Shown: positions 1 through 64,000 of the stretch, piece after piece
Layout: each line of letters begins with the position of its first letter
Position numbering within the stretch: position 1 is the first letter of the stretch
Assembly: GCA_012517475.1 (NCBI GenBank)
Contig: JAAYUV010000053.1
Span: 1 to 64,000, forward strand
Origin: Peptococcaceae bacterium
GTDB taxonomy: Bacteria > Bacillota > Desulfitobacteriia > Desulfitobacteriales > Syntrophobotulaceae
Direction of reading: 5' to 3'
DNA: 64,000 bases
Notes under the pieces: model-generated
The model's database searches: none
Told to the model about the DNA's origin: nothing
The model's input: the letters and a program-made list of their open reading frames with translations, nothing else
Made by a program: the position numbers and the translations under genes

Positions 1-133
1 AATCAAATCGGATTTACCTGACTGAATCAGGCCGGATTGGTATGACTGAACTGCTCCGGATTCATGTGTCTGAATTGGTCCAGAACAGTCTGTCGGGATT
101 GACCGGATTAGCCTGTCTGAATCGGTCCGGAAT
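1..133. repeat. degenerate ~24-bp tandem repeat at window edge
   Basis: Imperfect copies of a unit resembling GACTGAATCAGGCCGGATT start at 20, 44, 68, 88 and 115. The first two steps are exactly 24 bp and the later ones are irregular (20 and 27 bp). A further half unit lies at 1-19. The array continues out of the window on the left and overlaps the last ~23 codons of the minus-strand gene at 62-1264. No coding sense was recognised in it. Confidence is moderate because the copies diverge strongly and only part of the array is visible. Confidence 0.55.
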
Positions 134-1264
134 ATGCATAGTAGGAATCCCATGGCGTTTACATGCATAAATACTGGCCAAACAACTATAAGCTTCTTCA
201 GGATATATTAATGCTGCACTTGGCTTGTATTGCCTTATGAACTTATCACAAAATTCAATCCTATATAAAATATCTTGGAGTATGGGGAGAAAATCAGTTG
301 AGGCTATTGCTAAATATAACATTGCGTTAACATTGTATCTAGCCCGCATGGCGAAATCCATTGCAACGCTTCTCATCAGGAAACTCATAATATAAAGTTT
401 AATCCCCTTACAACTTTTTTCCGAATGAATCAAGTTAGCTTCATATCCATGCTGAGATAAATATTCTTGGGAATAATGGTTGTCAACCAAGATACGATAA
501 TCAATGTCGTCATTGATACTGTTGAGTGTATAAATAAGTGGATCGAGAACATTTTTACCACCTATTACTTCTGCTACCGAAAATAATAACCTTTCTGGTT
601 CTTTTTCATTTTTTATAGATTGTTGTTGAGAACTCACAAACGGTGTTGCCTTAAAAATATCACTAAAAATAAATAGCCTTCTAAAGAGGGGAAGTTTTTT
701 AAACGTAAAATAGGATAAACGGTATAAAGAATATCTTAAATAATCAAACATATCGCGCTTTGTTCTAGGAAAAAGTGATTTGTTAACCCGAAAACAAGCA
801 AATTCCGATGAATAAAAAGTTAAAAAAGGAAACATTGTCAATACAATATGAGCATCTGCAGTTCCATGATTGAAATCTTTCTGGCATAGAAAATCCACGG
901 ACAAAAAGTTCCGTAGTTTTCTTATCATATCATCACGAGTTCCCCGTGCTATGGACTGATCTTGGATTTTTAAACAAAAGAATTTATCACAAACTTCTTG
1001 CCAACTAGAAAATATCTCTCCTGTACGTTTAAATAATAAACTATCTTCTTTCTCGGTTAAAAGCGTACGGCACCAAGGAACATCTATACCATTTTTTTTA
1101 AGTTCATAACTGATTACATGATCCGTTGTATAAACCCTTATTCTTTTTGAATCATAGCTTTCAGAACAAGTTTGGATAAATTCACAAACAGATTTTAAAG
1201 CTTCTGAATTAATAAGCTCAGAGTAATTAATTTTGATAATATAAACATTTATTTTGGTTCTCAC
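62..1264 (-). CDS. glycosyltransferase-like surface-carbohydrate protein, C-terminus probably lost
   Basis: A 400-residue cytoplasmic-looking protein with no signal peptide and no clear membrane segment. The region from about residue 345 (KPSAALIYPEEAY, then a run ending GIPTMHIPDRF) resembles the end of the N-terminal Rossmann-like half of GT-B-type capsule or surface-carbohydrate proteins, where a short strand precedes the nucleotide-sugar half. That second half is absent: the reading frame enters the degenerate repeat at 1-133 and stops. It is the last gene of the glycan operon visible here, 29 bp after the radical SAM gene. I infer a truncated glycosyltransferase-like gene; the exact activity is unknown. 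It could also be a complete member of an unrecognised short family. Confidence 0.45.
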   Translation of the reverse strand: MRTKINVYIIKINYSELINSEALKSVCEFIQTCSESYDSKRIRVYTTDHVISYELKKNGIDVPWCRTLLTEKEDSLLFKRTGEIFSSWQEVCDKFFCLKIQDQSIARGTRDDMIRKLRNFLSVDFLCQKDFNHGTADAHIVLTMFPFLTFYSSEFACFRVNKSLFPRTKRDMFDYLRYSLYRLSYFTFKKLPLFRRLFIFSDIFKATPFVSSQQQSIKNEKEPERLLFSVAEVIGGKNVLDPLIYTLNSINDDIDYRILVDNHYSQEYLSQHGYEANLIHSEKSCKGIKLYIMSFLMRSVAMDFAMRARYNVNAMLYLAIASTDFLPILQDILYRIEFCDKFIRQYKPSAALIYPEEAYSCLASIYACKRHGIPTMHIPDRFRQANPVNPDRLFWTNSDT

Positions 1265-1293
1265 TTTATTACTTACCCGTATCCCTCTATTGT

Positions 1294-2835
1294 TCAGTCA
1301 ATTATTCTTAGCAGTTGTAAAACCCTTTTAGTTGTCTCTTTCAAAGCCGGCGCCTTACCAAGGTTACTCTTTATTCTATAACCGAGTTCTGAATTCAAAA
1401 AACCCATAGCTTTTTTCTTAATAAAGCCTGGCGGCTTCGACCAATAGCCTAATTCAACGTTTATGATAGTTGTGTATTTATCCCTCATTGCCACTAACTT
1501 TTCATTTGGCCAGTTCGTAAAGTTAATTCGAATCTTGTTAAACCCACCCTCCAGTGATTCGAGATAATCTTCCTCATTTTTGATCAGGCCACTGGCAACC
1601 GCATCATCATAAAGCTTTGAACCCGGGAGAGGCGTAATAAAACCAAAGCCACCCCCCCGCATACCCTGACGCACCTTAGTATGTAAACCTTTATACAATC
1701 TGGCAGTGTGTCGTAATGTTAGCCAGTTTTCTCCAGGGAAACCAATAATCATTTGTGGGTTGACTACTAGCCCCGCTTCTAATGCAACTTCGAATGTTTT
1801 TCTTATCTTCGCTGCAGTTTGTCGCTTATTCATAGCCGCAAGTATTTTATCAGAACCGCTTTCTACTCCAAAACTGACTGTATGACATCCTCCTTCCTTA
1901 ATGACCTTCGCCATTTCTAAAGTGAAGGTGTCGATTCGCCCATTACATGACCAGCGCAACTTATACTTTTTCATTAAAAGGGAAATTTCAGTGGCTCTTT
2001 TTAAATTAAGCAATACAAATTCATCTATAAACATGACATAACCGAGATTGGGTATTTGCTCTTTCATTGAGACTATCTGTTTTTCGATGAAATCTATCGG
2101 GTATAAACGGAATTTTTCAAATTGCTTGGAACAAAATGTACAGGAAAAAGGGCACCCTCGGGCACTCATTGCATTTCCTGTCCGATATTCATCCATCATC
2201 CAGGTATAAGCCTCTAAATCAATCCCCTCATAGCTGGGTAACACCTGATAAGCGGGGTCGTTAAGGTCGATTTCGACAATTGGGTGTTTAACAATCTCAA
2301 CATTTAAACAGACTTCTATTTTTAGATCTAAAGTATTATCTTGGTATCCTTCTGATTTCCGGTAAGCTATACTAGGAATTCCTGTTAGATCTTTAAAATC
2401 TGTTTTTAATAAACCGGGAAGAGTGTTTTCTGCTTCGCTAAGAATGGCTATGTTAGCTGCTGTTTTTGTTAACAGATTTAAGTAATTAAAATGTGCCAGA
2501 CAACCACCTACCACAATCTTCGTATCCGGCCAGGTTTCCCTGCATTTTTGTGCAAACCACTTAACATAAGCGTATTGTGTCGACATTGCAGAAATTAAAA
2601 TTGCAGAAAAACGCTTACTCCGATGTTCAGAAAGAAAGGTCTGAACCTGATGGCGCTCAAGATTCTGTCCTTGAATATCTAAGATGGTTGGGATAAATCC
2701 CTGTTCACGTAATATCCTATTTACAATTCCAAATCCAATTGGCAAGGTATCGCTGCCTCTTCTATCACTAGGATTGTGAAAATACGTATGGGGATGTACA
2801 AGTAGTATCTCCCTTACCTGATCTCTATTTTGCAT
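1294..2835 (-). CDS. B12-binding-domain radical SAM protein
   Basis: A 513-residue protein. Residues about 8-150 look like a cobalamin-binding Rossmann domain (ILLVHPHTYF, then GIVNRILREQGF and VVGGCLAHFN). The radical SAM core follows, with the cluster motif C228-x3-C232-x2-C235 in a GCPFSCTFC context and later TIM-barrel signatures (VSFGVESGSDKIL, MIIGFPGENW). Such B12-radical SAM enzymes include methylases of unactivated carbons and other rearrangement enzymes; the substrate cannot be read from sequence. It sits between a methyltransferase-like gene and a glycosyltransferase-like gene in a polysaccharide operon, so modification of a sugar or lipid-linked glycan is a reasonable inference. 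Confidence 0.85.
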   Translation of the reverse strand: MQNRDQVREILLVHPHTYFHNPSDRRGSDTLPIGFGIVNRILREQGFIPTILDIQGQNLERHQVQTFLSEHRSKRFSAILISAMSTQYAYVKWFAQKCRETWPDTKIVVGGCLAHFNYLNLLTKTAANIAILSEAENTLPGLLKTDFKDLTGIPSIAYRKSEGYQDNTLDLKIEVCLNVEIVKHPIVEIDLNDPAYQVLPSYEGIDLEAYTWMMDEYRTGNAMSARGCPFSCTFCSKQFEKFRLYPIDFIEKQIVSMKEQIPNLGYVMFIDEFVLLNLKRATEISLLMKKYKLRWSCNGRIDTFTLEMAKVIKEGGCHTVSFGVESGSDKILAAMNKRQTAAKIRKTFEVALEAGLVVNPQMIIGFPGENWLTLRHTARLYKGLHTKVRQGMRGGGFGFITPLPGSKLYDDAVASGLIKNEEDYLESLEGGFNKIRINFTNWPNEKLVAMRDKYTTIINVELGYWSKPPGFIKKKAMGFLNSELGYRIKSNLGKAPALKETTKRVLQLLRIID

Positions 2836-2862
2836 TATTGCCTCCTAAAACAGGTCTATTAT

Positions 2863-3726
2863 TTATGAATGGTTAAATAACTTTGCTACTAAATCTTTTA
2901 CAGACTTATGAATGCTTAATGGTTTATTAATAATTCCCTGGGAGTAATCGTAGTATTTTATAATGGTAGGTCTACTTTTTTGAGGAGTTCTTCCTCTTCC
3001 GTGAAAATCGGAAATCTCTACTTCTCTCGATGAAAAATACCTGTCCGCATCTTGTCTAGTTCCTTTGTATCCTATTAGCAATGAAATTCCCGGACTTTCT
3101 TTCCAATAATACAGATCCAGTAATATTATCCCTACTGATGCGAGTTGTTTCTCAATAAGTCCAATACAATGTGGGTTTTGGTTATACGTGATTCCCCCAC
3201 AGTAACTTTGAAGAATTAATAATCCTCCTGGGGCAAGCAGTTGGCCCGTTACGTCAATAGTAATTTGATGAAATGGTAATTCATTGTTTGGCCATTTATG
3301 ATCATTCCTAGCCAGGATATCTGCTGTTCTTATCTCATTTGGTGTAAAACCACTAAAATAAATCACTTCAAAATCTTCTTTATATTCATTAACATTTCGA
3401 GCATCGCCGATGTAGTAAACAAGATTTTCATCTTTGGAAACTGGTGTCTCTAGACCTGCAAGATAAGATTCTATTACGTTATCTTCATCAATATCAACAA
3501 ATGAAAGCATATTGTTACCAATTTTATACAACCAATATTCTTCATGCCCATATGAACCACCGATTGAAATAATACATTTATTAAAGAGTCCATATCGCTT
3601 AATTAGTATATCCATAGGTTTTTGGCACTTAAGATAGGAATCTACAAAGATCTCTTGGGATAGCTTTGGCTTACCCGTTTTTAAACCATCATAGAATTCA
3701 TGAGCAGATACTGTATAACGTTTCAT
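2863..3726 (-). CDS. SAM-dependent methyltransferase-like protein
   Basis: About 287 residues. The ATG at 3726 is preferred because an AAGGATGG ribosome site sits about 8 bases upstream; an upstream extension to 3804 would overlap the preceding gene by 60 bases. Residues in the middle (CIISIGGSYGHEEYWLY, then FVDIDEDNVIESY and IGDARNVNEY) resemble the glycine-rich SAM motif I and acidic motif II of class I methyltransferases, followed by PGGLLILQSYCGG like the post-motif strand. No transmembrane segments. It lies directly upstream of the radical SAM gene in the same operon. The fold assignment is moderately supported and the substrate is unknown. Confidence 0.5.
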   Translation of the reverse strand: MKRYTVSAHEFYDGLKTGKPKLSQEIFVDSYLKCQKPMDILIKRYGLFNKCIISIGGSYGHEEYWLYKIGNNMLSFVDIDEDNVIESYLAGLETPVSKDENLVYYIGDARNVNEYKEDFEVIYFSGFTPNEIRTADILARNDHKWPNNELPFHQITIDVTGQLLAPGGLLILQSYCGGITYNQNPHCIGLIEKQLASVGIILLDLYYWKESPGISLLIGYKGTRQDADRYFSSREVEISDFHGRGRTPQKSRPTIIKYYDYSQGIINKPLSIHKSVKDLVAKLFNHS

Positions 3727-3743
3727 CCAATACCATCCTTTTT

Positions 3744-5195
3744 TTATACTTCTTTTATTATAGACATATATCTCTCTGCAACCAGTCCATCGGGTTTTCC
3801 CCATTCCATAGAGGACTCTTCCTGCTGGAGCTTAAGCTGGCTCAAATATCTTTCATTATCAAGCACCTGCTTTACGGCATTAACAAAATCTTGTAAACTA
3901 TTCACACAGATAATACCACCAAGGTCTTCATAATCTTCATCTTTATATTGAAACACATCGTAATTAATGACTGGAACACTGCAGGAAATCGCTAAACGTA
4001 TGGCGGAGGACGTAATAGAAATAAATAAATCTGAGCATGGCAATAGCTCACAGATCGGTCGCAAAGATACTTTAGAGCAATCATTTTCTAAATATTTTAC
4101 GCCCTCATATCTTAGTCGAGGATGTAAAGTGTATACAGTCCTGATATTTTTATAACAATTTAAAGGAGAAACTAAGGCTCCAATGATTTCTCTATGTGTT
4201 CTAAATTCGCATTCGGTACGATTAGAAAAGTCAAATTCATCTGGTAATGAGACTAGAATAATCTTAATTTCCTCTGAATAAGAAAGGCTAAGTTCTTCGC
4301 AAAGACTTAACCTTTCTTTTTCACGATTTTGAAGAAGCCTGTACATGGTATCATGTTGTAAAGAACCTACAATTCTCAATTTGTTTTCAGGAATCCCTTC
4401 TTTTTTAAACAGCTGAAAAAAATGATGGCTTTCTACGACAACTATTTTTGATGATCCTAAATTATCAATCCAAGGATATTCTCTTTCGATATTATACCTA
4501 TGAGAAGCGAGAATCCATCCAATATTCGCTCTCATTATTCTTTTACCTTTGTATTCATATATCCATTTTGGAAATTTTTTTAATAAGAGTTTATTCAAAA
4601 CCCGATTTGCATCAAAATGGTAGAAAATATCCGCTGGCAGATCATAGAACCATTTAACAGTAGACTCTGCCTTTACAAAGCAAAATGGTATATCTATAAT
4701 AGGAATACCCCTTTGCTTTGCATAGGAAAAAACAGGATCAAAAAAATATCCTACAGTTTCTATTGGTACAAAAATCACAGCTGGATCATAAAAATCAACA
4801 ATTCTATTAGTGGAAATAAATTTGGTTACCCGTCGATATTCCTCAACATTAGCTCTAAAAAATCTGTAGTAGTTTTTAAATACTGAAGGTATAATATTTT
4901 TAACCTGTCGTTTTAGCCAACTTAATCTTTTAATATTACTGAGATTATAATTTATTTTAGACTTATCATCTACCATTCTATGATCTTTATTGTACGCCAA
5001 GGTCTCCCAGTTTTTACTACTAACACAATCTATATTTTCAGTATTACATTTTTTGTAACAAACTTTGTTATCTTGTTCTTCATCAAAAACAAATATAGGA
5101 TTGTAGATATCACACTTTTTTAATAATTGAGCAAGTAAAAATAACTCCTGAAACTGGGTAGGAACAGCACAGAATAATAGAACATTTTTTTTCAC
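3744..5195 (-). CDS. GT-B-type polysaccharide transferase-like protein
   Basis: 483 residues, GTG start with a strong GGAGGT site. The N-terminal half has Rossmann-like strands (NVLLFCAVPTQFQELFLLAQLL; VIFVPIETVGYFFDP). The C-terminal half has features of nucleotide-sugar or CDP-polyol transferases: GSLQHDTMYRLL, TVYTLHPRLRYEG, and a SDLFISITSSAIRLAI stretch like the donor-binding helix, followed by VPVINYD. It resembles wall-polymer or capsule transferases related to the UDP-GlcNAc 2-epimerase fold. Its gene lies downstream of neuC-like and neuB-like genes, so transfer of an acidic sugar is possible. Exact donor and acceptor are unknown. Base composition is very AT-rich, like its neighbours. 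Confidence 0.5.
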   Translation of the reverse strand: MKKNVLLFCAVPTQFQELFLLAQLLKKCDIYNPIFVFDEEQDNKVCYKKCNTENIDCVSSKNWETLAYNKDHRMVDDKSKINYNLSNIKRLSWLKRQVKNIIPSVFKNYYRFFRANVEEYRRVTKFISTNRIVDFYDPAVIFVPIETVGYFFDPVFSYAKQRGIPIIDIPFCFVKAESTVKWFYDLPADIFYHFDANRVLNKLLLKKFPKWIYEYKGKRIMRANIGWILASHRYNIEREYPWIDNLGSSKIVVVESHHFFQLFKKEGIPENKLRIVGSLQHDTMYRLLQNREKERLSLCEELSLSYSEEIKIILVSLPDEFDFSNRTECEFRTHREIIGALVSPLNCYKNIRTVYTLHPRLRYEGVKYLENDCSKVSLRPICELLPCSDLFISITSSAIRLAISCSVPVINYDVFQYKDEDYEDLGGIICVNSLQDFVNAVKQVLDNERYLSQLKLQQEESSMEWGKPDGLVAERYMSIIKEV

Positions 5196-5221
5196 TCTAA
5201 TGCCTTACCTCCTTAATCCAG

Positions 5222-6415
5222 TCAGTTTAAATCAAAAAAACTCTTTTTAATGTTGATTTTCTCACTTTTAAAATAATCCTTTAAATGCAAAACAATTTTT
5301 TCAGATACATTACCATTACCATATGGGTTTATTATATTTCTGATATTAGCTCGGAATGTCTCACTTTGAACAGTCTTTATTGCCTTGGAAATATTCTTAT
5401 GATAAGGATCACAGTTAATGACAGATTTTGCTTGAATTCGTCCCTTTTGCCTATCCCCTATATTAATTGTAGGAATATTAAATGACGGTGCTTCAATAAT
5501 TCCGCTAGATGAATTACCCACTACGGCTAAAGTATACTTCATAGCACTTAAATACTTGATCTGACCCATTGAAGTAAAAGCTATACTTCTAACCGGGTCT
5601 CTTGCAACATATTCATCAATCATTGAATTGATGATTCTGCCATCTGTATCTGCGTTTGCTTTAGTGAAAATGATTTTAAATTCTTCTTTATACTCATTTA
5701 AAGCTTTAAGTAATTCAGAAAATTGAGTCTGTGCAGTGTTATTCTCTAACGTTACTGGGTGGAAAGTTACCAATATATATGGTTTATCTAACTTAAAGTT
5801 AATATCCTTTTCTAAATCTTCTTTAGATAAAAGCTGCATTTTATTTATATTTTCTATCCCAATAGCACCAACATTAAAAACCCTTTCGGGATTTTCTCCT
5901 AGTTGAATAACCCGTTTTCTATATTCTTCAGTGCTTGTAAAATGCAAAAAACTCATTTTTGTAATAGAGTGCCGGATTGCTTCATCGATCATACCTTCTG
6001 TTGTTTCCCCGCCATGTAGATGAGCTATGGGTATCCTAGCAGTCATAGCTGCAACACAGGCTGCAAAAGTCTCATATCGATCTCCTAGAACGACAATCAT
6101 ATCCGGTTTTGTAGCTTCAAAATAATCTGCAAAACCACTTATACCCAGAGATATGGATTTGGATATCCCCACATTGGTATCAGAGCTTAATAAATTCTCT
6201 ATTTTAACATCTATATTAAAACCATCTTTTTTAATTTCTTTATATGTCAATCCAAACTCTGGAGATAAATGCATTCCAGTCGCAGCAATTTTTAAATCGA
6301 ATTGATCATCTTCAGCCAATTTTGTTAATAACGGATATAACAATCCATAATCTGCTCTGGTTCCGGTAATGACACATATTTTTTTTCTTTTTTGCGTAAA
6401 TGTATGATCCTTCAT
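5222..6415 (-). CDS. legG: NeuC/LegG-type hydrolysing NDP-sugar 2-epimerase
   Basis: 397 residues, normal length for the family. Hallmarks are VITGTRADYGLLYPLL near the N-terminus, MIVVLGDRYETFA, HLHGGETTEGMIDEAIRH, and a late VVGNSSSGIIEAP donor-binding stretch. These enzymes remove the nucleotide while inverting C2, giving ManNAc from UDP-GlcNAc (NeuC) or 2,4-diacetamido-2,4,6-trideoxymannose (LegG). The adjacent dehydratase and aminotransferase genes make the legionaminic-acid version more likely than the sialic-acid one. It acts in the cytoplasm just before the NeuB-type synthase encoded by the adjacent gene 28 bp upstream. The symbol is inferred from context. Confidence 0.85.
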   Translation of the reverse strand: MKDHTFTQKRKKICVITGTRADYGLLYPLLTKLAEDDQFDLKIAATGMHLSPEFGLTYKEIKKDGFNIDVKIENLLSSDTNVGISKSISLGISGFADYFEATKPDMIVVLGDRYETFAACVAAMTARIPIAHLHGGETTEGMIDEAIRHSITKMSFLHFTSTEEYRKRVIQLGENPERVFNVGAIGIENINKMQLLSKEDLEKDINFKLDKPYILVTFHPVTLENNTAQTQFSELLKALNEYKEEFKIIFTKANADTDGRIINSMIDEYVARDPVRSIAFTSMGQIKYLSAMKYTLAVVGNSSSGIIEAPSFNIPTINIGDRQKGRIQAKSVINCDPYHKNISKAIKTVQSETFRANIRNIINPYGNGNVSEKIVLHLKDYFKSEKINIKKSFFDLN

Positions 6416-6443
6416 TTCTCGCCCTTCAAACTAAATAATTTGT

Positions 6444-7439
6444 TTAAAGTTCAATCAAATCATCTTCAAAATAATCTTTTTTTGCCTTATTACCAATGAC
6501 ATCAAACCATTTAAGTGGCGACATTCCATTCCCAGGTCTCTTTACGGCAAGGTTTTCTTCAGTAAAAAGCTCGCCCTTCTTAATATGTTTTTTGGCAACG
6601 ATACTTTTTCTAACAATCTTTATATTATCAAATTCCGATAAGGACGGTTCCTTAACTCCACTGCCCAAAGCCTTTTCCACATTTCGTATGGAGTCAATCA
6701 TTGCTTTAAGCTCGTTTGGTTCAAGACTTGCTAGATGGTCAGGACCATTCAAGCTCTTATCAAGAGTAAAGTGTTTTTCAATAACTTCTGCACCCAAAGC
6801 TACTGCTGCAATAGGCACTTCGATTCCAAGAGTATGATCAGAATAACCAACTTTACAGTGCAATGCATTTTTTAATGTCGTTATTGCCAGAATGTTTGCG
6901 TCAGTATATGGTGTTGGATATTGGGTATTACAATGAAGAATAGTTATATCCGGCGCACCGTTTTTCTCTAAAACCTGAACAGCAAACTCTGTTTCTTCAA
7001 TACTGCTCATTCCCGTTGATAATATTACAGGCTTTCCTTTTTTTGCGATTTTAATTAAATAAGGCAAGTTCGTTATTTCTCCCGATGGAATTTTGAACCG
7101 TTTCATTCCGATGCTATCAAGGAAATCAATGGTTTCAAAATCAAACGGGCTTGAAAGAAATTCTATACCGGTATGGTCAGAATAATACTTTAATTCCCTA
7201 AATTCCTCAAAACTTAAAGTCAATTTCTGAAGCATATAAAATTGGCTCTCATCATTATTTGTGTTTTTTAATTGGTAATCAGCTTTAATTGCTTGTTTGG
7301 TGACCAGGTTCTTTGGAATAAATGTCTGAAATTTTACAGCATTCGCGCCAGCAGCTTTAGCAACTTCGATTAGTCTTTTCGCATTATCTATGTTCCCGTT
7401 ATGATTAACTCCAGCTTCAGCTATAACATATGTACCCAT
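6444..7439 (-). CDS. legI: NeuB/LegI-type nonulosonic acid synthase
   Basis: 331 residues. It opens with YVIAEAGVNHNGNIDNAK and VKFQTF, typical of the NeuB TIM barrel, with FLSSPFDFETIDFL, ILSTGMSS, LHCNTQYPTP and VGYSDHT signatures. Residues from about 275 (RKSIVAKKHIKKGELF) form the C-terminal antifreeze-like SAF domain. The enzyme condenses phosphoenolpyruvate with a six-carbon amino sugar to give a nine-carbon sialic-type acid; next to LegB, LegC and LegG homologues the product is probably legionaminic acid. The start is within 3 bp of the upstream stop, indicating translational coupling. Confidence 0.92.
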   Translation of the reverse strand: MGTYVIAEAGVNHNGNIDNAKRLIEVAKAAGANAVKFQTFIPKNLVTKQAIKADYQLKNTNNDESQFYMLQKLTLSFEEFRELKYYSDHTGIEFLSSPFDFETIDFLDSIGMKRFKIPSGEITNLPYLIKIAKKGKPVILSTGMSSIEETEFAVQVLEKNGAPDITILHCNTQYPTPYTDANILAITTLKNALHCKVGYSDHTLGIEVPIAAVALGAEVIEKHFTLDKSLNGPDHLASLEPNELKAMIDSIRNVEKALGSGVKEPSLSEFDNIKIVRKSIVAKKHIKKGELFTEENLAVKRPGNGMSPLKWFDVIGNKAKKDYFEDDLIEL

Positions 7440-7441
7440 TT

Positions 7442-8086
7442 TTAGCTCGAAACCTCCTTACAAGGGTTTCCATAGGCTATTGTATGATCTGCGATATCAT
7501 GGGTTACCACACTTCCTGCGCCGATTAGTGTTCCTTGTCCAATTGATAGACCTTCAATAACAGTAGCATTTGCCCCAATATGAGTGTCATTTCCAACCGT
7601 AACATCACCGCAGACTACAGCGTTCGAAGAAATATGGGTAAACTTCCCGATATTACATCCATGCTCAATAACGCTAGCCGTATTGATGATAGACATATCT
7701 CCAATTTTGCACCCGGCATTAACAACGACTTTTTTTCCAATAAATATCCCTTCACCAAGTATAGCATTCTTACTGACTACTGCAGATGGATCAATGATAT
7801 TTGGTAATGTAAAACCTATTTTCTTAAGTTTATAATATAACATTTTCCTTAGAGCCGTATTTCCAACACTTCCAATTGTAACAGCTGAATACTTAACCCC
7901 TGTATTTAAAATATCTACAAGGGAATCGTCTGTGCCGATAATTTCATGCCCCATAATCTGTTTGCCAATGTTTTGATTCAGGTCAACTACACCACAAATA
8001 TCGTATTCACCAACTGACTGAATAACATCGACAACACTAATTGCGTGGCCCCCACCGCCAACTAATACGATCTTTTTCAAAGTCAC
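7442..8086 (-). CDS. legH: NeuD/LegH-type sugar O/N-acetyltransferase
   Basis: 214 residues. A Rossmann-like N-terminus (KIVLVGGGGHAISVVDVI) is followed from about residue 85 by a left-handed beta-helix of hexapeptide repeats (AILGEGIFIGKKVVVNAG, IINTASVIEHGCNIGKF). This is the PglD/NeuD architecture, which acetylates the 4-amino group of UDP/GDP-4-amino sugars. In the legionaminic pathway LegH acts after aminotransferase LegC. The reading frame overlaps the stop of the nucleotidyltransferase gene upstream. The start is either the overlapping GTG at 8086 or a TTG at 8080, which has better ribosome-site spacing. Confidence 0.87.
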   Translation of the reverse strand: MTLKKIVLVGGGGHAISVVDVIQSVGEYDICGVVDLNQNIGKQIMGHEIIGTDDSLVDILNTGVKYSAVTIGSVGNTALRKMLYYKLKKIGFTLPNIIDPSAVVSKNAILGEGIFIGKKVVVNAGCKIGDMSIINTASVIEHGCNIGKFTHISSNAVVCGDVTVGNDTHIGANATVIEGLSIGQGTLIGAGSVVTHDIADHTIAYGNPCKEVSS

Positions 8087-9126
8087 ACCTCAAGTCTTTT
8101 TTTCATCTCTTCTAATTCCTCTATCTGACCCATATCCATCCAGCATTGCTCATTAATAGGATATATCCCAACTTTTTGCTCACTAAGACGATATTTATCA
8201 AATATCTCTGGGAAACTGACTGAAATGTCAGGATCAAGTTCCTCAATCACCCGAGGTTCAACGATATACATCCCGGTATTAGTCAGAAATGCATATTCCG
8301 GTTTTTCTATCATACTGTGGATTCTTCCCTGATTATCGAGATTAACAATACCATAGGGAATCGTAATATGTTTAAAAGCACAAATCATCGTAATAACGTT
8401 TCCCTGTTTCTTATGAAACTTGTAAATGTCGTGATAGTCAGCATCAATCAAAATGTCACAGTTAGAGAAGAAAAAGGTGCTATTAACCTTTCCCTTTAAT
8501 AAAGATAGGCCTCCGCCTGTTCCTAACGGAACTAATTCATCAACATATTTAAGATCATAATCTTTATCAAGATCATTAAAATACGATTTAATCATATTCT
8601 TTTTGTGATTTAAAATGAGATAAAATTCTGTACACCCAAAACCCTTGAACCTATTAATAATATGCTCTGTTATCGGGAGATCCCCAATCGGAATTAGCGG
8701 TTTAGGTAGAACTTTCGTATAAGGGTGTAGCCTGGTTCCCAACCCTCCAGCCATGATGACAACTGGGGCATTTATGATGTTTTTTTTATTTGTAATCTCC
8801 AAATCATCTGCAAAAACTAATGATACAATCTTTCGTTCCTCATTAACGATTGGCAGGGCTCTTATGCAATATTTCTTTAAGAAGTCCTGCGCTTTATTCT
8901 TTTGGTTCTCAGGAATAAATTTCGGGGAATAATTTGCAATCTTATGAACCGGCTCTTCAAGGGAACCCCCGCGTAATATATGTCTTCTAATGTCACCATC
9001 GGTAATAACAGCTTTTAATTTATTTTCCGGTGCAATAAAAATTACTTGTTTTGCTGTCTTATCGAGTAGTTTCATAGCCTCTAATACAGAATTATCTTCA
9101 TCAATGAGCAAATTATTGATATTCAT
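8083..9126 (-). CDS. ptmE: CBS-domain sugar-phosphate guanylyltransferase (PtmE-like)
   Basis: 347 residues. Residues about 5-115 form a CBS pair (AVITDGDIRRHIL; RALPIVNEERKIVSLV). From about 124 there is a nucleotidyltransferase domain with VIMAGGLGTRLHPYTKVLPKPLIPIGD, including the pyrophosphorylase signature and lysine. In Campylobacter legionaminic biosynthesis PtmE, with the same CBS-plus-transferase layout, makes GDP-glucosamine from glucosamine-1-phosphate, so the block may use GDP- rather than UDP-linked intermediates. It is translationally coupled to the downstream acetyltransferase. Base specificity (GTP or another NTP) is not provable here. Confidence 0.8.
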   Translation of the reverse strand: MNINNLLIDEDNSVLEAMKLLDKTAKQVIFIAPENKLKAVITDGDIRRHILRGGSLEEPVHKIANYSPKFIPENQKNKAQDFLKKYCIRALPIVNEERKIVSLVFADDLEITNKKNIINAPVVIMAGGLGTRLHPYTKVLPKPLIPIGDLPITEHIINRFKGFGCTEFYLILNHKKNMIKSYFNDLDKDYDLKYVDELVPLGTGGGLSLLKGKVNSTFFFSNCDILIDADYHDIYKFHKKQGNVITMICAFKHITIPYGIVNLDNQGRIHSMIEKPEYAFLTNTGMYIVEPRVIEELDPDISVSFPEIFDKYRLSEQKVGIYPINEQCWMDMGQIEELEEMKKRLEV

Positions 9127-9186
9127 TATATTTCCCTTCTTGCATGAATAGTTAATCTATATACTTTATTGATGCTGAAAAATCTA

Positions 9187-10326
9187 TTACGTATTATCGC
9201 ATTTTTTTATTATATTTGAAATATAATCTACCTCTTCTGTACCAAGGTTGCTCGAGCACGGAATATTAACCAAGCAATTTTGGTAATAGACTGCTTTTTC
9301 TATTTTATAACTTTGATAATCTTTATAAGGTTTAAGATGATGAATAAGTGTCCACACCGGTCTTGCTTGAATCCTGCTTTGATTTAAATAACTGATCATT
9401 TTGTCCCGATGATTGGTCAGCATACTATAAAACCAATAGTTTGGCCGAATTTCCTCTCTAAAAGGCAAAAGATTAATCCCCAATTCCTGATACCTGAGAT
9501 AATTTCTTTTCTTTGTTTCAATAAAACGCTCTAATTGTTCTATTTGTCCCAAGCCCAACGCTGCTTGTATATTAGTCATCCTATAATTGTATCCAATTTC
9601 ATTGTGTATAAAATAGAGTTCGTCATCCTTAGCCTGTGTTGAAAGATATCGTGCTTTTTTAAGCAGTTCTTGATTCTTGGATACCAGCATTCCGCCGCCG
9701 CCTGTTGTGATTATCTTATTCCCGTTAAATGAGTAAACCCCTATATCCCCTATCGTCCCGGCATGACATCCTGTAAATTTTCCTGAAATATAGTAAGTTC
9801 CAAGCGCCTCAGTAGCATCTTCAATAATTCGCAAATTATAATGATTCGCTATTTCGGTAATAGACCCCATATCTGCCATGTTGCCAAACACATGTACTAC
9901 CACAATCGCTTTAATTTTTTTACCGCTTTTATTATTAACCAGATTTCTCCCATCAAAAATGCATTCATATTTGCAAAAATCCGCTAATTTAACAGGATCT
10001 AACGTTAAATTTTCATCACAGTCCATAAATATTGGAGTTGCGCCAAGATAACGAACAGGATTAACTGATGCAATAAAGGTTAAGGACGGCACAAAAACTT
10101 CATGTTCTGAAGTAATATCGCATGCCATAAGAGCAAGATGAAGTCCCGCAGTTCCGCTTTGGCAAGCCACTGCTTCCCTGCATAGGACATATTCTGCAAT
10201 TCTTTTTTCAAAATCAATAATGAACTTTCCTGCAGATGAAACCCACTCTGTCTCTATGGCTTCTGTAACATAACGTAACTCATTGCCCTTAAGGTTGGGA
10301 ACGGAGAGCGGAATATAACGATCCAT
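9187..10326 (-). CDS. legC: LegC-type PLP-dependent sugar aminotransferase
   Basis: About 379 residues. The ATG at 10326 follows a GAGGGGT ribosome site; a GTG three bases earlier is less likely. DegT/DnrJ/EryC1/StrS fold: YIPLSVPNLKGNELRYV, VACQSGTAGLHLAL, EDATEALGTYY with an aspartate contacting the PLP ring, and a SFNGNKIITTGGGGML segment whose lysine (about residue 205) would form the internal aldimine. LegC transfers an amino group to C4 of a 4-keto-6-deoxy-GlcNAc nucleotide. It lies directly after the dehydratase gene legB, as the pathway would require. Confidence 0.85.
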   Translation of the reverse strand: MDRYIPLSVPNLKGNELRYVTEAIETEWVSSAGKFIIDFEKRIAEYVLCREAVACQSGTAGLHLALMACDITSEHEVFVPSLTFIASVNPVRYLGATPIFMDCDENLTLDPVKLADFCKYECIFDGRNLVNNKSGKKIKAIVVVHVFGNMADMGSITEIANHYNLRIIEDATEALGTYYISGKFTGCHAGTIGDIGVYSFNGNKIITTGGGGMLVSKNQELLKKARYLSTQAKDDELYFIHNEIGYNYRMTNIQAALGLGQIEQLERFIETKKRNYLRYQELGINLLPFREEIRPNYWFYSMLTNHRDKMISYLNQSRIQARPVWTLIHHLKPYKDYQSYKIEKAVYYQNCLVNIPCSSNLGTEEVDYISNIIKKCDNT

Positions 10327-10351
10327 CACAAATACCCCTCAATCACTAGCT

Positions 10352-11347
10352 TTAAACATTATAGATATCAGCTTTATATCGAGTTATATTATCCTTGAAA
10401 AATTGGATAGTCTCAGCTATTCCTGAAGTAAAATCATATTTAGGAACCCAATTTGTCAATTTTTTTATCTTTTCGTTTGATCCCAGAAGCCTGTCAACTT
10501 CGCTCTTTTCAGGGCGTAAACGTTGCTCATCGCAGACTATTCTCGCCTGTGGATTGATTTGCCGAATTATTTCTTGAGCTAGATTGCCAATAGAAATCTC
10601 ACTTTGCGTAGCAATATTAATTTCTTCTCCGATGGTCTTTTCACTATGGGCGATAGACATAAACCCTGCTACTGTATCTTTAACGTAATTAAAGTCTCTA
10701 GTAGGGGTAACCGTACCTAACTTGATCTCTGTATATCCTGCCAGTAACTGAGTTATGATCGTAGGTATAACCGCCCTGGCAGATTGTCTGGGTCCATAAG
10801 TGTTAAAAGGCCGTACAATCGTAACCGGTAAATTAAAACTCCTGTAAAAACTCTCGGCCAAACGGTCTGCACCTATCTTAGTGGCAGAATATGGAGACTG
10901 TCCTTGATAAGGGTGATTCTCATCTATCGGTACATATTTAGCTGTTCCATATACCTCAGATGTCGATGTTACAAGTAATCGGTCCGTTTCTGCGTCCCTG
11001 CAGGCCTGAAGCACATTAAGCGTACCTTTAATGTTTGTATCTACATAAGAATCAGGCGAGTGGTAGGAGAAAGGTATTGCAATAAGTGCCGCTAAATGGT
11101 ACACCTGATTAACCCCTTTAACAGCCTGCCGCACCCCATTAGGGTCACGAATATCACCTACGAATATTTCTATATTATCAAGAATTGATTTATCAAATGT
11201 GTCTAGCCATCCCCAGCTATTAAAAGAATTGTAAAAAACAAAAGCTCTAACATCATATCCTTCAGCAACTAGCGCTTCTACGAGGTGACTGCCAATGAAT
11301 CCGTCAGCTCCTGTAACCAATACTTTATTATATCCCAATAAGATCAT
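10352..11347 (-). CDS. legB: LegB-type NDP-GlcNAc 4,6-dehydratase
   Basis: 331 residues, extended short-chain dehydrogenase fold. The NAD motif GADGFIGS lies near residues 13-20, TSTSEVYGTA around 127-136 and the active-site pair Y153-x3-K157 in SPYSATKIGA. The STSEVYG variant is characteristic of the LegB group, as opposed to STDEVYG in RmlB. It would convert GDP- or UDP-GlcNAc to the 4-keto-6-deoxy sugar that LegC aminates. The first ATG has a poor ribosome site, so translation may begin a few codons later. Confidence 0.85.
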   Translation of the reverse strand: MILLGYNKVLVTGADGFIGSHLVEALVAEGYDVRAFVFYNSFNSWGWLDTFDKSILDNIEIFVGDIRDPNGVRQAVKGVNQVYHLAALIAIPFSYHSPDSYVDTNIKGTLNVLQACRDAETDRLLVTSTSEVYGTAKYVPIDENHPYQGQSPYSATKIGADRLAESFYRSFNLPVTIVRPFNTYGPRQSARAVIPTIITQLLAGYTEIKLGTVTPTRDFNYVKDTVAGFMSIAHSEKTIGEEINIATQSEISIGNLAQEIIRQINPQARIVCDEQRLRPEKSEVDRLLGSNEKIKKLTNWVPKYDFTSGIAETIQFFKDNITRYKADIYNV

Positions 11348-11395
11348 CTCATTTCGTTAACATATATTCTTTATTGGTTGGTTTTTATTTATTAT

Positions 11396-12433
11396 TTAAG
11401 ATAGAAGCTTGAACAAGAAATATTTAATAAAATATTTCTTGTCGCCTAACAGTAATGCAATTAATACTTTAATATGGTATCTATAATTAACCCTAAACAG
11501 GTATGATATACTTATATTTCTAATGTGCTTCAGGAATTTTATTCTTGAGATGAATTTTGGTTCTAACGATAGCATCACATTGCATTTACCATATTTAACA
11601 AGAAAAAGTAAGAAACCTAAATCCATCCCCTTTTGGTTAAGAGCAAAATCGCTGTTTAATAAATAGATATTAAATTGATTATAGTACTCGAGATTTCTGC
11701 CTATAAGTTTCTTTTGTTTAGCCAAATACATATCATACGTGATATTGGATTTCCCCAAATTATCATTATTTGCGTGTAATCTGTATTGAATAAGCGGTTT
11801 TTCAGTGTAAGCAATCCTTCCCAAACTGCTGGCTGCTACCCCAATCCACCAATCTTCAAAAAGTAATGTTTTAGGGATAGGAAAGACTTCGTCGCATATT
11901 TCTTTCGTGATTAATATCGTTCCCCCTGAAATTTGATTGCTTAATATTAAGTCTTCCAGTTGAATATTTTCTTTCAGCTTAATTTTTTCTCTTTTCCAAA
12001 ACGAATGATGAATAACTTCCAGCTTTTCATTAACTATCTCCATATCCCCAAAAACCAGGACAGCATTGTTTTTTTTCATTATTTCGATTTCATGTTCTAT
12101 TCGATAGGGAAAGCAGACGTCATCCGCGGCTTGTATGGCAATATATTTACCCTTTGCTAACATGATGCCTTCATTGATAGCGGTTACTTTTCCTGCATGC
12201 TTGATATTCTTCAGTTTTACCAGTTCATTTAGGCTAACGATCTCTGACACCACTGAAGCGGTTTTATCATTAGAACCATCGTTTACTACTATAACTTCCA
12301 CGTTTCTATAAGACTGGCTGCAGCAGCTCTCTATGGATTCCCGAATAAACTTTTCTGCATTATAGGCGGGAATAATAAAACTAACCAGCTCCTCGTTTTT
12401 GATCAGACTAGTCACAGCTTTTCCCACCACCAT
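11396..12433 (-). CDS. family 2 glycosyltransferase
   Basis: 345 residues. GT-A fold signatures are VSFIIPAYNAEKFIRESIESC, VIVVNDGSNDKTA, a conserved ADD in IAIQAADDVCFP, and FEDWWIGVAA near the presumed catalytic base region. No clear membrane segment apart from hydrophobic patches near the C-terminus. The start overlaps the rmlB stop by about 22 bases, implying coupling. It probably adds a sugar, plausibly rhamnose given the adjacent rml genes, to the operon's glycan. Confidence 0.8.
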   Translation of the reverse strand: MVVGKAVTSLIKNEELVSFIIPAYNAEKFIRESIESCCSQSYRNVEVIVVNDGSNDKTASVVSEIVSLNELVKLKNIKHAGKVTAINEGIMLAKGKYIAIQAADDVCFPYRIEHEIEIMKKNNAVLVFGDMEIVNEKLEVIHHSFWKREKIKLKENIQLEDLILSNQISGGTILITKEICDEVFPIPKTLLFEDWWIGVAASSLGRIAYTEKPLIQYRLHANNDNLGKSNITYDMYLAKQKKLIGRNLEYYNQFNIYLLNSDFALNQKGMDLGFLLFLVKYGKCNVMLSLEPKFISRIKFLKHIRNISISYLFRVNYRYHIKVLIALLLGDKKYFIKYFLFKLLS

Positions 12434-13377
12434 TGATTATCTAAATACCATTGAATTGTGGATTCCAGACCCTTTTCAAATGTTTCATTTTCTCTCCGCC
12501 ATCCTAACACAGTCATAATCTTGCTGCAATCAACAGCATATCTCCTGTCGTGGCCCAATCTGTCTTCTACAAAAGAAATAAGACTGTCATCTTTATTTAA
12601 GTACCTTAATATATATCGGACAACATCAAGATTAGTTCTCTCCGAGCTGCCCCCAACATTATAAACCTCGCCGTTTTCTCCTCGATGCAACACCAAATCT
12701 ATGGCCGCGCAATTATCTTTAACATACAGCCAATCCCTGATCTGCAAACCATCTCCGTAAACAGGCAGACTTTTATTGTTAATTGCATTAATGATCATAA
12801 GGGGGATAAGTTTCTCGGGAAATTGATAGGGGCCATAATTGTTTGAACTTCTGATGATATTAACCGGCATGCCATAAGTATTATGATAAGCTCGCGCAAG
12901 CATATCGGCTCCCGCTTTACTGGCTGAATAAGGGCTATTCGGAGCAATTAATGACTCCTCAGTAAATTTTTCATTGTTCCCGATTGTTCCATATACTTCG
13001 TCGGTAGAAATCTGTATATATTTCTGAATGTTATTTTTCAGGGCCGAATTTAATAAAACCATTGTCCCTTCTACATTCGTCTTTATAAAAACATATGGGT
13101 CCCTAATACTGTTATCAACATGAGATTCAGCAGCAAAATTGACAATGCAGTCAATTCTTTCATCAGTTAAAACTTGATTAACCTTGATGCTATCCTTAAT
13201 ATCACCTTTTACAAATTTATAATTAGAATAGCCTTTTAAATGAATAAGATTATTCGGATTTCCCGCATAAGTCAGAAGATCATAGTTAACTATTTTATAG
13301 TTTTCATATTTAGTTAACATGTGGCTGATAAAATTACTGCCAATAAACCCTGCTCCGCCTGTGACTAATATATTCAC
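12412..13377 (-). CDS. rmlB: dTDP-glucose 4,6-dehydratase
   Basis: 321 residues, typical length. NILVTGGAGFIGSNF binds NAD. The catalytic pair D126-E127 sits in ISTDEVYG, with Y150 and K154 in SPYSASKAGAD. NYGPYQFPEKLIP and RDWLYVKDNC are RmlB hallmarks. It catalyses the second step of dTDP-L-rhamnose synthesis. All four rml genes are contiguous and in one orientation. Confidence 0.95.
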   Translation of the reverse strand: MNILVTGGAGFIGSNFISHMLTKYENYKIVNYDLLTYAGNPNNLIHLKGYSNYKFVKGDIKDSIKVNQVLTDERIDCIVNFAAESHVDNSIRDPYVFIKTNVEGTMVLLNSALKNNIQKYIQISTDEVYGTIGNNEKFTEESLIAPNSPYSASKAGADMLARAYHNTYGMPVNIIRSSNNYGPYQFPEKLIPLMIINAINNKSLPVYGDGLQIRDWLYVKDNCAAIDLVLHRGENGEVYNVGGSSERTNLDVVRYILRYLNKDDSLISFVEDRLGHDRRYAVDCSKIMTVLGWRRENETFEKGLESTIQWYLDNQWWWEKL

Positions 13378-13418
13378 AAATTTCTTCCTTTACACTAAAT
13401 TATTAAACCATAGTTCCC

Positions 13419-13970
13419 TTATTTTAATTGACTAAATGCCTTTAGCCCCTTGTCTTTTTCCGATAAAATGACTTCATTAACCTTGTCTAACGGCCATTTT
13501 ATACCTAGCGTCGCATCGTTCCATAAGATTCCGTCTTCATACTCCGGATAATAATAATCTGTGCATTTATATGAAACCACGGCTTCTTGAGACAATACTA
13601 AAAAACCATGAGCGAATCCCGCAGGAATATACAGCTGTTTTTGGTTATCTGATGACAAATTGATCCCAAACCATTGACCATACGTGTTGGAATTATTGTC
13701 AATATCTACGGCGACATCAAAAATTTCTCCTTCTAAAACCCGAACCAGTTTCCCTTGAGGAAACTTTCTTTGAAAATGGAGTCCTCTTAGAACCCCATGC
13801 CTTGATCTTGACTGATTATCCTGAACAAAAGAAGTCATTAGTCCGGCCTTTGAAAACTCTTTATAATTATAAGTTTCCATAAAATATCCCCTGGAATCGG
13901 CATGTACTTTAGGGGTAACTACACAAACTCCCTCAAATTCAGGAATAAACTGAAAATTCGCCATGGTCAT
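13419..13970 (-). CDS. rmlC: dTDP-4-dehydrorhamnose 3,5-epimerase
   Basis: 183 residues, a cupin-type epimerase of normal size. RSRHGVLRGLHFQ contains the catalytic histidine (about H65), followed by PQGKLVRVLEGEIFDVAVD, LYIPAGFAHGFLVL and SYKCTDYYYPE with the active-site tyrosine. It epimerises C3 and C5 of dTDP-4-keto-6-deoxyglucose. Two in-frame ATGs (13970 and 13964) are possible starts. Confidence 0.95.
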   Translation of the reverse strand: MTMANFQFIPEFEGVCVVTPKVHADSRGYFMETYNYKEFSKAGLMTSFVQDNQSRSRHGVLRGLHFQRKFPQGKLVRVLEGEIFDVAVDIDNNSNTYGQWFGINLSSDNQKQLYIPAGFAHGFLVLSQEAVVSYKCTDYYYPEYEDGILWNDATLGIKWPLDKVNEVILSEKDKGLKAFSQLK

Positions 13971-13986
13971 TGCTACCTATTTCTTT

Positions 13987-14877
13987 CTATATATGATTTG
14001 CGGCAATGTCTTTGAGATAATTACCATATTCGGTTTTTGCATAATTATCTGCAAGGACAATTAAATCTTGACGAGTGATATATCCCCGTCGATAGGCTAC
14101 CTCTTCAATACATGAGATATATAGACCTTGTCTTTTTTGAATCGTCTCCACAAAACTGCTTGCCTCATGAAGACTATCGCTTGTACCGGCATCAAACCAA
14201 GCCATCCCGCGCCCCATTAGCTCTACCCGTAAACTATTATTTATTAGGTACTCTTGGTTTACAGTCGTTATCTCCAGTTCTCCGCGAGCTGAGGGTTTAA
14301 TCTTTTTGGCGATTTCTATTACCTTATTATCATAAAAGTATAGGCCTGGTACAACATAATTTGATTTTGGTTTTTCCGGTTTTTCTTCTATCGATATAAC
14401 ATTTCCAAAGTCATCAAACTCGACTACACCATATGGTCTGGGATTCTTAATAAAATAACCAAAAATAACGGCGTTGTTTTCCTCTTGAGTAGCCCTCAGC
14501 AATACTTGAGAAAAACTTTGTCCATAAAATATATTGTCCCCCAGTATTAGCGCTACTCTATCTTTACCAATAAATTTTTCTCCAATAATAAAGGCTTCAG
14601 CGAGTCCTTTTGGCTCTCTTTGCGATGCATACTCAATTGATAATCCAAGCTGTTTACCATTCCCGAACAAACCTTTATACAGATCAATAAATTGCGGGTT
14701 GGATATGATCAAAATCTCACGTATCCCAGCAAGCATGAGCGTCGATAAAGGATAGTAGATCATAGGTTTATCATAAACAGGAAGCAATTGTTTTGAAATT
14801 ACTGCGGTCAATGGATATAGCCTTGAACCAGAACCGCCCGCAAGAATAATACCCTTCAAAGCGTTTTTCTCCCTCAC
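13987..14877 (-). CDS. rmlA: glucose-1-phosphate thymidylyltransferase
   Basis: 296 residues. [68 protein letters not shown] and TWFDAGT-like [15 protein letters not shown] are diagnostic of RmlA. It makes dTDP-glucose, the first step of the rhamnose pathway. The annotated start adds six residues before the usual KGIILAGG opening. No alternative function is likely. Confidence 0.95.
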
Positions 14878-14904
14878 AATTTTTAAATCTCGTATTAAAT
14901 TTTT

Positions 14905-15753
14905 TTACAAAAGTCTTAAGTAATCCTTCAATGCGCTTTTATAACTCCTTAAAGGCGCATAACCTAGTTTTAGCCATTTATTGTTCTTTAAAATAGAACA
15001 AGACGGCCGAATTGCAGCTCTGTTCAGATCTTTGGATTGAATAGGGGTAAGCTGACATCCTAAATTTTGTTCTTTTAAAATAGTTTCCGCAAACTCATAC
15101 CAAGTACAATATTCCGAATTCGTAATATGGTAAATCCCATATTCAGCTGCCGGATCAGAAATTAAACCAAACGTTGCTTTTGCAAGATCTTTCGTAAACG
15201 TCGGGGAACCAACCTGATCATCGACTACACTCAGTTCAGTGGTTTCTTTTGCTTTATTTACAATTGTTTTTACGAAATTTCTGCCATTTTGTCCAAACAA
15301 CCAGGAGGTTCTTACTATCCAATATTTTTCCAGTTCCCGGCTAATTATTCTTTCAGCCTCAAGTTTTGTTTCCCCATAATAGTTGACAGGTTTTCCTTCA
15401 GCGGATTCTTCGTATCCCGAACTATTACTGCCGTCAAAAATATAATCCGTACTAAAAAAAAGAAGAGCTATATCAAGTTGTCGGGAGATTGTAACAAGGT
15501 TACTTGTTCCTAAAACATTAACATTATAAGCCCTTTCCCTGTTTTTCTCACAGAGATCAACATCTGTATACGCGGCAGAATGGATAATAATTTTCGGTTT
15601 TCTAGATGCAATGTATTGATAAGCACTGCTTTTATCAGTAATATCAAATTGCTCTGTGCCGCATGCCCAGATATCATGCCTCAATGCAACACCAGCTTGC
15701 GCCAGATCCGAACCAAGCATCCCTTTACAGCCTGTTATTAAAATTTCAGACAC
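14905..15753 (-). CDS. rmlD: dTDP-4-dehydrorhamnose reductase
   Basis: 282 residues, GTG start with a GAGGT ribosome site. EILITGCKGMLGSDLA is the NAD(P) motif, followed by STDYIFDGSN and NYYGETKLEAE with Y126 and K130, then WLFGQNGRNFVKTI and DQVGSPTFT, all RmlD hallmarks. It performs the last step to dTDP-L-rhamnose. It is the first rml gene transcribed, after the membrane polymerase/ligase gene. Confidence 0.94.
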   Translation of the reverse strand: MSEILITGCKGMLGSDLAQAGVALRHDIWACGTEQFDITDKSSAYQYIASRKPKIIIHSAAYTDVDLCEKNRERAYNVNVLGTSNLVTISRQLDIALLFFSTDYIFDGSNSSGYEESAEGKPVNYYGETKLEAERIISRELEKYWIVRTSWLFGQNGRNFVKTIVNKAKETTELSVVDDQVGSPTFTKDLAKATFGLISDPAAEYGIYHITNSEYCTWYEFAETILKEQNLGCQLTPIQSKDLNRAAIRPSCSILKNNKWLKLGYAPLRSYKSALKDYLRLL

Positions 15754-15806
15754 TGGATTTTACCTCAAGTTAATTAATTTATCTTTCAAATTCAATCATG
15801 TATTGC

Positions 15807-17558
15807 CTATTCAATCATTTTCAATTCGCTTTGATTGTTTTTGAGCGTAAATATTTTCGTTTCACTTAACCGAGATAACCCTATACCTAAGAATATCCAA
15901 AAAAATAGCTGGTATCCTATATTTGCGTCATTAAACATAGCCTGTAACAAGAATGCCATAAAGCCCAGGAATATTGAAAGATCCATTACATTTTCATCTG
16001 AAAAATCAGCTGAAAATCTCTTAAAAAATTTAACTATATAGCTTACAATAACAACAATCAAGATTAACAGTGCTGGTATACCCATGCTATATGCTATCTC
16101 AAGGAACATATTATGGGGTTTATCAACTATCGTTTTTCCGTCTATAAGGGCCGGTATTTTAGCAGGATCATATTGCGGATATTCAAATGCTAGGGTGTCA
16201 AACCCATAGCCAATAATCGGTTTCTGTAAAATTAGCTGTATAGTTTGTTTCCAGATATAAAATCGTCCCGTTCCCATTGATATTCCTGGCTGAGGAAGAT
16301 TTAACTCATCTTCTTGCAACTGAGAAATTATTTTAGCTGTATTAATTCTGTCTACTTCATAGGTAAATCTCTGTTCAATTCTACCGGATAATAGTCCTGT
16401 CGACACTATAAAAAGGACAACAACTAAAACTGTATAAATTTTATACTTTTTAAAAATAACATCGGGATATTTTATTGCAGCAAATACAGCTATTGCAACT
16501 ATAGCCAACCCTACGACCAATAAATACGCTATTGGCTCATCAATAAGTTGTTTTGAAACATCAGGGTTAATTTTATTTAATAATATAAATGAGATAATTA
16601 ATGTTAGTAAGTTTAAGCTTAAAATTTCTATATTTTTTAAGCGTTGTTTTCCGTATAGTATTACTCCCGCTATCAGTATTAAAGAAAAAATTATTGTCAC
16701 CATACCGCTCATCGACAATGAAGTAAACACCATCATAGCCGCAAAAATGCTCATAATAAAACTGATAGCCTTTGCAAATTTATTTTTACCCCATAGAGAA
16801 TAGACCAAGAAAACAGTATATAATATCGATGCCATGCCACTGATATAGTTTCCGTGACTTAAAGTGCCCACAAAATAGCTGGTAGAAGCTATTTGCATCT
16901 GACCACCGGCATATTGACCTGAACCAATTAAAAATCTCACAAAAGCAGGATCGTTTAAGACTTTCACTCCAGAAATATATAAAATTCCGAATACTAAATT
17001 TACCACCGTGATCGGAATTAATGCGTAAATTAAATAGTAAAATTTATTTCCTTTAATCTTAATATTCGCGGTAATGAAGGTTATGAGCAAACAAGCAAAA
17101 AATGTTAATAAACCTTCCCGTCTTTCCGGCAGCCCAAAAATTGAAAAGTATTTATATTTAGATAGCAATACAGATAGGAGAGAGAAGCACATTAAGCAAT
17201 ATAAAGAAATATTCTGTACATTGATCTTAATGTTTTTTCTATTAAATAATAAATCATATAGGAATAAAATAAATATAAGACCAGTCATTACGAGGATAAA
17301 AATAAACTTATAAGATGAAAAAGAATCCGTTGTAAAGTTCGTATAATAATAAACGGGAACCGCTATTTTGGGAGAAATTAAACGATTCAAATAAATATGA
17401 AAAAGTAACGGTGTTACGCTGATTAGCACAATAAGTAAATTCCATATAAGCCGATCACTTCCGTCATATTTCTTTTCTTCTATTTTTTCTTCTTTGGCCG
17501 CATTATCGACATTTTGAAACTTAATATTATTTTTTATTACTTTCTTTACTTTTGCCAT
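15807..17558 (-). CDS. O-antigen ligase/polymerase-like membrane protein (Wzy_C family)
   Basis: About 583 residues. ATG 17558 is chosen because a GGAG site lies eight bases upstream; a GTG two codons earlier is possible. A charged cytoplasmic N-terminus is followed by about 12-14 hydrophobic segments and a large extracytoplasmic loop (about 395-480) that ends in DKPHNMFLEIAYSMG, the conserved histidine-containing Wzy_C motif. Related proteins polymerise glycans or transfer them to protein or lipid. It is preceded in the operon by a TPR protein, an arrangement seen fused in some relatives, and by the S-layer gene, so transfer of glycan to the S-layer is a candidate role (inference). Confidence 0.8.
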   Translation of the reverse strand: MAKVKKVIKNNIKFQNVDNAAKEEKIEEKKYDGSDRLIWNLLIVLISVTPLLFHIYLNRLISPKIAVPVYYYTNFTTDSFSSYKFIFILVMTGLIFILFLYDLLFNRKNIKINVQNISLYCLMCFSLLSVLLSKYKYFSIFGLPERREGLLTFFACLLITFITANIKIKGNKFYYLIYALIPITVVNLVFGILYISGVKVLNDPAFVRFLIGSGQYAGGQMQIASTSYFVGTLSHGNYISGMASILYTVFLVYSLWGKNKFAKAISFIMSIFAAMMVFTSLSMSGMVTIIFSLILIAGVILYGKQRLKNIEILSLNLLTLIISFILLNKINPDVSKQLIDEPIAYLLVVGLAIVAIAVFAAIKYPDVIFKKYKIYTVLVVVLFIVSTGLLSGRIEQRFTYEVDRINTAKIISQLQEDELNLPQPGISMGTGRFYIWKQTIQLILQKPIIGYGFDTLAFEYPQYDPAKIPALIDGKTIVDKPHNMFLEIAYSMGIPALLILIVVIVSYIVKFFKRFSADFSDENVMDLSIFLGFMAFLLQAMFNDANIGYQLFFWIFLGIGLSRLSETKIFTLKNNQSELKMIE

Positions 17559-17583
17559 TTTCACGTCTCCGCAATCAACTTAC

Positions 17584-18084
17584 TTATTTTGTTAGATTTT
17601 TATTGTTAAGGGCTATGGTATTAAGGTTTTTTTCAGCCCACTCTTTTAATTTTTGATTGGTGGTTATTTGAACAAGCCGTTTCAGATATTTCTCAGCGGT
17701 AGTTAAATCACCTTGTTTAAGCTTAAGGTAAGCATAATCCTTTAAATAATCATCCAGTGTAACAATCGCTGGAAATAAAGTCCGGGCCTGAATATAACAT
17801 TTCTCTGCCTCATCCAGTTTCCCTAACCCTACTAAAGCATTGCCCTTCATCCAAAATATGGTCATGCTGTCAGAATAATCCTGATATGATAATAGCCTGT
17901 CAAATGTATCCAAAGACTCGGAATACTTCCCCCTCACAACATATTTCTCAGCGACCGAGTATTCCTGATAATCGTTATTCCATGTCTTATTTTGCCTTTC
18001 AGCTATTTTGTATTGTGTGAGCAATACGAATGCAAAAGCAACTGTTAATATTAATATCATTATCACCCAAAAATATCTCTTCAT
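17584..18084 (-). CDS. membrane-anchored TPR protein
   Basis: 166 residues with one N-terminal membrane segment (about 4-24) and then tetratricopeptide-like helices, for instance VAEKYVVRGKYSESLDTFDRLL, ALVGLGKLDEAEKCYIQA and LKQGDLTTAEKYLKRL. The stop is 20-25 bp from the start of the ligase-like gene. TPR modules probably mediate protein contacts outside the membrane. A partnership with the adjacent ligase-like protein is inferred from gene order only. Confidence 0.7.
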   Translation of the reverse strand: MKRYFWVIMILILTVAFAFVLLTQYKIAERQNKTWNNDYQEYSVAEKYVVRGKYSESLDTFDRLLSYQDYSDSMTIFWMKGNALVGLGKLDEAEKCYIQARTLFPAIVTLDDYLKDYAYLKLKQGDLTTAEKYLKRLVQITTNQKLKEWAEKNLNTIALNNKNLTK

Positions 18085-18178
18085 TGATTATTTCCTACCT
18101 GATATTCCTTTTCTTTTATTACTATTCTATTTTACACATAATTTACCTTCTGTTCAAGTAACTAATATTACTAATAAA

Positions 18179-18206
18179 AAACCGACCGGCTAATGCCGGT
18201 CGGTTT
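18179..18206 (-). terminator. intrinsic terminator of the S-layer gene
   Basis: A perfect 12-bp stem (ACCGACCGGC pairing with GCCGGTCGGT, extended by two A-T pairs) with a TAAT loop. On the minus strand it is followed by a run of six T. It lies 20 bp after the stop of the S-layer-like gene and would separate it from the downstream TPR/glycan operon, which therefore needs its own promoter in 18085-18178 or depends on readthrough. Confidence 0.92.
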
Positions 18207-18225
18207 AAGTTAGTGAAACTAACTA

Positions 18226-21200
18226 TTAGGGAGCATAAGTGTAAACTGGAGCTCCGTCAGGATCGCAAGCGCGTCCGCTGATATCGCCGGAGTTCGGTAC
18301 ATACTTGTTGTAGTCGCCCTTAGATTGAGGAGCAGAAGCATCTCTGCTTGTAGCTTCCTTCTTATCTCTGATATCAATCTTAGAGTCTTGAGCTTTGACT
18401 ACTACGTTGGAAGTTGCACCAATACCACCATCAATGGTGAGGACAACAAAGTTACCACTTACATTTGCTGCAGAAACAGTTCTGATAGCACCGTCAGTGG
18501 TTACAGTGAAGTCGTCGGTGTACATACCTGTAATAGTATCATCGATTGGTTCGCTGAACTGGAGGAATACCTGTGTTGCACTGGCTGTTACACCCAAGAG
18601 GACCGGAGGTGCTTGATCGTCATAGACGAATGCGCCAGTTAGAGCACTGGTATCAACTAACATCTCACCGCCGGCAGCTGTGGATACAGGAGCAACAACG
18701 GTCTTAAGAACAGCATTGGCACCAGCGCCTCTGACTGTAGCAACGTTACCATTCCATGTGGTGAAGTTAAGGGTTACGGTCTTGCCAGCAACTGAACCTG
18801 AGCTTGGAGCTGCGCCAGCTACGGTGAAGTCAGCGGCAGTAAAGGTAGTCAGTTCATAGTCAAGGTTGAATACAACCTTAATTTGATCCGTGCTAGGCTG
18901 ACTGATAACCACTGTGGACTGCTGAATAGCGATGGAACGTGCGGCACCGCCAATAGCCAATGTCTGAGATACAGTATTCAGAACATTACCGGCAGCATCT
19001 TTTACATTAGAGGTCATAATTTGTCTTACAGCATACTTACTGCTAACATGGTCGCCAGCAGGTGCTCCGGTACCATATACGGTATAGGAGGACGGGAATT
19101 TAATGGAAACTACTTTGCCTGTGGAATCAATGCTAAGAGTGGTTCCTTCAGGAAGGGCATAGTAAGTTCCGTCAGAACCAACATAATTGTAGTTAGCAGC
19201 GGTGGTTACAGAAGTTGCATCCATCTTCTCGCTGTAGAATACAGCTACGGTTCCGCCTGTTGCAGAAGGAGCAGAAAGAGTTGCTTTAACGGCTGTCGGT
19301 TTGACATCATCAAATCCGTCGAAGGTGCAAGTATACTTATCCATGGTGTTTGGTGTTGAAGCGATATCCTGGATATTTTCTAAGGTAAGGGTATAACCGG
19401 TTGAAGTAAGAGTAGCAGCAGCCCAAGTCATATCCCATGTGTCATTGTCAGTAAGAGCGCCGTCAGGTCTGGCAATTGCGCCAAGGACTACAACAGAACC
19501 GTCACTCTTCTTAATTGACCAGTTAGCTGTGTTTCTAACATAAGTGTTGCTGACTTTCTCGCTGAAACGAACTCTTAAGGTCTTGCTGTCCAGTACATTA
19601 ACTGCGCTGACAGTAGGTTTGACGGTATCGGTAGCGGCAGTAAATGCTACACGGACATCGTCAGAAGCAGCAAGTTTATTTCCCCAAGCGTCTTCAATGG
19701 TGTTGTCAAGAACAATATAGTTAGCTCCAGCTTTAACAATTCCAGCAGCCGGTGTAACTTTTACAACTTTGTCACTGGTTCTGGATTTGAATGATGCAGC
19801 AGTGGAGTTGGTGCCAATAATATTGCTGTTAACTGCATAGTTAGTAAAGTTTCTAGCACCGGCAGAAGTAGCGTTATCATCTAACATGGATCTGTCAAAT
19901 GTAACATAGATTGTACCTGCGTCATCATAGGTAACGCTTGATACTGAAGGAGCACCTGTTACGGTTTCAACTGTGAAAGTCGTCTCCATTTCAGGAAGAA
20001 CGTATCCGGAAGCGTCTCCCAATAAACCAAGAGCAGTTCCTTTTGAAGTCTTCAGAGTATGAGATCCCGCAGGAAGCGCATTGGTGAATGTGAAGTCAAC
20101 TTCGGAGCAAAAGTCATTGGATCCGGAATCGCCTACAAGGGTAACAGCGTTAAATCCAAAGCTGGAAATAGTGGTGCCATCAATTTTCCATGTATTATAG
20201 GTTGCGGTAGCTGCAGCGTTTTTAATTGGCTCTGTGAAGACAACACTGAGTTTCTTAGCACCTGTGGCTTCAACTTTTTTGATTGAAGGTGCAGCATTGT
20301 CAGTGAACTGTACAGTTTTAACAAAGGAAGCAGCCTGAGATTTCTTATCTTCACTAAGAATTCTGCCGGCTTTTACTTCAAATGTTTTGGAATCCAGTTG
20401 GTTCTTAGCGTTGTTTAGAACAATCTCAACGGTTTTCTTGTCTGATAACATTTCTGCTTTTGCATCCGTAGCGGAGCCATTGGATGTCAGAATGTCACCG
20501 GCGAGAACGTAGTTGGAAATGGCTTCAGCAGAATCTTCATCAACGGTACCAGTAAAGGTAACGAGAATGCCATTGAGGCCATTGGTTGTTACAGATTCAA
20601 CTGCGAAAGCAGCTGCTCCAGAGCCTTTAGCTGCATCTCTAGCTGTATCGCTAACTGCACTGGTTCCGCCAACTGCTACATAAACAGTGCTGGAAGAAGC
20701 TTTCGCGGAGATAATGCTGGAAGCTTCAACTGTGGTGCCGTTGGTCAGAGCAACAAATGCTCCAGATTTAGCAGCCAGAGGAGCAACAGCCAGAGCGTCA
20801 ACCAGGCTTAAGCCATTGGCTACATAAACCTTGGTATAGCTGAAGGACAGTTTGTCAGCAACAGCTTTATTGGTTTGGAAACGATCATCGCCAGCAATAC
20901 GGGTTACACCGGCAATATCTTGAACTTTGGCTGTTCCGCCAACAATATACTTGGTGGTTCCAACGAGATCAGCAGCAGCAACAGTGCCGTCAACATTGGC
21001 AAGAACGATAGCATACTTGTTCTTTGCTGCAAAGGAAGCTGCAGACAAAGCGTCAGGAATAGCATCATAACCAACAACAATTGTTCCTGCAGGGCTTGTC
21101 AACTTAGCGTTAACAGCTTTTGCAGTTTCCAAGCGGCTGGGGCCTTTAAGGGCTTCAACAGTAACGCCACTGATGGTTGCGATTTCGTTTTTAACAGCGT

Positions 21201-21543
21201 CGGAAATAGCACCGACTACGTATACTTTCTTAGCACCGAGAGCTGAAATCTTAGCTTTGACGTCAGCATTCAGCTTGTCTTTGAAAGTTAAAAGGATAGG
21301 AGCGTTTTCCTGGCCTGCTAAAGGAGCAACAGCCAGAGCATCAACGAGGTTTGCCTGATCAGCAGGAGCAACAATTACTGTAGTGGCACTTGTCCAACCA
21401 TCAGCTGCGATGGCCAATGCAGTTGCTTCACGATCTGCGCCAGATAATCTGGTGCTGTCGGTAGCAGCAAACATTTGAACCGGAAGCATGGTCAGAACCA
21501 TAACAACGATAGCTAAGATTGCTATCTTCTTCGTTCTACTCAT
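18226..21543 (-). CDS. S-layer-like protein with N-terminal CWB2 triplet
   Basis: 1105 residues with a signal peptide (MSRTKKIAIL... to MFAA). Residues about 30-310 contain three CWB2 repeats, with motifs RLSGADREATALAIA, VDALAVAPLA and KVYVVGAISDAV; these bind anionic wall polymer in C. difficile homologues. The rest is a chain of beta-rich SbsA/Big_5-like Ig domains (DTVKPTVSAVN, LRVRFSEKV, VAVFYSEKMD, VFLQFSEPID). Low charge and a strong GAGGAG ribosome site plus a long structured leader suggest abundant expression. I infer the main S-layer protein or a close relative; an adhesin is the alternative. Confidence 0.85.
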   Translation of the reverse strand: MSRTKKIAILAIVVMVLTMLPVQMFAATDSTRLSGADREATALAIAADGWTSATTVIVAPADQANLVDALAVAPLAGQENAPILLTFKDKLNADVKAKISALGAKKVYVVGAISDAVKNEIATISGVTVEALKGPSRLETAKAVNAKLTSPAGTIVVGYDAIPDALSAASFAAKNKYAIVLANVDGTVAAADLVGTTKYIVGGTAKVQDIAGVTRIAGDDRFQTNKAVADKLSFSYTKVYVANGLSLVDALAVAPLAAKSGAFVALTNGTTVEASSIISAKASSSTVYVAVGGTSAVSDTARDAAKGSGAAAFAVESVTTNGLNGILVTFTGTVDEDSAEAISNYVLAGDILTSNGSATDAKAEMLSDKKTVEIVLNNAKNQLDSKTFEVKAGRILSEDKKSQAASFVKTVQFTDNAAPSIKKVEATGAKKLSVVFTEPIKNAAATATYNTWKIDGTTISSFGFNAVTLVGDSGSNDFCSEVDFTFTNALPAGSHTLKTSKGTALGLLGDASGYVLPEMETTFTVETVTGAPSVSSVTYDDAGTIYVTFDRSMLDDNATSAGARNFTNYAVNSNIIGTNSTAASFKSRTSDKVVKVTPAAGIVKAGANYIVLDNTIEDAWGNKLAASDDVRVAFTAATDTVKPTVSAVNVLDSKTLRVRFSEKVSNTYVRNTANWSIKKSDGSVVVLGAIARPDGALTDNDTWDMTWAAATLTSTGYTLTLENIQDIASTPNTMDKYTCTFDGFDDVKPTAVKATLSAPSATGGTVAVFYSEKMDATSVTTAANYNYVGSDGTYYALPEGTTLSIDSTGKVVSIKFPSSYTVYGTGAPAGDHVSSKYAVRQIMTSNVKDAAGNVLNTVSQTLAIGGAARSIAIQQSTVVISQPSTDQIKVVFNLDYELTTFTAADFTVAGAAPSSGSVAGKTVTLNFTTWNGNVATVRGAGANAVLKTVVAPVSTAAGGEMLVDTSALTGAFVYDDQAPPVLLGVTASATQVFLQFSEPIDDTITGMYTDDFTVTTDGAIRTVSAANVSGNFVVLTIDGGIGATSNVVVKAQDSKIDIRDKKEATSRDASAPQSKGDYNKYVPNSGDISGRACDPDGAPVYTYAP

Positions 21544-21840
21544 TTAGTCTAATCTCCTCTCTTTCTTAAAAAGGGTTTAATTCTGTCTCCGGGAGTGCTG
21601 ATTCCCGTATCTTTTTATATTCAAACCAGCATCCCTTTACTCAAATGCCTTTAAGTTTTCCTCACCCCCTTAAATGGATCGCAAAAATCATCTTTAGACA
21701 TTGCGCAATATCTAAAGGCCCCACCCTAAGCGGGGGCGTCCCCCCTTCTGAGCCTCGTTCCTCAGGGGCGGTTAACCCTTTAGACTGCCATATATGGTAA
21801 AAAGGGAAATAAAACCCCTCGTACCTCATAATAATATTCT
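21544..21840 (-). promoter_or_regulatory. structured leader upstream of the S-layer gene
   Basis: The minus-strand transcript here can fold into several hairpins: CTTTAGA/TCTAAAG around a GCGC-containing loop (21692-21717), GGGGG-CGT-CCCCC (21732-21744), and CCCCTGAG pairing with CTCAG-AA-GGGG (about 21741-21768). The C-run at 21740-21745 is shared by the last two, so they exclude each other. The rest of the leader down to the ribosome site GAGGAG is purine-rich. It does not show the core of a c-di-GMP-I switch or another riboswitch that I recognise. mRNA stabilisation or attenuation are both possible. The remaining 21841-22043 is AT-rich with no gene seen. Confidence 0.5.
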
Positions 21841-22043
21841 TTACTAAATTGAATATTCCTGCAGGTTAAGCCAACTTTTTTTGCTATACGATTATTAATC
21901 TTTGTAAAATATGACTAATTCTGGCATAATTGTTTGTCCAAAAAGAACCGTTGCTCAATATTTTAACTCTTTATTAGCATTTTTTCCAGAGTTTTCGTTA
22001 TTAAATATATTTTCCAACTTTAAGTTGTCTTCCATCCAATAGG

Positions 22044-22439
22044 TTATCTCTCTTCCACCTTGATTTCATATTTTGTTCCACCGGTCTTTATTTCCAGATA
22101 GTATTCTCCGGGATCCACATTTAATGCCCAAATATCCTCCATTGGTTGGCTTCCCACGCTATAGGCGCCTTTCACTTTATTTTGGCTGTCAAATATTCTT
22201 GCTTGTAAACCGTTGGATTGATTGTTAGTTGTTTTTATCCATATCTGGTTGCTCTTTTTAGTAAATGAAAATTTGTCTGTATTTGCAGAGGTGTCTCCGG
22301 AAAAATATTTTATAAGAGTCCAGCCATATGATGAGGCCTCTTTCTTCGAACTATTGCATCCGGAGAGCAGATTAATTGCCAAAACTAATGATAGTAATAA
22401 ACAAACAAGAATCCTGTACTCTTTTATGCTCTTTTTCAT
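22044..22439 (-). CDS. small lipoprotein of unknown function
   Basis: 131 residues. The N-terminus KEYRILVCLLLSLVLAINLLSGC is a lipoprotein signal with lipobox cysteine at about position 28. The mature part is small and beta-rich (SFTKKSNQIWIKTTNN; IWALNVDPGEYYLEIKTGG), similar in style to prepeptidase-C-like or beta-sandwich modules. Good AAGGAG ribosome site. It stands alone between the protease and S-layer genes. Function unknown; expected on the outer face of the membrane. Confidence 0.7.
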   Translation of the reverse strand: MKKSIKEYRILVCLLLSLVLAINLLSGCNSSKKEASSYGWTLIKYFSGDTSANTDKFSFTKKSNQIWIKTTNNQSNGLQARIFDSQNKVKGAYSVGSQPMEDIWALNVDPGEYYLEIKTGGTKYEIKVEER

Positions 22440-22565
22440 AAATAAACTCCTTGCTTATTTTTTATTTATTTTATTACGAATATATTTTAATCATCAAGTA
22501 AATTTTTATTACTTACAGATTATGTGCGAGGGCAATAGTTTAAATAAAAACGATCATCTGTCTTA

Positions 22566-25361
22566 TTAAACTAGCCTCTGAACTTGCCTTAATATTTCAT
22601 TACTTACCGCCCCTTCCCCCCCCAAAGCTACAACCTTTCTGCTGCCTAGAGTTTGCAGGACCCTAATTTGAGCGTCTGTGAGTCCTTGGGGTGAGAGCAG
22701 AAGGATATCAGAAGTATTGGCGGCCGCCAGAACTCCTCCGGTTAAGGCATCCGGAAATTTCATTCCGGTCGCCACATAAAGAATCTTACCTATTGGCCGG
22801 TTAGCCTCGACTACTGCAGCCGAAGTGGCATACCGGTCATTTCCGTTTATTCTCTGGGGATAGGGAAGTTCAGTTAATAAATCTTCTTTGATGACCCCCG
22901 GACCTCCGATCACGTCCGTCTCCACTACAGAGAGTTTCCTCAAGGAGTTTTCGGTTTCCGAAGTCAAACTGTCCCCGGGAGTAAGCAGAATGGGCTTCCC
23001 CTGAATCGCTGCGGCGGACGCCTCAGATATAGCATCAGGAAAGTTAGAGCTGTTAACAAGCACTGCTTGTCCCGTTGTCCCAAGGAGGTCGGCAATTGCC
23101 GAAGCTGTTGTATACCGTGTTTCTCCTGCTACCCTAGTAACATAGGCTAATTTCTGCAATTCACTTTGAACCGATGATGATACTGCTCCAGTACCCCCCA
23201 GAATGATAATCCGTTTAGGGGCAAGGTAGCGAATCGTCTGGAGAACATCGGAAGAAATTTCGTTTGGAGAAGTCAACAATACTGGGGCGTGGTATTTATA
23301 AGCCAAGGGGGCACCGGCCAAAGCATCGGGGAAATTATCCGAACGGGTAAGAATCACGGTGTCCGTTCCAGTGGGAAATGCCTTTTGGGCAATCTCCAGT
23401 GCGGTGTGAATGCGATCAGAACCGGAAATTCTGTTTGAGGTAGGTTCGGCGCTCCAGCCTGTACGGTAAGTTCCAGGCTCATAAATTGTGGCTTCTAAGA
23501 AATCGGAAGTTTGAGGCACCCCTCCTCCAATCCGAATCCAACGCGAATTGCTCCACAAATATAAATAAGCCAATTGTGCTTCCTGAATACCTTGGTCAGG
23601 CTGTTCCAGTTGAACTTTCAATTTTAAGGGATGTTTTACCGGAAGTTCACCCCAAGAATTAATGGTAATGGCCTCACCCGCAGGGGTGATACCCTGTGGA
23701 AAATCCCCAGGCGAAACTGTTTTTTGCAGTGAGATACTTATTTTCTTGTCTGTTCCGTTGCTGTCCACCTGCAGGGCAAACGCACCCGCCGGTACAGTCA
23801 GGACCGCCCCGGGATCATCAGCAGTCCCCCCATTATATACTTTTCCTCCTTCCCAGCCCAATGTCACGGGCGAGGAAAAAGTTTGAATTGCTCCAAGGCT
23901 TTTCAGCGCACGATAAACATCTACCCTACCGAATCCATACTGATCATCCCGTCCGGTTGTGCCCAAATCATACGCAGAAGAGATAAGGGCTTTTATAATT
24001 TCTTTTGATGAAAGCTGCGGATAACGGCTCCAAAGAAGGGCAGCTGCAGCCGAAACAAATGGTGCCGCAACGGATGTGCCCGAAGAGTAAGCACAACCTG
24101 TTTCTTTTGCTGACCAGTAATCAGTAATTATTCTTTGTCCGGGTGCGGTCAGAAGAACTTCCGGACCTGTCAAAGCGAAATCTGCGATTCGGTCAGACGA
24201 ATCCACGGCGGACACTGCGACAACATCGGGGTGAGCAGCCGGATAAGAAACCCCGGTTTGCTCGGACTGGATTGGAAAAGGAAACTCGATGTTTTGATTG
24301 TTACCTGAGGCTCCCACTAACAAGCAGCCTTTATTGGCGGCATATCGTAACGCGTCGTCCAAAACCTTTGTCTCATCCGAAGATCCGAGACTCATATTGA
24401 TAATCTTAGCACCGTGGTCTGCAGCCCAAACGACACCGTCGGCAATAATACTGTCTTCGCCTTCACCGTTCTTATCCATCGCTTTAATTGGCATAACCTT
24501 AGCATTGTAGGCAATCCCGACGATTCCTAAGTTATTGTTAAGGGCGGCAATTACCCCTGCCACTGAAGTTCCGTGTCCATGATCATCCTGTGCTGCACCC
24601 GATGATGAGCTTCTGGTATATGCATTATATCCTTGCACCAAATTATTCATATTTTTTGCTTGATCAACTAAATCCGGGTGGTCTAAATCAACCCCCGTAT
24701 CGACTACAGCCACAACGACCCCCTGGCCCGTAACCCCTTCGTCCCATACCTTATCAGCCCGAATTTTTTTCAAGGCCCACTGCAGACCGTATTGGGGATC
24801 ACCGATAGAAGCCTGGACGTTAAACGTTTGAACAGCTTTAATGCTCTCCTGTGTACTTTGAACCGTGTTTTTTATAACATCCTTGGAACTGATTGAAGAT
24901 TGGCTCAGTGAATATGTCTTACTCCACTCTGCGCTTAAGACCCCGGGGAAATTAAGTACGGTTCGCCGGATCTCTTCTTTATCAATATTTTGTCGTTCAT
25001 TTTCAGTATTGGTACTAATGTTTCCTCCGTACTGAAGTGTACCGTAATTCAGCGGGCCTGTTCGGACTACCTCTCCCCCGCTTGCTTCAGCCAGCCGGCT
25101 TAAATCTATCCCCGAAGCGGTCTCTACCACCAGCCGGCTGGCATTGGGGTCGAAAGCAGCAAAATTAACTTTATTATCCGGGTTTATCACGTCTGGGTTT
25201 GCATCATTTGCAATATTCGTTTTATATGCTGTAGCTGTTGTATTTGCTATGTTACCCAAAGTTGTGGGCACCTGAGCAAAACTTACGGGGAAATATTGAA
25301 TAAGCAATAGAAAAGTTACGATAAGTATCGTCCCTATATTTAGCGGTCGCTTAAAAAACAT
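22566..25361 (-). CDS. subtilisin-family (S8) protease with C-terminal CWB2 triplet
   Basis: 931 residues: signal peptide (1-29), an inhibitor-like propeptide region (about 70-150), then an S8 domain with catalytic D221 (VVAVVDTGVD), H263 (DDHGHGTSVAG), oxyanion N354 (GASGNN) and S430 (SSGTSVAAP). A beta-rich linker (about 490-640) precedes three CWB2 repeats from about 645 (RISGSDRIHTALEIA; DNFPDALAGAPLA; RIIILGGTGAVS). All catalytic residues are present, so it should be an active wall-bound protease. Next to the S-layer gene it is a candidate for surface-protein maturation, comparable in position though not in fold to Cwp84 of C. difficile (inference). Confidence 0.93.
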   Translation of the reverse strand: MFFKRPLNIGTILIVTFLLLIQYFPVSFAQVPTTLGNIANTTATAYKTNIANDANPDVINPDNKVNFAAFDPNASRLVVETASGIDLSRLAEASGGEVVRTGPLNYGTLQYGGNISTNTENERQNIDKEEIRRTVLNFPGVLSAEWSKTYSLSQSSISSKDVIKNTVQSTQESIKAVQTFNVQASIGDPQYGLQWALKKIRADKVWDEGVTGQGVVVAVVDTGVDLDHPDLVDQAKNMNNLVQGYNAYTRSSSSGAAQDDHGHGTSVAGVIAALNNNLGIVGIAYNAKVMPIKAMDKNGEGEDSIIADGVVWAADHGAKIINMSLGSSDETKVLDDALRYAANKGCLLVGASGNNQNIEFPFPIQSEQTGVSYPAAHPDVVAVSAVDSSDRIADFALTGPEVLLTAPGQRIITDYWSAKETGCAYSSGTSVAAPFVSAAAALLWSRYPQLSSKEIIKALISSAYDLGTTGRDDQYGFGRVDVYRALKSLGAIQTFSSPVTLGWEGGKVYNGGTADDPGAVLTVPAGAFALQVDSNGTDKKISISLQKTVSPGDFPQGITPAGEAITINSWGELPVKHPLKLKVQLEQPDQGIQEAQLAYLYLWSNSRWIRIGGGVPQTSDFLEATIYEPGTYRTGWSAEPTSNRISGSDRIHTALEIAQKAFPTGTDTVILTRSDNFPDALAGAPLAYKYHAPVLLTSPNEISSDVLQTIRYLAPKRIIILGGTGAVSSSVQSELQKLAYVTRVAGETRYTTASAIADLLGTTGQAVLVNSSNFPDAISEASAAAIQGKPILLTPGDSLTSETENSLRKLSVVETDVIGGPGVIKEDLLTELPYPQRINGNDRYATSAAVVEANRPIGKILYVATGMKFPDALTGGVLAAANTSDILLLSPQGLTDAQIRVLQTLGSRKVVALGGEGAVSNEILRQVQRLV

Positions 25362-25675
25362 TTCTTCTCATACCTTCCCTTTTTATCATTATCTTTTCGT
25401 CTTTATCTCAATGGGCTTTTGTCGTCTTAATTTTTTTGTCTTTGTAATTTTTAAATGCATTAAGCAATTTAGGACAGGATGCAACTAATTCTATTGTAAT
25501 CTTTTTGCCTTAGAAATGTCTTAAATATTTAATTGGGTTTATTAGTTTATTATGTTAAATCCGTCATAGTCTTCTATTTTTTCCTTTATTTTTACAGGAT
25601 TTCCATCACACTTGGCGAAATAGCTATTTATACCATTGTCGATGAACCGGCGAAATTTGTAAAGGAGAAAAAGAA
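25362..25675. other. divergent intergenic region, protease / GH18 gene
   Basis: AT-rich, no open reading frame seen. Before the plus-strand gene there is a 12-bp palindrome AAATAGCTATTT (25618-25629) and a direct repeat of GGCGAAAT at 25614 and 25649, 35 bp apart. These could be regulator sites for the CWB2-GH18 gene, but no regulator was recognised. Both divergent promoters must lie here. Confidence 0.4.
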
Positions 25676-27814
25676 ATGTTCAAAGACTTTTATAATGCCA
25701 AAGATGCATGGAATTGGCGGCCTAAATTGAATAGCATAAAACTGAATAAGTTTCAAAATAAACACTCTGTACCCCAAAGAACGTTCCTCAATAAGACTAT
25801 AATTAAAAGGACGATTGCGGCAGCTGCCGCCGTTTCATTGATTGCCGGCAGTTTGTTCTTTGGTTTGGAGTCTTCTTTGGCGCCTGTTTTTGCTGACCAG
25901 ACCAGGACTTACCAGCGTTTTGCAGGGGATTCGAGATACGAAACGGCTGTGGATATATCCAGTAAAAATTGGTTTGAAGCTTACCATGTTGTGTTGGCCA
26001 GAGGGGACTCATTTCCCGACGCTCTGGCCGGGGCTGTGCTTGCCAACAGCGCGGTGGTGGGCGGACCGCTCCTCCTGACCGAATCCAACAAGCTTCGTCC
26101 AGAAGTTCTTTCAGAAATGAAACGGCTCCATGCAAATTCCGTATTTATCCTCGGAGGAGTGAGCGCGATCTCAGCCGATGTGGAAAAAGTGCTAAAGGAT
26201 AATGGGATTGCGGCATACCGCATACAAGGAAGCGACCGTTACGAGACTGCGGCCAATATTTCCACGACTGCCCTTGAGAGCAGTTCCAAGGCTTTTCTGG
26301 CTTCCGGGAAATCCTTCGCCGATGCCTTAAGTATTTCTTCCTATGCGGCAGCCAAGGGGATTCCCCTTCTTCTGACCGATACCAATAAGGTTCCGGCTGC
26401 AACCTTAACTGCCCTGCAAAAACTGGGGGTAACCGATGTAACCCTGATCGGCGGGGAAAGCGTAATCGGAAATGCTGCTGCAGACCAACTTACAAAAGCC
26501 GGTTATAACGTTTCCCGTTTGAGCGGCAGCAACCGTTTTCAAACCAATATCGCTATTCTCAATAGCCTTGATTTTAATACCGGTAAACTTTTTGTTGCCA
26601 CCGGTATGTCCTTTCCGGATGCGTTAGCCGGTTCAGTCCTTGCGGCAAGGGAAAATAACCCGATCCTCCTCGTTCCGGATGACGAAAACGAGATCCTGAA
26701 CTCCCAAACCGCCTCCTATTTGAATAATATCAGAGCAAATATAAACCAGTTTTCCGTATTGGGAGGCTGGAGTGTCATAAACTATAAGGTAGACAGTGTT
26801 GTCCGTACCGGAAAGGTCAACACCCGGATTTCCCTGCAGTTCTGGGATGGCTACGGAAGCAAGGATTCTTACGAAAAGCAGCTCTCTTATGTCCCCGGGA
26901 ACCTGACCGACTATATTCATATTCTTGTCCCGAACCTGGCCGGCGCTATGCAGGATGACGGCAGTTTTGCCTACCGGTTCAGCAGTGCGGAGACGCCCAA
27001 ATATCTCGTTTCTTTGGGTCAGAGCAAAGGGGCAAGGGTTGTCCCGATGGTGATGAGCGGAGGAAGCGCGGCCAATGCCATGCTGACGGATTCCGTGAAA
27101 CGACGGACCTTTGCCGACAGTGCCGTCAAGCTTGTTCAGGAAACCACTGCGGACGGGATTTTCATTGATCTGGAAGTATTGGATGACAATACCCAGGCCG
27201 GTCTTACAAGCCTGATGCAGGATCTTTATTCCCGGCTGCATCCTAAGGGCAAGCTGGTGATCATCGCGGTGATGTCCAAAACATCGGCCACGGACCAGCC
27301 CTGGTATGATGAATATAATTACCGCGAACTGGCCAAGTATACGGATTATATACAAATTATGTCTTATGACAAACATTACTCTACTTCGGAACCCGGCCCC
27401 ATAGCTCCGGTAGATTGGGTGAAACAGGTCATGGCTTACGCGGTGACAGAAATCCCTTCCGAAAAAATCCTCATGGGACTGCCTTATTATGGACGGGCCT
27501 GGAGAACCGAGGGAAACGGCTGGGTCTCCAAGGCTTTCGGCTGGGCCGTAGCCACGGAAACCGCTGCCCAGTCCGGAGTCAAGATCACCCGCGAAACCAC
27601 CCTGACAGATCCGATCGGCGTACCTACCTTTAAGTATACGGATGAGAGCGGCTATCAAAGAACAGCTTACTTCGATGACCGCCTGAGCTGGGGGGTCAAG
27701 CTGGATCTCCTCGATGAGTTTAACCTGGGAGGAGTCGGGGGATGGTCCATGGGCTGGATCAACGAGGTCAGCGCCCCTGAAATCTATCCTCTGCTGAAGG
27801 AAAGGATGCAGTAG
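25676..27814 (+). CDS. CWB2-anchored GH18-family glycosidase, copy 1
   Basis: 712 residues with AAAGGAG nine bases before the ATG. An unusually long, basic N-region of about 48 residues precedes the hydrophobic signal core (TIAAAAAVSLIAGSLFFG). Three CWB2 repeats cover about 78-370 (RFAGDSRYETAVDIS; SFPDALAGAVLA; FILGGVSAIS). The C-terminal domain is a GH18 barrel: VSLQFWDGYG, then DGIFIDLE with the catalytic glutamate near residue 500, IQIMSYD, KILMGLPYYGRAW and GGVGGWSMGWI. GH18 domains of this type occur in spore and wall peptidoglycan glucosaminidases (YaaH-like) and in chitinases. It is probably a wall-bound N-acetylglucosaminidase. A paralog lies at 30432. Confidence 0.9.
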   Translation: MFKDFYNAKDAWNWRPKLNSIKLNKFQNKHSVPQRTFLNKTIIKRTIAAAAAVSLIAGSLFFGLESSLAPVFADQTRTYQRFAGDSRYETAVDISSKNWFEAYHVVLARGDSFPDALAGAVLANSAVVGGPLLLTESNKLRPEVLSEMKRLHANSVFILGGVSAISADVEKVLKDNGIAAYRIQGSDRYETAANISTTALESSSKAFLASGKSFADALSISSYAAAKGIPLLLTDTNKVPAATLTALQKLGVTDVTLIGGESVIGNAAADQLTKAGYNVSRLSGSNRFQTNIAILNSLDFNTGKLFVATGMSFPDALAGSVLAARENNPILLVPDDENEILNSQTASYLNNIRANINQFSVLGGWSVINYKVDSVVRTGKVNTRISLQFWDGYGSKDSYEKQLSYVPGNLTDYIHILVPNLAGAMQDDGSFAYRFSSAETPKYLVSLGQSKGARVVPMVMSGGSAANAMLTDSVKRRTFADSAVKLVQETTADGIFIDLEVLDDNTQAGLTSLMQDLYSRLHPKGKLVIIAVMSKTSATDQPWYDEYNYRELAKYTDYIQIMSYDKHYSTSEPGPIAPVDWVKQVMAYAVTEIPSEKILMGLPYYGRAWRTEGNGWVSKAFGWAVATETAAQSGVKITRETTLTDPIGVPTFKYTDESGYQRTAYFDDRLSWGVKLDLLDEFNLGGVGGWSMGWINEVSAPEIYPLLKERMQ

Positions 27815-27822
27815 GCAGCAAT

Positions 27823-27859
27823 AAAGGAGCGTTATCTAATTGGCAATTAACGCTCCTTT
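27823..27859 (+). terminator. intrinsic terminator after GH18 gene 1
   Basis: AAAGGAGCGTTA pairs perfectly with TAACGCTCCTTT across a 13-base loop, 9 bp after the stop codon. The downstream T tract is short (TTTG then AT-rich), so termination may be partial. It could also act for the converging vapBC transcript, since the hairpin is symmetric. Confidence 0.75.
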
Positions 27860-27894
27860 GTAAATTAAGCGGTTTAAATTTACGAATCGGTCTA

Positions 27895-28104
27895 CTAGGC
27901 AAGCGATTGTAATATTCGCAGCTCAGGCATATGGACCGCCATTGCATCTTTTTCATCTTTGGCGCCTTGTAATATCTCCTGGTAAGTATAACAGGAAATA
28001 CCGAAAGGAATATCTTGCGTCAATATCTTTTGAAAAAGCTTTATCTTATCATCAGCCTTACCTTTAAAGAAGTCTATCAGAACAGAAGTATCAACCAGTA
28101 TCAT
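27895..28104 (-). pseudogene. vapC: vapC-like PIN toxin with internal in-frame deletion
   Basis: 69 residues instead of the usual about 130. The N-terminus is normal for VapC (MILVDTSVLIDFFKG with the first acidic residue D5, and YTYQEILQGAKDEKD with the conserved glutamate). It then runs directly into DAMAVHMPELRIL, which looks like the extreme C-terminus of VapC proteins (DKDFDAMA...PELRIL). About 60 residues, including the later catalytic aspartates, are missing without loss of frame. I infer a deletion between two DxKD-like sites and a non-toxic product. It begins one base after the vapB stop. Confidence 0.75.
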
Positions 28105-28105
28105 T

Positions 28106-28306
28106 TTAGTTTTCCTCTCTCATGGCTTTGTAATCATACCCATCGGAAAACTGTATCTTACCTTGTAATTCCATGAGATTACGACGTTTATGGCGCTGAA
28201 CAAACTCCAACAGCGCATGATCTACTACTTCCTTTTTTGTTTTCAGGCCGGACAGCTTCATAGCTTGCTCCATTAACTGATCATCAATAACAATATTTGT
28301 ACGCAT
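28106..28306 (-). CDS. vapB: VapB-family antitoxin
   Basis: 66 residues, starting at ATG 28306 after a GGGGGGTG ribosome site; upstream in-frame codons would cross the promoter. MRTNIVIDDQLMEQAMKLSG and KKEVVDHALLEFVQRHKR form the ribbon-helix-helix-like N-terminal part of the VapB group that accompanies PIN toxins, and the C-terminal acidic tail would wrap the toxin. It appears intact although its toxin partner is internally deleted. Likely autorepressor at the palindrome 28322-28341. Confidence 0.85.
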   Translation of the reverse strand: MRTNIVIDDQLMEQAMKLSGLKTKKEVVDHALLEFVQRHKRRNLMELQGKIQFSDGYDYKAMREEN

Positions 28307-28321
28307 TGCATACACCCCCCA

Positions 28322-28354
28322 ATACACATTATAGTGTGTATCCGGAGATATGCG
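28322..28354 (-). promoter_or_regulatory. vapBC promoter with palindromic operator
   Basis: ATACACA (28322-28328) and TGTGTAT (28335-28341) form a perfect inverted repeat separated by six bases. On the minus strand the centre reads TATAAT, a consensus -10, with TTGCGC about 18 bases upstream as a weak -35. A repressor bound at the palindrome would cover the -10, which fits the autoregulation known for VapB-type antitoxins. Confidence 0.75.
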
Positions 28355-28409
28355 CAACTATGGCCTTTTTTAGCTCAATTTAAGATAAAATTTGTGTTAG
28401 AAGAAGATT

Positions 28410-28982
28410 TCATGTCAATATCGGTTTCAAATCGACGATTAAATCGGGAAATATGGATACTTTTATCCGGTCATCCTCCGTGTAAATTTCCGGCCTGCCA
28501 AATCTTTGGGTATCCTGTAGGACATACACACTTACAAGTTTTATGTCCGGCTCAACGATCCAATACTCTCTAACTCCTGCTTTCTCGTATTTATTAAATT
28601 TGATAAACTTATCTATTTTTGCCGATGATGGGGAAGTAATCTCAACGATCATATCAGGGGCCCCGTTACAGCCTTTATCATCTATTTTGGTTTGATCACA
28701 CACGATGGAAATATCCGGTTCGACAACTCTTTTAATATCTTCATTTTTCTTTTCGTTGCCACTCAATAATTTTACACAAAAAGGTGCTGCATAGACTTTA
28801 CACGGTTTATCCAAGAGGTATTGGTAAAACTGAGCAACAAGACCCGCGGAGATCCCTTGGTGAACCGGGGATGGCGCTGCTTGCATGTAAGCTATGCCAT
28901 CCATGATCTCCCATCGTTCGTCTTCAGGCCAGGTAAGATAATCAGCATAAGAGTATTTTCCTTCATTTTCCGGAAATGGCAT
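28410..28982 (-). CDS. Uma2-family (DUF820) restriction-endonuclease-fold protein
   Basis: 190 residues. YSYADYLTWPEDERWEIMDGIAYM, then RVVEPDISIVCD, APDMIVEITSPSSAKIDKFIKFNKYEKAGVREYWIVEPD are the diagnostic Uma2 motifs with a PD-(D/E)xK-like core (PDIS...EITS). The family is widespread and often present in many copies; its biological role is uncertain. It begins after a good AAGGGAG site and lies 22 bp downstream of the DUF4143 ATPase gene stop, so the two may be co-transcribed. Confidence 0.88.
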   Translation of the reverse strand: MPFPENEGKYSYADYLTWPEDERWEIMDGIAYMQAAPSPVHQGISAGLVAQFYQYLLDKPCKVYAAPFCVKLLSGNEKKNEDIKRVVEPDISIVCDQTKIDDKGCNGAPDMIVEITSPSSAKIDKFIKFNKYEKAGVREYWIVEPDIKLVSVYVLQDTQRFGRPEIYTEDDRIKVSIFPDLIVDLKPILT

Positions 28983-29004
28983 AGAATCAACTCCCTTGAA
29001 AAAA

Positions 29005-30270
29005 TTATATCAAACTAACAGGGATAATCCAATTGTCTTTATCAATCGGCAGTAGGTTTTCACTCAGACAGATAACTCCCCCCATTCCAAGTTCCATCCC
29101 CAGTTTATTGAGCGCTGAAAAGTGTCTTATGGCATCCTTATTTGGACTTCCGCTTTTCTTTATCTCTATTGGGTGCAGCCTATTATCCCGTTCAATGATA
29201 AGATCAATTTCCCGCTGCTCTTTGTCGCGGTAATAATAAAGGGGCGCCTGTCTGCCAACATTGTAGTAGCTTTTTATGATCTCGCTCACTACCCATGTTT
29301 CAAAAATAGCGCCTGACATTGCGCCAGTCTCCAGGGTTTCCGGAGAAGCCCATTTCGTCAGATATGCACACAATCCTGTATCCAGGAAATACATTTTGGG
29401 TGACTTTATCATCCTTTTTAAAGCATTGTTAAAGTACGGCTGGATCAAGTGAACAATACCGGATGTTACTAATATAGACATCCACTGTTTTGCGGTAGGA
29501 GCACTTATTCCCGTATCCTTTGCCAAATCGGCATAGTTTACTTCTTGTGCAGTTCTTGCGGCCACAGACGACAAAAAACGCAAAAAAGCCAACTCGTCGC
29601 CAACCTGAGTTAGATCACGTACATCACGTTGAAGATATGTTCCAATGTAAGAAGAAAAAAACATCTCTCTTTCTATATTGGTACCGGCATACAGGGCAGG
29701 CATTGACCCTTTAAAAATTAAGTTGAATGTCTCGTTCAGTTGTACCGAACCCTTTGTTTCAGCTTTTGAAAGCAGGACATCTTTGTCAGGGATAAAGGCA
29801 GCACCGTTATTCTGCAAGTAAATCTCATTATACGATAAACCAAGCAGGGGGATGATACCGACTCTGCCCGCAAGGGATTCACTTACATTTCTCATCAAAT
29901 GAAACATTTGGGAACCCGTCAGCCAATACTCGCCATTCTTTCCGCTGTTGTCCACATTTATTTTAATATAAGGAAGAAGCTGCGGCGCATACTGGATTTC
30001 ATCAATAAGCAGCGGGGGCTTATAACGCTGGAGAAATAATACCGGATCATTCACTGCCAGTTCCCGTATCATAGGATCATCAAGGCTGACATAGGTTCGA
30101 TTCGGTTCACTTACCTGCCGAAGGACAGTTGTCTTTCCAACTTGCCTGGGCCCTGTAACAAGCAAAACACGAAAAGTATCTGATGTTTTTTTAATCGTTT
30201 TCTCGATAATTCTTTTGATATACAGAAGACTCACCCCGACCAAAATAAACTTTAATTTTATATTAGTCAT
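29005..30270 (-). CDS. DUF4143-family AAA ATPase
   Basis: 421 residues. Walker A GPRQVGKTT at about 40-48, Walker B LLIDE at 87-91, sensor-like LTGSQMF, and a C-terminal DUF4143 domain with nuclease-like elements (LYYYRDKEQREIDLIIERDNRLHPIEIKKSG). Such ATPases are common in accessory regions and their role is unknown. The start is uncertain: a promoter-like TTGACA-18-TAATAT straddles the first ATG, and a GGGGTGAG stretch further in suggests initiation around codons 13-16, where homologues begin (YIKRIIEKT). Confidence 0.88.
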   Translation of the reverse strand: MTNIKLKFILVGVSLLYIKRIIEKTIKKTSDTFRVLLVTGPRQVGKTTVLRQVSEPNRTYVSLDDPMIRELAVNDPVLFLQRYKPPLLIDEIQYAPQLLPYIKINVDNSGKNGEYWLTGSQMFHLMRNVSESLAGRVGIIPLLGLSYNEIYLQNNGAAFIPDKDVLLSKAETKGSVQLNETFNLIFKGSMPALYAGTNIEREMFFSSYIGTYLQRDVRDLTQVGDELAFLRFLSSVAARTAQEVNYADLAKDTGISAPTAKQWMSILVTSGIVHLIQPYFNNALKRMIKSPKMYFLDTGLCAYLTKWASPETLETGAMSGAIFETWVVSEIIKSYYNVGRQAPLYYYRDKEQREIDLIIERDNRLHPIEIKKSGSPNKDAIRHFSALNKLGMELGMGGVICLSENLLPIDKDNWIIPVSLI

Positions 30271-30344
30271 AGTATTGCCTTATTGTCAAGCTTTTAAAAA
30301 AATCCAAACAAGGTGGGAAGAAAATACCTGTATCTTATGGTACT

Positions 30345-30378
30345 GCCAGTCCTTTATAATTGAAAAATAAAGGCTGGC
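30345..30378 (+). promoter_or_regulatory. terminator-like hairpin in the leader of GH18 gene 2
   Basis: GCCAGTCCTTTAT pairs with ATAAAGGCTGGC (12 pairs, one bulged T) and is followed by CTTTTGATTTTG. It is placed about 50 bases before the start codon. The upstream gene is divergent, so this is not the end of another plus-strand gene. It could be a transcription attenuator, or a terminator that insulates the gene. No competing antiterminator stem was clearly identified. Confidence 0.5.
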
Positions 30379-30431
30379 TTTTGATTTTGTTTATCTTTAA
30401 TTTTTAAAATCCAACAATGGAGATACGGCGT

Positions 30432-32468
30432 ATGAGAAAATCTTTACATCTTAAAGTTCATTTAAAAAAGTTAATCATATTTTTCACAATCTTTGCTTTG
30501 TTGTTTCATTTTTCCGGTCAAATGACCGGCTCTTCTGCTGCTTATGGGGAGGAAATCACAAAAAATACCGTCCGTTTGGCCGGAGATTCCCGGTACCAGA
30601 CAGCCATTAAAATCTCCAAAAACAACTGGTACGAAGCTTACAACGTCGTCCTGGCCAGGGGGGACGCTTTTCCCGATGCTTTGGCCGGAGCCGTCCTAGC
30701 CAACAGCGAACAGGTCCATGGGCCGCTCCTCCTGACGGAATCCAACGTTTTGCGTTCGGATGTCCTGGAAGAAATCCAACGCTTGCATGCGAATACGGTC
30801 TATATCCTTGGGGGAACAGGAGCGATTTCCGCAGGTGTGGAAAATGCTTTGAAGTCCAACGGCCTTCATGTTGTCCGGATTCAAGGGGATGACCGCTATG
30901 AAACGGCCGCCAACATCTCCGTTCAGGCCCTCCAGAGCAAAACACAGGCTTTTTTGGCATCCGGTGAGACTTTTGCCGATGCTTTAAGCATCTCTTCTTA
31001 TGCCGCCGCACAGGGTATTCCCCTGCTTCTGACTCCAAAAAATGAGATTCCTAGCGCTACCTTGACGGCTCTCCAAAGTCTTGGGGTTACCGATGTTACC
31101 CTGATTGGAGGCGAAAATGCCGTCAGTCTTTCGATTGAGAACCGGCTTAAAGAAGCCAACTACCATGTGGAGCGCCTGAGCGGGGATGACCGGTTCCAAA
31201 CGAATATTCAAATTATGAACCGGTTTCAATTCAACCTGGATAGAACCCTGATTGCTACCGGATTATCTTTTCCTGATGCCCTGGCCGGGTCGGTCTTAGC
31301 TGCCAGGAATAATAACCCGGTCGTTTTGGTTCCCAAAAATGACGGGCAAATTTTAGGTTCCCAAACTGATTCCTATCTGGCAGAAAACAGAAGTACGGTG
31401 AACGACTTCCTGATCCTGGGCGGGTCAGGAGCGGTAAATTATAAAATTGAGTTTTATATCCGTAACGGGAAGTTCAACCCCAGGGTCTCTTTGCAGTTCT
31501 GGGACGGCTATGCGAATAAAAGTACCTACGAGCGGATATTATCTTATGTTCCGGGTAATCTGACCGATTCCATTCAGATCCTGGTTCCCAACTTTGCCGG
31601 GGACCTGGCTTCGGACGGCAGTTTTGCCTACAGTTTTTCCGATTCAAGCATTCCCAAATACCTAACTTCTTTAGGACAAGGGAAAGGGGCTAACGTTGTC
31701 CCCATGATACAGGCCGGCGGCCAAGTTGCCGACAGCATGCTGCTCGATTCAGCAAAACGCAAAGCTTTTGTGAACAGTGCGGATAAACTTATCCGTGAAA
31801 CCGGTGCAGACGGCATCTTGGTGGATCTGGAAGATTTGGCGAATAACACCCAGCAGGGACTAACCGGCCTTATGAGGGATATTTATGGGAAATTAAACCC
31901 TCAGGGCAAAATGGTTCTCATCTCGGTCATGTCCAAAACTTCCGCCACCGCTGAACCACGGTATGTTGAGTATAATTACCATGACCTTGCGGCCTATGCG
32001 GATTATATCCAAATCATGTCCTATGATTTCTCCTATTCCACTTCGGCTCCCGGTCCGATTGCGCCAATCGAATGGGTGCGCAAAGTAATGTCCTATGCCG
32101 TCACACAAATTCCATCCGAAAAAATCCTGATGGGAGTTCCCTATTACGGAAGGGCCTGGAAACAATCAGGCAGTGCCTGGGTGTCTCAATCTTTTGGCTT
32201 GGCGAAGGCAACTGCTATCGCATCCCAATACGGCGCCGCCATTACCAGGGAAATAACCCCTGCTGACCCTGTCGGAATCCCTACTTTCCGCTATGTTGAT
32301 GAATATGGCGCTTTATGGACAGCTTACTTTGATGACCGTCAAAGCTGGGAAGCCAAATTCAGTTTGGTTGAACAATACGACTTAGGCGGAGTGGGCGGCT
32401 GGGCCATGGGTTGGATCAATGAGGTCAGTTCTTCAGATTTATACCCGCTGCTTAAGGATATGACATAA
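30432..32468 (+). CDS. CWB2-anchored GH18-family glycosidase, copy 2
   Basis: About 678 residues. ATG 30432 is preferred because TGGAG lies nine bases upstream, within a possible earlier ATG at 30417. Signal peptide with a short basic N-region, three CWB2 repeats (RLAGDSRYQTAIKIS; AFPDALAGAVLA; YILGGTGAIS), then a GH18 barrel with DGILVDLE keeping the catalytic glutamate, IQIMSYD and KILMGVPYYGRAW. It is collinear with and clearly paralogous to the gene at 25676, differing mainly in the signal region. Probably a wall glucosaminidase. Confidence 0.9.
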   Translation: MRKSLHLKVHLKKLIIFFTIFALLFHFSGQMTGSSAAYGEEITKNTVRLAGDSRYQTAIKISKNNWYEAYNVVLARGDAFPDALAGAVLANSEQVHGPLLLTESNVLRSDVLEEIQRLHANTVYILGGTGAISAGVENALKSNGLHVVRIQGDDRYETAANISVQALQSKTQAFLASGETFADALSISSYAAAQGIPLLLTPKNEIPSATLTALQSLGVTDVTLIGGENAVSLSIENRLKEANYHVERLSGDDRFQTNIQIMNRFQFNLDRTLIATGLSFPDALAGSVLAARNNNPVVLVPKNDGQILGSQTDSYLAENRSTVNDFLILGGSGAVNYKIEFYIRNGKFNPRVSLQFWDGYANKSTYERILSYVPGNLTDSIQILVPNFAGDLASDGSFAYSFSDSSIPKYLTSLGQGKGANVVPMIQAGGQVADSMLLDSAKRKAFVNSADKLIRETGADGILVDLEDLANNTQQGLTGLMRDIYGKLNPQGKMVLISVMSKTSATAEPRYVEYNYHDLAAYADYIQIMSYDFSYSTSAPGPIAPIEWVRKVMSYAVTQIPSEKILMGVPYYGRAWKQSGSAWVSQSFGLAKATAIASQYGAAITREITPADPVGIPTFRYVDEYGALWTAYFDDRQSWEAKFSLVEQYDLGGVGGWAMGWINEVSSSDLYPLLKDMT

Positions 32469-32481
32469 TTTATCTCATTAA

Positions 32482-32528
32482 AACAGACTAGCTGCCAACT
32501 TTGTCGGCAGCTATAAATATGGTCTGTT
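32482..32528. terminator. bidirectional terminator between convergent genes
   Basis: Two nested stems: an inner TAGCTGCC/GGCAGCTA (32489-32513) and an outer AACAGAC/GTCTGTT (32482-32528). T-rich sequence flanks both sides. It lies between the convergent ends of GH18 gene 2 and the coiled-coil gene and would serve both. The inner hairpin is nearly repeated at 59611-59636 after clpP. Confidence 0.75.
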
Positions 32529-32530
32529 AT

Positions 32531-32923
32531 TTAGATCGCTTTTTGTTCCAACTTGTTTAGCCTTACTTTGATTCTCTCCAAGTCTTCATATATCCCGGCA
32601 TTAATATCTTTGATATCTTTCTGCATTTTCGAAATTGTTTTATTCATGGATTTTACTTCTTTTTCAATACTATCCAGTCTGGTTAATTTTGTTTCGATTC
32701 CCTCAAGTTTTATCTCTATTCCTTCCAGGTTGGTTAATCTTGTGTCTATTTCCTCAAGTTTGGTTAATTTTGTCTCTATTCCCTCTAGCCTAGTTAATTG
32801 GGTCTCTATTCCTTCAAGTTTAGTTAATCTTGTGTCTATTTCCTCGAGTTTGATTAATTTTGTCTCTATGCCTTCAAGCATATTTAATTTTGAACTTATT
32901 TCTTTTAATAATTCTATTTCCAT
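32531..32923 (-). CDS. coiled-coil protein built of 10-residue repeats
   Basis: 130 residues. Residues about 15-90 consist of repeats of the type LEGIETKLTK / LEEIDTRLTK, each 10 residues (30 bp), with one 7-residue unit (LEGIEIK) in the middle. A more ordinary heptad stretch follows (MNKTISKMQKDIKDINAGIYEDLERIKVRLNKLEQ). No signal peptide and no membrane segment. Hydrophobic spacing within units is 3-4-3, unlike canonical heptads. Function unknown; probably a cytoplasmic oligomer. It has a GGGGGAAATGG-type start region. Confidence 0.65.
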   Translation of the reverse strand: MEIELLKEISSKLNMLEGIETKLIKLEEIDTRLTKLEGIETQLTRLEGIETKLTKLEEIDTRLTNLEGIEIKLEGIETKLTRLDSIEKEVKSMNKTISKMQKDIKDINAGIYEDLERIKVRLNKLEQKAI

Positions 32924-33016
32924 TTCCCCCGCCCCTTTTATGTCAACTCAAACATTTGTAAGAATTATACCATTTTCCAGTAACTGGTACAATATTCTTT
33001 GTCGCTCGATGAATAG

Positions 33017-33528
33017 TTATTGAACAAAGATAAGATGACAGTACGCGCCGTCATAATTGATGCTCCCTGCTCCGGTAATTCCGTTCCAGGTTGGGAGCAC
33101 AGGAACAGTGGCTGACCCGTCAAAGTTGGTATCTCCGCCTACCGTATCGTCCCTGTAATCTGTGAGGTTGATCCCCCGGATATAACCGTTTTGTTGGCAG
33201 CGGATTTTATGGTTGTAAAGGTGATGGTTTGAGCTGTGTTTGTATTCCCGCCGCCGTTCATGAGCGAGCCGGCAGGGATGGTCAGGGTATATGTCTTTCC
33301 GTTTTCCAGATTGACTTCCGGATTAATAGATAAGTTATGTGAATCGGTCATACCGATTGTGGAAGGAATGGTATTTTGCTGACTATCTTTTAAGACAATA
33401 GAATTATTTTGATTGGCCGCAAGCTGTACATCTGATGTATTAAAGAACACTTCCAGGGTTTTATCGATGAATACTCCCGCAAGAAATATTAATATTGCTT
33501 TGCTGACGGATAAATCCCGTTTCCTCAT
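33017..33528 (-). pseudogene. decayed remnant of a Big_5-domain surface protein
   Basis: The frame at 33139-33528 gives an Ig-like SbsA/Big_5 domain (NNSIVLKDSQQNTIPS, INPEVNLENGKTYTLTIPAGSLMNGGGNTN to TITFTT) fused to an unnatural start with no signal peptide. After its stop, the +1-shifted frame continues with INLTDYRDDTVGGDTNFDGS and VPTWNGITG-like residues up to a stop at 33017, which resembles the segment that follows Big_5 domains in large beta-helix surface proteins. I infer one frameshift near 33145-33180 and loss of both the N-terminal part and the bulk of the C-terminal part. Confidence 0.65.
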
Positions 33529-33702
33529 TGACTCTCCTCCACGGTCACATCATATTCCTAAATATTGTCCCGATCTCCAAGATTCTGCAACAATGCTGCG
33601 ATTTATCCATAAATGGACATGATTTACCATTTTATAATACTTCCATGATATATGATCTCATGCCGGAAAGAAATAGGAGGAGATGAAATTTTAATTAAAA
33701 AA

Positions 33703-33748
33703 GGGCTGGTTGCACGACGAACAAAAAGGTTCGTAGTACAACCAGCCC
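33703..33748 (-). terminator. long terminator hairpin after the glycan operon
   Basis: GGGCTGGTTG at 33703 pairs with CAACCAGCCC ending at 33748, extended to a 20-bp stem with two mismatches and an AAAAAG loop. On the minus strand a T-run (TTTTTTAATTAAAATTTC) follows. It would end the transcript coming from the sugar transferase gene at 34050. Confidence 0.8.
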
Positions 33749-33788
33749 ATAATTTTAAGAATGCGAGCCATGAAGAGACTACAGACTA

Positions 33789-33978
33789 GTCTCAGAAATG
33801 TATAGACAGCGTTAAGCGCGTTACGCATGCGTAACGGGATGCGAAGCGCGGCTGTTTCGACGGTCACGGATGACCTAGTGCTGCAATGGCATGGATGACA
33901 TGGAGCAGCCGCCATGGAGGCGTAAAGGCCTGAGCGGGCCTTTACAATCTGCCGAAAGCGGCTATACATTTCTGAGAC
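33789..33978. repeat. structured repeat element A (composite copy)
   Basis: Bounded by a perfect 17-bp inverted repeat, GTCTCAGAAATGTATAG (33789-33805) and its complement (33962-33978). Inside are many small palindromes: GTTACGCATGCGTAAC (33820-33835), GGTCA-CGGA-TGACC (33862-33875), GCTGC/GCAGC (33880-33909), GTAAAGGCC/GGCCTTTAC (33922-33945) and GCCG-AAAG-CGGC. The part 33838-33856 matches element B; the part 33859-33918 matches elements C and D. It lies between the sugar transferase gene and its terminator. Confidence 0.85.
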
Positions 33979-34049
33979 CTACCTGGATGAGCCCTTTTGA
34001 AATAAGCCATAAGTACTTAAATCAGTTTGCAGCATCCCTTAAATTGTTG

Positions 34050-34661
34050 TTAATAGGCATCTTTTCCGGCAAGCACGACAAAGAGAGTCTTCCAGAGAAT
34101 CTTGACATCAGCCCAGAAAGTCCAGTTTTTGACGTATTGTACATCATAGCGAAGGGTTTCCGCCAGGGTAAGCTCACTGCGGCCGTTGATCTGGGCCAGT
34201 CCGGTAACTCCGGGCGGCATGTCCAGCCGTTTTCTCTGATCAGGAGTATACTGTTCCACAATCTCCGGAACTTCAGGCCGGGGGCCGACCAGACTCATGG
34301 TTCCATTGATGATGTTTAAAAGCTGGGGAAGTTCGTCCAGGCTTGTCTTCCTTAAAAACCTGCCGCTTCGGGTTATTCTGGGGTCATCTTTTTCCTGAAA
34401 AATAAAATTCTCCGGGTCAAATTTTCCTTCCTGCTTCAGCTGCTCAATTTTGGCTTTCATCACCGCGTCGGCATTCGGAACCATAGTCCGGAACTTATAG
34501 ATGGTAAACAGCTCTCCTTTTATCCCTACCCTCTTCTGACGAAAGATGGCCGGGCCCGGGGAATCTGTCTTAATCCACAGCACAATAAAAAGCCATAAGG
34601 GGGAGATCAGAATGAGTAAAGGAACCGCTATGAAAAGATCGAGTACTCGTTTAGCCAGCAA
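34050..34661 (-). CDS. undecaprenyl-phosphate sugar transferase (bacterial sugar transferase family)
   Basis: 203 residues. KRVLDLFIAVPLLILISPLWLFIVLWI is the single N-terminal re-entrant/membrane helix; then the catalytic core GPAIFRQKRVGIKGELFTIYKFRTM, ITRSGRFLRKTSLDELPQLLNI, SLVGPRPEVPEIVEQY and PGVTGLAQINGRS. This is the PglC-like minimal phosphoglycosyl transferase that starts a lipid-linked glycan by moving a sugar-phosphate to undecaprenyl phosphate. Given the FlaA1-type dehydratase and diacetamido-uronate genes upstream, the first sugar may be an amino sugar. It is the last gene of the second glycan operon. Confidence 0.93.
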   Translation of the reverse strand: MLAKRVLDLFIAVPLLILISPLWLFIVLWIKTDSPGPAIFRQKRVGIKGELFTIYKFRTMVPNADAVMKAKIEQLKQEGKFDPENFIFQEKDDPRITRSGRFLRKTSLDELPQLLNIINGTMSLVGPRPEVPEIVEQYTPDQRKRLDMPPGVTGLAQINGRSELTLAETLRYDVQYVKNWTFWADVKILWKTLFVVLAGKDAY

Positions 34662-34726
34662 AAATTAATCACTCCAATAGACTAAAGTCCGACGTGATAT
34701 GGATATTCTCTCCACATTACGCTTCA

Positions 34727-35959
34727 TCATATACAGGATCCGGGCATATCTTGTTTGAGCTGATAAAGCCAATTCTTTATGATGCTTTGCCATGAGTAGT
34801 GTTGGATCACATATTCCCGGCCTTTACCCGAAAGTTCACGGCAATATCCCGGATTGCTTAAAAGCTTCAGGATGGTCTCAGCCAACAGCTCCGGGTTCTC
34901 CGGTTCGAGGACTATTCCCCCGCCGCTTTCCTTCACGATCTCCGCTCCCTCGCCTTCTCCCACATAAATGAGCGGCTGCCCGCTGGCCAGCGCAGGAAAT
35001 ACTTTGGAAGGCCGCACTCCTTCTGACAGCTTATATCGCCTGAGGGTAGAAAGATTAATGATGCTGAGGGAGTAATAGCGGGGGATCTCTTCTAATGGCT
35101 GAAAATCAACAAAACGGATATTTGGCAGGTTTTTCTCCCTGGAAATCTCCTCCAGCCTGGGTCTTTCCGAACCGTCACCGACAAAGAGAAAAAAGATATC
35201 CTTTTCCTTCCGCAAGATATCGGCAGCCTCAAGGGCGGTCTCAATTCCATGGGCATAACCCATTGTACCGGCATATAAAATCACGTTTTTTCCCTGAAGT
35301 CCAAGGCTTTCCTCCAGGTCTGTATCCTTCTCCCTTGGCCGGAAAAGATCGGTATCCACCCCATTTGGCAAGAATAAAATATCCTCAGAAGATACCCCTT
35401 TTTTCTTGAGTCCCTCAACAATACCCTGGGTCTGGGCGGAAAGCTTAAAGGCTTTACGGTAAAAATAAGCTTCCAGCCATTCACTCATTCGGATCAGGTG
35501 TTTATTCGTCACCAGTCCAAGCTGGACGGCGGATTCCGGCCATAAGTCGGAAACATTAAATATGTAGGGGGCTTTCTTAAAAAACGACGCGATTATGGCG
35601 GAGAAACCGATAAATAAAGGCGGAGATTCCACTACGATCAAGTCCTGCTTGCCGCTGCGGAATATTCCATAAAGGGATGAAAACACGAACGAAAAATAAT
35701 TGCACAGCCTCAGCCAAAACCTGCCCCTTTTCACCGGATAGATCCAGGTTCTCAAAACCTTGACCCCGTCCATCTCTTCCTGCGCAAACCGTTTTCCCCG
35801 GTATTCCGTAGGGATAATTCCAGTGGGATGATTCGGAAAGGCCGTCACCACGGTAACCTCATGCCCTTCATTCTTAAGCCCTTTGGCCAGTTCCCAAAGG
35901 CGGACCTGAGCCGCCCCCTTCTCCGGCGTAAAATATTGAGTTAAAAGCAAAATACGCAT
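34727..35959 (-). CDS. family 4 glycosyltransferase (WbuB-like)
   Basis: About 410 residues; ATG 35959 with GGGAG five bases upstream is preferred to a TTG four codons earlier. RILLLTQYFTPEKGAAQVRLWELAKGL and VVTAFPNHPTGIIP are typical of the WbuB/WcaI group; the donor side shows ILYAGTMGYAHGIETALEAADIL, FLFVGDGSERPRLE and a late EGVRPSKVFPALASGQPLIY with the E-x7-E type acidic pair. It adds a sugar to the lipid-linked intermediate in the cytoplasm. Element B separates it from the upstream ligase-like gene. Confidence 0.9.
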   Translation of the reverse strand: MRILLLTQYFTPEKGAAQVRLWELAKGLKNEGHEVTVVTAFPNHPTGIIPTEYRGKRFAQEEMDGVKVLRTWIYPVKRGRFWLRLCNYFSFVFSSLYGIFRSGKQDLIVVESPPLFIGFSAIIASFFKKAPYIFNVSDLWPESAVQLGLVTNKHLIRMSEWLEAYFYRKAFKLSAQTQGIVEGLKKKGVSSEDILFLPNGVDTDLFRPREKDTDLEESLGLQGKNVILYAGTMGYAHGIETALEAADILRKEKDIFFLFVGDGSERPRLEEISREKNLPNIRFVDFQPLEEIPRYYSLSIINLSTLRRYKLSEGVRPSKVFPALASGQPLIYVGEGEGAEIVKESGGGIVLEPENPELLAETILKLLSNPGYCRELSGKGREYVIQHYSWQSIIKNWLYQLKQDMPGSCI

Positions 35960-36007
35960 AAGTACTCCCAAATACCTTCAAATAAATTCCCTTATACCTT
36001 CATTCGT

Positions 36008-36108
36008 CTTGCAACAATATATGCGCGACAAGCGGAGCAAGGATGCGGAGCGCGACTGTTAACGCTAGGAGGGCGTTATCTGTCGAAAAGTGCATATATT
36101 GTTGCAAG
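36008..36108. repeat. structured repeat element B (short copy)
   Basis: Bounded by a perfect 17-bp inverted repeat, CTTGCAACAATATATGC (36008-36024) and its complement (36092-36108). An inner stem CGACA/TGTCG and a small hairpin AACGC/GCGTT lie inside. GGATGCGGAGCGCGACTGTT (36041-36060) matches element A with two changes, and TCTGTCGAAA matches TCTGCCGAAA of A. The outer arms are unrelated to the arms of A. Confidence 0.85.
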
Positions 36109-36146
36109 GCAGCGGGGAATGCTTTAATTGTTAGTATAAGGGGGGA

Positions 36147-37484
36147 TCAATCCAGCCTCACCTTATACTCCCGCGAAAACCTCAACACCACAAGCATGGC
36201 GCAGCACAGCCATAGAACCGGATCTTCGAAAAAACGTCCCTCGGCCTGAGAACTGATAAATACCGCAGCCGCCCACAGGAAATAACCGGCTCCAACATAA
36301 TACTCGTTATGAAAATCATTGAACATGCTGAGATACACATTACTGTTCCCGAAAAGGGTAAAAATTCTTACCAGCATCACAATCCAGAACAAAGCCAGGA
36401 CCGTGAGCCCCACAATACCCAGCTCAGCGGCTATTGTCAGAATGGTGCTATGAGAGAGCGTCGCGCCATCCGCAACATTTTTCAGGGCTATGTAATCTCT
36501 CAGGAAAACGGTCTGAAAACTCCCGAGTCCTGATCCGAGAATGGGATGGTCTTTAAAAATCGCTATGGCTGCCTTCCAGAGATATAACCTTTGATAATTA
36601 TAATCGGCATAATTTTTAAATACTAAGGTCATTCTTTCCCAAATATCAGGACGAATGAATAAGACAATCGCTCCGCACAAAACTCCCAGCCCCAAAACCC
36701 ATAAAACGGCTTTCCGGTTAGGAAGAAGGATCAGGGCGCCGATCAATATGGCAACCAGAGTGATCATTCCTCCGCGGGAAGAAGTGAGCACCAGCTGAGC
36801 CAAGAGGATGGAGAGAGAAGCCAGGTAAAAAAGCTTGGTTCCTTTTTCGCGGGTATAGAGCTGGATGATAAAGTTAGCTACGATCCCTAAAATGAGAAAA
36901 CGGGCAAAAATATTCGGGTCCACAAAAGTTGTATTTACACGGAGGGTATGCTCTTTCATTAGATTTTGGGCCTGCCAGATCAAATTGCCGGTGAATGCTT
37001 CATAAAATGACAGCGGGGCCAAAGCCAGAGCTGCCCAGTGGACTGCATGAAAAGGCAATAGAGAATGATCCTTATCCATCAGCAGCGCAATGGAAACAAA
37101 TACGGCAAAAAGGACAAGAAGCCTTATGGTCTCAGCAACAGTTTTGCCGGAATCCGCCGAATATACAACACTGGCGGCTCCCAGTGCCAGAAAAATTATC
37201 AAGATAATGGTAAGGGGGTCTTTCAAAACAGCGCCGAACTTCTGTCGCATCTCCCTCATAAAGATTACGCGGACAAATGCGGCAAGTATCAAAGCGAAAC
37301 TGGTAAACCGGGTCAGGGAAACCATCCCCAACGCCTTGCCGATCATCCCCAGATCAGGGTACCATGTGCTGGAAATCTCCAGGGCAACCGCTATTCCCAG
37401 TAAAGGGACAAGATAAAGCGGTTTCCAGATTATCAATAGACCCAGAATAATGACTGTGATTGCCAGAACGACCCACTGAACCAT
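36147..37484 (-). CDS. O-antigen ligase/polymerase-like membrane protein
   Basis: About 445 residues. ATG 37484 follows a GGGGGT site; the longer frame would overlap the flippase gene. About 10-12 hydrophobic segments, and a periplasmic-loop region with WKAAIAIFKDHPILGSGLGSFQ and LSHSTILTIAAELGIVGL, the Wzy_C signature with its histidine. It probably polymerises repeat units or transfers them to an acceptor. One of three such proteins in the window. Confidence 0.82.
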   Translation of the reverse strand: MVQWVVLAITVIILGLLIIWKPLYLVPLLGIAVALEISSTWYPDLGMIGKALGMVSLTRFTSFALILAAFVRVIFMREMRQKFGAVLKDPLTIILIIFLALGAASVVYSADSGKTVAETIRLLVLFAVFVSIALLMDKDHSLLPFHAVHWAALALAPLSFYEAFTGNLIWQAQNLMKEHTLRVNTTFVDPNIFARFLILGIVANFIIQLYTREKGTKLFYLASLSILLAQLVLTSSRGGMITLVAILIGALILLPNRKAVLWVLGLGVLCGAIVLFIRPDIWERMTLVFKNYADYNYQRLYLWKAAIAIFKDHPILGSGLGSFQTVFLRDYIALKNVADGATLSHSTILTIAAELGIVGLTVLALFWIVMLVRIFTLFGNSNVYLSMFNDFHNEYYVGAGYFLWAAAVFISSQAEGRFFEDPVLWLCCAMLVVLRFSREYKVRLD

Positions 37485-37503
37485 TTTTATACCCCCATTA
37501 TTG

Positions 37504-38931
37504 TTATTTGATTCCGCCAATTCTTAGGATTTGCCGGAAAGCATAGCTTCCTACTCTTCTAAAATCTCTGTCCAAAGCCACAATGGCAATACAAAAAACG
37601 ATACCGGCCAGAGCCGCCGAAACCAAAGGGTTGAAGCTGTTTAACAACCAGGCGGTAACTGCCATCAACAGGGAAGCCAGCAAAACCATCGGCAGCTGCC
37701 GCCATACCCTGATCTTATATACTCCCCTTCGGACCAGAAAATAATATCCGAAGAAGATATAAATTTCTACGATAACGAGGGCGTAGGCTGTCCCTAAAAT
37801 GCCCAAAAGAGGGGTCATGGTCATGGTCAGGATGAAAAGAAGGACCAGCGCCGACCCTTGAACAACGGTTCTCTGCCATTGACGATTGGTTGTAGTCAAA
37901 ACATCCCCCAGGGAAAAACTCATACATTCCAAAGCCAGGAACCAGGATACGATCATCAAAATCGGTATGGACTCATTAAACTTCCCCGCATAAAGCCATT
38001 TTGTAAGAGGTCCGGCTAAAACAAAAATCAGGACACTTCCGGCAATCCCTACCGCTGACAGAAATTTAAAAACCTTTTCGATCGTATTCTGATGCCTGTC
38101 CTTATCCGATTCACCCAATTGGTAAAGCGCAGGATAGAGGGCACTGGTCATCAGGCTCGGTATAAAAACCAGCATTTGGACCAGTTTATATGCAGCGGAA
38201 TAAATTCCAACCTGCACATTGGTGGCTGTGAGCGATAAGACTAAAATACTCTGTTGAAGAAAGATGTAATAAAAAATCCTGTGGATTCCAAACGGCAGGC
38301 CGTTCTTTACCATCCCCGCAAGGCTGCTGATTTCGATTTGGGGCTTCACTTTGCTGCGAAGGGCCAGGAAGATAAGCAAACTAATCAGGACATAACTGAT
38401 CAGATGGGTAAAGGTGATGGCTACAACACCCAAGCGGCTCAGAATGACAATCATGGTCAGCACAGCGATGAGCAGGGTATTTAAAAATTGAAAACCTGCC
38501 GCCAGGACCATCTGCTCAACAGCCTGAAAATAGTTGTACACGGATTGATTCAAGGCATTGAAACAAACCGCAATCCCTAATATCACAATCATGGCTTGCA
38601 CGGAAGAATTATAGCCGGCCGGAAACATGAAAATAATCATGCAAATATAGCATCCAGTTGCCATGACACTTTTAAACAATAAGGTGTTCCCAAAATACTT
38701 GGGTAAGACCGCGGCATTCCGGGAACCTTCCTGAACCATTAGCTGGCTTATTCCCAGTTCGGAAAACAAAATGAAAGTCCCGACAAAGGCATAGGCTGTG
38801 GAATAATCGCCGAATGGGCCGGGCCCCAAATACCGGGTAACAAAAATACCTACTACAGCAGTAATGGCCTTGGCAAGAATCCCGGAAACCCCTAAGGCTG
38901 TTGCATTTCTGGCAATGCGGCGGGTATCCAT
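37504..38931 (-). CDS. Wzx-type polysaccharide flippase
   Basis: About 475 residues with about 12-14 hydrophobic segments and MATE-like polysaccharide export signatures (ALGVSGILAKAITAVVGIFVTRYLGPGPFGDYSTAYAFVG near the N-terminus). ATG 38931 is taken, two codons after a TTG. It would flip undecaprenyl-linked repeat units to the outer face, feeding the ligase/polymerase encoded next. Confidence 0.88.
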   Translation of the reverse strand: MDTRRIARNATALGVSGILAKAITAVVGIFVTRYLGPGPFGDYSTAYAFVGTFILFSELGISQLMVQEGSRNAAVLPKYFGNTLLFKSVMATGCYICMIIFMFPAGYNSSVQAMIVILGIAVCFNALNQSVYNYFQAVEQMVLAAGFQFLNTLLIAVLTMIVILSRLGVVAITFTHLISYVLISLLIFLALRSKVKPQIEISSLAGMVKNGLPFGIHRIFYYIFLQQSILVLSLTATNVQVGIYSAAYKLVQMLVFIPSLMTSALYPALYQLGESDKDRHQNTIEKVFKFLSAVGIAGSVLIFVLAGPLTKWLYAGKFNESIPILMIVSWFLALECMSFSLGDVLTTTNRQWQRTVVQGSALVLLFILTMTMTPLLGILGTAYALVIVEIYIFFGYYFLVRRGVYKIRVWRQLPMVLLASLLMAVTAWLLNSFNPLVSAALAGIVFCIAIVALDRDFRRVGSYAFRQILRIGGIK

Positions 38932-38971
38932 TGTCAATCACTTCTTTAATCAATTATTTTCGTTATAGGCA

Positions 38972-40093
38972 TCAATTTTCCAGCCTGCCATAAATCTTAA
39001 GGAGTTTCTCTTCCATTTTACCCCAGTTATATTCTTCCCGGACAGCCCTGATTCCATTATCCCCCATCTCTTTACAGAGGCGCGGATCAGAAAGCAGAAT
39101 GTTTATGGCTTTGGCTATCTCTTCCGGTTTGGTGGGATCCACAATAATACCGCTGTTATATTTGCTGAGGAACCTTTTGATTGGGGGCAAATCGCTCCCT
39201 ACCACGGGAATGCCGCAGCTCATATACTCAAATTGCTTGATCGGGATGTTCTTATAATATTTCGGAAGGGGCAGGAGCGTAACGACACCTACCCTGGATT
39301 TCCGGATATATTCTTCCACATCGACATGCGGAACTTTTCCGGCAAATAGAATGTTCCGGTCAAGATCATGTTCTTCGATATAGGAATAAACAATCTCTTT
39401 GCCTTGTTGATCATCAAAAGGACCTACAAAAACCATCCTGATTTCAGGGTGCTTCTCACGAAGTATCTCTATCGCTTGCACAACATTGTAAACGCCCCGT
39501 TCAAGAGTAATCCCCCCCTGGTAGATCACATCGTATTCTTTTTCCGTGCTGCTTTCCTCGGCAGGCTCAAACTCCGAAAAATTATAAATGACGTCTACCC
39601 TGGAGTTAACCTTGTCAAATCTCTCTTTCACCGCATCATCCGCCGTAATGATCTGGTCGAACTTTCTGGCCAGACGGAGTTCTGTCTTATCCACAAGGAA
39701 AGTAGCAATGGGTCTGACGATTTTAGGCACTTTTCTGGACATTCTCATCATATCCGGATAATGCTCATGAACATCATAAATAATCTTGCTTTCAGGCAAA
39801 GCCTTTTTTATTTTACGAACTTTATAAATCAACTCAAAATCATGAAAGTGATAGATATCTGCCTTGACTTGGATGGCTTTTTCTACAACCGTATCACCCA
39901 ACCTGAATCTTCCGTAAAGAGAATCCGCTCTTTTGACCCCGATGATCTTAATTCCCTGCTCGCTGTATTCCTCTCTTTCATCAGGGACGATCAGAGTAAT
40001 GTCCTCATACTTCTTTCGAAGGGAAAGAGCCTGCTTGTAAAAAATCCGGTTATCAAACGCTTGGTGCCCCGTAGTCAGGATACAGATCTTCAA
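38972..40093 (-). CDS. family 4 glycosyltransferase
   Basis: 373 residues. KICILTTGHQAFDNRIFYKQALSL is a common opening of this GT4 group; DIYHFHDFELIYKVRKI contributes to the acceptor side, VIYQGGITLERGVYNVVQAIEIL and MVFVGPFDD to the donor side, and KQFEYMSCGIPVVGSDLPPIKRFL carries the late E-x7-type donor motif. No signal peptide. Its neighbours are a second GT4 gene upstream and the flippase gene downstream. Confidence 0.9.
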   Translation of the reverse strand: MKICILTTGHQAFDNRIFYKQALSLRKKYEDITLIVPDEREEYSEQGIKIIGVKRADSLYGRFRLGDTVVEKAIQVKADIYHFHDFELIYKVRKIKKALPESKIIYDVHEHYPDMMRMSRKVPKIVRPIATFLVDKTELRLARKFDQIITADDAVKERFDKVNSRVDVIYNFSEFEPAEESSTEKEYDVIYQGGITLERGVYNVVQAIEILREKHPEIRMVFVGPFDDQQGKEIVYSYIEEHDLDRNILFAGKVPHVDVEEYIRKSRVGVVTLLPLPKYYKNIPIKQFEYMSCGIPVVGSDLPPIKRFLSKYNSGIIVDPTKPEEIAKAINILLSDPRLCKEMGDNGIRAVREEYNWGKMEEKLLKIYGRLEN

Positions 40094-40166
40094 CGAATGA
40101 TACCTCCCCGCTTACACAATAATTATTTTATAGTATTCGAAACTTCTTGCGAAATTCGGTTATCTG

Positions 40167-41408
40167 CTATGCGGAATTCACATTCGTTCTGTTCTGGAAA
40201 TGCATGAGGTCCTGATAAATTTCTACGGTTTTTACCGCATTGTGTTCCCATGTAAAACCATTTCGTGCCGTATCCCGTCCGGCTTCACCCAGCTGTTTGG
40301 CATAGGCCCGATCGTTGAGCAAAACCTTGAGATAATTTACAATGTCCCAGGGATTTCGGGGCCGGACCAACAACCCGTTCCTGCCGTGCGAGATCACATC
40401 TTCGATCCCTTCTCCCTGAACACCGATGACCGGTACTCCCTGAGCCATAGCCTCTACATAGACTACCCCAAAACCTTCCTGCCAGCTGGGAAGACAGAAT
40501 ATGTCGGCCGATGCCATTTGTCTCATTGCCTCGGCATGCGGAACTTTCCCGATGAACTCCACATGCCGGCGAAGGTGGAGATCATCCACCAGTTTCTCCA
40601 GGCTCTGCCTTTCCTCACCGTCTCCGACAATGGTATATTTCAGATTCGGGTACTCATTCACCAGGGAGGCGAGAGCCTGAATGTTTAAATCAATACCTTT
40701 GGTTTTTTTGAGGTTAGAAACACTGATGATTTTTACAATGTCATTATCTTTATGTCGTTCTTGTCTTGTTTGATTTGGGAAGGATCGTTCATTTTCCGGC
40801 TTGCAGTCTGTCAAGTCTATGCCGTTGTTCACTACGGAAATCTTATTAAAATAAGGCTCATCCTTCGCCAAATTTTTCAGCTTGGAACTTACAGTAATAA
40901 TGCCGTCCGCCCCAAGAAGAATTTGCCGCATTCTTTCCCGGCAGCCTTCCCCCCGGAGAATGGTTGATTGAAAATCCTGCCCGTGAATGGATATCAGAAG
41001 CGGAACATGATAGTTCTTGTTCAGCAAATAAGCGCAGTGCCCGTCCGGAATAGCGACGTGGGCATGGATCAGATCAAATTGAAACTCACTGAAAATGCTT
41101 TTTACAAGATTTCGTATCCCCAGAAACATGAAGAAACCGGAGTGCTCCAGCAGGAAGGACCGGGGGAATTCCGGATATCTTGGATAAAAAACCTCTATTC
41201 CATCCAATGTAGCCCGGCTTGGTATGGAAGCATATGACTTCCACTTTTTCTTCAAAACACTTAAAGGCCAGGGGGCATAGGGAACCGGAGAAATAACTTT
41301 TACTTTACAATCCAGTTCCAGTAAAGCCCGGATTTGCTTATGAATAAAAATACCATAACTCGGATTTTGGGAAGACGGATACATATGGGAAATGACCAAA
41401 ATATTCAT
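40167..41408 (-). CDS. family 4 glycosyltransferase
   Basis: 413 residues. NILVISHMYPSSQNPSYGIFIHKQIRALLE and DLIHAHVAIPDGHCAYLL are typical GT4 N-terminal motifs; VSNLKKTKGIDLNIQAL, YTIVGDGEERQSLE and PSWQEGFGVVYVEAMAQGVPVIGVQGEGI give the GT-B donor domain with the acidic E-G-F-G-x3-E pattern. Donor unknown. It starts 12 bp after the stop of the membrane ligase-like gene. Confidence 0.92.
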   Translation of the reverse strand: MNILVISHMYPSSQNPSYGIFIHKQIRALLELDCKVKVISPVPYAPWPLSVLKKKWKSYASIPSRATLDGIEVFYPRYPEFPRSFLLEHSGFFMFLGIRNLVKSIFSEFQFDLIHAHVAIPDGHCAYLLNKNYHVPLLISIHGQDFQSTILRGEGCRERMRQILLGADGIITVSSKLKNLAKDEPYFNKISVVNNGIDLTDCKPENERSFPNQTRQERHKDNDIVKIISVSNLKKTKGIDLNIQALASLVNEYPNLKYTIVGDGEERQSLEKLVDDLHLRRHVEFIGKVPHAEAMRQMASADIFCLPSWQEGFGVVYVEAMAQGVPVIGVQGEGIEDVISHGRNGLLVRPRNPWDIVNYLKVLLNDRAYAKQLGEAGRDTARNGFTWEHNAVKTVEIYQDLMHFQNRTNVNSA

Positions 41409-41420
41409 TCATCAGACCCC

Positions 41421-42764
41421 TTACGCCTGCTCACTATCGCACTTAAGGGAATTATATACCACACCCATGGAGATGGCAAAAATCGTCATCAGCTGCAGGT
41501 TATAAAAAATCCCTGCCATAAAATTAAAAACAAAGATGGACGGCAGAACCGCTGCATAGGCCCCCACAAGTTGGGCAGGTCTATCAAAGGCTGCACCTAT
41601 GCCCCATGCATCGATCCTCGATTTAAGGTTTTTAAGTCCCAGGATAAACGGCATCAGGAAGAAAACTAAGTAAACCCCCAAACCGACAAAACCGTATCTC
41701 CTGGCATATAAGGCGTACTCATTGTCCACCAGGGTTGTCATCACATATTTCTGAGTTCCCCATCCAAATACCGGTGATTCCCAGATACTGCCTACCGCAG
41801 CACCCCAACGGTCCATGTGCCCCTGGAAAGAAGTACTGGTTGAAAAGTCCAATCCCTCATGCAACCGGTAGAAGAAATCTGCCGATGCCGTGGTAAAAAG
41901 AACCATGGTCAAGAGGAAAAGAGCTACAATCTTTATGACCACTTTTTTATTCCGCTTATGATAAAGAAAAGCGGAAATGGAGGAAAGCGCAAACAGCAGG
42001 GCAATCCCGAACAAGGCAGTACGGGATATGGTTAGAAACTCCAGCTTAATAACCAACCCGATCATAACAAAGAGTTTCCAAGGGAACTTGTCCCTGTCTT
42101 CCCCAAAAAAATAACGGACAGTGAGGTAGGAAAGAGTAATGACGGTAAATATCCCAAAAAAGTTCGGGTTGTCAAAAGTCCCCAAGACCCTGGCCGGATT
42201 CCCAACAATCAGGTGTTCCCAATGCTGCTGATCAAAGTAGGGCGAAAACCAGGTATTCATATTCAGGATATTTAGGTGCTGACCCCAGCCAAAAACAACC
42301 AGAAAAGCAATCCCGGAAAGAAAAGCTTTACTCAAAAAATCAAATTCCGCTTCCCGGATATCAATAGATAAAGTGAGGGAAATAATAAGAAAATATTTAA
42401 ACAGGGTCACCAGTTCCATGAGATCCCTCATCCCATAGTAGCCGGCTTTCCGGATATACACTCCATATATATTGGAGATAAAATAGGAAACTGTAAGTAA
42501 AATAAAAATCAGGATAATGCGTTTCAATTCTTTTTTCTGCGAGACCAATGCCACTTTTTCTTCTTCTTTAAACTTAAAACCGTTCTTGAGAAAAGACAGG
42601 ACATTTAGCCCGAAAATCCCGAAGAGCAGAAATTCCTCTAATCGGATATTAGGAAGAGATGGGTGCAAAGGTATGGAAGGGAGTATCATTGCCGAAAGCA
42701 TAACTGCAACAAGCAGGAACAGCCTGTGTTCATTCTTTTTCGTGATGCCGTTATTCCAGAACAT
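41421..42764 (-). CDS. O-antigen ligase/polymerase-like membrane protein
   Basis: 447 residues, about 10-12 hydrophobic segments. The extracytoplasmic loop contains GHMDRWGAAVGSIWESPVFGWGTQK followed by a YALYARRYGFVGLGVYLVFF stretch, resembling Wzy_C members, though the usual histidine in the HN/HS motif is less obvious. RBS is good (TTAAGGAGG). It is paralogous in layout to the protein at 36147-37484. One may act as polymerase and the other as ligase (inference). Confidence 0.75.
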   Translation of the reverse strand: MFWNNGITKKNEHRLFLLVAVMLSAMILPSIPLHPSLPNIRLEEFLLFGIFGLNVLSFLKNGFKFKEEEKVALVSQKKELKRIILIFILLTVSYFISNIYGVYIRKAGYYGMRDLMELVTLFKYFLIISLTLSIDIREAEFDFLSKAFLSGIAFLVVFGWGQHLNILNMNTWFSPYFDQQHWEHLIVGNPARVLGTFDNPNFFGIFTVITLSYLTVRYFFGEDRDKFPWKLFVMIGLVIKLEFLTISRTALFGIALLFALSSISAFLYHKRNKKVVIKIVALFLLTMVLFTTASADFFYRLHEGLDFSTSTSFQGHMDRWGAAVGSIWESPVFGWGTQKYVMTTLVDNEYALYARRYGFVGLGVYLVFFLMPFILGLKNLKSRIDAWGIGAAFDRPAQLVGAYAAVLPSIFVFNFMAGIFYNLQLMTIFAISMGVVYNSLKCDSEQA

Positions 42765-42828
42765 TTTTCCTCCTTAAGGTCTTTCGTTTTTCTGTCTGCG
42801 ACTTTCTATTTTTTAGTGTTTGCTTATT

Positions 42829-43944
42829 TTAGGATTCAAATACGGAATAAAGAACCTTAACAATTTCCTCTTGCGCTTCCAGTGCTAACTCCGGATAGCA
42901 GGGAATGGCCAGGGCTTGAGTACAGGCTTCTTCGGCTACCGGAAGGTCTCCCGTTTGATAGCCTAAGTAGGCGAAAGCGTTTTGCAAATGGAGAGGCAAA
43001 GGATAATAAATAGCGCAGGCGATTCCCCTCTCGTCCAGAGCCATAGCCAGCCTTTCCCTCTCATCCGTTCTTAATACATACAAATGGTAAACAGCATAAG
43101 CCCTGGGATCTTTTCCCGGGAGAATAAGTTTTCCTTCGTCAGCTAACGGTTTTAAGAGCTGATCATAGATTTCGGCCTTGTTCCTTCTTGCAGCGTTCCA
43201 CTGGTTCAGGTATCTGAATTTCACCCGGAGTATGGCAGCCTGGATCTCATCCAAGCGGCTGTTGAAACCAACTTCTTGATGGTAGTACTTGTTTTTGCTG
43301 CCATGAAAACGAAGGATCCTGATTTTCTCCGCGATTTGATCGTCATTAGTGACAACCATTCCCCCATCCCCATAACCGCCAAGATTTTTGGTAGGGAAAA
43401 AACTGAAGGTTCCGGCATCTCCGATTGATCCCGCTTTTTGACCCATGTATTCTGCACCGATCGCCTGAGCGGCATCTTCTATGACTTTGAGGTGATGTTT
43501 TTCCGCCACCTTCATAACCTTTTCCATATCTGCCATCTGTCCGAAAATATGTACGGGGATAATGGCCTTTGTCCGGGAGGTTATCTTTTTTTCTAAAAGA
43601 TCAACATCGATGTTTAATGTTACGGGATCAATATCAACAAATACCGGCGTTGCCCCCACATTGGCAATGGTCTCGGCGGACGCAAAGAACGTAAACGGAC
43701 TGGTGATGACTTCATCTCCAGGTCCGATCTTGCAGGCGTGAAGAGCCAGGACCAAAGCATCCGTACCGTTGGCGACAGCTACCGCATGCTTCGTTCCGCA
43801 GTAGGCAGCGATTTCATCTTCCAACGCTTTCATCTCAGGACCAAAAATAAATTTGCATGAGTCCAGGACATTTAAAATAGCTTTGTCAATATCCTCTTTA
43901 ATAGAAAGATATTGAGCTTTTAAATCCAAAAGTGGAATGGACAC
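42829..43944 (-). CDS. wbpE: WbpE/WlbC-type sugar aminotransferase
   Basis: 371 residues, GTG start with AAAGGATGAG upstream. DegT-family motifs: [70 protein letters not shown], and [16 protein letters not shown] with the PLP lysine at about 186. This group includes WbpE, which aminates C3 of UDP-3-keto-GlcNAcA. The nearby oxidase, acetyltransferase and 6-dehydrogenase genes complete that route. Element C lies directly upstream. Confidence 0.88.
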
Positions 43945-43960
43945 ATTCTCTCATCCTTTC

Positions 43961-44021
43961 TGACGGCCATGGATGGCCTAATGCCGCGGTGCCATGGATG
44001 GCAAAGAGCGGCAAACGGCCA
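43961..44021. repeat. structured repeat element C (module only)
   Basis: About 61 bp without long outer arms. It contains GGCCA-TGGA-TGGCC (43965-43978), GCCGC/GCGGC (43983-44012) and TGCCA-TGGA-TGGCA. It aligns with 33859-33918 of element A, with paired changes preserving both stems, and with 54910-54993 of element D on the other strand. It sits between the acetyltransferase and aminotransferase genes, close to the ribosome site of the latter. Confidence 0.85.
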
Positions 44022-44101
44022 CTATATAAAAGTACACCCAATATCTGCTCATTTCAAGATATGTCTGCAAAACAACATTGTTTTATACAAAACCGATTTG
44101 A

Positions 44102-44974
44102 TTAAGAATTATTTTCTATCAGTTCTTCTTTAGGAACATCCCTTACTTCTTTTGCCGGGAATCCTTTAACGACTTTGAATGCAGGGGTATCTCTGGTTAC
44201 CAGAGAACCTGCGGCTACGAAGGATTCTTCCGTGACTTCCACCCCGGGCAGGAGAATTGCTCCCCCTCCGATTCTTGCGCCCCTCCGGATGGTAGCCCCT
44301 TTGATGAATTTAAATCTTTTTTCCGTTCTTCCCATAAAATTATCATTCGTAGTGGTAACCATCGGCGCAATAAAAACCCGTTCCTCGATTTCCATATATG
44401 CCGTAATATAGGAGCCGGTCTGAATCTTGGTATATGCTCCAATCCTCGTGTCATTCTCCACCGCACTGCCGCTGCCCACGACAACCTTTTGGGCTAAGGT
44501 GCAGCGTTCCCGGATGAGAGCCCTGTCCCCAACAAATACTTCGTCTGCCAGCACCGTCCCGGCATAAATCACAGCAGAACATCCGATGGTACAATTCCTG
44601 CCAACGGTAAGGGGGGGAAGGTCGGACTGCTTCTTCACCGTACTGGTCGATGCGGCCTTCGGCAGTCTTCCTATGGTTGAATTATTTCCGATGTAAGCTC
44701 CTTCTTCAATCAGTGTCCCGGGGCAGACAGAAGTATGATCCCCGATGGTTACATTGTCTTTCAGAACGGTTTTTTCGCCTAAAGTAACCTGGGCGCCAAG
44801 TTTTACACCATTTCCTATCACTGTGCCTTCGGCAAGAACGCAGCCGGGTGAAAGACTTGTCCCCCTGCCAATCACAACATTCTCCCCAATTACGCAGAAG
44901 GGGGCAATCTTCACTTCGCTCCCGATCTGGGCATTGTCTGCGATAATACTGCTGGGATGAATATTTGTACTCAA
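44102..44974 (-). CDS. wbpD: WbpD-like hexapeptide-repeat N-acetyltransferase
   Basis: 290 residues, TTG start with GAGGG upstream. Nearly the whole chain is left-handed beta-helix (IHPSSIIADNAQIGSEVKIAPFCVIGENVVIG, then AVIYAGTVLADEVFVGDRALI). The last third has ATIRRGARIGGGAILLPGV and a C-terminal GFPAKEV. It is longer than the ~190-residue WbpD/WlbB enzymes because of an extra N-terminal helix, so it may be a related acyltransferase. In context it would acetylate the 3-amino group made by the adjacent aminotransferase. Confidence 0.75.
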   Translation of the reverse strand: MSTNIHPSSIIADNAQIGSEVKIAPFCVIGENVVIGRGTSLSPGCVLAEGTVIGNGVKLGAQVTLGEKTVLKDNVTIGDHTSVCPGTLIEEGAYIGNNSTIGRLPKAASTSTVKKQSDLPPLTVGRNCTIGCSAVIYAGTVLADEVFVGDRALIRERCTLAQKVVVGSGSAVENDTRIGAYTKIQTGSYITAYMEIEERVFIAPMVTTTNDNFMGRTEKRFKFIKGATIRRGARIGGGAILLPGVEVTEESFVAAGSLVTRDTPAFKVVKGFPAKEVRDVPKEELIENNS

Positions 44975-45200
44975 AATTCAAGTACCCTCTTTCCTTTTAG
45001 TCTCTGGTAGTTTACACGTTTAAATTGTTTTATCTTCTATATTATGACATAAGTATGACACAATTTTACACTATCTTTCTATTTATCGGGAATCTATTTT
45101 TTTCTTATGACTGATCAGTTATACATAAAGTGGGACAAGTAGGTGTATATATAATCAAGAACTCATTCAATCTATTTCCTGGTAGAAGGGAGAACGCTGG

Positions 45201-45407
45201 ATGATCAGAAAATACTGCCCAAGGTGCCGAACCTATTCATATTCTGCTTCCATGGAAAAACCGTGGCTTTGTGCAACCTGCAAATTGGATTTGGGAGACC
45301 GTCCTATTCTTCAAATTAACCAAAAAGCTGAAGATGATCCGGAAAAAGAAAACCAAGGTTCTCATCAAGATTCTCAGCCCGAAATACAAAGTGGCTTTAA
45401 CCAGTAG
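45201..45407 (+). CDS. small zinc-ribbon-like protein
   Basis: 68 residues with GAAGGGAG upstream. Two CxxC pairs (KYCPRCRTYSYS and LCATCKLDL) suggest a single zinc ribbon; the C-terminal half is polar and acidic (EDDPEKENQGS). It is a lone plus-strand gene inside a minus-strand operon region and has its own terminator overlapping the stop. Function unknown. Confidence 0.7.
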   Translation: MIRKYCPRCRTYSYSASMEKPWLCATCKLDLGDRPILQINQKAEDDPEKENQGSHQDSQPEIQSGFNQ

Positions 45408-45420
45408 TTAGAGCCACTTT
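45388..45420 (+). terminator. terminator overlapping the zinc-ribbon gene stop
   Basis: AAAGTGGCT pairs with AGCCACTTT around a 15-base loop containing the stop codon, followed by TGCATTTTCC. The stem includes the last codons of the gene, so the 3' end is very compact. Confidence 0.75.
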
Positions 45421-45476
45421 TGCATTTTCCTCTGATGTAGCAATTTCAAACTTTCCTAAACAACCCTCGCATTCCC

Positions 45477-45719
45477 TTACATCGGGAAACTTTCATGGCG
45501 TTCCCAGGATTCTACAATTCGAATAGCCTGATAGTATTCATAGCCTTTACCAATCAGAAAAGCTATAAGCGCAGCTTCCGTCACAGCATGCTTTAAACTG
45601 ACAGGCCTGGCTTCCCTTAGGCTGTGCCTGACAGCCGGCATGACCTGCATAATCGCACGGTTGTAGTCAGGCATCATTGGAGGCATTCCCGGGCCCGGTA
45701 CTTCATAAGGCGGTCTCAT
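45477..45719 (-). CDS. conserved-looking small protein, unknown function
   Basis: About 80 residues; ATG 45719 gives eight bases to an AAAGGAG site, better than the ATG at 45725. The N-terminus is proline- and methionine-rich (PPYEVPGPGMPPMMPDYNR), then an amphipathic helical part (VTEAALIAFLIGKGYEYYQAIRIVESW). No membrane segment and no known motif. It sits after the Gfo/Idh-type oxidase gene, but its codon pattern is ordinary for the window. Confidence 0.6.
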   Translation of the reverse strand: MRPPYEVPGPGMPPMMPDYNRAIMQVMPAVRHSLREARPVSLKHAVTEAALIAFLIGKGYEYYQAIRIVESWERHESFPM

Positions 45720-45809
45720 TACCATATCTCCTTTCCGGCTGGGTGTGGTATTACATTATGTCTTTGCCGGATAAGAAGTGAAACAAACCGGGCAGGTAAG
45801 TTATTCCAT

Positions 45810-46865
45810 TTAATCAACAATATCTTCTATCAGCGGAAGTTTCACAGGCTGGCCCGTTTCCTGGCATTTGTAAATCGCCAGGATAACCTCCAGAGCCTTT
45901 CGCCCTTCCTCACCCGGCACTGCGGGAGGCCTGTCAAGTTTCACGGCCTGGATCATATCCTCAATGATTTCCCTGTGACCGAATCCGTATACTGTCGGGG
46001 GGTCGTTCTCCTGGGCAGTGAAGATCTTTTTCTTTTCCTCCTCACTGTCAGGAAACTCCCAGACTTCCACCCTGTTGACGGCAATCCCGCCAATAATAGC
46101 CGAACCGGTTTCTCCGAAGATATTTAATGTTTCTTCAATATTTTTAGGATAAATGGTTGAAGCTGCTTCGATCAGTCCGATAGCCCCGTTCTTAAACTTC
46201 AGCACAGCTCCCGCAACATCTTCCATTTCGATATTTCTGAGTGCGGTTTGGGTATACCCAAAGACAGAATCCACAGGGCCAAGCATCCACTGCAAAAGGT
46301 CAATGTTATGGATGGACTGATTCATAAGTACTCCGCCGTCCTGAAGTTTGGTCCCCCGCCAGGGCGCCTGGGTGTAGTATTCCTCATTACGGTTCCAGCG
46401 GACAGATGCCTGTCCGTGGGTCAGCTTGCCGAAACGGCCTGCTTCCAGGGCTTCCCGTAATACTTTGATGGATTTATTAAAACGGTTCTGATGAATAACC
46501 CCGAGCTTGACACCGTTTTCCCTGCAGGTTTTGATCAGCAAGTCGGCCTGCTGAAGGGTCATGGACATGGGTTTTTCCACCATCACATGTTTACCTGCCC
46601 TGGCGGCAGCTATCCCTATTTCCGCATGATTACCGCTGGGCGTAGCAATGGTGACAACGTCAATATCCTCTCTTTTCAGGAGTTCTTTATAATCCAGATA
46701 GGGCTGGGCGTTATATTTCCCGGCGAAGTCCTGAGCCTTTTCCGGTATAATGTCACAAACAGCCAGGAGTTCAGCATCAGGTATGGCCATGATCGATTCG
46801 GTATGCTTCGGAGCAATTCTTCCACAGCCTATAACCCCAAACCCCAGCTTTTCTTTCTTATTCAC
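45810..46865 (-). CDS. wbpB: WbpB/WlbA-type Gfo/Idh/MocA oxidoreductase
   Basis: 351 residues. FGVIGCGRIAPKHTESI binds NAD, HVMVEKPMSMTLQQADLLI carries the E-K-P motif (about 97-99), and WNRNEEYYTQAPWRGTKLQDGGVLMNQSIHNIDLLQWMLGP is the typical C-terminal catalytic region. WbpB oxidises C3 of UDP-GlcNAcA before transamination. It is adjacent to the 6-dehydrogenase gene, in the order expected for the diacetamido-uronate pathway. Confidence 0.88.
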   Translation of the reverse strand: MNKKEKLGFGVIGCGRIAPKHTESIMAIPDAELLAVCDIIPEKAQDFAGKYNAQPYLDYKELLKREDIDVVTIATPSGNHAEIGIAAARAGKHVMVEKPMSMTLQQADLLIKTCRENGVKLGVIHQNRFNKSIKVLREALEAGRFGKLTHGQASVRWNRNEEYYTQAPWRGTKLQDGGVLMNQSIHNIDLLQWMLGPVDSVFGYTQTALRNIEMEDVAGAVLKFKNGAIGLIEAASTIYPKNIEETLNIFGETGSAIIGGIAVNRVEVWEFPDSEEEKKKIFTAQENDPPTVYGFGHREIIEDMIQAVKLDRPPAVPGEEGRKALEVILAIYKCQETGQPVKLPLIEDIVD

Positions 46866-46880
46866 TCTTGATACAACTCC

Positions 46881-48236
46881 CTAGATTTTATAGATTTTCT
46901 CCCTCATATTACGCACATTTTTCGTTGCATTTCGGGTATCCACAACCAATTGAGCATGTTCCACGACTTTTTCATAATCCAAACTACTATGGTCGGTAAT
47001 AATCAGGACACAATCCGCCGCAGACAGTTTTTCGGGGGTTAATTCGATACTTTCCATATGGAGGGTGCTGCCCCCATGCGGTTCGATAACAGGTATATAG
47101 GGATCGTGATAGGTAATATTAGCGCCTTCTTTCCGCAGACGCTCTATGATAATAAGTGCAGGGGATTCTCGGACATCATCGATATCCTTTTTATACGCTA
47201 CACCAAGCACCAGGATATTGGCATCCTTCATGGCTTTTTTATTTTGGTTCAACGCTCTGTAAACCTTATTCACCACATAATAGGATACTTCTACGTTAAT
47301 TTCCCCGGCCAGTTCAATAAAACGGGTATGGAAATCATACTCTCTTGCTTTCCAGGTTAGATAGAAGGGATCAATCGGAATACAGTGCCCCCCTACTCCG
47401 GGTCCCGGGTAAAATGTGTGGATTCCGAAGGGTTTGGTAGCGGCTGCATCCACAATCTCCCAGACATCAAGCCCCATCCGGTCACACAAGAGCATCATTT
47501 CATTTACCAGCGCAATATTGATTGCCCGGTAAGTATTTTCAAACACCTTGGTCAGCTCGGCCGCGCCGGGAGAACTAACAGGCACCACATTCACAATAGT
47601 CTGGGTATAAAGAGCATACGATATCTCCAGACAATACGGGGTAACTCCGCCGACAACCTTGGATGTATTCTTCGTAGAGAACCGTTTATTTCCCGGGTCT
47701 ACTCTTTCGGGAGAGAAGGCCAGGAAAAAGTCCTTACCCACTTTGAGGCCCGAAGCTTCCAAAATTGGCAGGATAACCTCTTCAGTAGTTCCGGGATAAG
47801 TGGTACTTTCCAAGGTAATGAGCTGCCCGGGTCTGATGTATTTGGCAATCTCCTCTGCCGAAGCTTTCATGTAAGAAATATCCGGGTCCCGGGTTATAGT
47901 TAAAGGTGTCGGTACACAAATAATAATGACATCGCAGTCAGCAAGCTTTGAAAAATCCGTGGTGGCTTGAAGAATCCCTTTCCCGGCAAGTTCCTTCAGT
48001 TCATGGTCTTTCACATCGCCGATATAGTTATCACCGGCATTTACCCTTGCCACCTTCTCTCCGTTGATATCGAAACCGAGAACCGGAAAGCCAACTTTTC
48101 CTTTCTCGACGGCTAACGGCAGCCCGACATAACCGAGTCCGATCACGCCAATCCGGGCAGTGTGCTTCTCAATCTTCTTTTTCAAACCGAGGGCAATCGT
48201 ATCTTTTTCCGTGATAACCTGTTTTACTTCCAGCAT
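46881..48236 (-). CDS. wbpA: UDP-N-acetylglucosamine 6-dehydrogenase (WbpA-type)
   Basis: 451 residues. RIGVIGLGYVGLPLAVEK is the NAD motif; ESTTYPGTTEEVILP and AFSPERVDPGN are middle-domain signatures; the catalytic cysteine is C285 in PGVGGHCIPIDP. The family oxidises C6 of UDP-HexNAc to the uronate. The KHTARIGVIGLGYVGLPLA-type opening is that of WbpA/WbpO relatives, not of UDP-glucose dehydrogenases. It supplies UDP-GlcNAcA to the oxidase encoded next. Confidence 0.9.
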   Translation of the reverse strand: MLEVKQVITEKDTIALGLKKKIEKHTARIGVIGLGYVGLPLAVEKGKVGFPVLGFDINGEKVARVNAGDNYIGDVKDHELKELAGKGILQATTDFSKLADCDVIIICVPTPLTITRDPDISYMKASAEEIAKYIRPGQLITLESTTYPGTTEEVILPILEASGLKVGKDFFLAFSPERVDPGNKRFSTKNTSKVVGGVTPYCLEISYALYTQTIVNVVPVSSPGAAELTKVFENTYRAINIALVNEMMLLCDRMGLDVWEIVDAAATKPFGIHTFYPGPGVGGHCIPIDPFYLTWKAREYDFHTRFIELAGEINVEVSYYVVNKVYRALNQNKKAMKDANILVLGVAYKKDIDDVRESPALIIIERLRKEGANITYHDPYIPVIEPHGGSTLHMESIELTPEKLSAADCVLIITDHSSLDYEKVVEHAQLVVDTRNATKNVRNMREKIYKI

Positions 48237-48249
48237 ACTTGTACCTCCT

Positions 48250-50088
48250 TCATATCTCCGACGTTTGCGTGGGGTGGTTTCTAAAGGATGGAATCAAACG
48301 GCGAATTGCACTATCAATTTCTTCCCTGTTCAAATAACTTCCGCGCTCACGTATCGTCTCCAAGAGCTGAGCAATAACTTCACTTTCAATATGATTAGGC
48401 CTGGCAACAAAAATTCTTTTATGTTTAGTGGCAGATGTCCCCTCCTCCGAAGTGAGTAGTTCTTCATAAAGTTTTTCCCCTGGTCTGATTCCGGTAAAAA
48501 CAATCTTAATATCCTTATCCGGTTCAAACCCTGAAAGACGGATAAGATCTTTCGCCAGGTTCACAATTTTTACGGGTTTCCCCATATCCAGAATAAAAAT
48601 TTCTCCACCTAAAGCCATTGCTCCGGCCTGGATTACCAGCTGGCTTGCTTCGGGAATGGTCATAAAATAGCGCGTCATATTCGGATCGGTTACAGTTACC
48701 GGGCCGCCGGCACTGATCTGTTTCTTAAATGTCGGGATTACGCTTCCCCTGCTTCCAAGCACATTTCCAAAGCGGACTGCTACAAACCTGGTTCTGGATC
48801 TCCGGTCAAAATCCTGAATGACCATTTCGGCAATTCTTTTGGAAGCACCCATCACACTGGTTGGGTTTACAGCCTTATCCGTGGAGATGAGAACAAAGGT
48901 CTTCACTCCCGTTTGATCCGCAGCGGTAGCCAAATTATTCGTTCCGAGAATATTATTTTTTAACGCTTCTTCAGGATTTCCTTCCATTAAGGGAACATGT
49001 TTATGGGCAGCTGCGTGAAAAACAACGGACGGCTTGTATTTTTCAAAAATTAACTGAACTTTTTCCCGGTCCTTAATATCAAAAATTTCCGTAACGACAG
49101 GGTGCTCCTTCAGCTCCTGTTCTATATCGAAAATACTGTTTTCTCCGTGTCCGGCAAGAATCAGCTTGGAAGGAGAAAATTGTACGATTTGCCTGCAAAG
49201 CTCAGACCCGATCGAACCTCCGGCTCCGGTTACCAGGATGGTCTGGCCTTTAAGATATCCTGCGACTTCCTCCAAATCCACTGAGACAGGATCGCGTCCT
49301 AAAAGGTCTTCAACCTGGACCTCGCGGATCGGACTGACGGTAATCTTTCCGCTGAGAATATCATGAACGCCAGGTAATATTTTTAGACTGGAAGCCTTGG
49401 TCTCTTTACAGATTTCTACGATCTCCCGTATGGCGTCTCCCGCAGCTGATGGAATCGCGATGATGATTTCATCCACATCGTAGCGCTCAACAATTTCCGG
49501 GATATCCTCCCGTGAACCGAGAACAGGAAAGCCCTGAACATGAAGATTGATCTTGTTTCTGCTGTCATCGATAAAGCCGACAGGCATTCCTTCATGGAAA
49601 TCTCTTTTTTTAAGTTCCCGTAGGGCAAGTACCCCAGCATCCCCGGCGCCAATGATTAATACTTTCCTCTGGTCCTTATTCCTGACGGTAAAAATCGAAT
49701 TTTCGTGCTTGACACGCTGACTGAAGCGCAGTCCGGCAATGAAGAAAAAAACCAAAAGGAGGAATAGGGCACTTACGGAATGGGGAAGCCTCTTGGGTGC
49801 GATAAGGTATACGATACTGATCGAAACAGCAGCACCCACGCTTACTGCATAAACAATAGAAAGGAGTTCTCCCACACTGGCATACCGCCAGATATTGCGG
49901 TATAACCCAAAAACGTGAAAAGCTAATAACAAAACAATCGTGGATACGATTGCGGCATCTTTATAAGTTGCAAGATATTCCAGCGGAGGGCCTTCCTCGA
50001 AGCGAAGGTAGAAACTGCAGAAAAGAGCCAGGTTAATAAGAAGTGCATCCAAAAGCATGAAAAAGAAGGTACGCTTGGGATGGGACAC
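48250..50088 (-). CDS. FlaA1/CapD/WbpM-type membrane nucleotide-sugar 4,6-dehydratase
   Basis: 612 residues, GTG start with AAGGAAGG upstream. Four N-terminal membrane segments (about 8-28, 47-64, 75-98, 106-122), a CoA-binding-like Rossmann region (VLIIGAGDAGVLALREL), then a dehydratase domain with ILVTGAGGSIGSELCRQI, STDKAVNPTSVMGASKRIAE (M413 in place of tyrosine, K417) and RFGNVLGSRGSVIP. Enzymes of this group convert UDP-GlcNAc to UDP-4-keto-6-deoxy sugars. It is the first gene of the second glycan operon, so its product probably feeds the initiating transferase or another sugar of the repeat unit. Confidence 0.92.
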   Translation of the reverse strand: MSHPKRTFFFMLLDALLINLALFCSFYLRFEEGPPLEYLATYKDAAIVSTIVLLLAFHVFGLYRNIWRYASVGELLSIVYAVSVGAAVSISIVYLIAPKRLPHSVSALFLLLVFFFIAGLRFSQRVKHENSIFTVRNKDQRKVLIIGAGDAGVLALRELKKRDFHEGMPVGFIDDSRNKINLHVQGFPVLGSREDIPEIVERYDVDEIIIAIPSAAGDAIREIVEICKETKASSLKILPGVHDILSGKITVSPIREVQVEDLLGRDPVSVDLEEVAGYLKGQTILVTGAGGSIGSELCRQIVQFSPSKLILAGHGENSIFDIEQELKEHPVVTEIFDIKDREKVQLIFEKYKPSVVFHAAAHKHVPLMEGNPEEALKNNILGTNNLATAADQTGVKTFVLISTDKAVNPTSVMGASKRIAEMVIQDFDRRSRTRFVAVRFGNVLGSRGSVIPTFKKQISAGGPVTVTDPNMTRYFMTIPEASQLVIQAGAMALGGEIFILDMGKPVKIVNLAKDLIRLSGFEPDKDIKIVFTGIRPGEKLYEELLTSEEGTSATKHKRIFVARPNHIESEVIAQLLETIRERGSYLNREEIDSAIRRLIPSFRNHPTQTSEI

Positions 50089-50171
50089 GTTATATTCCTT
50101 CCTTTCCTTTACAAAAAATCGGTTTTCACCGTTACAAGTTTACTATAGTTTTCCCCATTTTACAATCTTAA

Positions 50172-50298
50172 AGGGACAAGGGGACGGTTCAAAGGAACAA
50201 GGGGACGGTTCTGGGGGACAAGGGTGGGGGACAAGGGGACGGTTCTTGGGGGACAAGGGGACGGTTCTTGGGGGACAAGGGGACGGTTCTTGCGTCCC
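50172..50298. repeat. 22-bp REP-like array beside the RAYT gene
   Basis: GGGACGGTTC occurs at 50181, 50202, 50236, 50258 and 50280 within units of the type GGGGGACAAGGGGACGGTTCTT. The last three are exactly 22 bp apart. The final copy ends in GGGACG-GTTCTTG-CGTCCC, a small palindrome. The array has no spacers and is not a CRISPR. It lies on the 3' side of the transposase gene. Confidence 0.9.
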
Positions 50299-50365
50299 AT
50301 ACGAAATTGCTACCGGAGCAAATAAAAATAACATAATCGGATTAAGACATCCGTTCTTCCATCTA

Positions 50366-51172
50366 TTAATCTCCCTGTAGTTTTGAATGTTTTCTTAGAA
50401 TTCTACTTACTTTGTTCTTATTTATCCCGGTAATAAAAGCAATTTGCCTTATGGATAAGCCCGTTACCGCTTGTAATTGGGAAACTACTTCTTGGAGAAT
50501 ATTTAAAGGAATTGGATCAATGAATTTATATTTTTTCTCTTCGAGCATATTCATATATAACAGCCTTGCCGCTTTCTCATCAATGACGTTTTCCTCAGCG
50601 GTAAGGTCCATAAAATTTTCCTGTGTCTCTTTACTCATATAGTCAATAAACAGCTGTTTAGCTTTTTGAGGATCATTTGACAACATCATGAAGATAATTT
50701 GTTTATCAATTAGATTGGGAAAATTACTTTTTTCCGTTATATAACTATTATAAGAACTCCACCTATACTCTCCAACAGTATTTACCAGACCGGATTTTAT
50801 TGGATTGTAATGAATATACCTTATTAAAGAAAGCAAATAACTATCACTCTCAATTACTTGGCTCTTAAAACGATCCTGGAACAAATGTCCTACTCGTTTA
50901 TACTTTTTATTAAAATAATAGACATAACTTACGGTAATTTTTTTCATTACCTTTGCTATGTCATTAGTTCCTTCACCTATAGCCAAATGAACATGGTTAT
51001 CCATTAAACAAAATGCTAATAAAGTAAATTCGCCGTTTTGTCTTTTATAATATAGTATTTCTAAGAATCTATCCTTATCTTCACTATCACGGAATATATT
51101 TTTCTTTTCGTTTCCTCGAATCATTACGTGGTATAATCCGGTTTTACTTTTAGTTCTCGGAATTCTCGGCAT
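50366..51172 (-). CDS. REP-associated tyrosine transposase (RAYT, Y1_Tnp family)
   Basis: 268 residues. Residues about 1-170 are a single-strand HUH transposase domain: GLYHVMIRGNEKKNIFRDSEDKDRFLEIL, the metal-binding HVH in LMDNHVHLAI, and a YVYYFNKKYKRVGHLFQDRFKSQVI stretch with candidate catalytic tyrosines, then SLIRYIHYNPIKSGLV. A C-terminal extension (about 190-268) ends in a helix-turn-helix-like LSIRQIAFITGINKNKVSRILRK. RAYTs act on REP palindromes; matching repeats flank this gene on both sides in opposite orientation. It appears intact. Confidence 0.92.
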   Translation of the reverse strand: MPRIPRTKSKTGLYHVMIRGNEKKNIFRDSEDKDRFLEILYYKRQNGEFTLLAFCLMDNHVHLAIGEGTNDIAKVMKKITVSYVYYFNKKYKRVGHLFQDRFKSQVIESDSYLLSLIRYIHYNPIKSGLVNTVGEYRWSSYNSYITEKSNFPNLIDKQIIFMMLSNDPQKAKQLFIDYMSKETQENFMDLTAEENVIDEKAARLLYMNMLEEKKYKFIDPIPLNILQEVVSQLQAVTGLSIRQIAFITGINKNKVSRILRKHSKLQGD

Positions 51173-51251
51173 AATACATCACCAAGAATATTTTATTGGA
51201 TATATTTTCCATAGTCAATCAAGAAATGAGAAATTCATTTTGTTTAGGGAA

Positions 51252-51288
51252 GGGACAAGAGAACCGTCCCCTTGTCTCCCCTTGTCTC
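51252..51288. repeat. inverted REP-like copy on the 5' side of the RAYT gene
   Basis: GGGAC at 51252 and GTCCC at 51266-51270 bracket AAGAGAACC, and GAACCGTCCCCTTGTC (51261-51276) is the complement of the unit in the array at 50172-50298. A second CCCCTTGTCTC follows. The copy reaches the stop codon of the transglycosylase-CWB2 gene. Confidence 0.85.
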
Positions 51289-52960
51289 ACTTATTATCCA
51301 GCACATATTTTATTTTAATGATCCCTTGATCGGAAATCGCTTCTTTTCCCCCAAAAACCTGAAGGTCAATTTTATTGGTCAGGGACTTAAGATACTCTTC
51401 GGTACTTGATCCCTTTTGCGGACCTTGAGGAGATACCAGAAGCATCGGTATATTCCGATTCGCCGCCAGGGCGGCCCCGGCTAGAGCATCAGGGAAAGTC
51501 TGACCGGTAGCCAGGAAAATTTTCTGGGTCTCCGGGAACAGCGCTTTTACAATCAGAGTGGAAGTTTCGTAACGATCATCCCCTGCAAAACGTTTGATTT
51601 GATCGTCCGAAAGTCCGGCTACTTCTTTTATCTTTGATAACAATTCCTGGGAAACAGCCCCTTCGCCCCCGGCAATGTATACCTGTCTCGGGCAAAGGGC
51701 TCTTAGTACTTTCTCCGCAGACGACGACAAGTTATCTTTTCCTGCTAAAAGCAAAGGATATCCTTGAGCTGCTGAAGCTGACGCCAGGCTTAAGGCATCA
51801 GGGAAATTGTATCCGGTTGTTATCGCGATCCCCCGGTCGATCGGAAAACGCTGTGCAATCAAGGCGGCTGTCTCAAACCGGTCTTCCCCTGCTATTCGTT
51901 CAATATTTTGAGTCCAGGACAAGACATCTTTTATTTTTCTTTCTACAGCCGCAGAGATAGCATTATTTCCGCCGAGAATAATCACTTTCAAGGGCTTTAG
52001 CCGCAACAAAGATTCTTCTACCCTCTGGTCGAGAGAATCCTGGGGAGTAAGAAGAATGGGGGCATTCTGCTGCTTGGCCAGCGCTACCCCGGCCAGGGCA
52101 TCCGGAAAGTCATCCGCTTTGGCAATGATTACGGTTTCGCAGCCATTTGGCCATCCCTGATCAGCAATTTTCAATGCCGTGTCAATTCGGTCCGAACCTG
52201 CGATCCTCGGAACAGATGCCAGTATGGCGTCTTGTTCGCTTTTGGTAAGGGTCGGCATCCCGGCAGTGGCAAACCCTGCATAATGTACCGGTTCAGGAGT
52301 TTTCCATGTTACGTTCTTGGAAGGTAAAGTTCCGGCAGGAATAAGGGTTTTGGAAACCGGTGTAATATGGACCGGGGTCACAACGCCCTCATAGTATTCA
52401 GTTCCGATCAATTTTAGAATCGCATCCTGGTAAGCCACTCTGCCGGATGAGGCGGCATTATTGGGATTATTTCTTGTAGACCATGTATTGTAGGCCCAGA
52501 TAGCAAAATACCAGTTCTCCAGTTTGCTTTTATCTCCGTCTCCGATCCGGGGAGTCATATCCCATTTGGATAAAAGAACATCCGCGCCGTAAGCAATGTT
52601 AAAAGCTATATCACTTTTCAATTTACTGATCGTAGCCGTATCTGAAGCATCATACGCACCGACTTGCATAATTCCAAGATAAGGTTTTGCGCTGGCGTAA
52701 TTTGCCACTACATTCCCTTTGCTGTCCCATTGCCGCCAGCCTGATTCATGGTAAGCAATCGCTTTGAGTATTTCTGCAGGTACCTGTTTTTCCTGGGCAA
52801 CCTGGTCGAAGATACGGACTATTTCTTCAGGAGAAGGGTTTTGAGCCGCATTTACCTTCTCAGGAAAACCGGGGATGATCAGAGAAACCATAAGGATGAC
52901 AATAAACAATGTTTTTACGTATTTGTATAAGAGTAATTTATTTCGTTTACCTTGACGCAT
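51287..52960 (-). CDS. lytic transglycosylase-like protein with CWB2 triplet, copy 1
   Basis: 557 residues starting at ATG 52960, seven bases after AGGAGG; the longer frame lacks a ribosome site. Signal peptide (1-38), then an SLT-like domain with E72 in LKAIAYHESGWRQ, YLGIMQVGAY, and ENWYFAIWAYNTW. Three CWB2 repeats follow from about 250 (RIAGSDRIDTALKIADQGW; DFPDALAGVALA; VIILGGNNAISA). Probably a wall-attached muramidase. Its stop lies in the flank of the RAYT repeats. The paralog at 53212 is immediately upstream. Confidence 0.9.
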   Translation of the reverse strand: MRQGKRNKLLLYKYVKTLFIVILMVSLIIPGFPEKVNAAQNPSPEEIVRIFDQVAQEKQVPAEILKAIAYHESGWRQWDSKGNVVANYASAKPYLGIMQVGAYDASDTATISKLKSDIAFNIAYGADVLLSKWDMTPRIGDGDKSKLENWYFAIWAYNTWSTRNNPNNAASSGRVAYQDAILKLIGTEYYEGVVTPVHITPVSKTLIPAGTLPSKNVTWKTPEPVHYAGFATAGMPTLTKSEQDAILASVPRIAGSDRIDTALKIADQGWPNGCETVIIAKADDFPDALAGVALAKQQNAPILLTPQDSLDQRVEESLLRLKPLKVIILGGNNAISAAVERKIKDVLSWTQNIERIAGEDRFETAALIAQRFPIDRGIAITTGYNFPDALSLASASAAQGYPLLLAGKDNLSSSAEKVLRALCPRQVYIAGGEGAVSQELLSKIKEVAGLSDDQIKRFAGDDRYETSTLIVKALFPETQKIFLATGQTFPDALAGAALAANRNIPMLLVSPQGPQKGSSTEEYLKSLTNKIDLQVFGGKEAISDQGIIKIKYVLDNK

Positions 52961-53152
52961 TTTTTCCTCCTGTATTTGCCAGGATAAGGCTAACCACTTC
53001 ATATATACATGAGGGTTGTTTGTTTAATTCGCTCCCGAAGTCCATTTTTCCTTTAGAAATTTCATTAATTTAAAATCTACCAAAATATAAATTTTTTTCT
53101 AACGAAGTTTTTAAAGGAAGCAACAGAAAATAGTTCTGAAAAATTGAGTAAG

Positions 53153-53187
53153 AAAGTACCTCTTGCCTTTACGCAACAGGTACCTTT
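53153..53187 (-). terminator. terminator between the two transglycosylase genes
   Basis: AAAGTACCTCTTGCC at 53153 pairs with a GCAACAGGTACCTTT ending at 53187 (about 13 pairs with one bulge and one mismatch); on the minus strand TTTCTTACTCAATTTTTC follows. The paralogs are therefore probably separate transcripts. Confidence 0.7.
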
Positions 53188-53211
53188 GTTCATTTCATTA
53201 TCAATTAAGTT

Positions 53212-54861
53212 CTAAATTTGCTTAAGCAAATATTTTATCTGGGTAACGGTATCCTGGGAGATGTTGTCCTCTCCTCCAATAATTTTTACATTGGTGGAGG
53301 GCTGCAACCCTTTAATATAATTTTCGGTAGGAGAATTAATGAAGAAACCTTGCGGTGAAACCAGCAACAAACAGCCGTTTTTAGCCGCTGCCAATGCGCC
53401 TGCTGCCAAAGGATCTGCAAAGTCCTGCCCTGTAGCTAAATAGAGTTCATCAGTTCTTGGATAAAAGGTCTCTGCGATTTTGGCAGAAGTTTCATACCGG
53501 TCATTTCCTGTGATTCTGATAATGCTATCTGAGGCAATCCCGGAGCTCTGAGAAATATCCTCTATCACCCTGGAGGAAATCGCTGCCCCTCCACCGGCAA
53601 TATATAATCCCCTTGGCAAAAGCTCCCGGAGCATTTTTCTGGTAACCTCGGGCACTTCCTGAGCATCTGTGATCAATAAGGGAATCCCGTTTGCTGCCGC
53701 TGCAGAGGCCAGACTTAACGCATCAGGAAAATCGACGCCTGTTGCCAGCGCAATGTTGGACTCCTTGGGAAAATCCTTGGCTATAAGTACCGCGGTTTCA
53801 TACCGGTTAGCACCGGCAATCCGCTTGATGTCTTTGGTCCAGTAAAGGACTTCACCCAATTTTTTTTCGACATTCTTACTGACGGCCGTTTCTCCCCCCA
53901 AAATGATAACTTTTAAAGGTTTTAAAGTTTGCAGTACTTTAATAACCCCTTCATCAAGTTCATTTGGATTGGTTACAAGGATGGGGGCATTATTCTTTGC
54001 GGCTAAAGGCACTCCTGCCAACGCATCCGGAAAATTATCCGCCCTGGTAATGATCACAGTATCTGTCCCATAAGGCCATCCTGTTAAAGCAATCTGATTG
54101 ACCGTATCAATCCTGTTCTTTCCGGCAATCCGGGTAACTGTCCCCAAAGTGGTACCACGGTTAAGTTCACCGCCGGTTCCCACTTTTAAATCACCGAGTG
54201 TGAAGGGCTCAGGGGTTTTCCAGATCTGGCTGCTCTTTGGCAAAGTCCCCGCCGGCAGCAGCTCAAGGGGAATGGGTGTAATCTTTACCGGTGTAACCAC
54301 ACCCTGGTAATACTCTGTAGCGGCATACCTGATGACTGAATCCTGATAGGCCGCTTTGCCGCGGGCAGCAGCATTATTGGGATTATTGGCAGTATTCCAG
54401 CTATTATATGCCCAAAGGGCAAAATACCAGTTTTCCAACTTGTTACGGTCGCCATCCCCAATTTGCGGAACCATATCCCACTTTGCGTTTAAAAGGTCAG
54501 CCCCATATGAGATGTTAAAATCAATATCGTATTTCAGTTTATTTACCAGGTTTTTATCCGATGAATTATAGCTTGTAACCTGCATAATTCCCAGTCCCGG
54601 ACGGGATCCCGAATTATTGGTGACAACATTCCCGTTGCTGTCAAACTGTCTCCACCCCGACTCTTTAAAGGCAATCGCCTTGAGAATCACGCTGGGAATT
54701 CCCTTGGTTTTAGCAATAATTTCTATCTTCCGGGCAGTCTCCTCCAGGGTAGGATTTTGATAGCCCTGAATTACCGCCCCGTTGGCAGGCAAAGAACAAT
54801 ATGATAAACCCAGTAATATTGCCAGAAAAACCGTTAAAACCTTTGGTCTTTTCTGAAACAT
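53212..54861 (-). CDS. lytic transglycosylase-like protein with CWB2 triplet, copy 2
   Basis: 549 residues from ATG 54861, which has AAGGAGAG eight bases upstream; the longer frame translates repeat element D and is rejected. Signal peptide (1-29), SLT-like domain with E67 in LKAIAFKESGWRQ, GLGIMQVTSYN and ENWYFALWAYNSW, then three CWB2 repeats (RIAGKNRIDTVNQIALTGW; NFPDALAGVPLA; VIILGGETAVS). Closely paralogous to 51287-52960 along the whole length. Predicted wall-anchored muramidase. Confidence 0.9.
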   Translation of the reverse strand: MFQKRPKVLTVFLAILLGLSYCSLPANGAVIQGYQNPTLEETARKIEIIAKTKGIPSVILKAIAFKESGWRQFDSNGNVVTNNSGSRPGLGIMQVTSYNSSDKNLVNKLKYDIDFNISYGADLLNAKWDMVPQIGDGDRNKLENWYFALWAYNSWNTANNPNNAAARGKAAYQDSVIRYAATEYYQGVVTPVKITPIPLELLPAGTLPKSSQIWKTPEPFTLGDLKVGTGGELNRGTTLGTVTRIAGKNRIDTVNQIALTGWPYGTDTVIITRADNFPDALAGVPLAAKNNAPILVTNPNELDEGVIKVLQTLKPLKVIILGGETAVSKNVEKKLGEVLYWTKDIKRIAGANRYETAVLIAKDFPKESNIALATGVDFPDALSLASAAAANGIPLLITDAQEVPEVTRKMLRELLPRGLYIAGGGAAISSRVIEDISQSSGIASDSIIRITGNDRYETSAKIAETFYPRTDELYLATGQDFADPLAAGALAAAKNGCLLLVSPQGFFINSPTENYIKGLQPSTNVKIIGGEDNISQDTVTQIKYLLKQI

Positions 54862-54909
54862 CCTTCTCTCTCCTTCAAATCTTGTGAAATGCGGTTCATT
54901 TCGCAGTAT

Positions 54910-55024
54910 CTTGCGCTCCATGGCGCCGGTTGCCTTTCGCCATCCTTGGCACCGCGGCGTTAGCAAAAACCATGGTTTTCGCCATGGACGTCAAAACAAC
55001 TTGGGTAGTATTTCCCAAGTTGTT
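54910..55024. repeat. structured repeat element D (inverted copy)
   Basis: The minus strand of 54910-54993 aligns with elements A and C: TGACGTCCATGG, then CTAACGCCGCGGTGCCAAGG and GGCGCCATGGAGCGC. The small TGGA hairpin of A and C is replaced by GCGAAAACCATGGTTTTTGC. It is followed by an 11-bp inverted repeat AACAACTTGGG / CCCAAGTTGTT (54995-55024). It lies between the hypothetical gene at 55063 and the transglycosylase gene. Confidence 0.8.
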
Positions 55025-55062
55025 ATATTTCGCCATTTTATTCCTAATTCCTGCCAATATTT

Positions 55063-55731
55063 TTATAGTACGGTTTCTCCCGTTATCAGCCAGCTGGAGT
55101 CAATCCTGACAAGATTCGCTCTGACATGCACAAAGTGATTAAACTGTTCCCCTACAGGATACTCTTCGTCGAGATCATAGTCACGGCTTGTATACCGGTA
55201 AATGGCATTGATGGTCGCAGAATACTTATCTGCCGATTCAATCTCCACATGGTCGAATTTGATTTCGCTTACTTCTAAGCCGATACCTTTCGGAATGAAC
55301 TTTTCTGCTTTTCTGATATGGTTTTCCATGATTTCGCCGGTATAGGCAACCGCAATTTTAGATCTGAAAGCGGAGATATCCTTTGCCTTCCAGGCATCAA
55401 ACAAGATTCCCAGGGCCTGTTTGTAGTCGGATATGACCTTGTCCTGTTCTGTTTTGGTTAACGCAACCTGTGTCCCGGACTGATCTTTTTCGGATTCCTG
55501 TCTCTTCAAATTTCCTATGCTCACATCAGAACTATTGCCTGAAGAATCCAACAGGGCATTACCGGAATCGGTACCGCTCATGGCTCCCACCTTCGTGGCA
55601 TTGTCTTTCTCTGCCGGTTGATTTATTCCCGGCTGCGGAAATGCTGTTCCCCAATACATATGTCCGAAAACGCCCAGAACGATTCCCAGGCAGAAAATCA
55701 GAATGGTAAGAAGCCAATATGTTTTACGCAT
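55063..55731 (-). CDS. membrane-anchored protein with NTF2-like C-terminal domain, unknown function
   Basis: 222 residues. One N-terminal membrane segment (about 5-27), a low-complexity Ser/Asp/Asn linker (about 40-85), and a compact C-terminal part (KQALGILFDAWKAKDISAFRSKIA to VRIDSSWLITGETVL) that looks like an NTF2-like or IMS-type fold. GAGGGG ribosome site. It should face outwards. No catalytic motif is visible. It follows the sdp-like operon. Confidence 0.6.
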   Translation of the reverse strand: MRKTYWLLTILIFCLGIVLGVFGHMYWGTAFPQPGINQPAEKDNATKVGAMSGTDSGNALLDSSGNSSDVSIGNLKRQESEKDQSGTQVALTKTEQDKVISDYKQALGILFDAWKAKDISAFRSKIAVAYTGEIMENHIRKAEKFIPKGIGLEVSEIKFDHVEIESADKYSATINAIYRYTSRDYDLDEEYPVGEQFNHFVHVRANLVRIDSSWLITGETVL

Positions 55732-55904
55732 AAAATCACAATCCCCTCAATAAAGGAATATATTACCATCTTTTCCTTAACTGGGGGATTTTAAACATGT
55801 TTGATTTAAAAATTATGCCTTATATTCAACGGTTCATTATTTTAGATTTTGATAATTATATATTTTTGATAATTGTATATCAGTAGTTACTTAAATATAC
55901 CACT

Positions 55905-56246
55905 TTATTTAGGCCTTTTCTTCTCTTTGGCTAAAGCCTTACGGGAAGGCTTTTGTATAGGTTTGCTGAACTTGGCCATACCGATCGACATACGCGTAGA
56001 TAATACAAGGATAATTGCCAAATCGACAATTAAAGAGGTATTTCCAAGAATCAGTACCCGGATTGCAGCAAAAATACTTACAACGAGACCCATTATAATC
56101 ATATTCTTGCCAATCCATTTGGCTAATCCCTCTTTGTCTATTTCCCGGTCAGGATGACTTCGGGCCATGAAAATAACCAGCTTGAATTTCCAGATCAAGG
56201 CACCTGCTATTATTAAAACAAACCCGGCAGTCAAAGACGAAATCAT
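55905..56246 (-). CDS. DUF3784-like small membrane protein
   Basis: 113 residues with about three hydrophobic segments (5-27, 47-68, 72-92) and a charged connecting loop (MARSHPDREIDKEGLAKWIGKNM). The GLAKWIGKNMIIMG stretch resembles DUF3784 proteins. Basic C-terminal tail. It is 36 bp downstream of the sdpI-like gene and probably in its operon. Function unknown. Confidence 0.65.
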   Translation of the reverse strand: MISSLTAGFVLIIAGALIWKFKLVIFMARSHPDREIDKEGLAKWIGKNMIIMGLVVSIFAAIRVLILGNTSLIVDLAIILVLSTRMSIGMAKFSKPIQKPSRKALAKEKKRPK

Positions 56247-56282
56247 CGATTTTTCTCCCTATTCTATTCACGTTATTCAAAT

Positions 56283-56957
56283 TTATTTTTCTCTCTCCAA
56301 ACGCCTAAAGATCGCGTAGGAATACCCTATTGGAACAGCTACCAATCCAATAATAACGATCAATACGATTATAGTCATAAAACCTGCCGGCATCAAGCTT
56401 GAAACCATAAAGATAATTCCGCCGATTACCCAGAACGGTCCTGCCATCCGGTGTGTTTTATACCAAACCTCTTCACTTGCCAGCGTCCAGGGAGTTCTGA
56501 TTCCCATAAAATAATTGTGTTTGAGTTTCCCCATGTAATTGCCGATCACGATGAATAAAACCCCGACACCCAAATGAACAAGAGACGGAACCTTCTCAAA
56601 ATAACCAAGGGCTGAGCCTAAAGTTCCAAAATACATAACGGAGAAAAACATCATAATCACCAGTACGATGGCTGAATAAGCCCTATTCATCTGGGGATAA
56701 TTTCTTTTCTTGGGATCGATTTTGGGAAGAAAAATAAGCAGCAGGAAAACTCCCAGCATGATCAAAGGAAACAGAAAAGCTCCCTGCCAGGCACTGCCCC
56801 ATCCATCAACTTGACCCGAAATATTCCAGTGAGTAGGAACTCTTTCCGGAAGATAAGGATAAGCCAAAAAACCGGCAATGAAATCTATTATAGTGAGCAA
56901 TGCCCCGATAACAATGACAATCTTCATATTGGATTTATTTTCTGTCACAGGAATCAC
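56283..56957 (-). CDS. sdpI: SdpI-family membrane protein
   Basis: 224 residues with an N-terminal DUF1648 part (AYPYLPERVPTHWNISGQVDGWG) and SdpI-like segments (GVLFIVIGNYMGKLKHNYFMGIRTPWTLASEEVWYKTHRMAG). Six hydrophobic segments. In Bacillus subtilis SdpI confers immunity to the SDP toxin and tethers the repressor SdpR. No sdpC-like toxin gene was seen here, so the role may be in sensing or envelope stress. It overlaps the upstream regulator stop (ATGA). Confidence 0.88.
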   Translation of the reverse strand: MIPVTENKSNMKIVIVIGALLTIIDFIAGFLAYPYLPERVPTHWNISGQVDGWGSAWQGAFLFPLIMLGVFLLLIFLPKIDPKKRNYPQMNRAYSAIVLVIMMFFSVMYFGTLGSALGYFEKVPSLVHLGVGVLFIVIGNYMGKLKHNYFMGIRTPWTLASEEVWYKTHRMAGPFWVIGGIIFMVSSLMPAGFMTIIVLIVIIGLVAVPIGYSYAIFRRLEREK

Positions 56958-57250
56958 TTCTCCTTTCCATTCTCTTCAGGTCTATCCCAGTTAAAAAGGT
57001 CAAGTAACATTCTCATAATATCTTCCAACACCGAGGTATTCAGTGAATAGACAATATTTTGTCCCTTCCTTTCATCATCCACCAGACCGGCTTGTTTCAG
57101 GATATTAAGATGATGAGAGATACTTGGTTTAGAAATATTGAACTTGTCGGCGATCTCACCGGCAGTCATGCTTCGTTCCTTCAGAAGCCGAATGATCTCT
57201 CGTCTGTTGGGATCTGCAAGAGCTTTAAACGTATCGTTATAAGGCGACAT
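56954..57250 (-). CDS. sdpR: SdpR-like ArsR-family repressor
   Basis: 98 residues. FKALADPNRREIIRLLKERSMTAGEIADKFNISKPSISHHLNILKQAGLVDDERKGQNIVYSL is a complete winged-helix ArsR domain without metal-binding cysteines, as in SdpR. It overlaps the sdpI start and probably represses its own operon at the palindrome 57292-57315. Confidence 0.88.
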   Translation of the reverse strand: MSPYNDTFKALADPNRREIIRLLKERSMTAGEIADKFNISKPSISHHLNILKQAGLVDDERKGQNIVYSLNTSVLEDIMRMLLDLFNWDRPEENGKEK

Positions 57251-57278
57251 ACAATAACCACTTCCATTTAAACATAGA

Positions 57279-57315
57279 ATTATACATTTGCATATTTAGA
57301 TAACAATCTAAATAT
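57279..57315 (-). promoter_or_regulatory. sdpRI promoter with ArsR-type operator
   Basis: On the minus strand TTGTTA and TATAAT are separated by 16 bases. ATATTTAGAT and ATCTAAATAT (57292-57301 and 57306-57315) form a perfect 10-bp inverted repeat with a 4-base spacer that covers the -35. This fits autorepression by the adjacent ArsR-type protein. Confidence 0.82.
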
Positions 57316-57381
57316 TAATATTGATTATTCCACTTCTAATATCCTTTGTCAAGCTGCACCCTCATAAAATTTGTGCGTTGA

Positions 57382-57434
57382 AAAAAGTATTACCCATTCT
57401 TCAGGGAGGTACTGAATTCCGGGTAATACTTTTT
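57382..57434 (-). terminator. long terminator hairpin
   Basis: AAAAAGTATTACCC and GGGTAATACTTTTT pair perfectly over 14 bp, with a nested TTCAG/CTGAA stem inside. On the minus strand the stem ends in a T-run. It terminates the gene at 57560-58309; the A-run on the other side would allow bidirectional use. Confidence 0.88.
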
Positions 57435-57559
57435 AGGTTTCATAATTTTGTAATAAATATTTACTTGTAAAGAGATGTTTACTTCTAAGAAAATACCTAT
57501 TCGTATTTCCCCGGTTCGCTATACTGGCAAAACGTCGCGATAGAGCCGGAGAAACAAAT

Positions 57560-58309
57560 CTATTCCGACCGTTTTGTCGCAAAAGGCGTGGCACCATAGA
57601 CCTTAGAACTCATATCATCCCTGAAAAGATGGGAATCCAAATCGTGAATCTCAAGGTGGAACTGCTCTATCCTGATCTTGTCTTTGGTATCAAATGCATC
57701 TACCCCTCTGTTGAGAAGATTTCTGAAATATACATCAAATGTAGCTGTTTGGTTTGAGCTCGTCTCATTATCCATCTGTTTTTCCCAAAGTGTTTTGTGG
57801 AAAATAATATACTTTTTAATATCCTGCTCATTCATTTGGGGGCCTGCGGTGATCCCAAAGAGATAACCATCCAAATACTGATGGATATTCCAGGATGCCC
57901 CGAAAGCAAGTGTTCTGGCCGCGTCACTTAATGCACTCTCACCAAAAAAGTCTTCAATCGACGGAGCAAGGTTCATTAAACTCAAATCCGGTTCCTTGTA
58001 TTTCTTCATACCTGCGGTATCAGTCCCAGACCCGGTCTTGGGATTTGTATTCGGCTTGGTTGCCGTACCCCCGGCCGCAGGGGTTGAAGAACTGGTACTG
58101 CTATTTCCCGGAGATGCCTTGTTATCCCCCGTCTTGGAATTTGCATAATTTACAGGCGGGGTCTGGATTACAACCTGTTCTTTTGGTGTGTCGACTTGTC
58201 CGCGGAAAACTTTCCAGGCTGTCGGCCCATAAATGCCGCCAACAATGATTGCCCCTGCCAGAACAACTGCTCCGGACAAGGTCAATATGCTTTTGCGGTT
58301 TAAATTCAT
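57560..58309 (-). CDS. membrane-anchored protein of unknown function
   Basis: 249 residues. One membrane segment (about 8-28), a Ser/Thr/Gly/Pro linker (about 55-100), and an alpha-rich C-terminal domain (PSIEDFFGESALSDAARTLAFGASWNIHQYLDGYLFG to MNEQDIKKYIIFHKTLWEKQMDN). Good GGAGGG site. The C-terminal domain was not recognised. Expected outside the membrane. Its own terminator follows. Confidence 0.65.
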   Translation of the reverse strand: MNLNRKSILTLSGAVVLAGAIIVGGIYGPTAWKVFRGQVDTPKEQVVIQTPPVNYANSKTGDNKASPGNSSTSSSTPAAGGTATKPNTNPKTGSGTDTAGMKKYKEPDLSLMNLAPSIEDFFGESALSDAARTLAFGASWNIHQYLDGYLFGITAGPQMNEQDIKKYIIFHKTLWEKQMDNETSSNQTATFDVYFRNLLNRGVDAFDTKDKIRIEQFHLEIHDLDSHLFRDDMSSKVYGATPFATKRSE

Positions 58310-58503
58310 CTTTTTCCCTCCTAACTATAGGTATTTTCTGTATAAGATTACCAATAATCAGGAGAAAACCTTGTCGTTTTGGGGATGTCCAACAGCCTTT
58401 TTTCCGTTACAGAACGGTATTATCCGTCAACTTCCTCAGATTCAGGCTAAAACCGGGTATTTCTCGCTATTATTTCATCATTATCCAATAAAGTTTGTCC
58501 AAA

Positions 58504-59448
58504 TTATTGTTTGTAATTATCTGCAACCTTCGAGGAAATATAATCCTGGCTAAAAACAATATTAGAAGAAAAATTATAACGACTGACCATTTCTAACAGG
58601 TAGTCCATCAAATTTTCTCCGATTTCTTCATGGCGAAGGGCAAACTCTATGGTAGCTTTTACAAATCCAAACTTATCCCCAACATCATACCTTTTCCCCT
58701 CAAAATGATACGCCAAAACCTCCTGTAACCTGCTCAATTCCAAAATCGCATCTGTCAGCTGAATTTCTCCGCCTCTACCCGGAGGCAATTCACCAATGAT
58801 ATCAAAGATCTCCGGATTAAGGATATAACGGCCCATAATCGCTAAAGGAACTTCCGGGGCTTGTTCCGGCCGGGGTTTTTCAATCATATTCTCCGCTTTG
58901 AACAGCCTTGGTCCTATCCTGCTGCCATCAATGATCCCATACTTGGATACATCAGCAGGAAGAACCTCCTGTACTCCAATGATGTTGCTTCCGTACAGCT
59001 CATAATACCTGATCATCTGTCTCAGACAGGGTTCTGCTGAATAGATCACGTCATCACCGAGAAGAACCGCAAACGGTTCATTTCCGATAAATCTCCTTGC
59101 GCTGTAAACGGCGTGCCCCAGGCCAAGGGCTTCTTTCTGCCTGACATAGTGAATATCCACCATCTCTCCGATGTTTCTTACCATATCCAGGAGATCTGAT
59201 TTGTCGCTTTTCTCCAAATATACTTCTAATTCAACCGACCGATCAAAATGATCTTCGATGGCCCTTTTATTCCGTCCTGTTACAATAATGACGTCTTCAA
59301 TACCTGATTGTACGGCTTCCTCAATAATGTATTGAATGGTGGGCTTATCGACAATAGGGAGCATTTCTTTTGGTTGAGCTTTGGTTGCAGGAAGAAATCT
59401 TGTACCTAAACCTGCAGCAGGAATCACTGCTTTACGTATTTTGCGCAA
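58504..59448 (-). CDS. galU: UTP-glucose-1-phosphate uridylyltransferase
   Basis: 314 residues, TTG start with AAAGGAGG eight bases upstream. KAVIPAAGLGTRFLPATKAQPKEMLPIVDKPTIQYIIEEAV, VIIVTGRNKRAIEDHFD, ALGLGHAVYSARRFIG and DDVIYS are diagnostic of bacterial GalU. It makes UDP-glucose, used for glycans and for the glucolipid enzyme encoded downstream on the plus strand. About 250 bp of promoter region lie before it. Confidence 0.95.
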   Translation of the reverse strand: MRKIRKAVIPAAGLGTRFLPATKAQPKEMLPIVDKPTIQYIIEEAVQSGIEDVIIVTGRNKRAIEDHFDRSVELEVYLEKSDKSDLLDMVRNIGEMVDIHYVRQKEALGLGHAVYSARRFIGNEPFAVLLGDDVIYSAEPCLRQMIRYYELYGSNIIGVQEVLPADVSKYGIIDGSRIGPRLFKAENMIEKPRPEQAPEVPLAIMGRYILNPEIFDIIGELPPGRGGEIQLTDAILELSRLQEVLAYHFEGKRYDVGDKFGFVKATIEFALRHEEIGENLMDYLLEMVSRYNFSSNIVFSQDYISSKVADNYKQ

Positions 59449-59610
59449 GAAAACTTCCTCCTTTTAATGATTTGTGTTGAATTGCTTAAACTACTTAATT
59501 AGTATGGCAGGTTTCAAGTTATTTTATGTCCGCTCCGTGCAACAGTCGTTTTTGATAGGTAGGAAAAGCGGTTTAGTACATTACGTAACACCATAGGTAA
59601 AGAATACAAA

Positions 59611-59636
59611 TAGCTGCCAACTAATGTCAGCAGCTA
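59611..59636 (-). terminator. clpP terminator
   Basis: TAGCTGCC at 59611 and AGCAGCTA ending at 59636 form a hairpin with one mismatch; on the minus strand TTTGTATTCTTT follows. It lies 60 bp after clpP and before galU. The sequence is nearly the same as the inner hairpin at 32489-32513. Confidence 0.7.
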
Positions 59637-59695
59637 TATATAGGTCTATTTCTTTTTAATTCCGGTATTTCATCAACTATAACAGAGAACCTCTA

Positions 59696-60328
59696 TTACA
59701 TGCTTTTGTTTAGTTTCTTCTTTGGGTCCAGGACGGCGGCCTTTTCCAAGATCTGATCCACCAGACCGTATTCCTTGGCTTCTTCTGCGGACATATAATA
59801 ATCCCGGTCCGTATCCCGTTCCACTCTTTCCAGTGGTTGCCCGGTTCTCTCAGATAATATTTTGTTTAATTTGTCTTTAATTTTAAGAAGCTGTTTGGCG
59901 TGGATTTCAATCTCCGTTGCCTGACCGGAAAGACCTGAACCGGCAATCAGAGGCTGATGGATTAAAATTTCCGAATTAGGAAGAGCCGTACGTTTTCCTT
60001 TTGTCCCTGCGGCAAGGAGAAATGCTCCCATACTTGCTGCCATCCCCACGCAAATGGTTTGAATATCCGCCCCGATGTACTGCATGGTGTCGTAGATGGC
60101 CATACCCGCAGTAATGGATCCACCCGGACTATTAATATAAAGGAAAATATCTTTTTCCGGATCTTCTGCATATAGGAATAACATTTGAGCAATTACTACG
60201 TTGGCCACAGCATCATCAATTGGTCCGCCCAAAAATATGATGCGGTCTTTCAAGAGCCTTGAATAGATATCGTAGGAACGCTCACCGCGGTTGGTTTGTT
60301 CTACTACCATTGGAATTAAATAGCTCAT
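59696..60328 (-). CDS. clpP: ATP-dependent Clp protease proteolytic subunit
   Basis: About 210 residues from ATG 60328 (GGGGGGAA upstream); a longer frame from 60361 crosses the promoter region. [52 protein letters not shown], catalytic serine in [14 protein letters not shown] and histidine in ILIHQPL. Its location in a surface-glycan region, away from tig/clpX, suggests a second ClpP paralog or rearranged gene order. Controlled by a CtsR box. Confidence 0.95.
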
Positions 60329-60367
60329 AATATTCCCCCCAAACTCTTTGATTTGAATCATATCCCT

Positions 60368-60397
60368 ATTTTAGTACAAAGGTCAATAAAGGTCAAA
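60368..60397 (-). promoter_or_regulatory. clpP promoter with CtsR box
   Basis: GGTCAAT-AAA-GGTCAAA (60381-60397) is a direct heptad repeat matching the CtsR operator known from low-GC Gram-positives, with one mismatch. On the minus strand the same bases give -35 TTGACC, followed after 17 bases by -10 TAAAAT. CtsR bound there would block clpP transcription until heat or protein stress. Confidence 0.85.
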
Positions 60398-60542
60398 TAT
60401 TTCTCTTCATTTTTTATTATTTTTTATGGTCTATAACTATTAATTTGCCACACGGCTCATTCCTTAAACATTCTGTTCTTTGTATATATTTTTTTTTGCA
60501 GGATAAAATATTGTTTAGAATTTTATAACGGAGGTTAGTTTT

Positions 60543-60992
60543 ATGAACATGATTCCATTTGATACCATGCGTAATATCGATCAAATCAGACGCGAAATTG
60601 ACCGGGTTTATCGATTCCCATTTTCTTTTTTTGAAGATAATTTTTCCCGCCATCTCACTCTTCCTTTTACCGATGTCTATGAAACAGATGAACAATTCAT
60701 AGTGTCTTGTGACCTTCCCGGGCTCCAACGCAAAGAGGACGTAAATCTTCAGATCCAGGACAATGAACTGATTATCAGTGGAACCTTAAATAAAGAACAA
60801 CATGTAATCCAGGAAGACCGTATGCACAAAAAAGAAAGATTTACCGGACAATTCCGCCGTTCGGTCTCCCTTCCTTCTCACGTTTCAAGTGAGAACATCA
60901 GGGCAATATATAAGAACGGAGTCCTTAATATTTTTTTACCGAAATCCAGCGCCTCTCAGAAAAAATCCGTAAACATTGAGTTTCAAAATTAG
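60543..60992 (+). CDS. Hsp20/alpha-crystallin small heat-shock protein
   Basis: 149 residues with GGAGGT upstream. The alpha-crystallin domain spans about 40-145 (LPFTDVYETDEQFIVSCDLPGLQRKEDVNLQIQDNELIISG, and RYKNGVLNIFLPK-like AIYKNGVLNIFLPKS), followed by a short tail. It holds unfolding proteins in the cytoplasm. It is divergent from clpP and shares the 180-bp region that contains the CtsR box; its own promoter is not clear. Confidence 0.93.
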   Translation: MNMIPFDTMRNIDQIRREIDRVYRFPFSFFEDNFSRHLTLPFTDVYETDEQFIVSCDLPGLQRKEDVNLQIQDNELIISGTLNKEQHVIQEDRMHKKERFTGQFRRSVSLPSHVSSENIRAIYKNGVLNIFLPKSSASQKKSVNIEFQN

Positions 60993-61027
60993 CCTTTCAT
61001 TGTTTGTCTCTAAAAAAAAGATATAGG

Positions 61028-61070
61028 AAAGAGCACAGTTTGAAATAAATTTAAACGAACTGTGCTCTTT
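61028..61070 (+). terminator. hsp20 terminator
   Basis: AAAGAGCACAGTT pairs perfectly with AACTGTGCTCTTT around a 17-base AT-rich loop; TTATATT follows. It lies 36 bp after the stop. Confidence 0.9.
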
Positions 61071-61141
61071 TATATTCTCAAATCTTAAGAGAATTGCTTT
61101 GATAGTCATAATAAAGAAGAATTCCTAGGAACTCGGTTTTG

Positions 61142-61170
61142 TTTAAAAATTTTTCCATCTCTGTTATAAT
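61142..61170 (+). promoter_or_regulatory. sigma-A-type promoter for the nucleotidyltransferase gene
   Basis: TTTAAA (61142-61147), 17 bases, then a perfect TATAAT (61165-61170). The start codon is 96-156 bases downstream, leaving an AT-rich leader. Confidence 0.65.
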
Positions 61171-61325
61171 GAAAAAGAAACTTGAATTTTATTTTTTTGG
61201 GAAATATTTCTTTTTTTAAAGAATATAATATTTTAATCTTATTTTAATCTTAGGTTAATAAAATTATGAAAATTTTCCTTTATGATAAAGACAGTCTGGA
61301 ATTACTTGTAAAGTTGGTGACTTCC

Positions 61326-62396
61326 ATGAAGGCTATGATTTTGGCCGCAGGAATAGGCACAAGACTCAGACCTCTTACTGACCCTATCCCGAAGCCAATG
61401 GTACCAATTTTAAATACCCCTGTGATGGAATACTCCGTAAAACTGCTCAAGCAGCATGGGATTAATCAAATTGTCGCGAACACCCATTATAATGCCCATT
61501 ATATAGAAGATTATTTCGGGCATGGTGAAACATTTGGCGTTCAACTGGATTACTCTTTTGAAAAAGAATTGCTCGGGACAGCAGGAGGAGTAAAAAATAA
61601 CCGTCAATTTCTCAATGAAACATTTTTTGTTTTAAGCGGGGATGCTTTAACCGATATTGATCTTACAGAAATGTACAAGTTTCATAAAGAAAACCAATCC
61701 TTAGCCACTATCGCTCTTAAATCAGTGAAGGATGTTTCGAATTATGGTGTGGTTGTTACCGATAGGACAGGCAGGATTCTGGCTTTTCAGGAAAAACCGA
61801 ACAAACAGGAAGCTTTGAGCAATGTTGTCAATACAGGTATCTATCTGTTTGAGCCGGAAATCTTTGATTTCATCCCTGATGGTTTTTACGATTTTGGAAG
61901 GGAGTTATTTCCTAAGTTGCTGGAAATCGGGGCACGTTTTTTTGGTTATGTAACTCGTGATTATTGGTGCGATATCGGAGCCCTTGATGTCTATAGAAAA
62001 GCCCACCGGGATGCGCTGAATCGCCCCAGTCTTAAAAAACTGGCTAACAAAGACGGGATTTTTACTCTGAAGAATAACTGTCTGGCAGGTATGAATTCTA
62101 CTATAGATTTGAGTTGTAAACTAGGACAAAACGTTTTTATCGGAAAAAACTGCAATATTGGCGCCGGTGTAACACTGAATAACTGCATCATATGGGATAA
62201 CTGCTCCTTACTGGAGAATTCCGTTATTGAAAACGCCATTATCGGAATGAACTGCTTTATCGGGGCTAATTCCATGATTAAGGGGAATTCCCTGGTTGGT
62301 AATAATGTCCTCATCAGCCGCGATATCCTTGTAGACAAAAATTGTTCCATTGAGACAAATAGTATACTTGTTACCGGTAAGGCTGTTTCAGCCTGA
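61326..62396 (+). CDS. mannose-1-phosphate guanylyltransferase-like nucleotidyltransferase
   Basis: About 356 residues from ATG 61326, where homologues begin (MKAMILAAGIGTRLRPLT); a longer frame starts at 61266 and neither start has a strong ribosome site. The catalytic domain has PIPKPMVPILNTPVMEYSV and FFVLSGDALTDIDL. The C-terminal part (about 250-356) is a left-handed beta-helix (NVFIGKNCNIGAGVTLNNCIIWDNC). The family activates hexose-1-phosphates; sugar and base are not certain. Confidence 0.82.
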   Translation: MKAMILAAGIGTRLRPLTDPIPKPMVPILNTPVMEYSVKLLKQHGINQIVANTHYNAHYIEDYFGHGETFGVQLDYSFEKELLGTAGGVKNNRQFLNETFFVLSGDALTDIDLTEMYKFHKENQSLATIALKSVKDVSNYGVVVTDRTGRILAFQEKPNKQEALSNVVNTGIYLFEPEIFDFIPDGFYDFGRELFPKLLEIGARFFGYVTRDYWCDIGALDVYRKAHRDALNRPSLKKLANKDGIFTLKNNCLAGMNSTIDLSCKLGQNVFIGKNCNIGAGVTLNNCIIWDNCSLLENSVIENAIIGMNCFIGANSMIKGNSLVGNNVLISRDILVDKNCSIETNSILVTGKAVSA

Positions 62397-62439
62397 CCTT
62401 ATTATTGATGAAAGACGATTTCCTGGAGGAGGATGCAGA

Positions 62440-63564
62440 ATGCCTAACGTTTTAATCCTATCAGCTTCTACAGGACAAGGACACAATCAAGCCGCAAACT
62501 GTCTGAAGAGTGAACTGGAGTCATCGGGATATACTGTCCAAATCGTTGAACCTCTCAAAGAAGAGGGGCGGGTAATGGATGTCCTGGTTGATGACGGTTA
62601 TAACATCCTGGCAACCAAATTGCCCAGAATGTACGGCAAATTGTACAAAATCACGGATCATAAATTTGTAAATAAAGGGGTGGTTACCTTTCTCAATATC
62701 ACCCTGAGCAATACCGTTTACCAATTAACCAGGGAACACAAACCTGATCTGATTTTTACCACCCATCCCCTGCTTGTGAATGTTGTCTCTTTTCTGAAAG
62801 CCAGCAGCCGGATTAATCTCCCTCTTATTGCTGTTGTTACAGACTATATGGCTCACCGTTTTTATGTGAATAAATATGTTGACGCGTATATCGTAGGATC
62901 GACTTATACCAAGGATACCCTTACTGTTAAAGGTGTTCCGGAAAGCAAGATATTTGCTTATGGCATTCCGATTCGCAGAGAGTTCCGTCAGCCCCGAAAA
63001 GAGAATAAGGATAAAGGTTTCACCATGTTGGTGATGGGCGGCAGTATGGGTATTTCTTATATTAAGAATTGCCTGGAAACGCTCGTTCACAATAACCATA
63101 ATTTTAGGATTTTTGTGGTTTGCGGCAATAACCAGAAATTAAGAAAAGAATTAGAAGAAAAATACGCCGGCACTGTCAATGGCAAAGAAATACAAATTTT
63201 TGGGTTTACCCGGAATATCCCCGAACTTATGGACCAATCCGATGTGATTGTGACCAAACCCGGGGGGCTCACTGTATCGGAAGCAATTAACAAAAATATA
63301 CCGATCATTATTCCTTTCTTTATTCCGGGGCAGGAAGAAGAAAATACCGAAATCCTGGTAAAGGCCGGGGTTGCTTTGAGCGTTACAAACATTGTCCAAC
63401 TGAATGAGGTTGTAAGCCGTCTCTATGAAAATCCTGTTCTTTTGGACGAAATGCGTTTAAAGGCCCTGGAAATCTCACAAGGATTATCTCCTGATAGTGT
63501 AGTTGAACTGTCTGACAGACTGATCTATGGCTATCATCCGGATAGAATAACCCAAAACGCCTGA
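62440..63564 (+). CDS. ugtP: diacylglycerol glucosyltransferase-like protein (MGDG synthase/UgtP family)
   Basis: 374 residues from ATG 62440 after GGAGGAGG; the longer frame overlaps the previous gene. LILSASTGQGHNQAANCLKSELE is the MGDG-synthase N-terminal motif; the donor half has VMGGSMGISYIKNCL, IFGFTRNIPELMDQSDVIVTKPGGLTVSEAI. It would add glucose from UDP-glucose to diacylglycerol at the membrane, giving glycolipid anchors or membrane lipid. GalU nearby makes the donor. Related monoglycosyl enzymes are possible. Confidence 0.85.
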   Translation: MPNVLILSASTGQGHNQAANCLKSELESSGYTVQIVEPLKEEGRVMDVLVDDGYNILATKLPRMYGKLYKITDHKFVNKGVVTFLNITLSNTVYQLTREHKPDLIFTTHPLLVNVVSFLKASSRINLPLIAVVTDYMAHRFYVNKYVDAYIVGSTYTKDTLTVKGVPESKIFAYGIPIRREFRQPRKENKDKGFTMLVMGGSMGISYIKNCLETLVHNNHNFRIFVVCGNNQKLRKELEEKYAGTVNGKEIQIFGFTRNIPELMDQSDVIVTKPGGLTVSEAINKNIPIIIPFFIPGQEEENTEILVKAGVALSVTNIVQLNEVVSRLYENPVLLDEMRLKALEISQGLSPDSVVELSDRLIYGYHPDRITQNA

Positions 63565-63715
63565 TTTAACTTTTATCTTTTTAGATTATCAAACTTTATA
63601 AAGAGGCTATGCCATCGGGTATAGTTTCTTTTTTTTTGCGGCAACATGGAATATAATACAGTAGATCGTTTCTGCAGGGTGATTTTAAGATTCTCTAAAG
63701 GCAAGTGAAAAACAA

Positions 63716-64000
63716 ATGGTAAAACGAAAGAATATAAACCTCCTTTTTTTCATCAGCTTACTCTTTTTGTTATCCCTTAACGGGTGCAGCTTTCACCAAT
63801 CCGCTAATCCCGGCTCCGAAAGTAAAAAAACCGTGGAAAACGGTTCAAACGCCTCCCCGGCCTCCCCTGAAACAAAACAGGGTTATGTAGATATCACCGT
63901 TGCCGCCGCAGGTGATATTCTGATCCATAATACGCTGTATTATTCCGCCTATGATCCTGAAACGAAATCCTATGATTTTCGGGATCAGTTTAAATATGTC
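63716..64000 (+). CDS. CapA-family lipoprotein, cut by window end
   Basis: Only the first 95 codons are visible. Lipoprotein signal with lipobox SLNGC, a Ser/Asn/Pro linker, then VDITVAAAGDILIHNTLYYSAYDP, the start of a CapA (poly-gamma-glutamate synthesis-type, metallophosphatase-like) domain with its GD motif. Weak ribosome site (AAAGGCAAG). Likely membrane-attached and outward-facing. Confidence 0.8.
   Translation, partial: MVKRKNINLLFFISLLFLLSLNGCSFHQSANPGSESKKTVENGSNASPASPETKQGYVDITVAAAGDILIHNTLYYSAYDPETKSYDFRDQFKYV

Follow-up and report, generated by a model that had tools for sequence, protein, structure and literature searches.

Two inverted-repeat elements belong to a dispersed repeat family related to the TwoAYGGAY RNA

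Two hairpin-containing elements, A and B, are diverged members of one dispersed repeat family, which is very probably a high-copy form of TwoAYGGAY (RF01731), an RNA family already known, though little studied. Both lie in the window, i.e., the whole 64-kb stretch of DNA analysed, which is contig C44 of a 3.68-Mb assembly (here called the own genome, G000). Our explanation as a whole, to which we assign a probability of roughly 0.6, is that the repeat specifies a TwoAYGGAY-type structured RNA with an outer helix selected for pairing only, which binds CsrA dimers and serves as either a CsrA sponge or a CsrA-responsive segment. Its structural part, in which the arms of the elements covary as the outer stem of a TwoAYGGAY-like family, we consider very probable. 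The new features are the dispersal of the family, of which several related genomes each hold about 50 copies or more, and the gain or loss of a hairpin module at one orthologous site.

Results

Elements A and B and their surroundings

Element A is closed by GTCTCAGAAATGTATAG and its complement, and element B by CTTGCAACAATATATGC and its complement, with pairing that is perfect over 17 bp in both cases (Table 1). These are the sole perfect inverted repeats of at least 15 bp with a gap of less than 400 nt in the 64-kb window, for which about 0.002 perfect inverted repeats of length 17 would be expected by chance. The outer arm ends are 190 nt apart in A and 101 nt apart in B, and the + strand of each element folds far more stably than shuffled sequence, with z-scores of -7.4 (A) and -6.6 (B). 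The initial annotation had described two elements with perfect 17-bp arms and related cores, and this description was confirmed in position, in complementarity and in the kinship of the cores: both elements match one covariance model, R1, which was trained on 27 short copies that include B but not A (64.3 bits for A, 92.6 bits for B).

Table 1. Features of the repeat family in the window
Feature	Positions	Strand	Basis or remark
Element A, long (expanded) copy; strand with A-N-GGA-X loops	33781..33985	+	R1 64.3 bits, E 6.8e-16
A, 5' arm of outer helix P1	33789..33805	+	Close variants in other copies
A, 3' arm of outer helix P1	33962..33978	+	Complement of 5' arm
A, perfect palindrome CGTTACGCATGCGTAACG, replaces first GGA hairpin	33819..33836	+	In some copies only; L026, L030, others
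A, hairpin GGTCACGGATGACC, loop ACGGAT, CsrA/RsmE-like site	33862..33875	+	Sequence, fold, loop statistics
A, region with loop ATGGAT, CsrA/RsmE-like; stem imperfect in A	33888..33899	+	Sequence, fold, loop statistics
A, hairpin CGCCATGGAGGCG, loop ATGGAG, CsrA/RsmE-like site	33910..33922	+	Sequence, fold, loop statistics
Element B, short copy, same family as A	35998..36117	+	R1 92.6 bits (B in training set)
B, 5' arm of outer helix P1	36008..36024	+	Sequence, fold
B, 3' arm of outer helix P1	36092..36108	+	Sequence, fold
B, loop AAGGAT of hairpin P2	36039..36044	+	Sequence, alignment, loop statistics
B, loop AGGAG of hairpin P3, form without free nucleotide N	36067..36071	+	Sequence, alignment, loop statistics
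Stand-alone module, two ATGGAT hairpins	43962..44020	+	Weak R1 match, E 0.93; no outer arms recognised

Both elements are situated between minus-strand genes, to which their GGA strand is opposite, and the surroundings, judged by eye, look like a polysaccharide gene cluster (glycosyltransferase-like and polymerase/flippase-like proteins). The stand-alone module also sits between two minus-strand genes. It is like the extra modules inside long copies, is of the same type as one in a G012 copy (L185:19880), and is probably a fragment or a free module of the A/B family. Just before element A, at 33703-33748, there is a terminator-like hairpin (GGGCTGGTTGCACGACGAAC...) that resembles a second repeated hairpin (GGGGCTGTTGCACAACG...) found in several places in the own genome (L140 and L141 in G000). 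Elsewhere in the window, a 268-aa protein (50366-51172, - strand) overlaps a Y1_Tnp (PF01797) match at 50807-51136 and is possibly of the REP-associated transposase type; a link between it and the repeat family was looked for, and none was found.

Copies and genome distribution

By BLAST, the core of A has about 40 related places in the own genome and the core of B about 30 other places, including C36:34174-34237. R1 finds 51 copies in the own genome, 2-11 in four further relatives, and 37 in one genome from another family of the order; six other family members have at least 54-59 copies each, with up to 59 candidates scored per genome. Across the class, the repeat was present in 12 of the 83 genomes surveyed. 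An exact-pattern scan of public genomes returned mostly chance matches in unrelated phyla; 'Gracilibacter' sp. LH_M27 accounted for two of the three real matches and Ca. Dichloromethanomonas elyunquensis for the third.

Several organizations of copies recur. An extra stem, GGGGCTGTTGCAAAAC...GTTTTGCAACAGCCCC, encloses one subfamily (L026, L030, L008, L134, L135, L113 and L132), with A tracts and T tracts beside many copies, and occurs also with short or deleted interiors. Divergent pairs of copies about 90-330 bp apart, with their GGA strands facing outwards, are frequent in G012 and G002 (e.g., G012 L189:2300-2634 and L185:15920-16295, and G002 L202:367-915, among others).

The arms form an inherited helix constrained by pairing

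The arms fall into subfamilies, which are GTCTCCGTAATGTATAG-like (including that of A), GTCTGGGGGCCACAG-like, ACGYAATGTNCTCTAA-like, and rarer types such as that of B. Most begin with a common GTCT or GGCT, and the terminal ends are common to copies within a subfamily. The arm of A is matched at 15 of 17 positions by L007, L019, L024, L054 and others, own-genome copies among them; for the arm of B, the best other copy examined agrees at 11 positions at most. The arms of A and B had been called unrelated, and their letters do differ, but in the register that the core defines, where the B arm begins GTCTTGCAACAATATAT, 10 of 17 positions are identical (P ~0.003 for a fixed register), and 9 of 17 are identical in the register used originally.

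Neither an exact length of 17 bp nor perfect pairing is a property of the family. In element B, pairing extends outwards to 36006 and inwards to 36026 through G-U pairs. Of the 93 distinct arm pairs examined, only 18 match without a fault over 16 bp, and the longest faultless stretch ranges from 6 to at least 16; most copies have imperfect arms that differ in this length. The length of 17 bp may nevertheless have a structural basis, in that the main outer-helix segment of the Rfam TwoAYGGAY consensus has 17 pairs.

Conservation of pairing is pronounced. In an alignment of 27 copies, 93.5% of 894 cells of the outer helix are paired, compared with 23-44% when the partners are slid; the covariation score is 0.415 versus 0.157 in shuffles, and 22 of the 34 pairs show double changes, i.e., changes on both sides. 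On the + strand of P1, G-U pairs outnumber A-C mismatches by 31 to 8 in one alignment and by 53 to 29 (p 0.01) in the 93 distinct arm pairs, where the register was picked without favouring either type; this excess is modest, and the copies are related, so the counts are not independent. Arms in distant genomes differ again yet stay paired (e.g., GGCGGAGGGCAGGCGGTTCCGC in G041), and in two genomes about 95% identical, most copies are at the same sites, with arms retained and single changes only. The initial annotation had offered fast evolution under strict pairing as one possibility. The second half of that proposal is upheld, since arms from different copies and genera vary in their letters but still pair; the first is not supported, because orthologues differ singly. 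Together, the shared arms, the covariation and the retention at orthologous sites indicate that the arms are an inherited, pairing-constrained helix rather than one made anew.

Core hairpins carry GGA loops on one strand

The conserved core of the + strand has the form AAGCGGAGCA-N-GGA-TGCGGAGCGCGGC...GCGCCA-N-GGA-X-GGCGC. In both hairpins the A and the GGA are nearly invariant, whereas N and X are variable and some forms have no N at all. Among the loops predicted for 68 diverged copies, GGA is found in 102 of 141 on the sense strand and in 1 of 154 on the antisense strand, and in a separate set of 50 copies, 55% of sense loops contain GGA versus 13% in mononucleotide shuffles; the loops are those of minimum-energy folds, and the copies are related, so the loop counts are not independent. 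Between genera, the loops stay constant and the stem sequences are entirely different.

Additional A-N-GGA-X hairpins are present in long copies, A among them. At one site, G002 1110367-1110486 (L202:367), a 52-nt stretch holding extra GGA hairpins is missing and is present in the G012 orthologue L185:19880. The high-affinity CsrA/RsmE site has been described as an ANGGAX hexaloop placed directly on a stem (PMC4005645), and the repeat has multiple GGA hairpin loops of this form on a single strand, as CsrB/Rsm-type sRNAs do.

Relationship to TwoAYGGAY

An Rfam scan of the window at the gathering threshold gave no match; in other copies of the repeat, it matched TwoAYGGAY. One copy in the own genome (G000:C36:34133-34278) scores 45.2 bits against a cut-off of 43, another copy (L035) is a full-length match at 42.1 bits, and the own genome contains 26 matches at E<=1. 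Because A and B themselves give no match to TwoAYGGAY, even at E 10, their membership rests on their relatives. The core of B matches the C36 copy, which is over the Rfam cut-off, by plain BLAST (E 3.4e-8).

The organization of the elements agrees with this assignment. Element B has two adjacent hairpins with A-Y-GGA-Y-like loops, and A has three hairpin regions. The external stem of TwoAYGGAY has been described as poorly conserved (PMC4333381); in the repeat, a long outer helix poorly conserved in sequence is present as the covarying P1, and the outer helix of the RF01731 consensus includes 17 consecutive pairs. TwoAYGGAY copies in other genera of the order likewise differ in their outer stems and have A-N-GGA-X loops. 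Rfam places TwoAYGGAY in clan CL00106 together with RsmX and RsmY, and one long copy of the repeat (L012) weakly matches RsmY, at 23.9 bits against a cut-off of 57. TwoAYGGAY was proposed on motif grounds in 2014 to be a CsrA-binding RNA in Clostridia (PMC4333381).

Discussion

In the mechanism we propose, the + (GGA) strand of the dispersed repeat would be transcribed into a TwoAYGGAY-type structured RNA, in which an outer helix of about 17 bp would present at least two hairpins whose loops are of the A-N-GGA-X form. The transcript would bind CsrA dimers through paired GGA hairpins, and the bound RNA would act as a CsrA sponge or as a CsrA-responsive segment. Selection on the outer helix would be for pairing only, with letters drifting between subfamilies and complementarity being restored, and this would be the reason that the arms of A and B differ. 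The sequence, the covarying structure, the GGA loops on one strand, the kinship of the copies, the Rfam match in the own genome and the dispersal are observed; the transcription of the copies, the binding of CsrA and the regulatory effect we infer.

There are several observations related to a CsrA role. In the own genome, csrA adjoins fliW; in two carriers, csrA was not found, namely G041 (91% complete, 37 copies) and G015 (84% complete, 54 copies). With simple ORF calling, 26 copies lie in the sense orientation relative to genes and 35 in the antisense orientation, with no preference for sense. The two carriers without a detected csrA and the lack of an orientation bias count against simple cis-regulation. 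A promoter scan found 6 promoter-like sites versus 3.9 expected, none of them convincing. This result, and the orientation of the GGA strand opposite to the genes beside A and B, likewise count against the proposed mechanism. A broader and quite tentative scenario, which we consider doubtful, is that the repeats are self-spreading CsrA-binding RNA modules, in which case the copies in the relatives of Dichloromethanomonas might together be a genome-wide CsrA sponge, and in-place gain and loss of GGA hairpins might tune the number of CsrA sites.

The alternative that deserves the most consideration, although we think it on balance unlikely, is a non-autonomous mobile DNA element of the MITE or REP kind. 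The arms would then be terminal inverted repeats, the one-strand hairpins would be bound as single-stranded DNA by a transposase acting in trans, and the resemblance to RNA would be incidental. Near-identical copies at unrelated places (L026 and L030; L042, L043, L045 and L046 at contig ends) suggest dispersal, and copies are intergenic, occur in both orientations, and are found between convergent genes in 19 cases and between divergent genes in 6. The pairing of G with T on one strand would fit single-stranded DNA as well as RNA. Against mobility as DNA, a target-site duplication is absent in 25 copies with defined ends (direct repeats of k 2-9, no excess), and a non-exhaustive search found no transposase with the same ends. 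A Y1 transposase (PF01797) was not found in the carriers G001, G012, G017 and G023, and Y1/RAYT proteins as mobilisers of the repeat were rejected for lack of association between Y1 genes and carrier genomes. The conserved A-N-GGA-X pattern, in which N and X are free, agrees with the preference of a known RNA-binding protein, and the match to TwoAYGGAY is a match to an RNA family; both speak for an RNA. In 1.2 Mb of two syntenic genomes, no clean empty sites were found, most copies being in both, and the handful present in one genome and absent from the other are ambiguous or deletion-like, e.g., a CAGA-flanked loss opposite G012 2248296.

An improbable alternative is that the repeats are bidirectional transcription terminators or mRNA-stabilising stems, with GGA loops that are simply inherited by descent. 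Such a role would be consistent with the greater number of copies in gaps between convergent than between divergent genes, and with the subfamily that has the extra outer stem GGGGCTGTTGCAAAAC, which in many of its copies has A and T tracts beside it. Elements A and B, however, have no T tracts after the stem, invariant A-N-GGA-X loops and internal modules are unnecessary for a terminator, and a terminator would not lead one to expect loops that stay constant where the stems have changed completely. The initial annotation had also raised, from the differing and perfect arms of A and B, the creation of new arms whenever an element inserts. Such an origin, for which the target site would have to be copied in inverted form and which would fit arms that differ between subfamilies, was rejected as very improbable: arms are common within subfamilies, mostly with the same GTCT or GGCT start, often imperfect, and retained at orthologous sites. 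Arms shared by other copies, and imperfect pairing of variable length, are the two findings that the initial annotation had named as speaking against its idea, and both were made.

If the repeat is a TwoAYGGAY-type RNA, a puzzling pair of repeats is explained and tied to an RNA family for which a CsrA role was already proposed. Since each cell holds dozens of diverged copies, a single strain is enough to work out the rules that govern the stems, loops and modules of TwoAYGGAY. Moreover, the proposal that CsrA-binding RNAs occur outside Gammaproteobacteria becomes testable in a cultivated relative.

Finally, we compare the repeat with other known systems. Like REP/REPIN sequences with their Y1 (RAYT) transposases, it is palindromic, has a high copy number and is sometimes arranged in inverted pairs; unlike them, it has multi-hairpin units of 100-240 nt and several carriers in which Y1 genes were not found. 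The BOX elements of Streptococcus pneumoniae are similarly intergenic and modular with a variable middle, are predicted to form an RNA stem-loop, occur in excess between convergent genes, and are thought to be non-autonomously mobile (PMC3049150). BOX and the repeat were compared by description, and no sequence relation was seen. BOX elements are not known to have the A-N-GGA-X loop pattern.

The CsrA-sequestering RNAs CsrB, CsrC, RsmX, RsmY and RsmZ share with the repeat the presence of several GGA hairpin loops on one strand. These sRNAs were known only from Gammaproteobacteria (PMC4333381), and the copies described here differ from them in being dispersed and in having a long outer stem that closes each unit. 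The closest counterpart is TwoAYGGAY itself (RF01731; PMC2864571), which, like the repeat, has two hairpins of the A-Y-GGA-Y type inside a long outer helix, with a 17-pair segment in its consensus, and whose reported taxa include Clostridiales. Most copies, A and B included, score under the TwoAYGGAY cut-off, and the repeat is further distinguished by its copy number, which in several species is about 50 or more per genome, by extra hairpin modules, by subfamilies with their own arms, and by an additional terminal stem.
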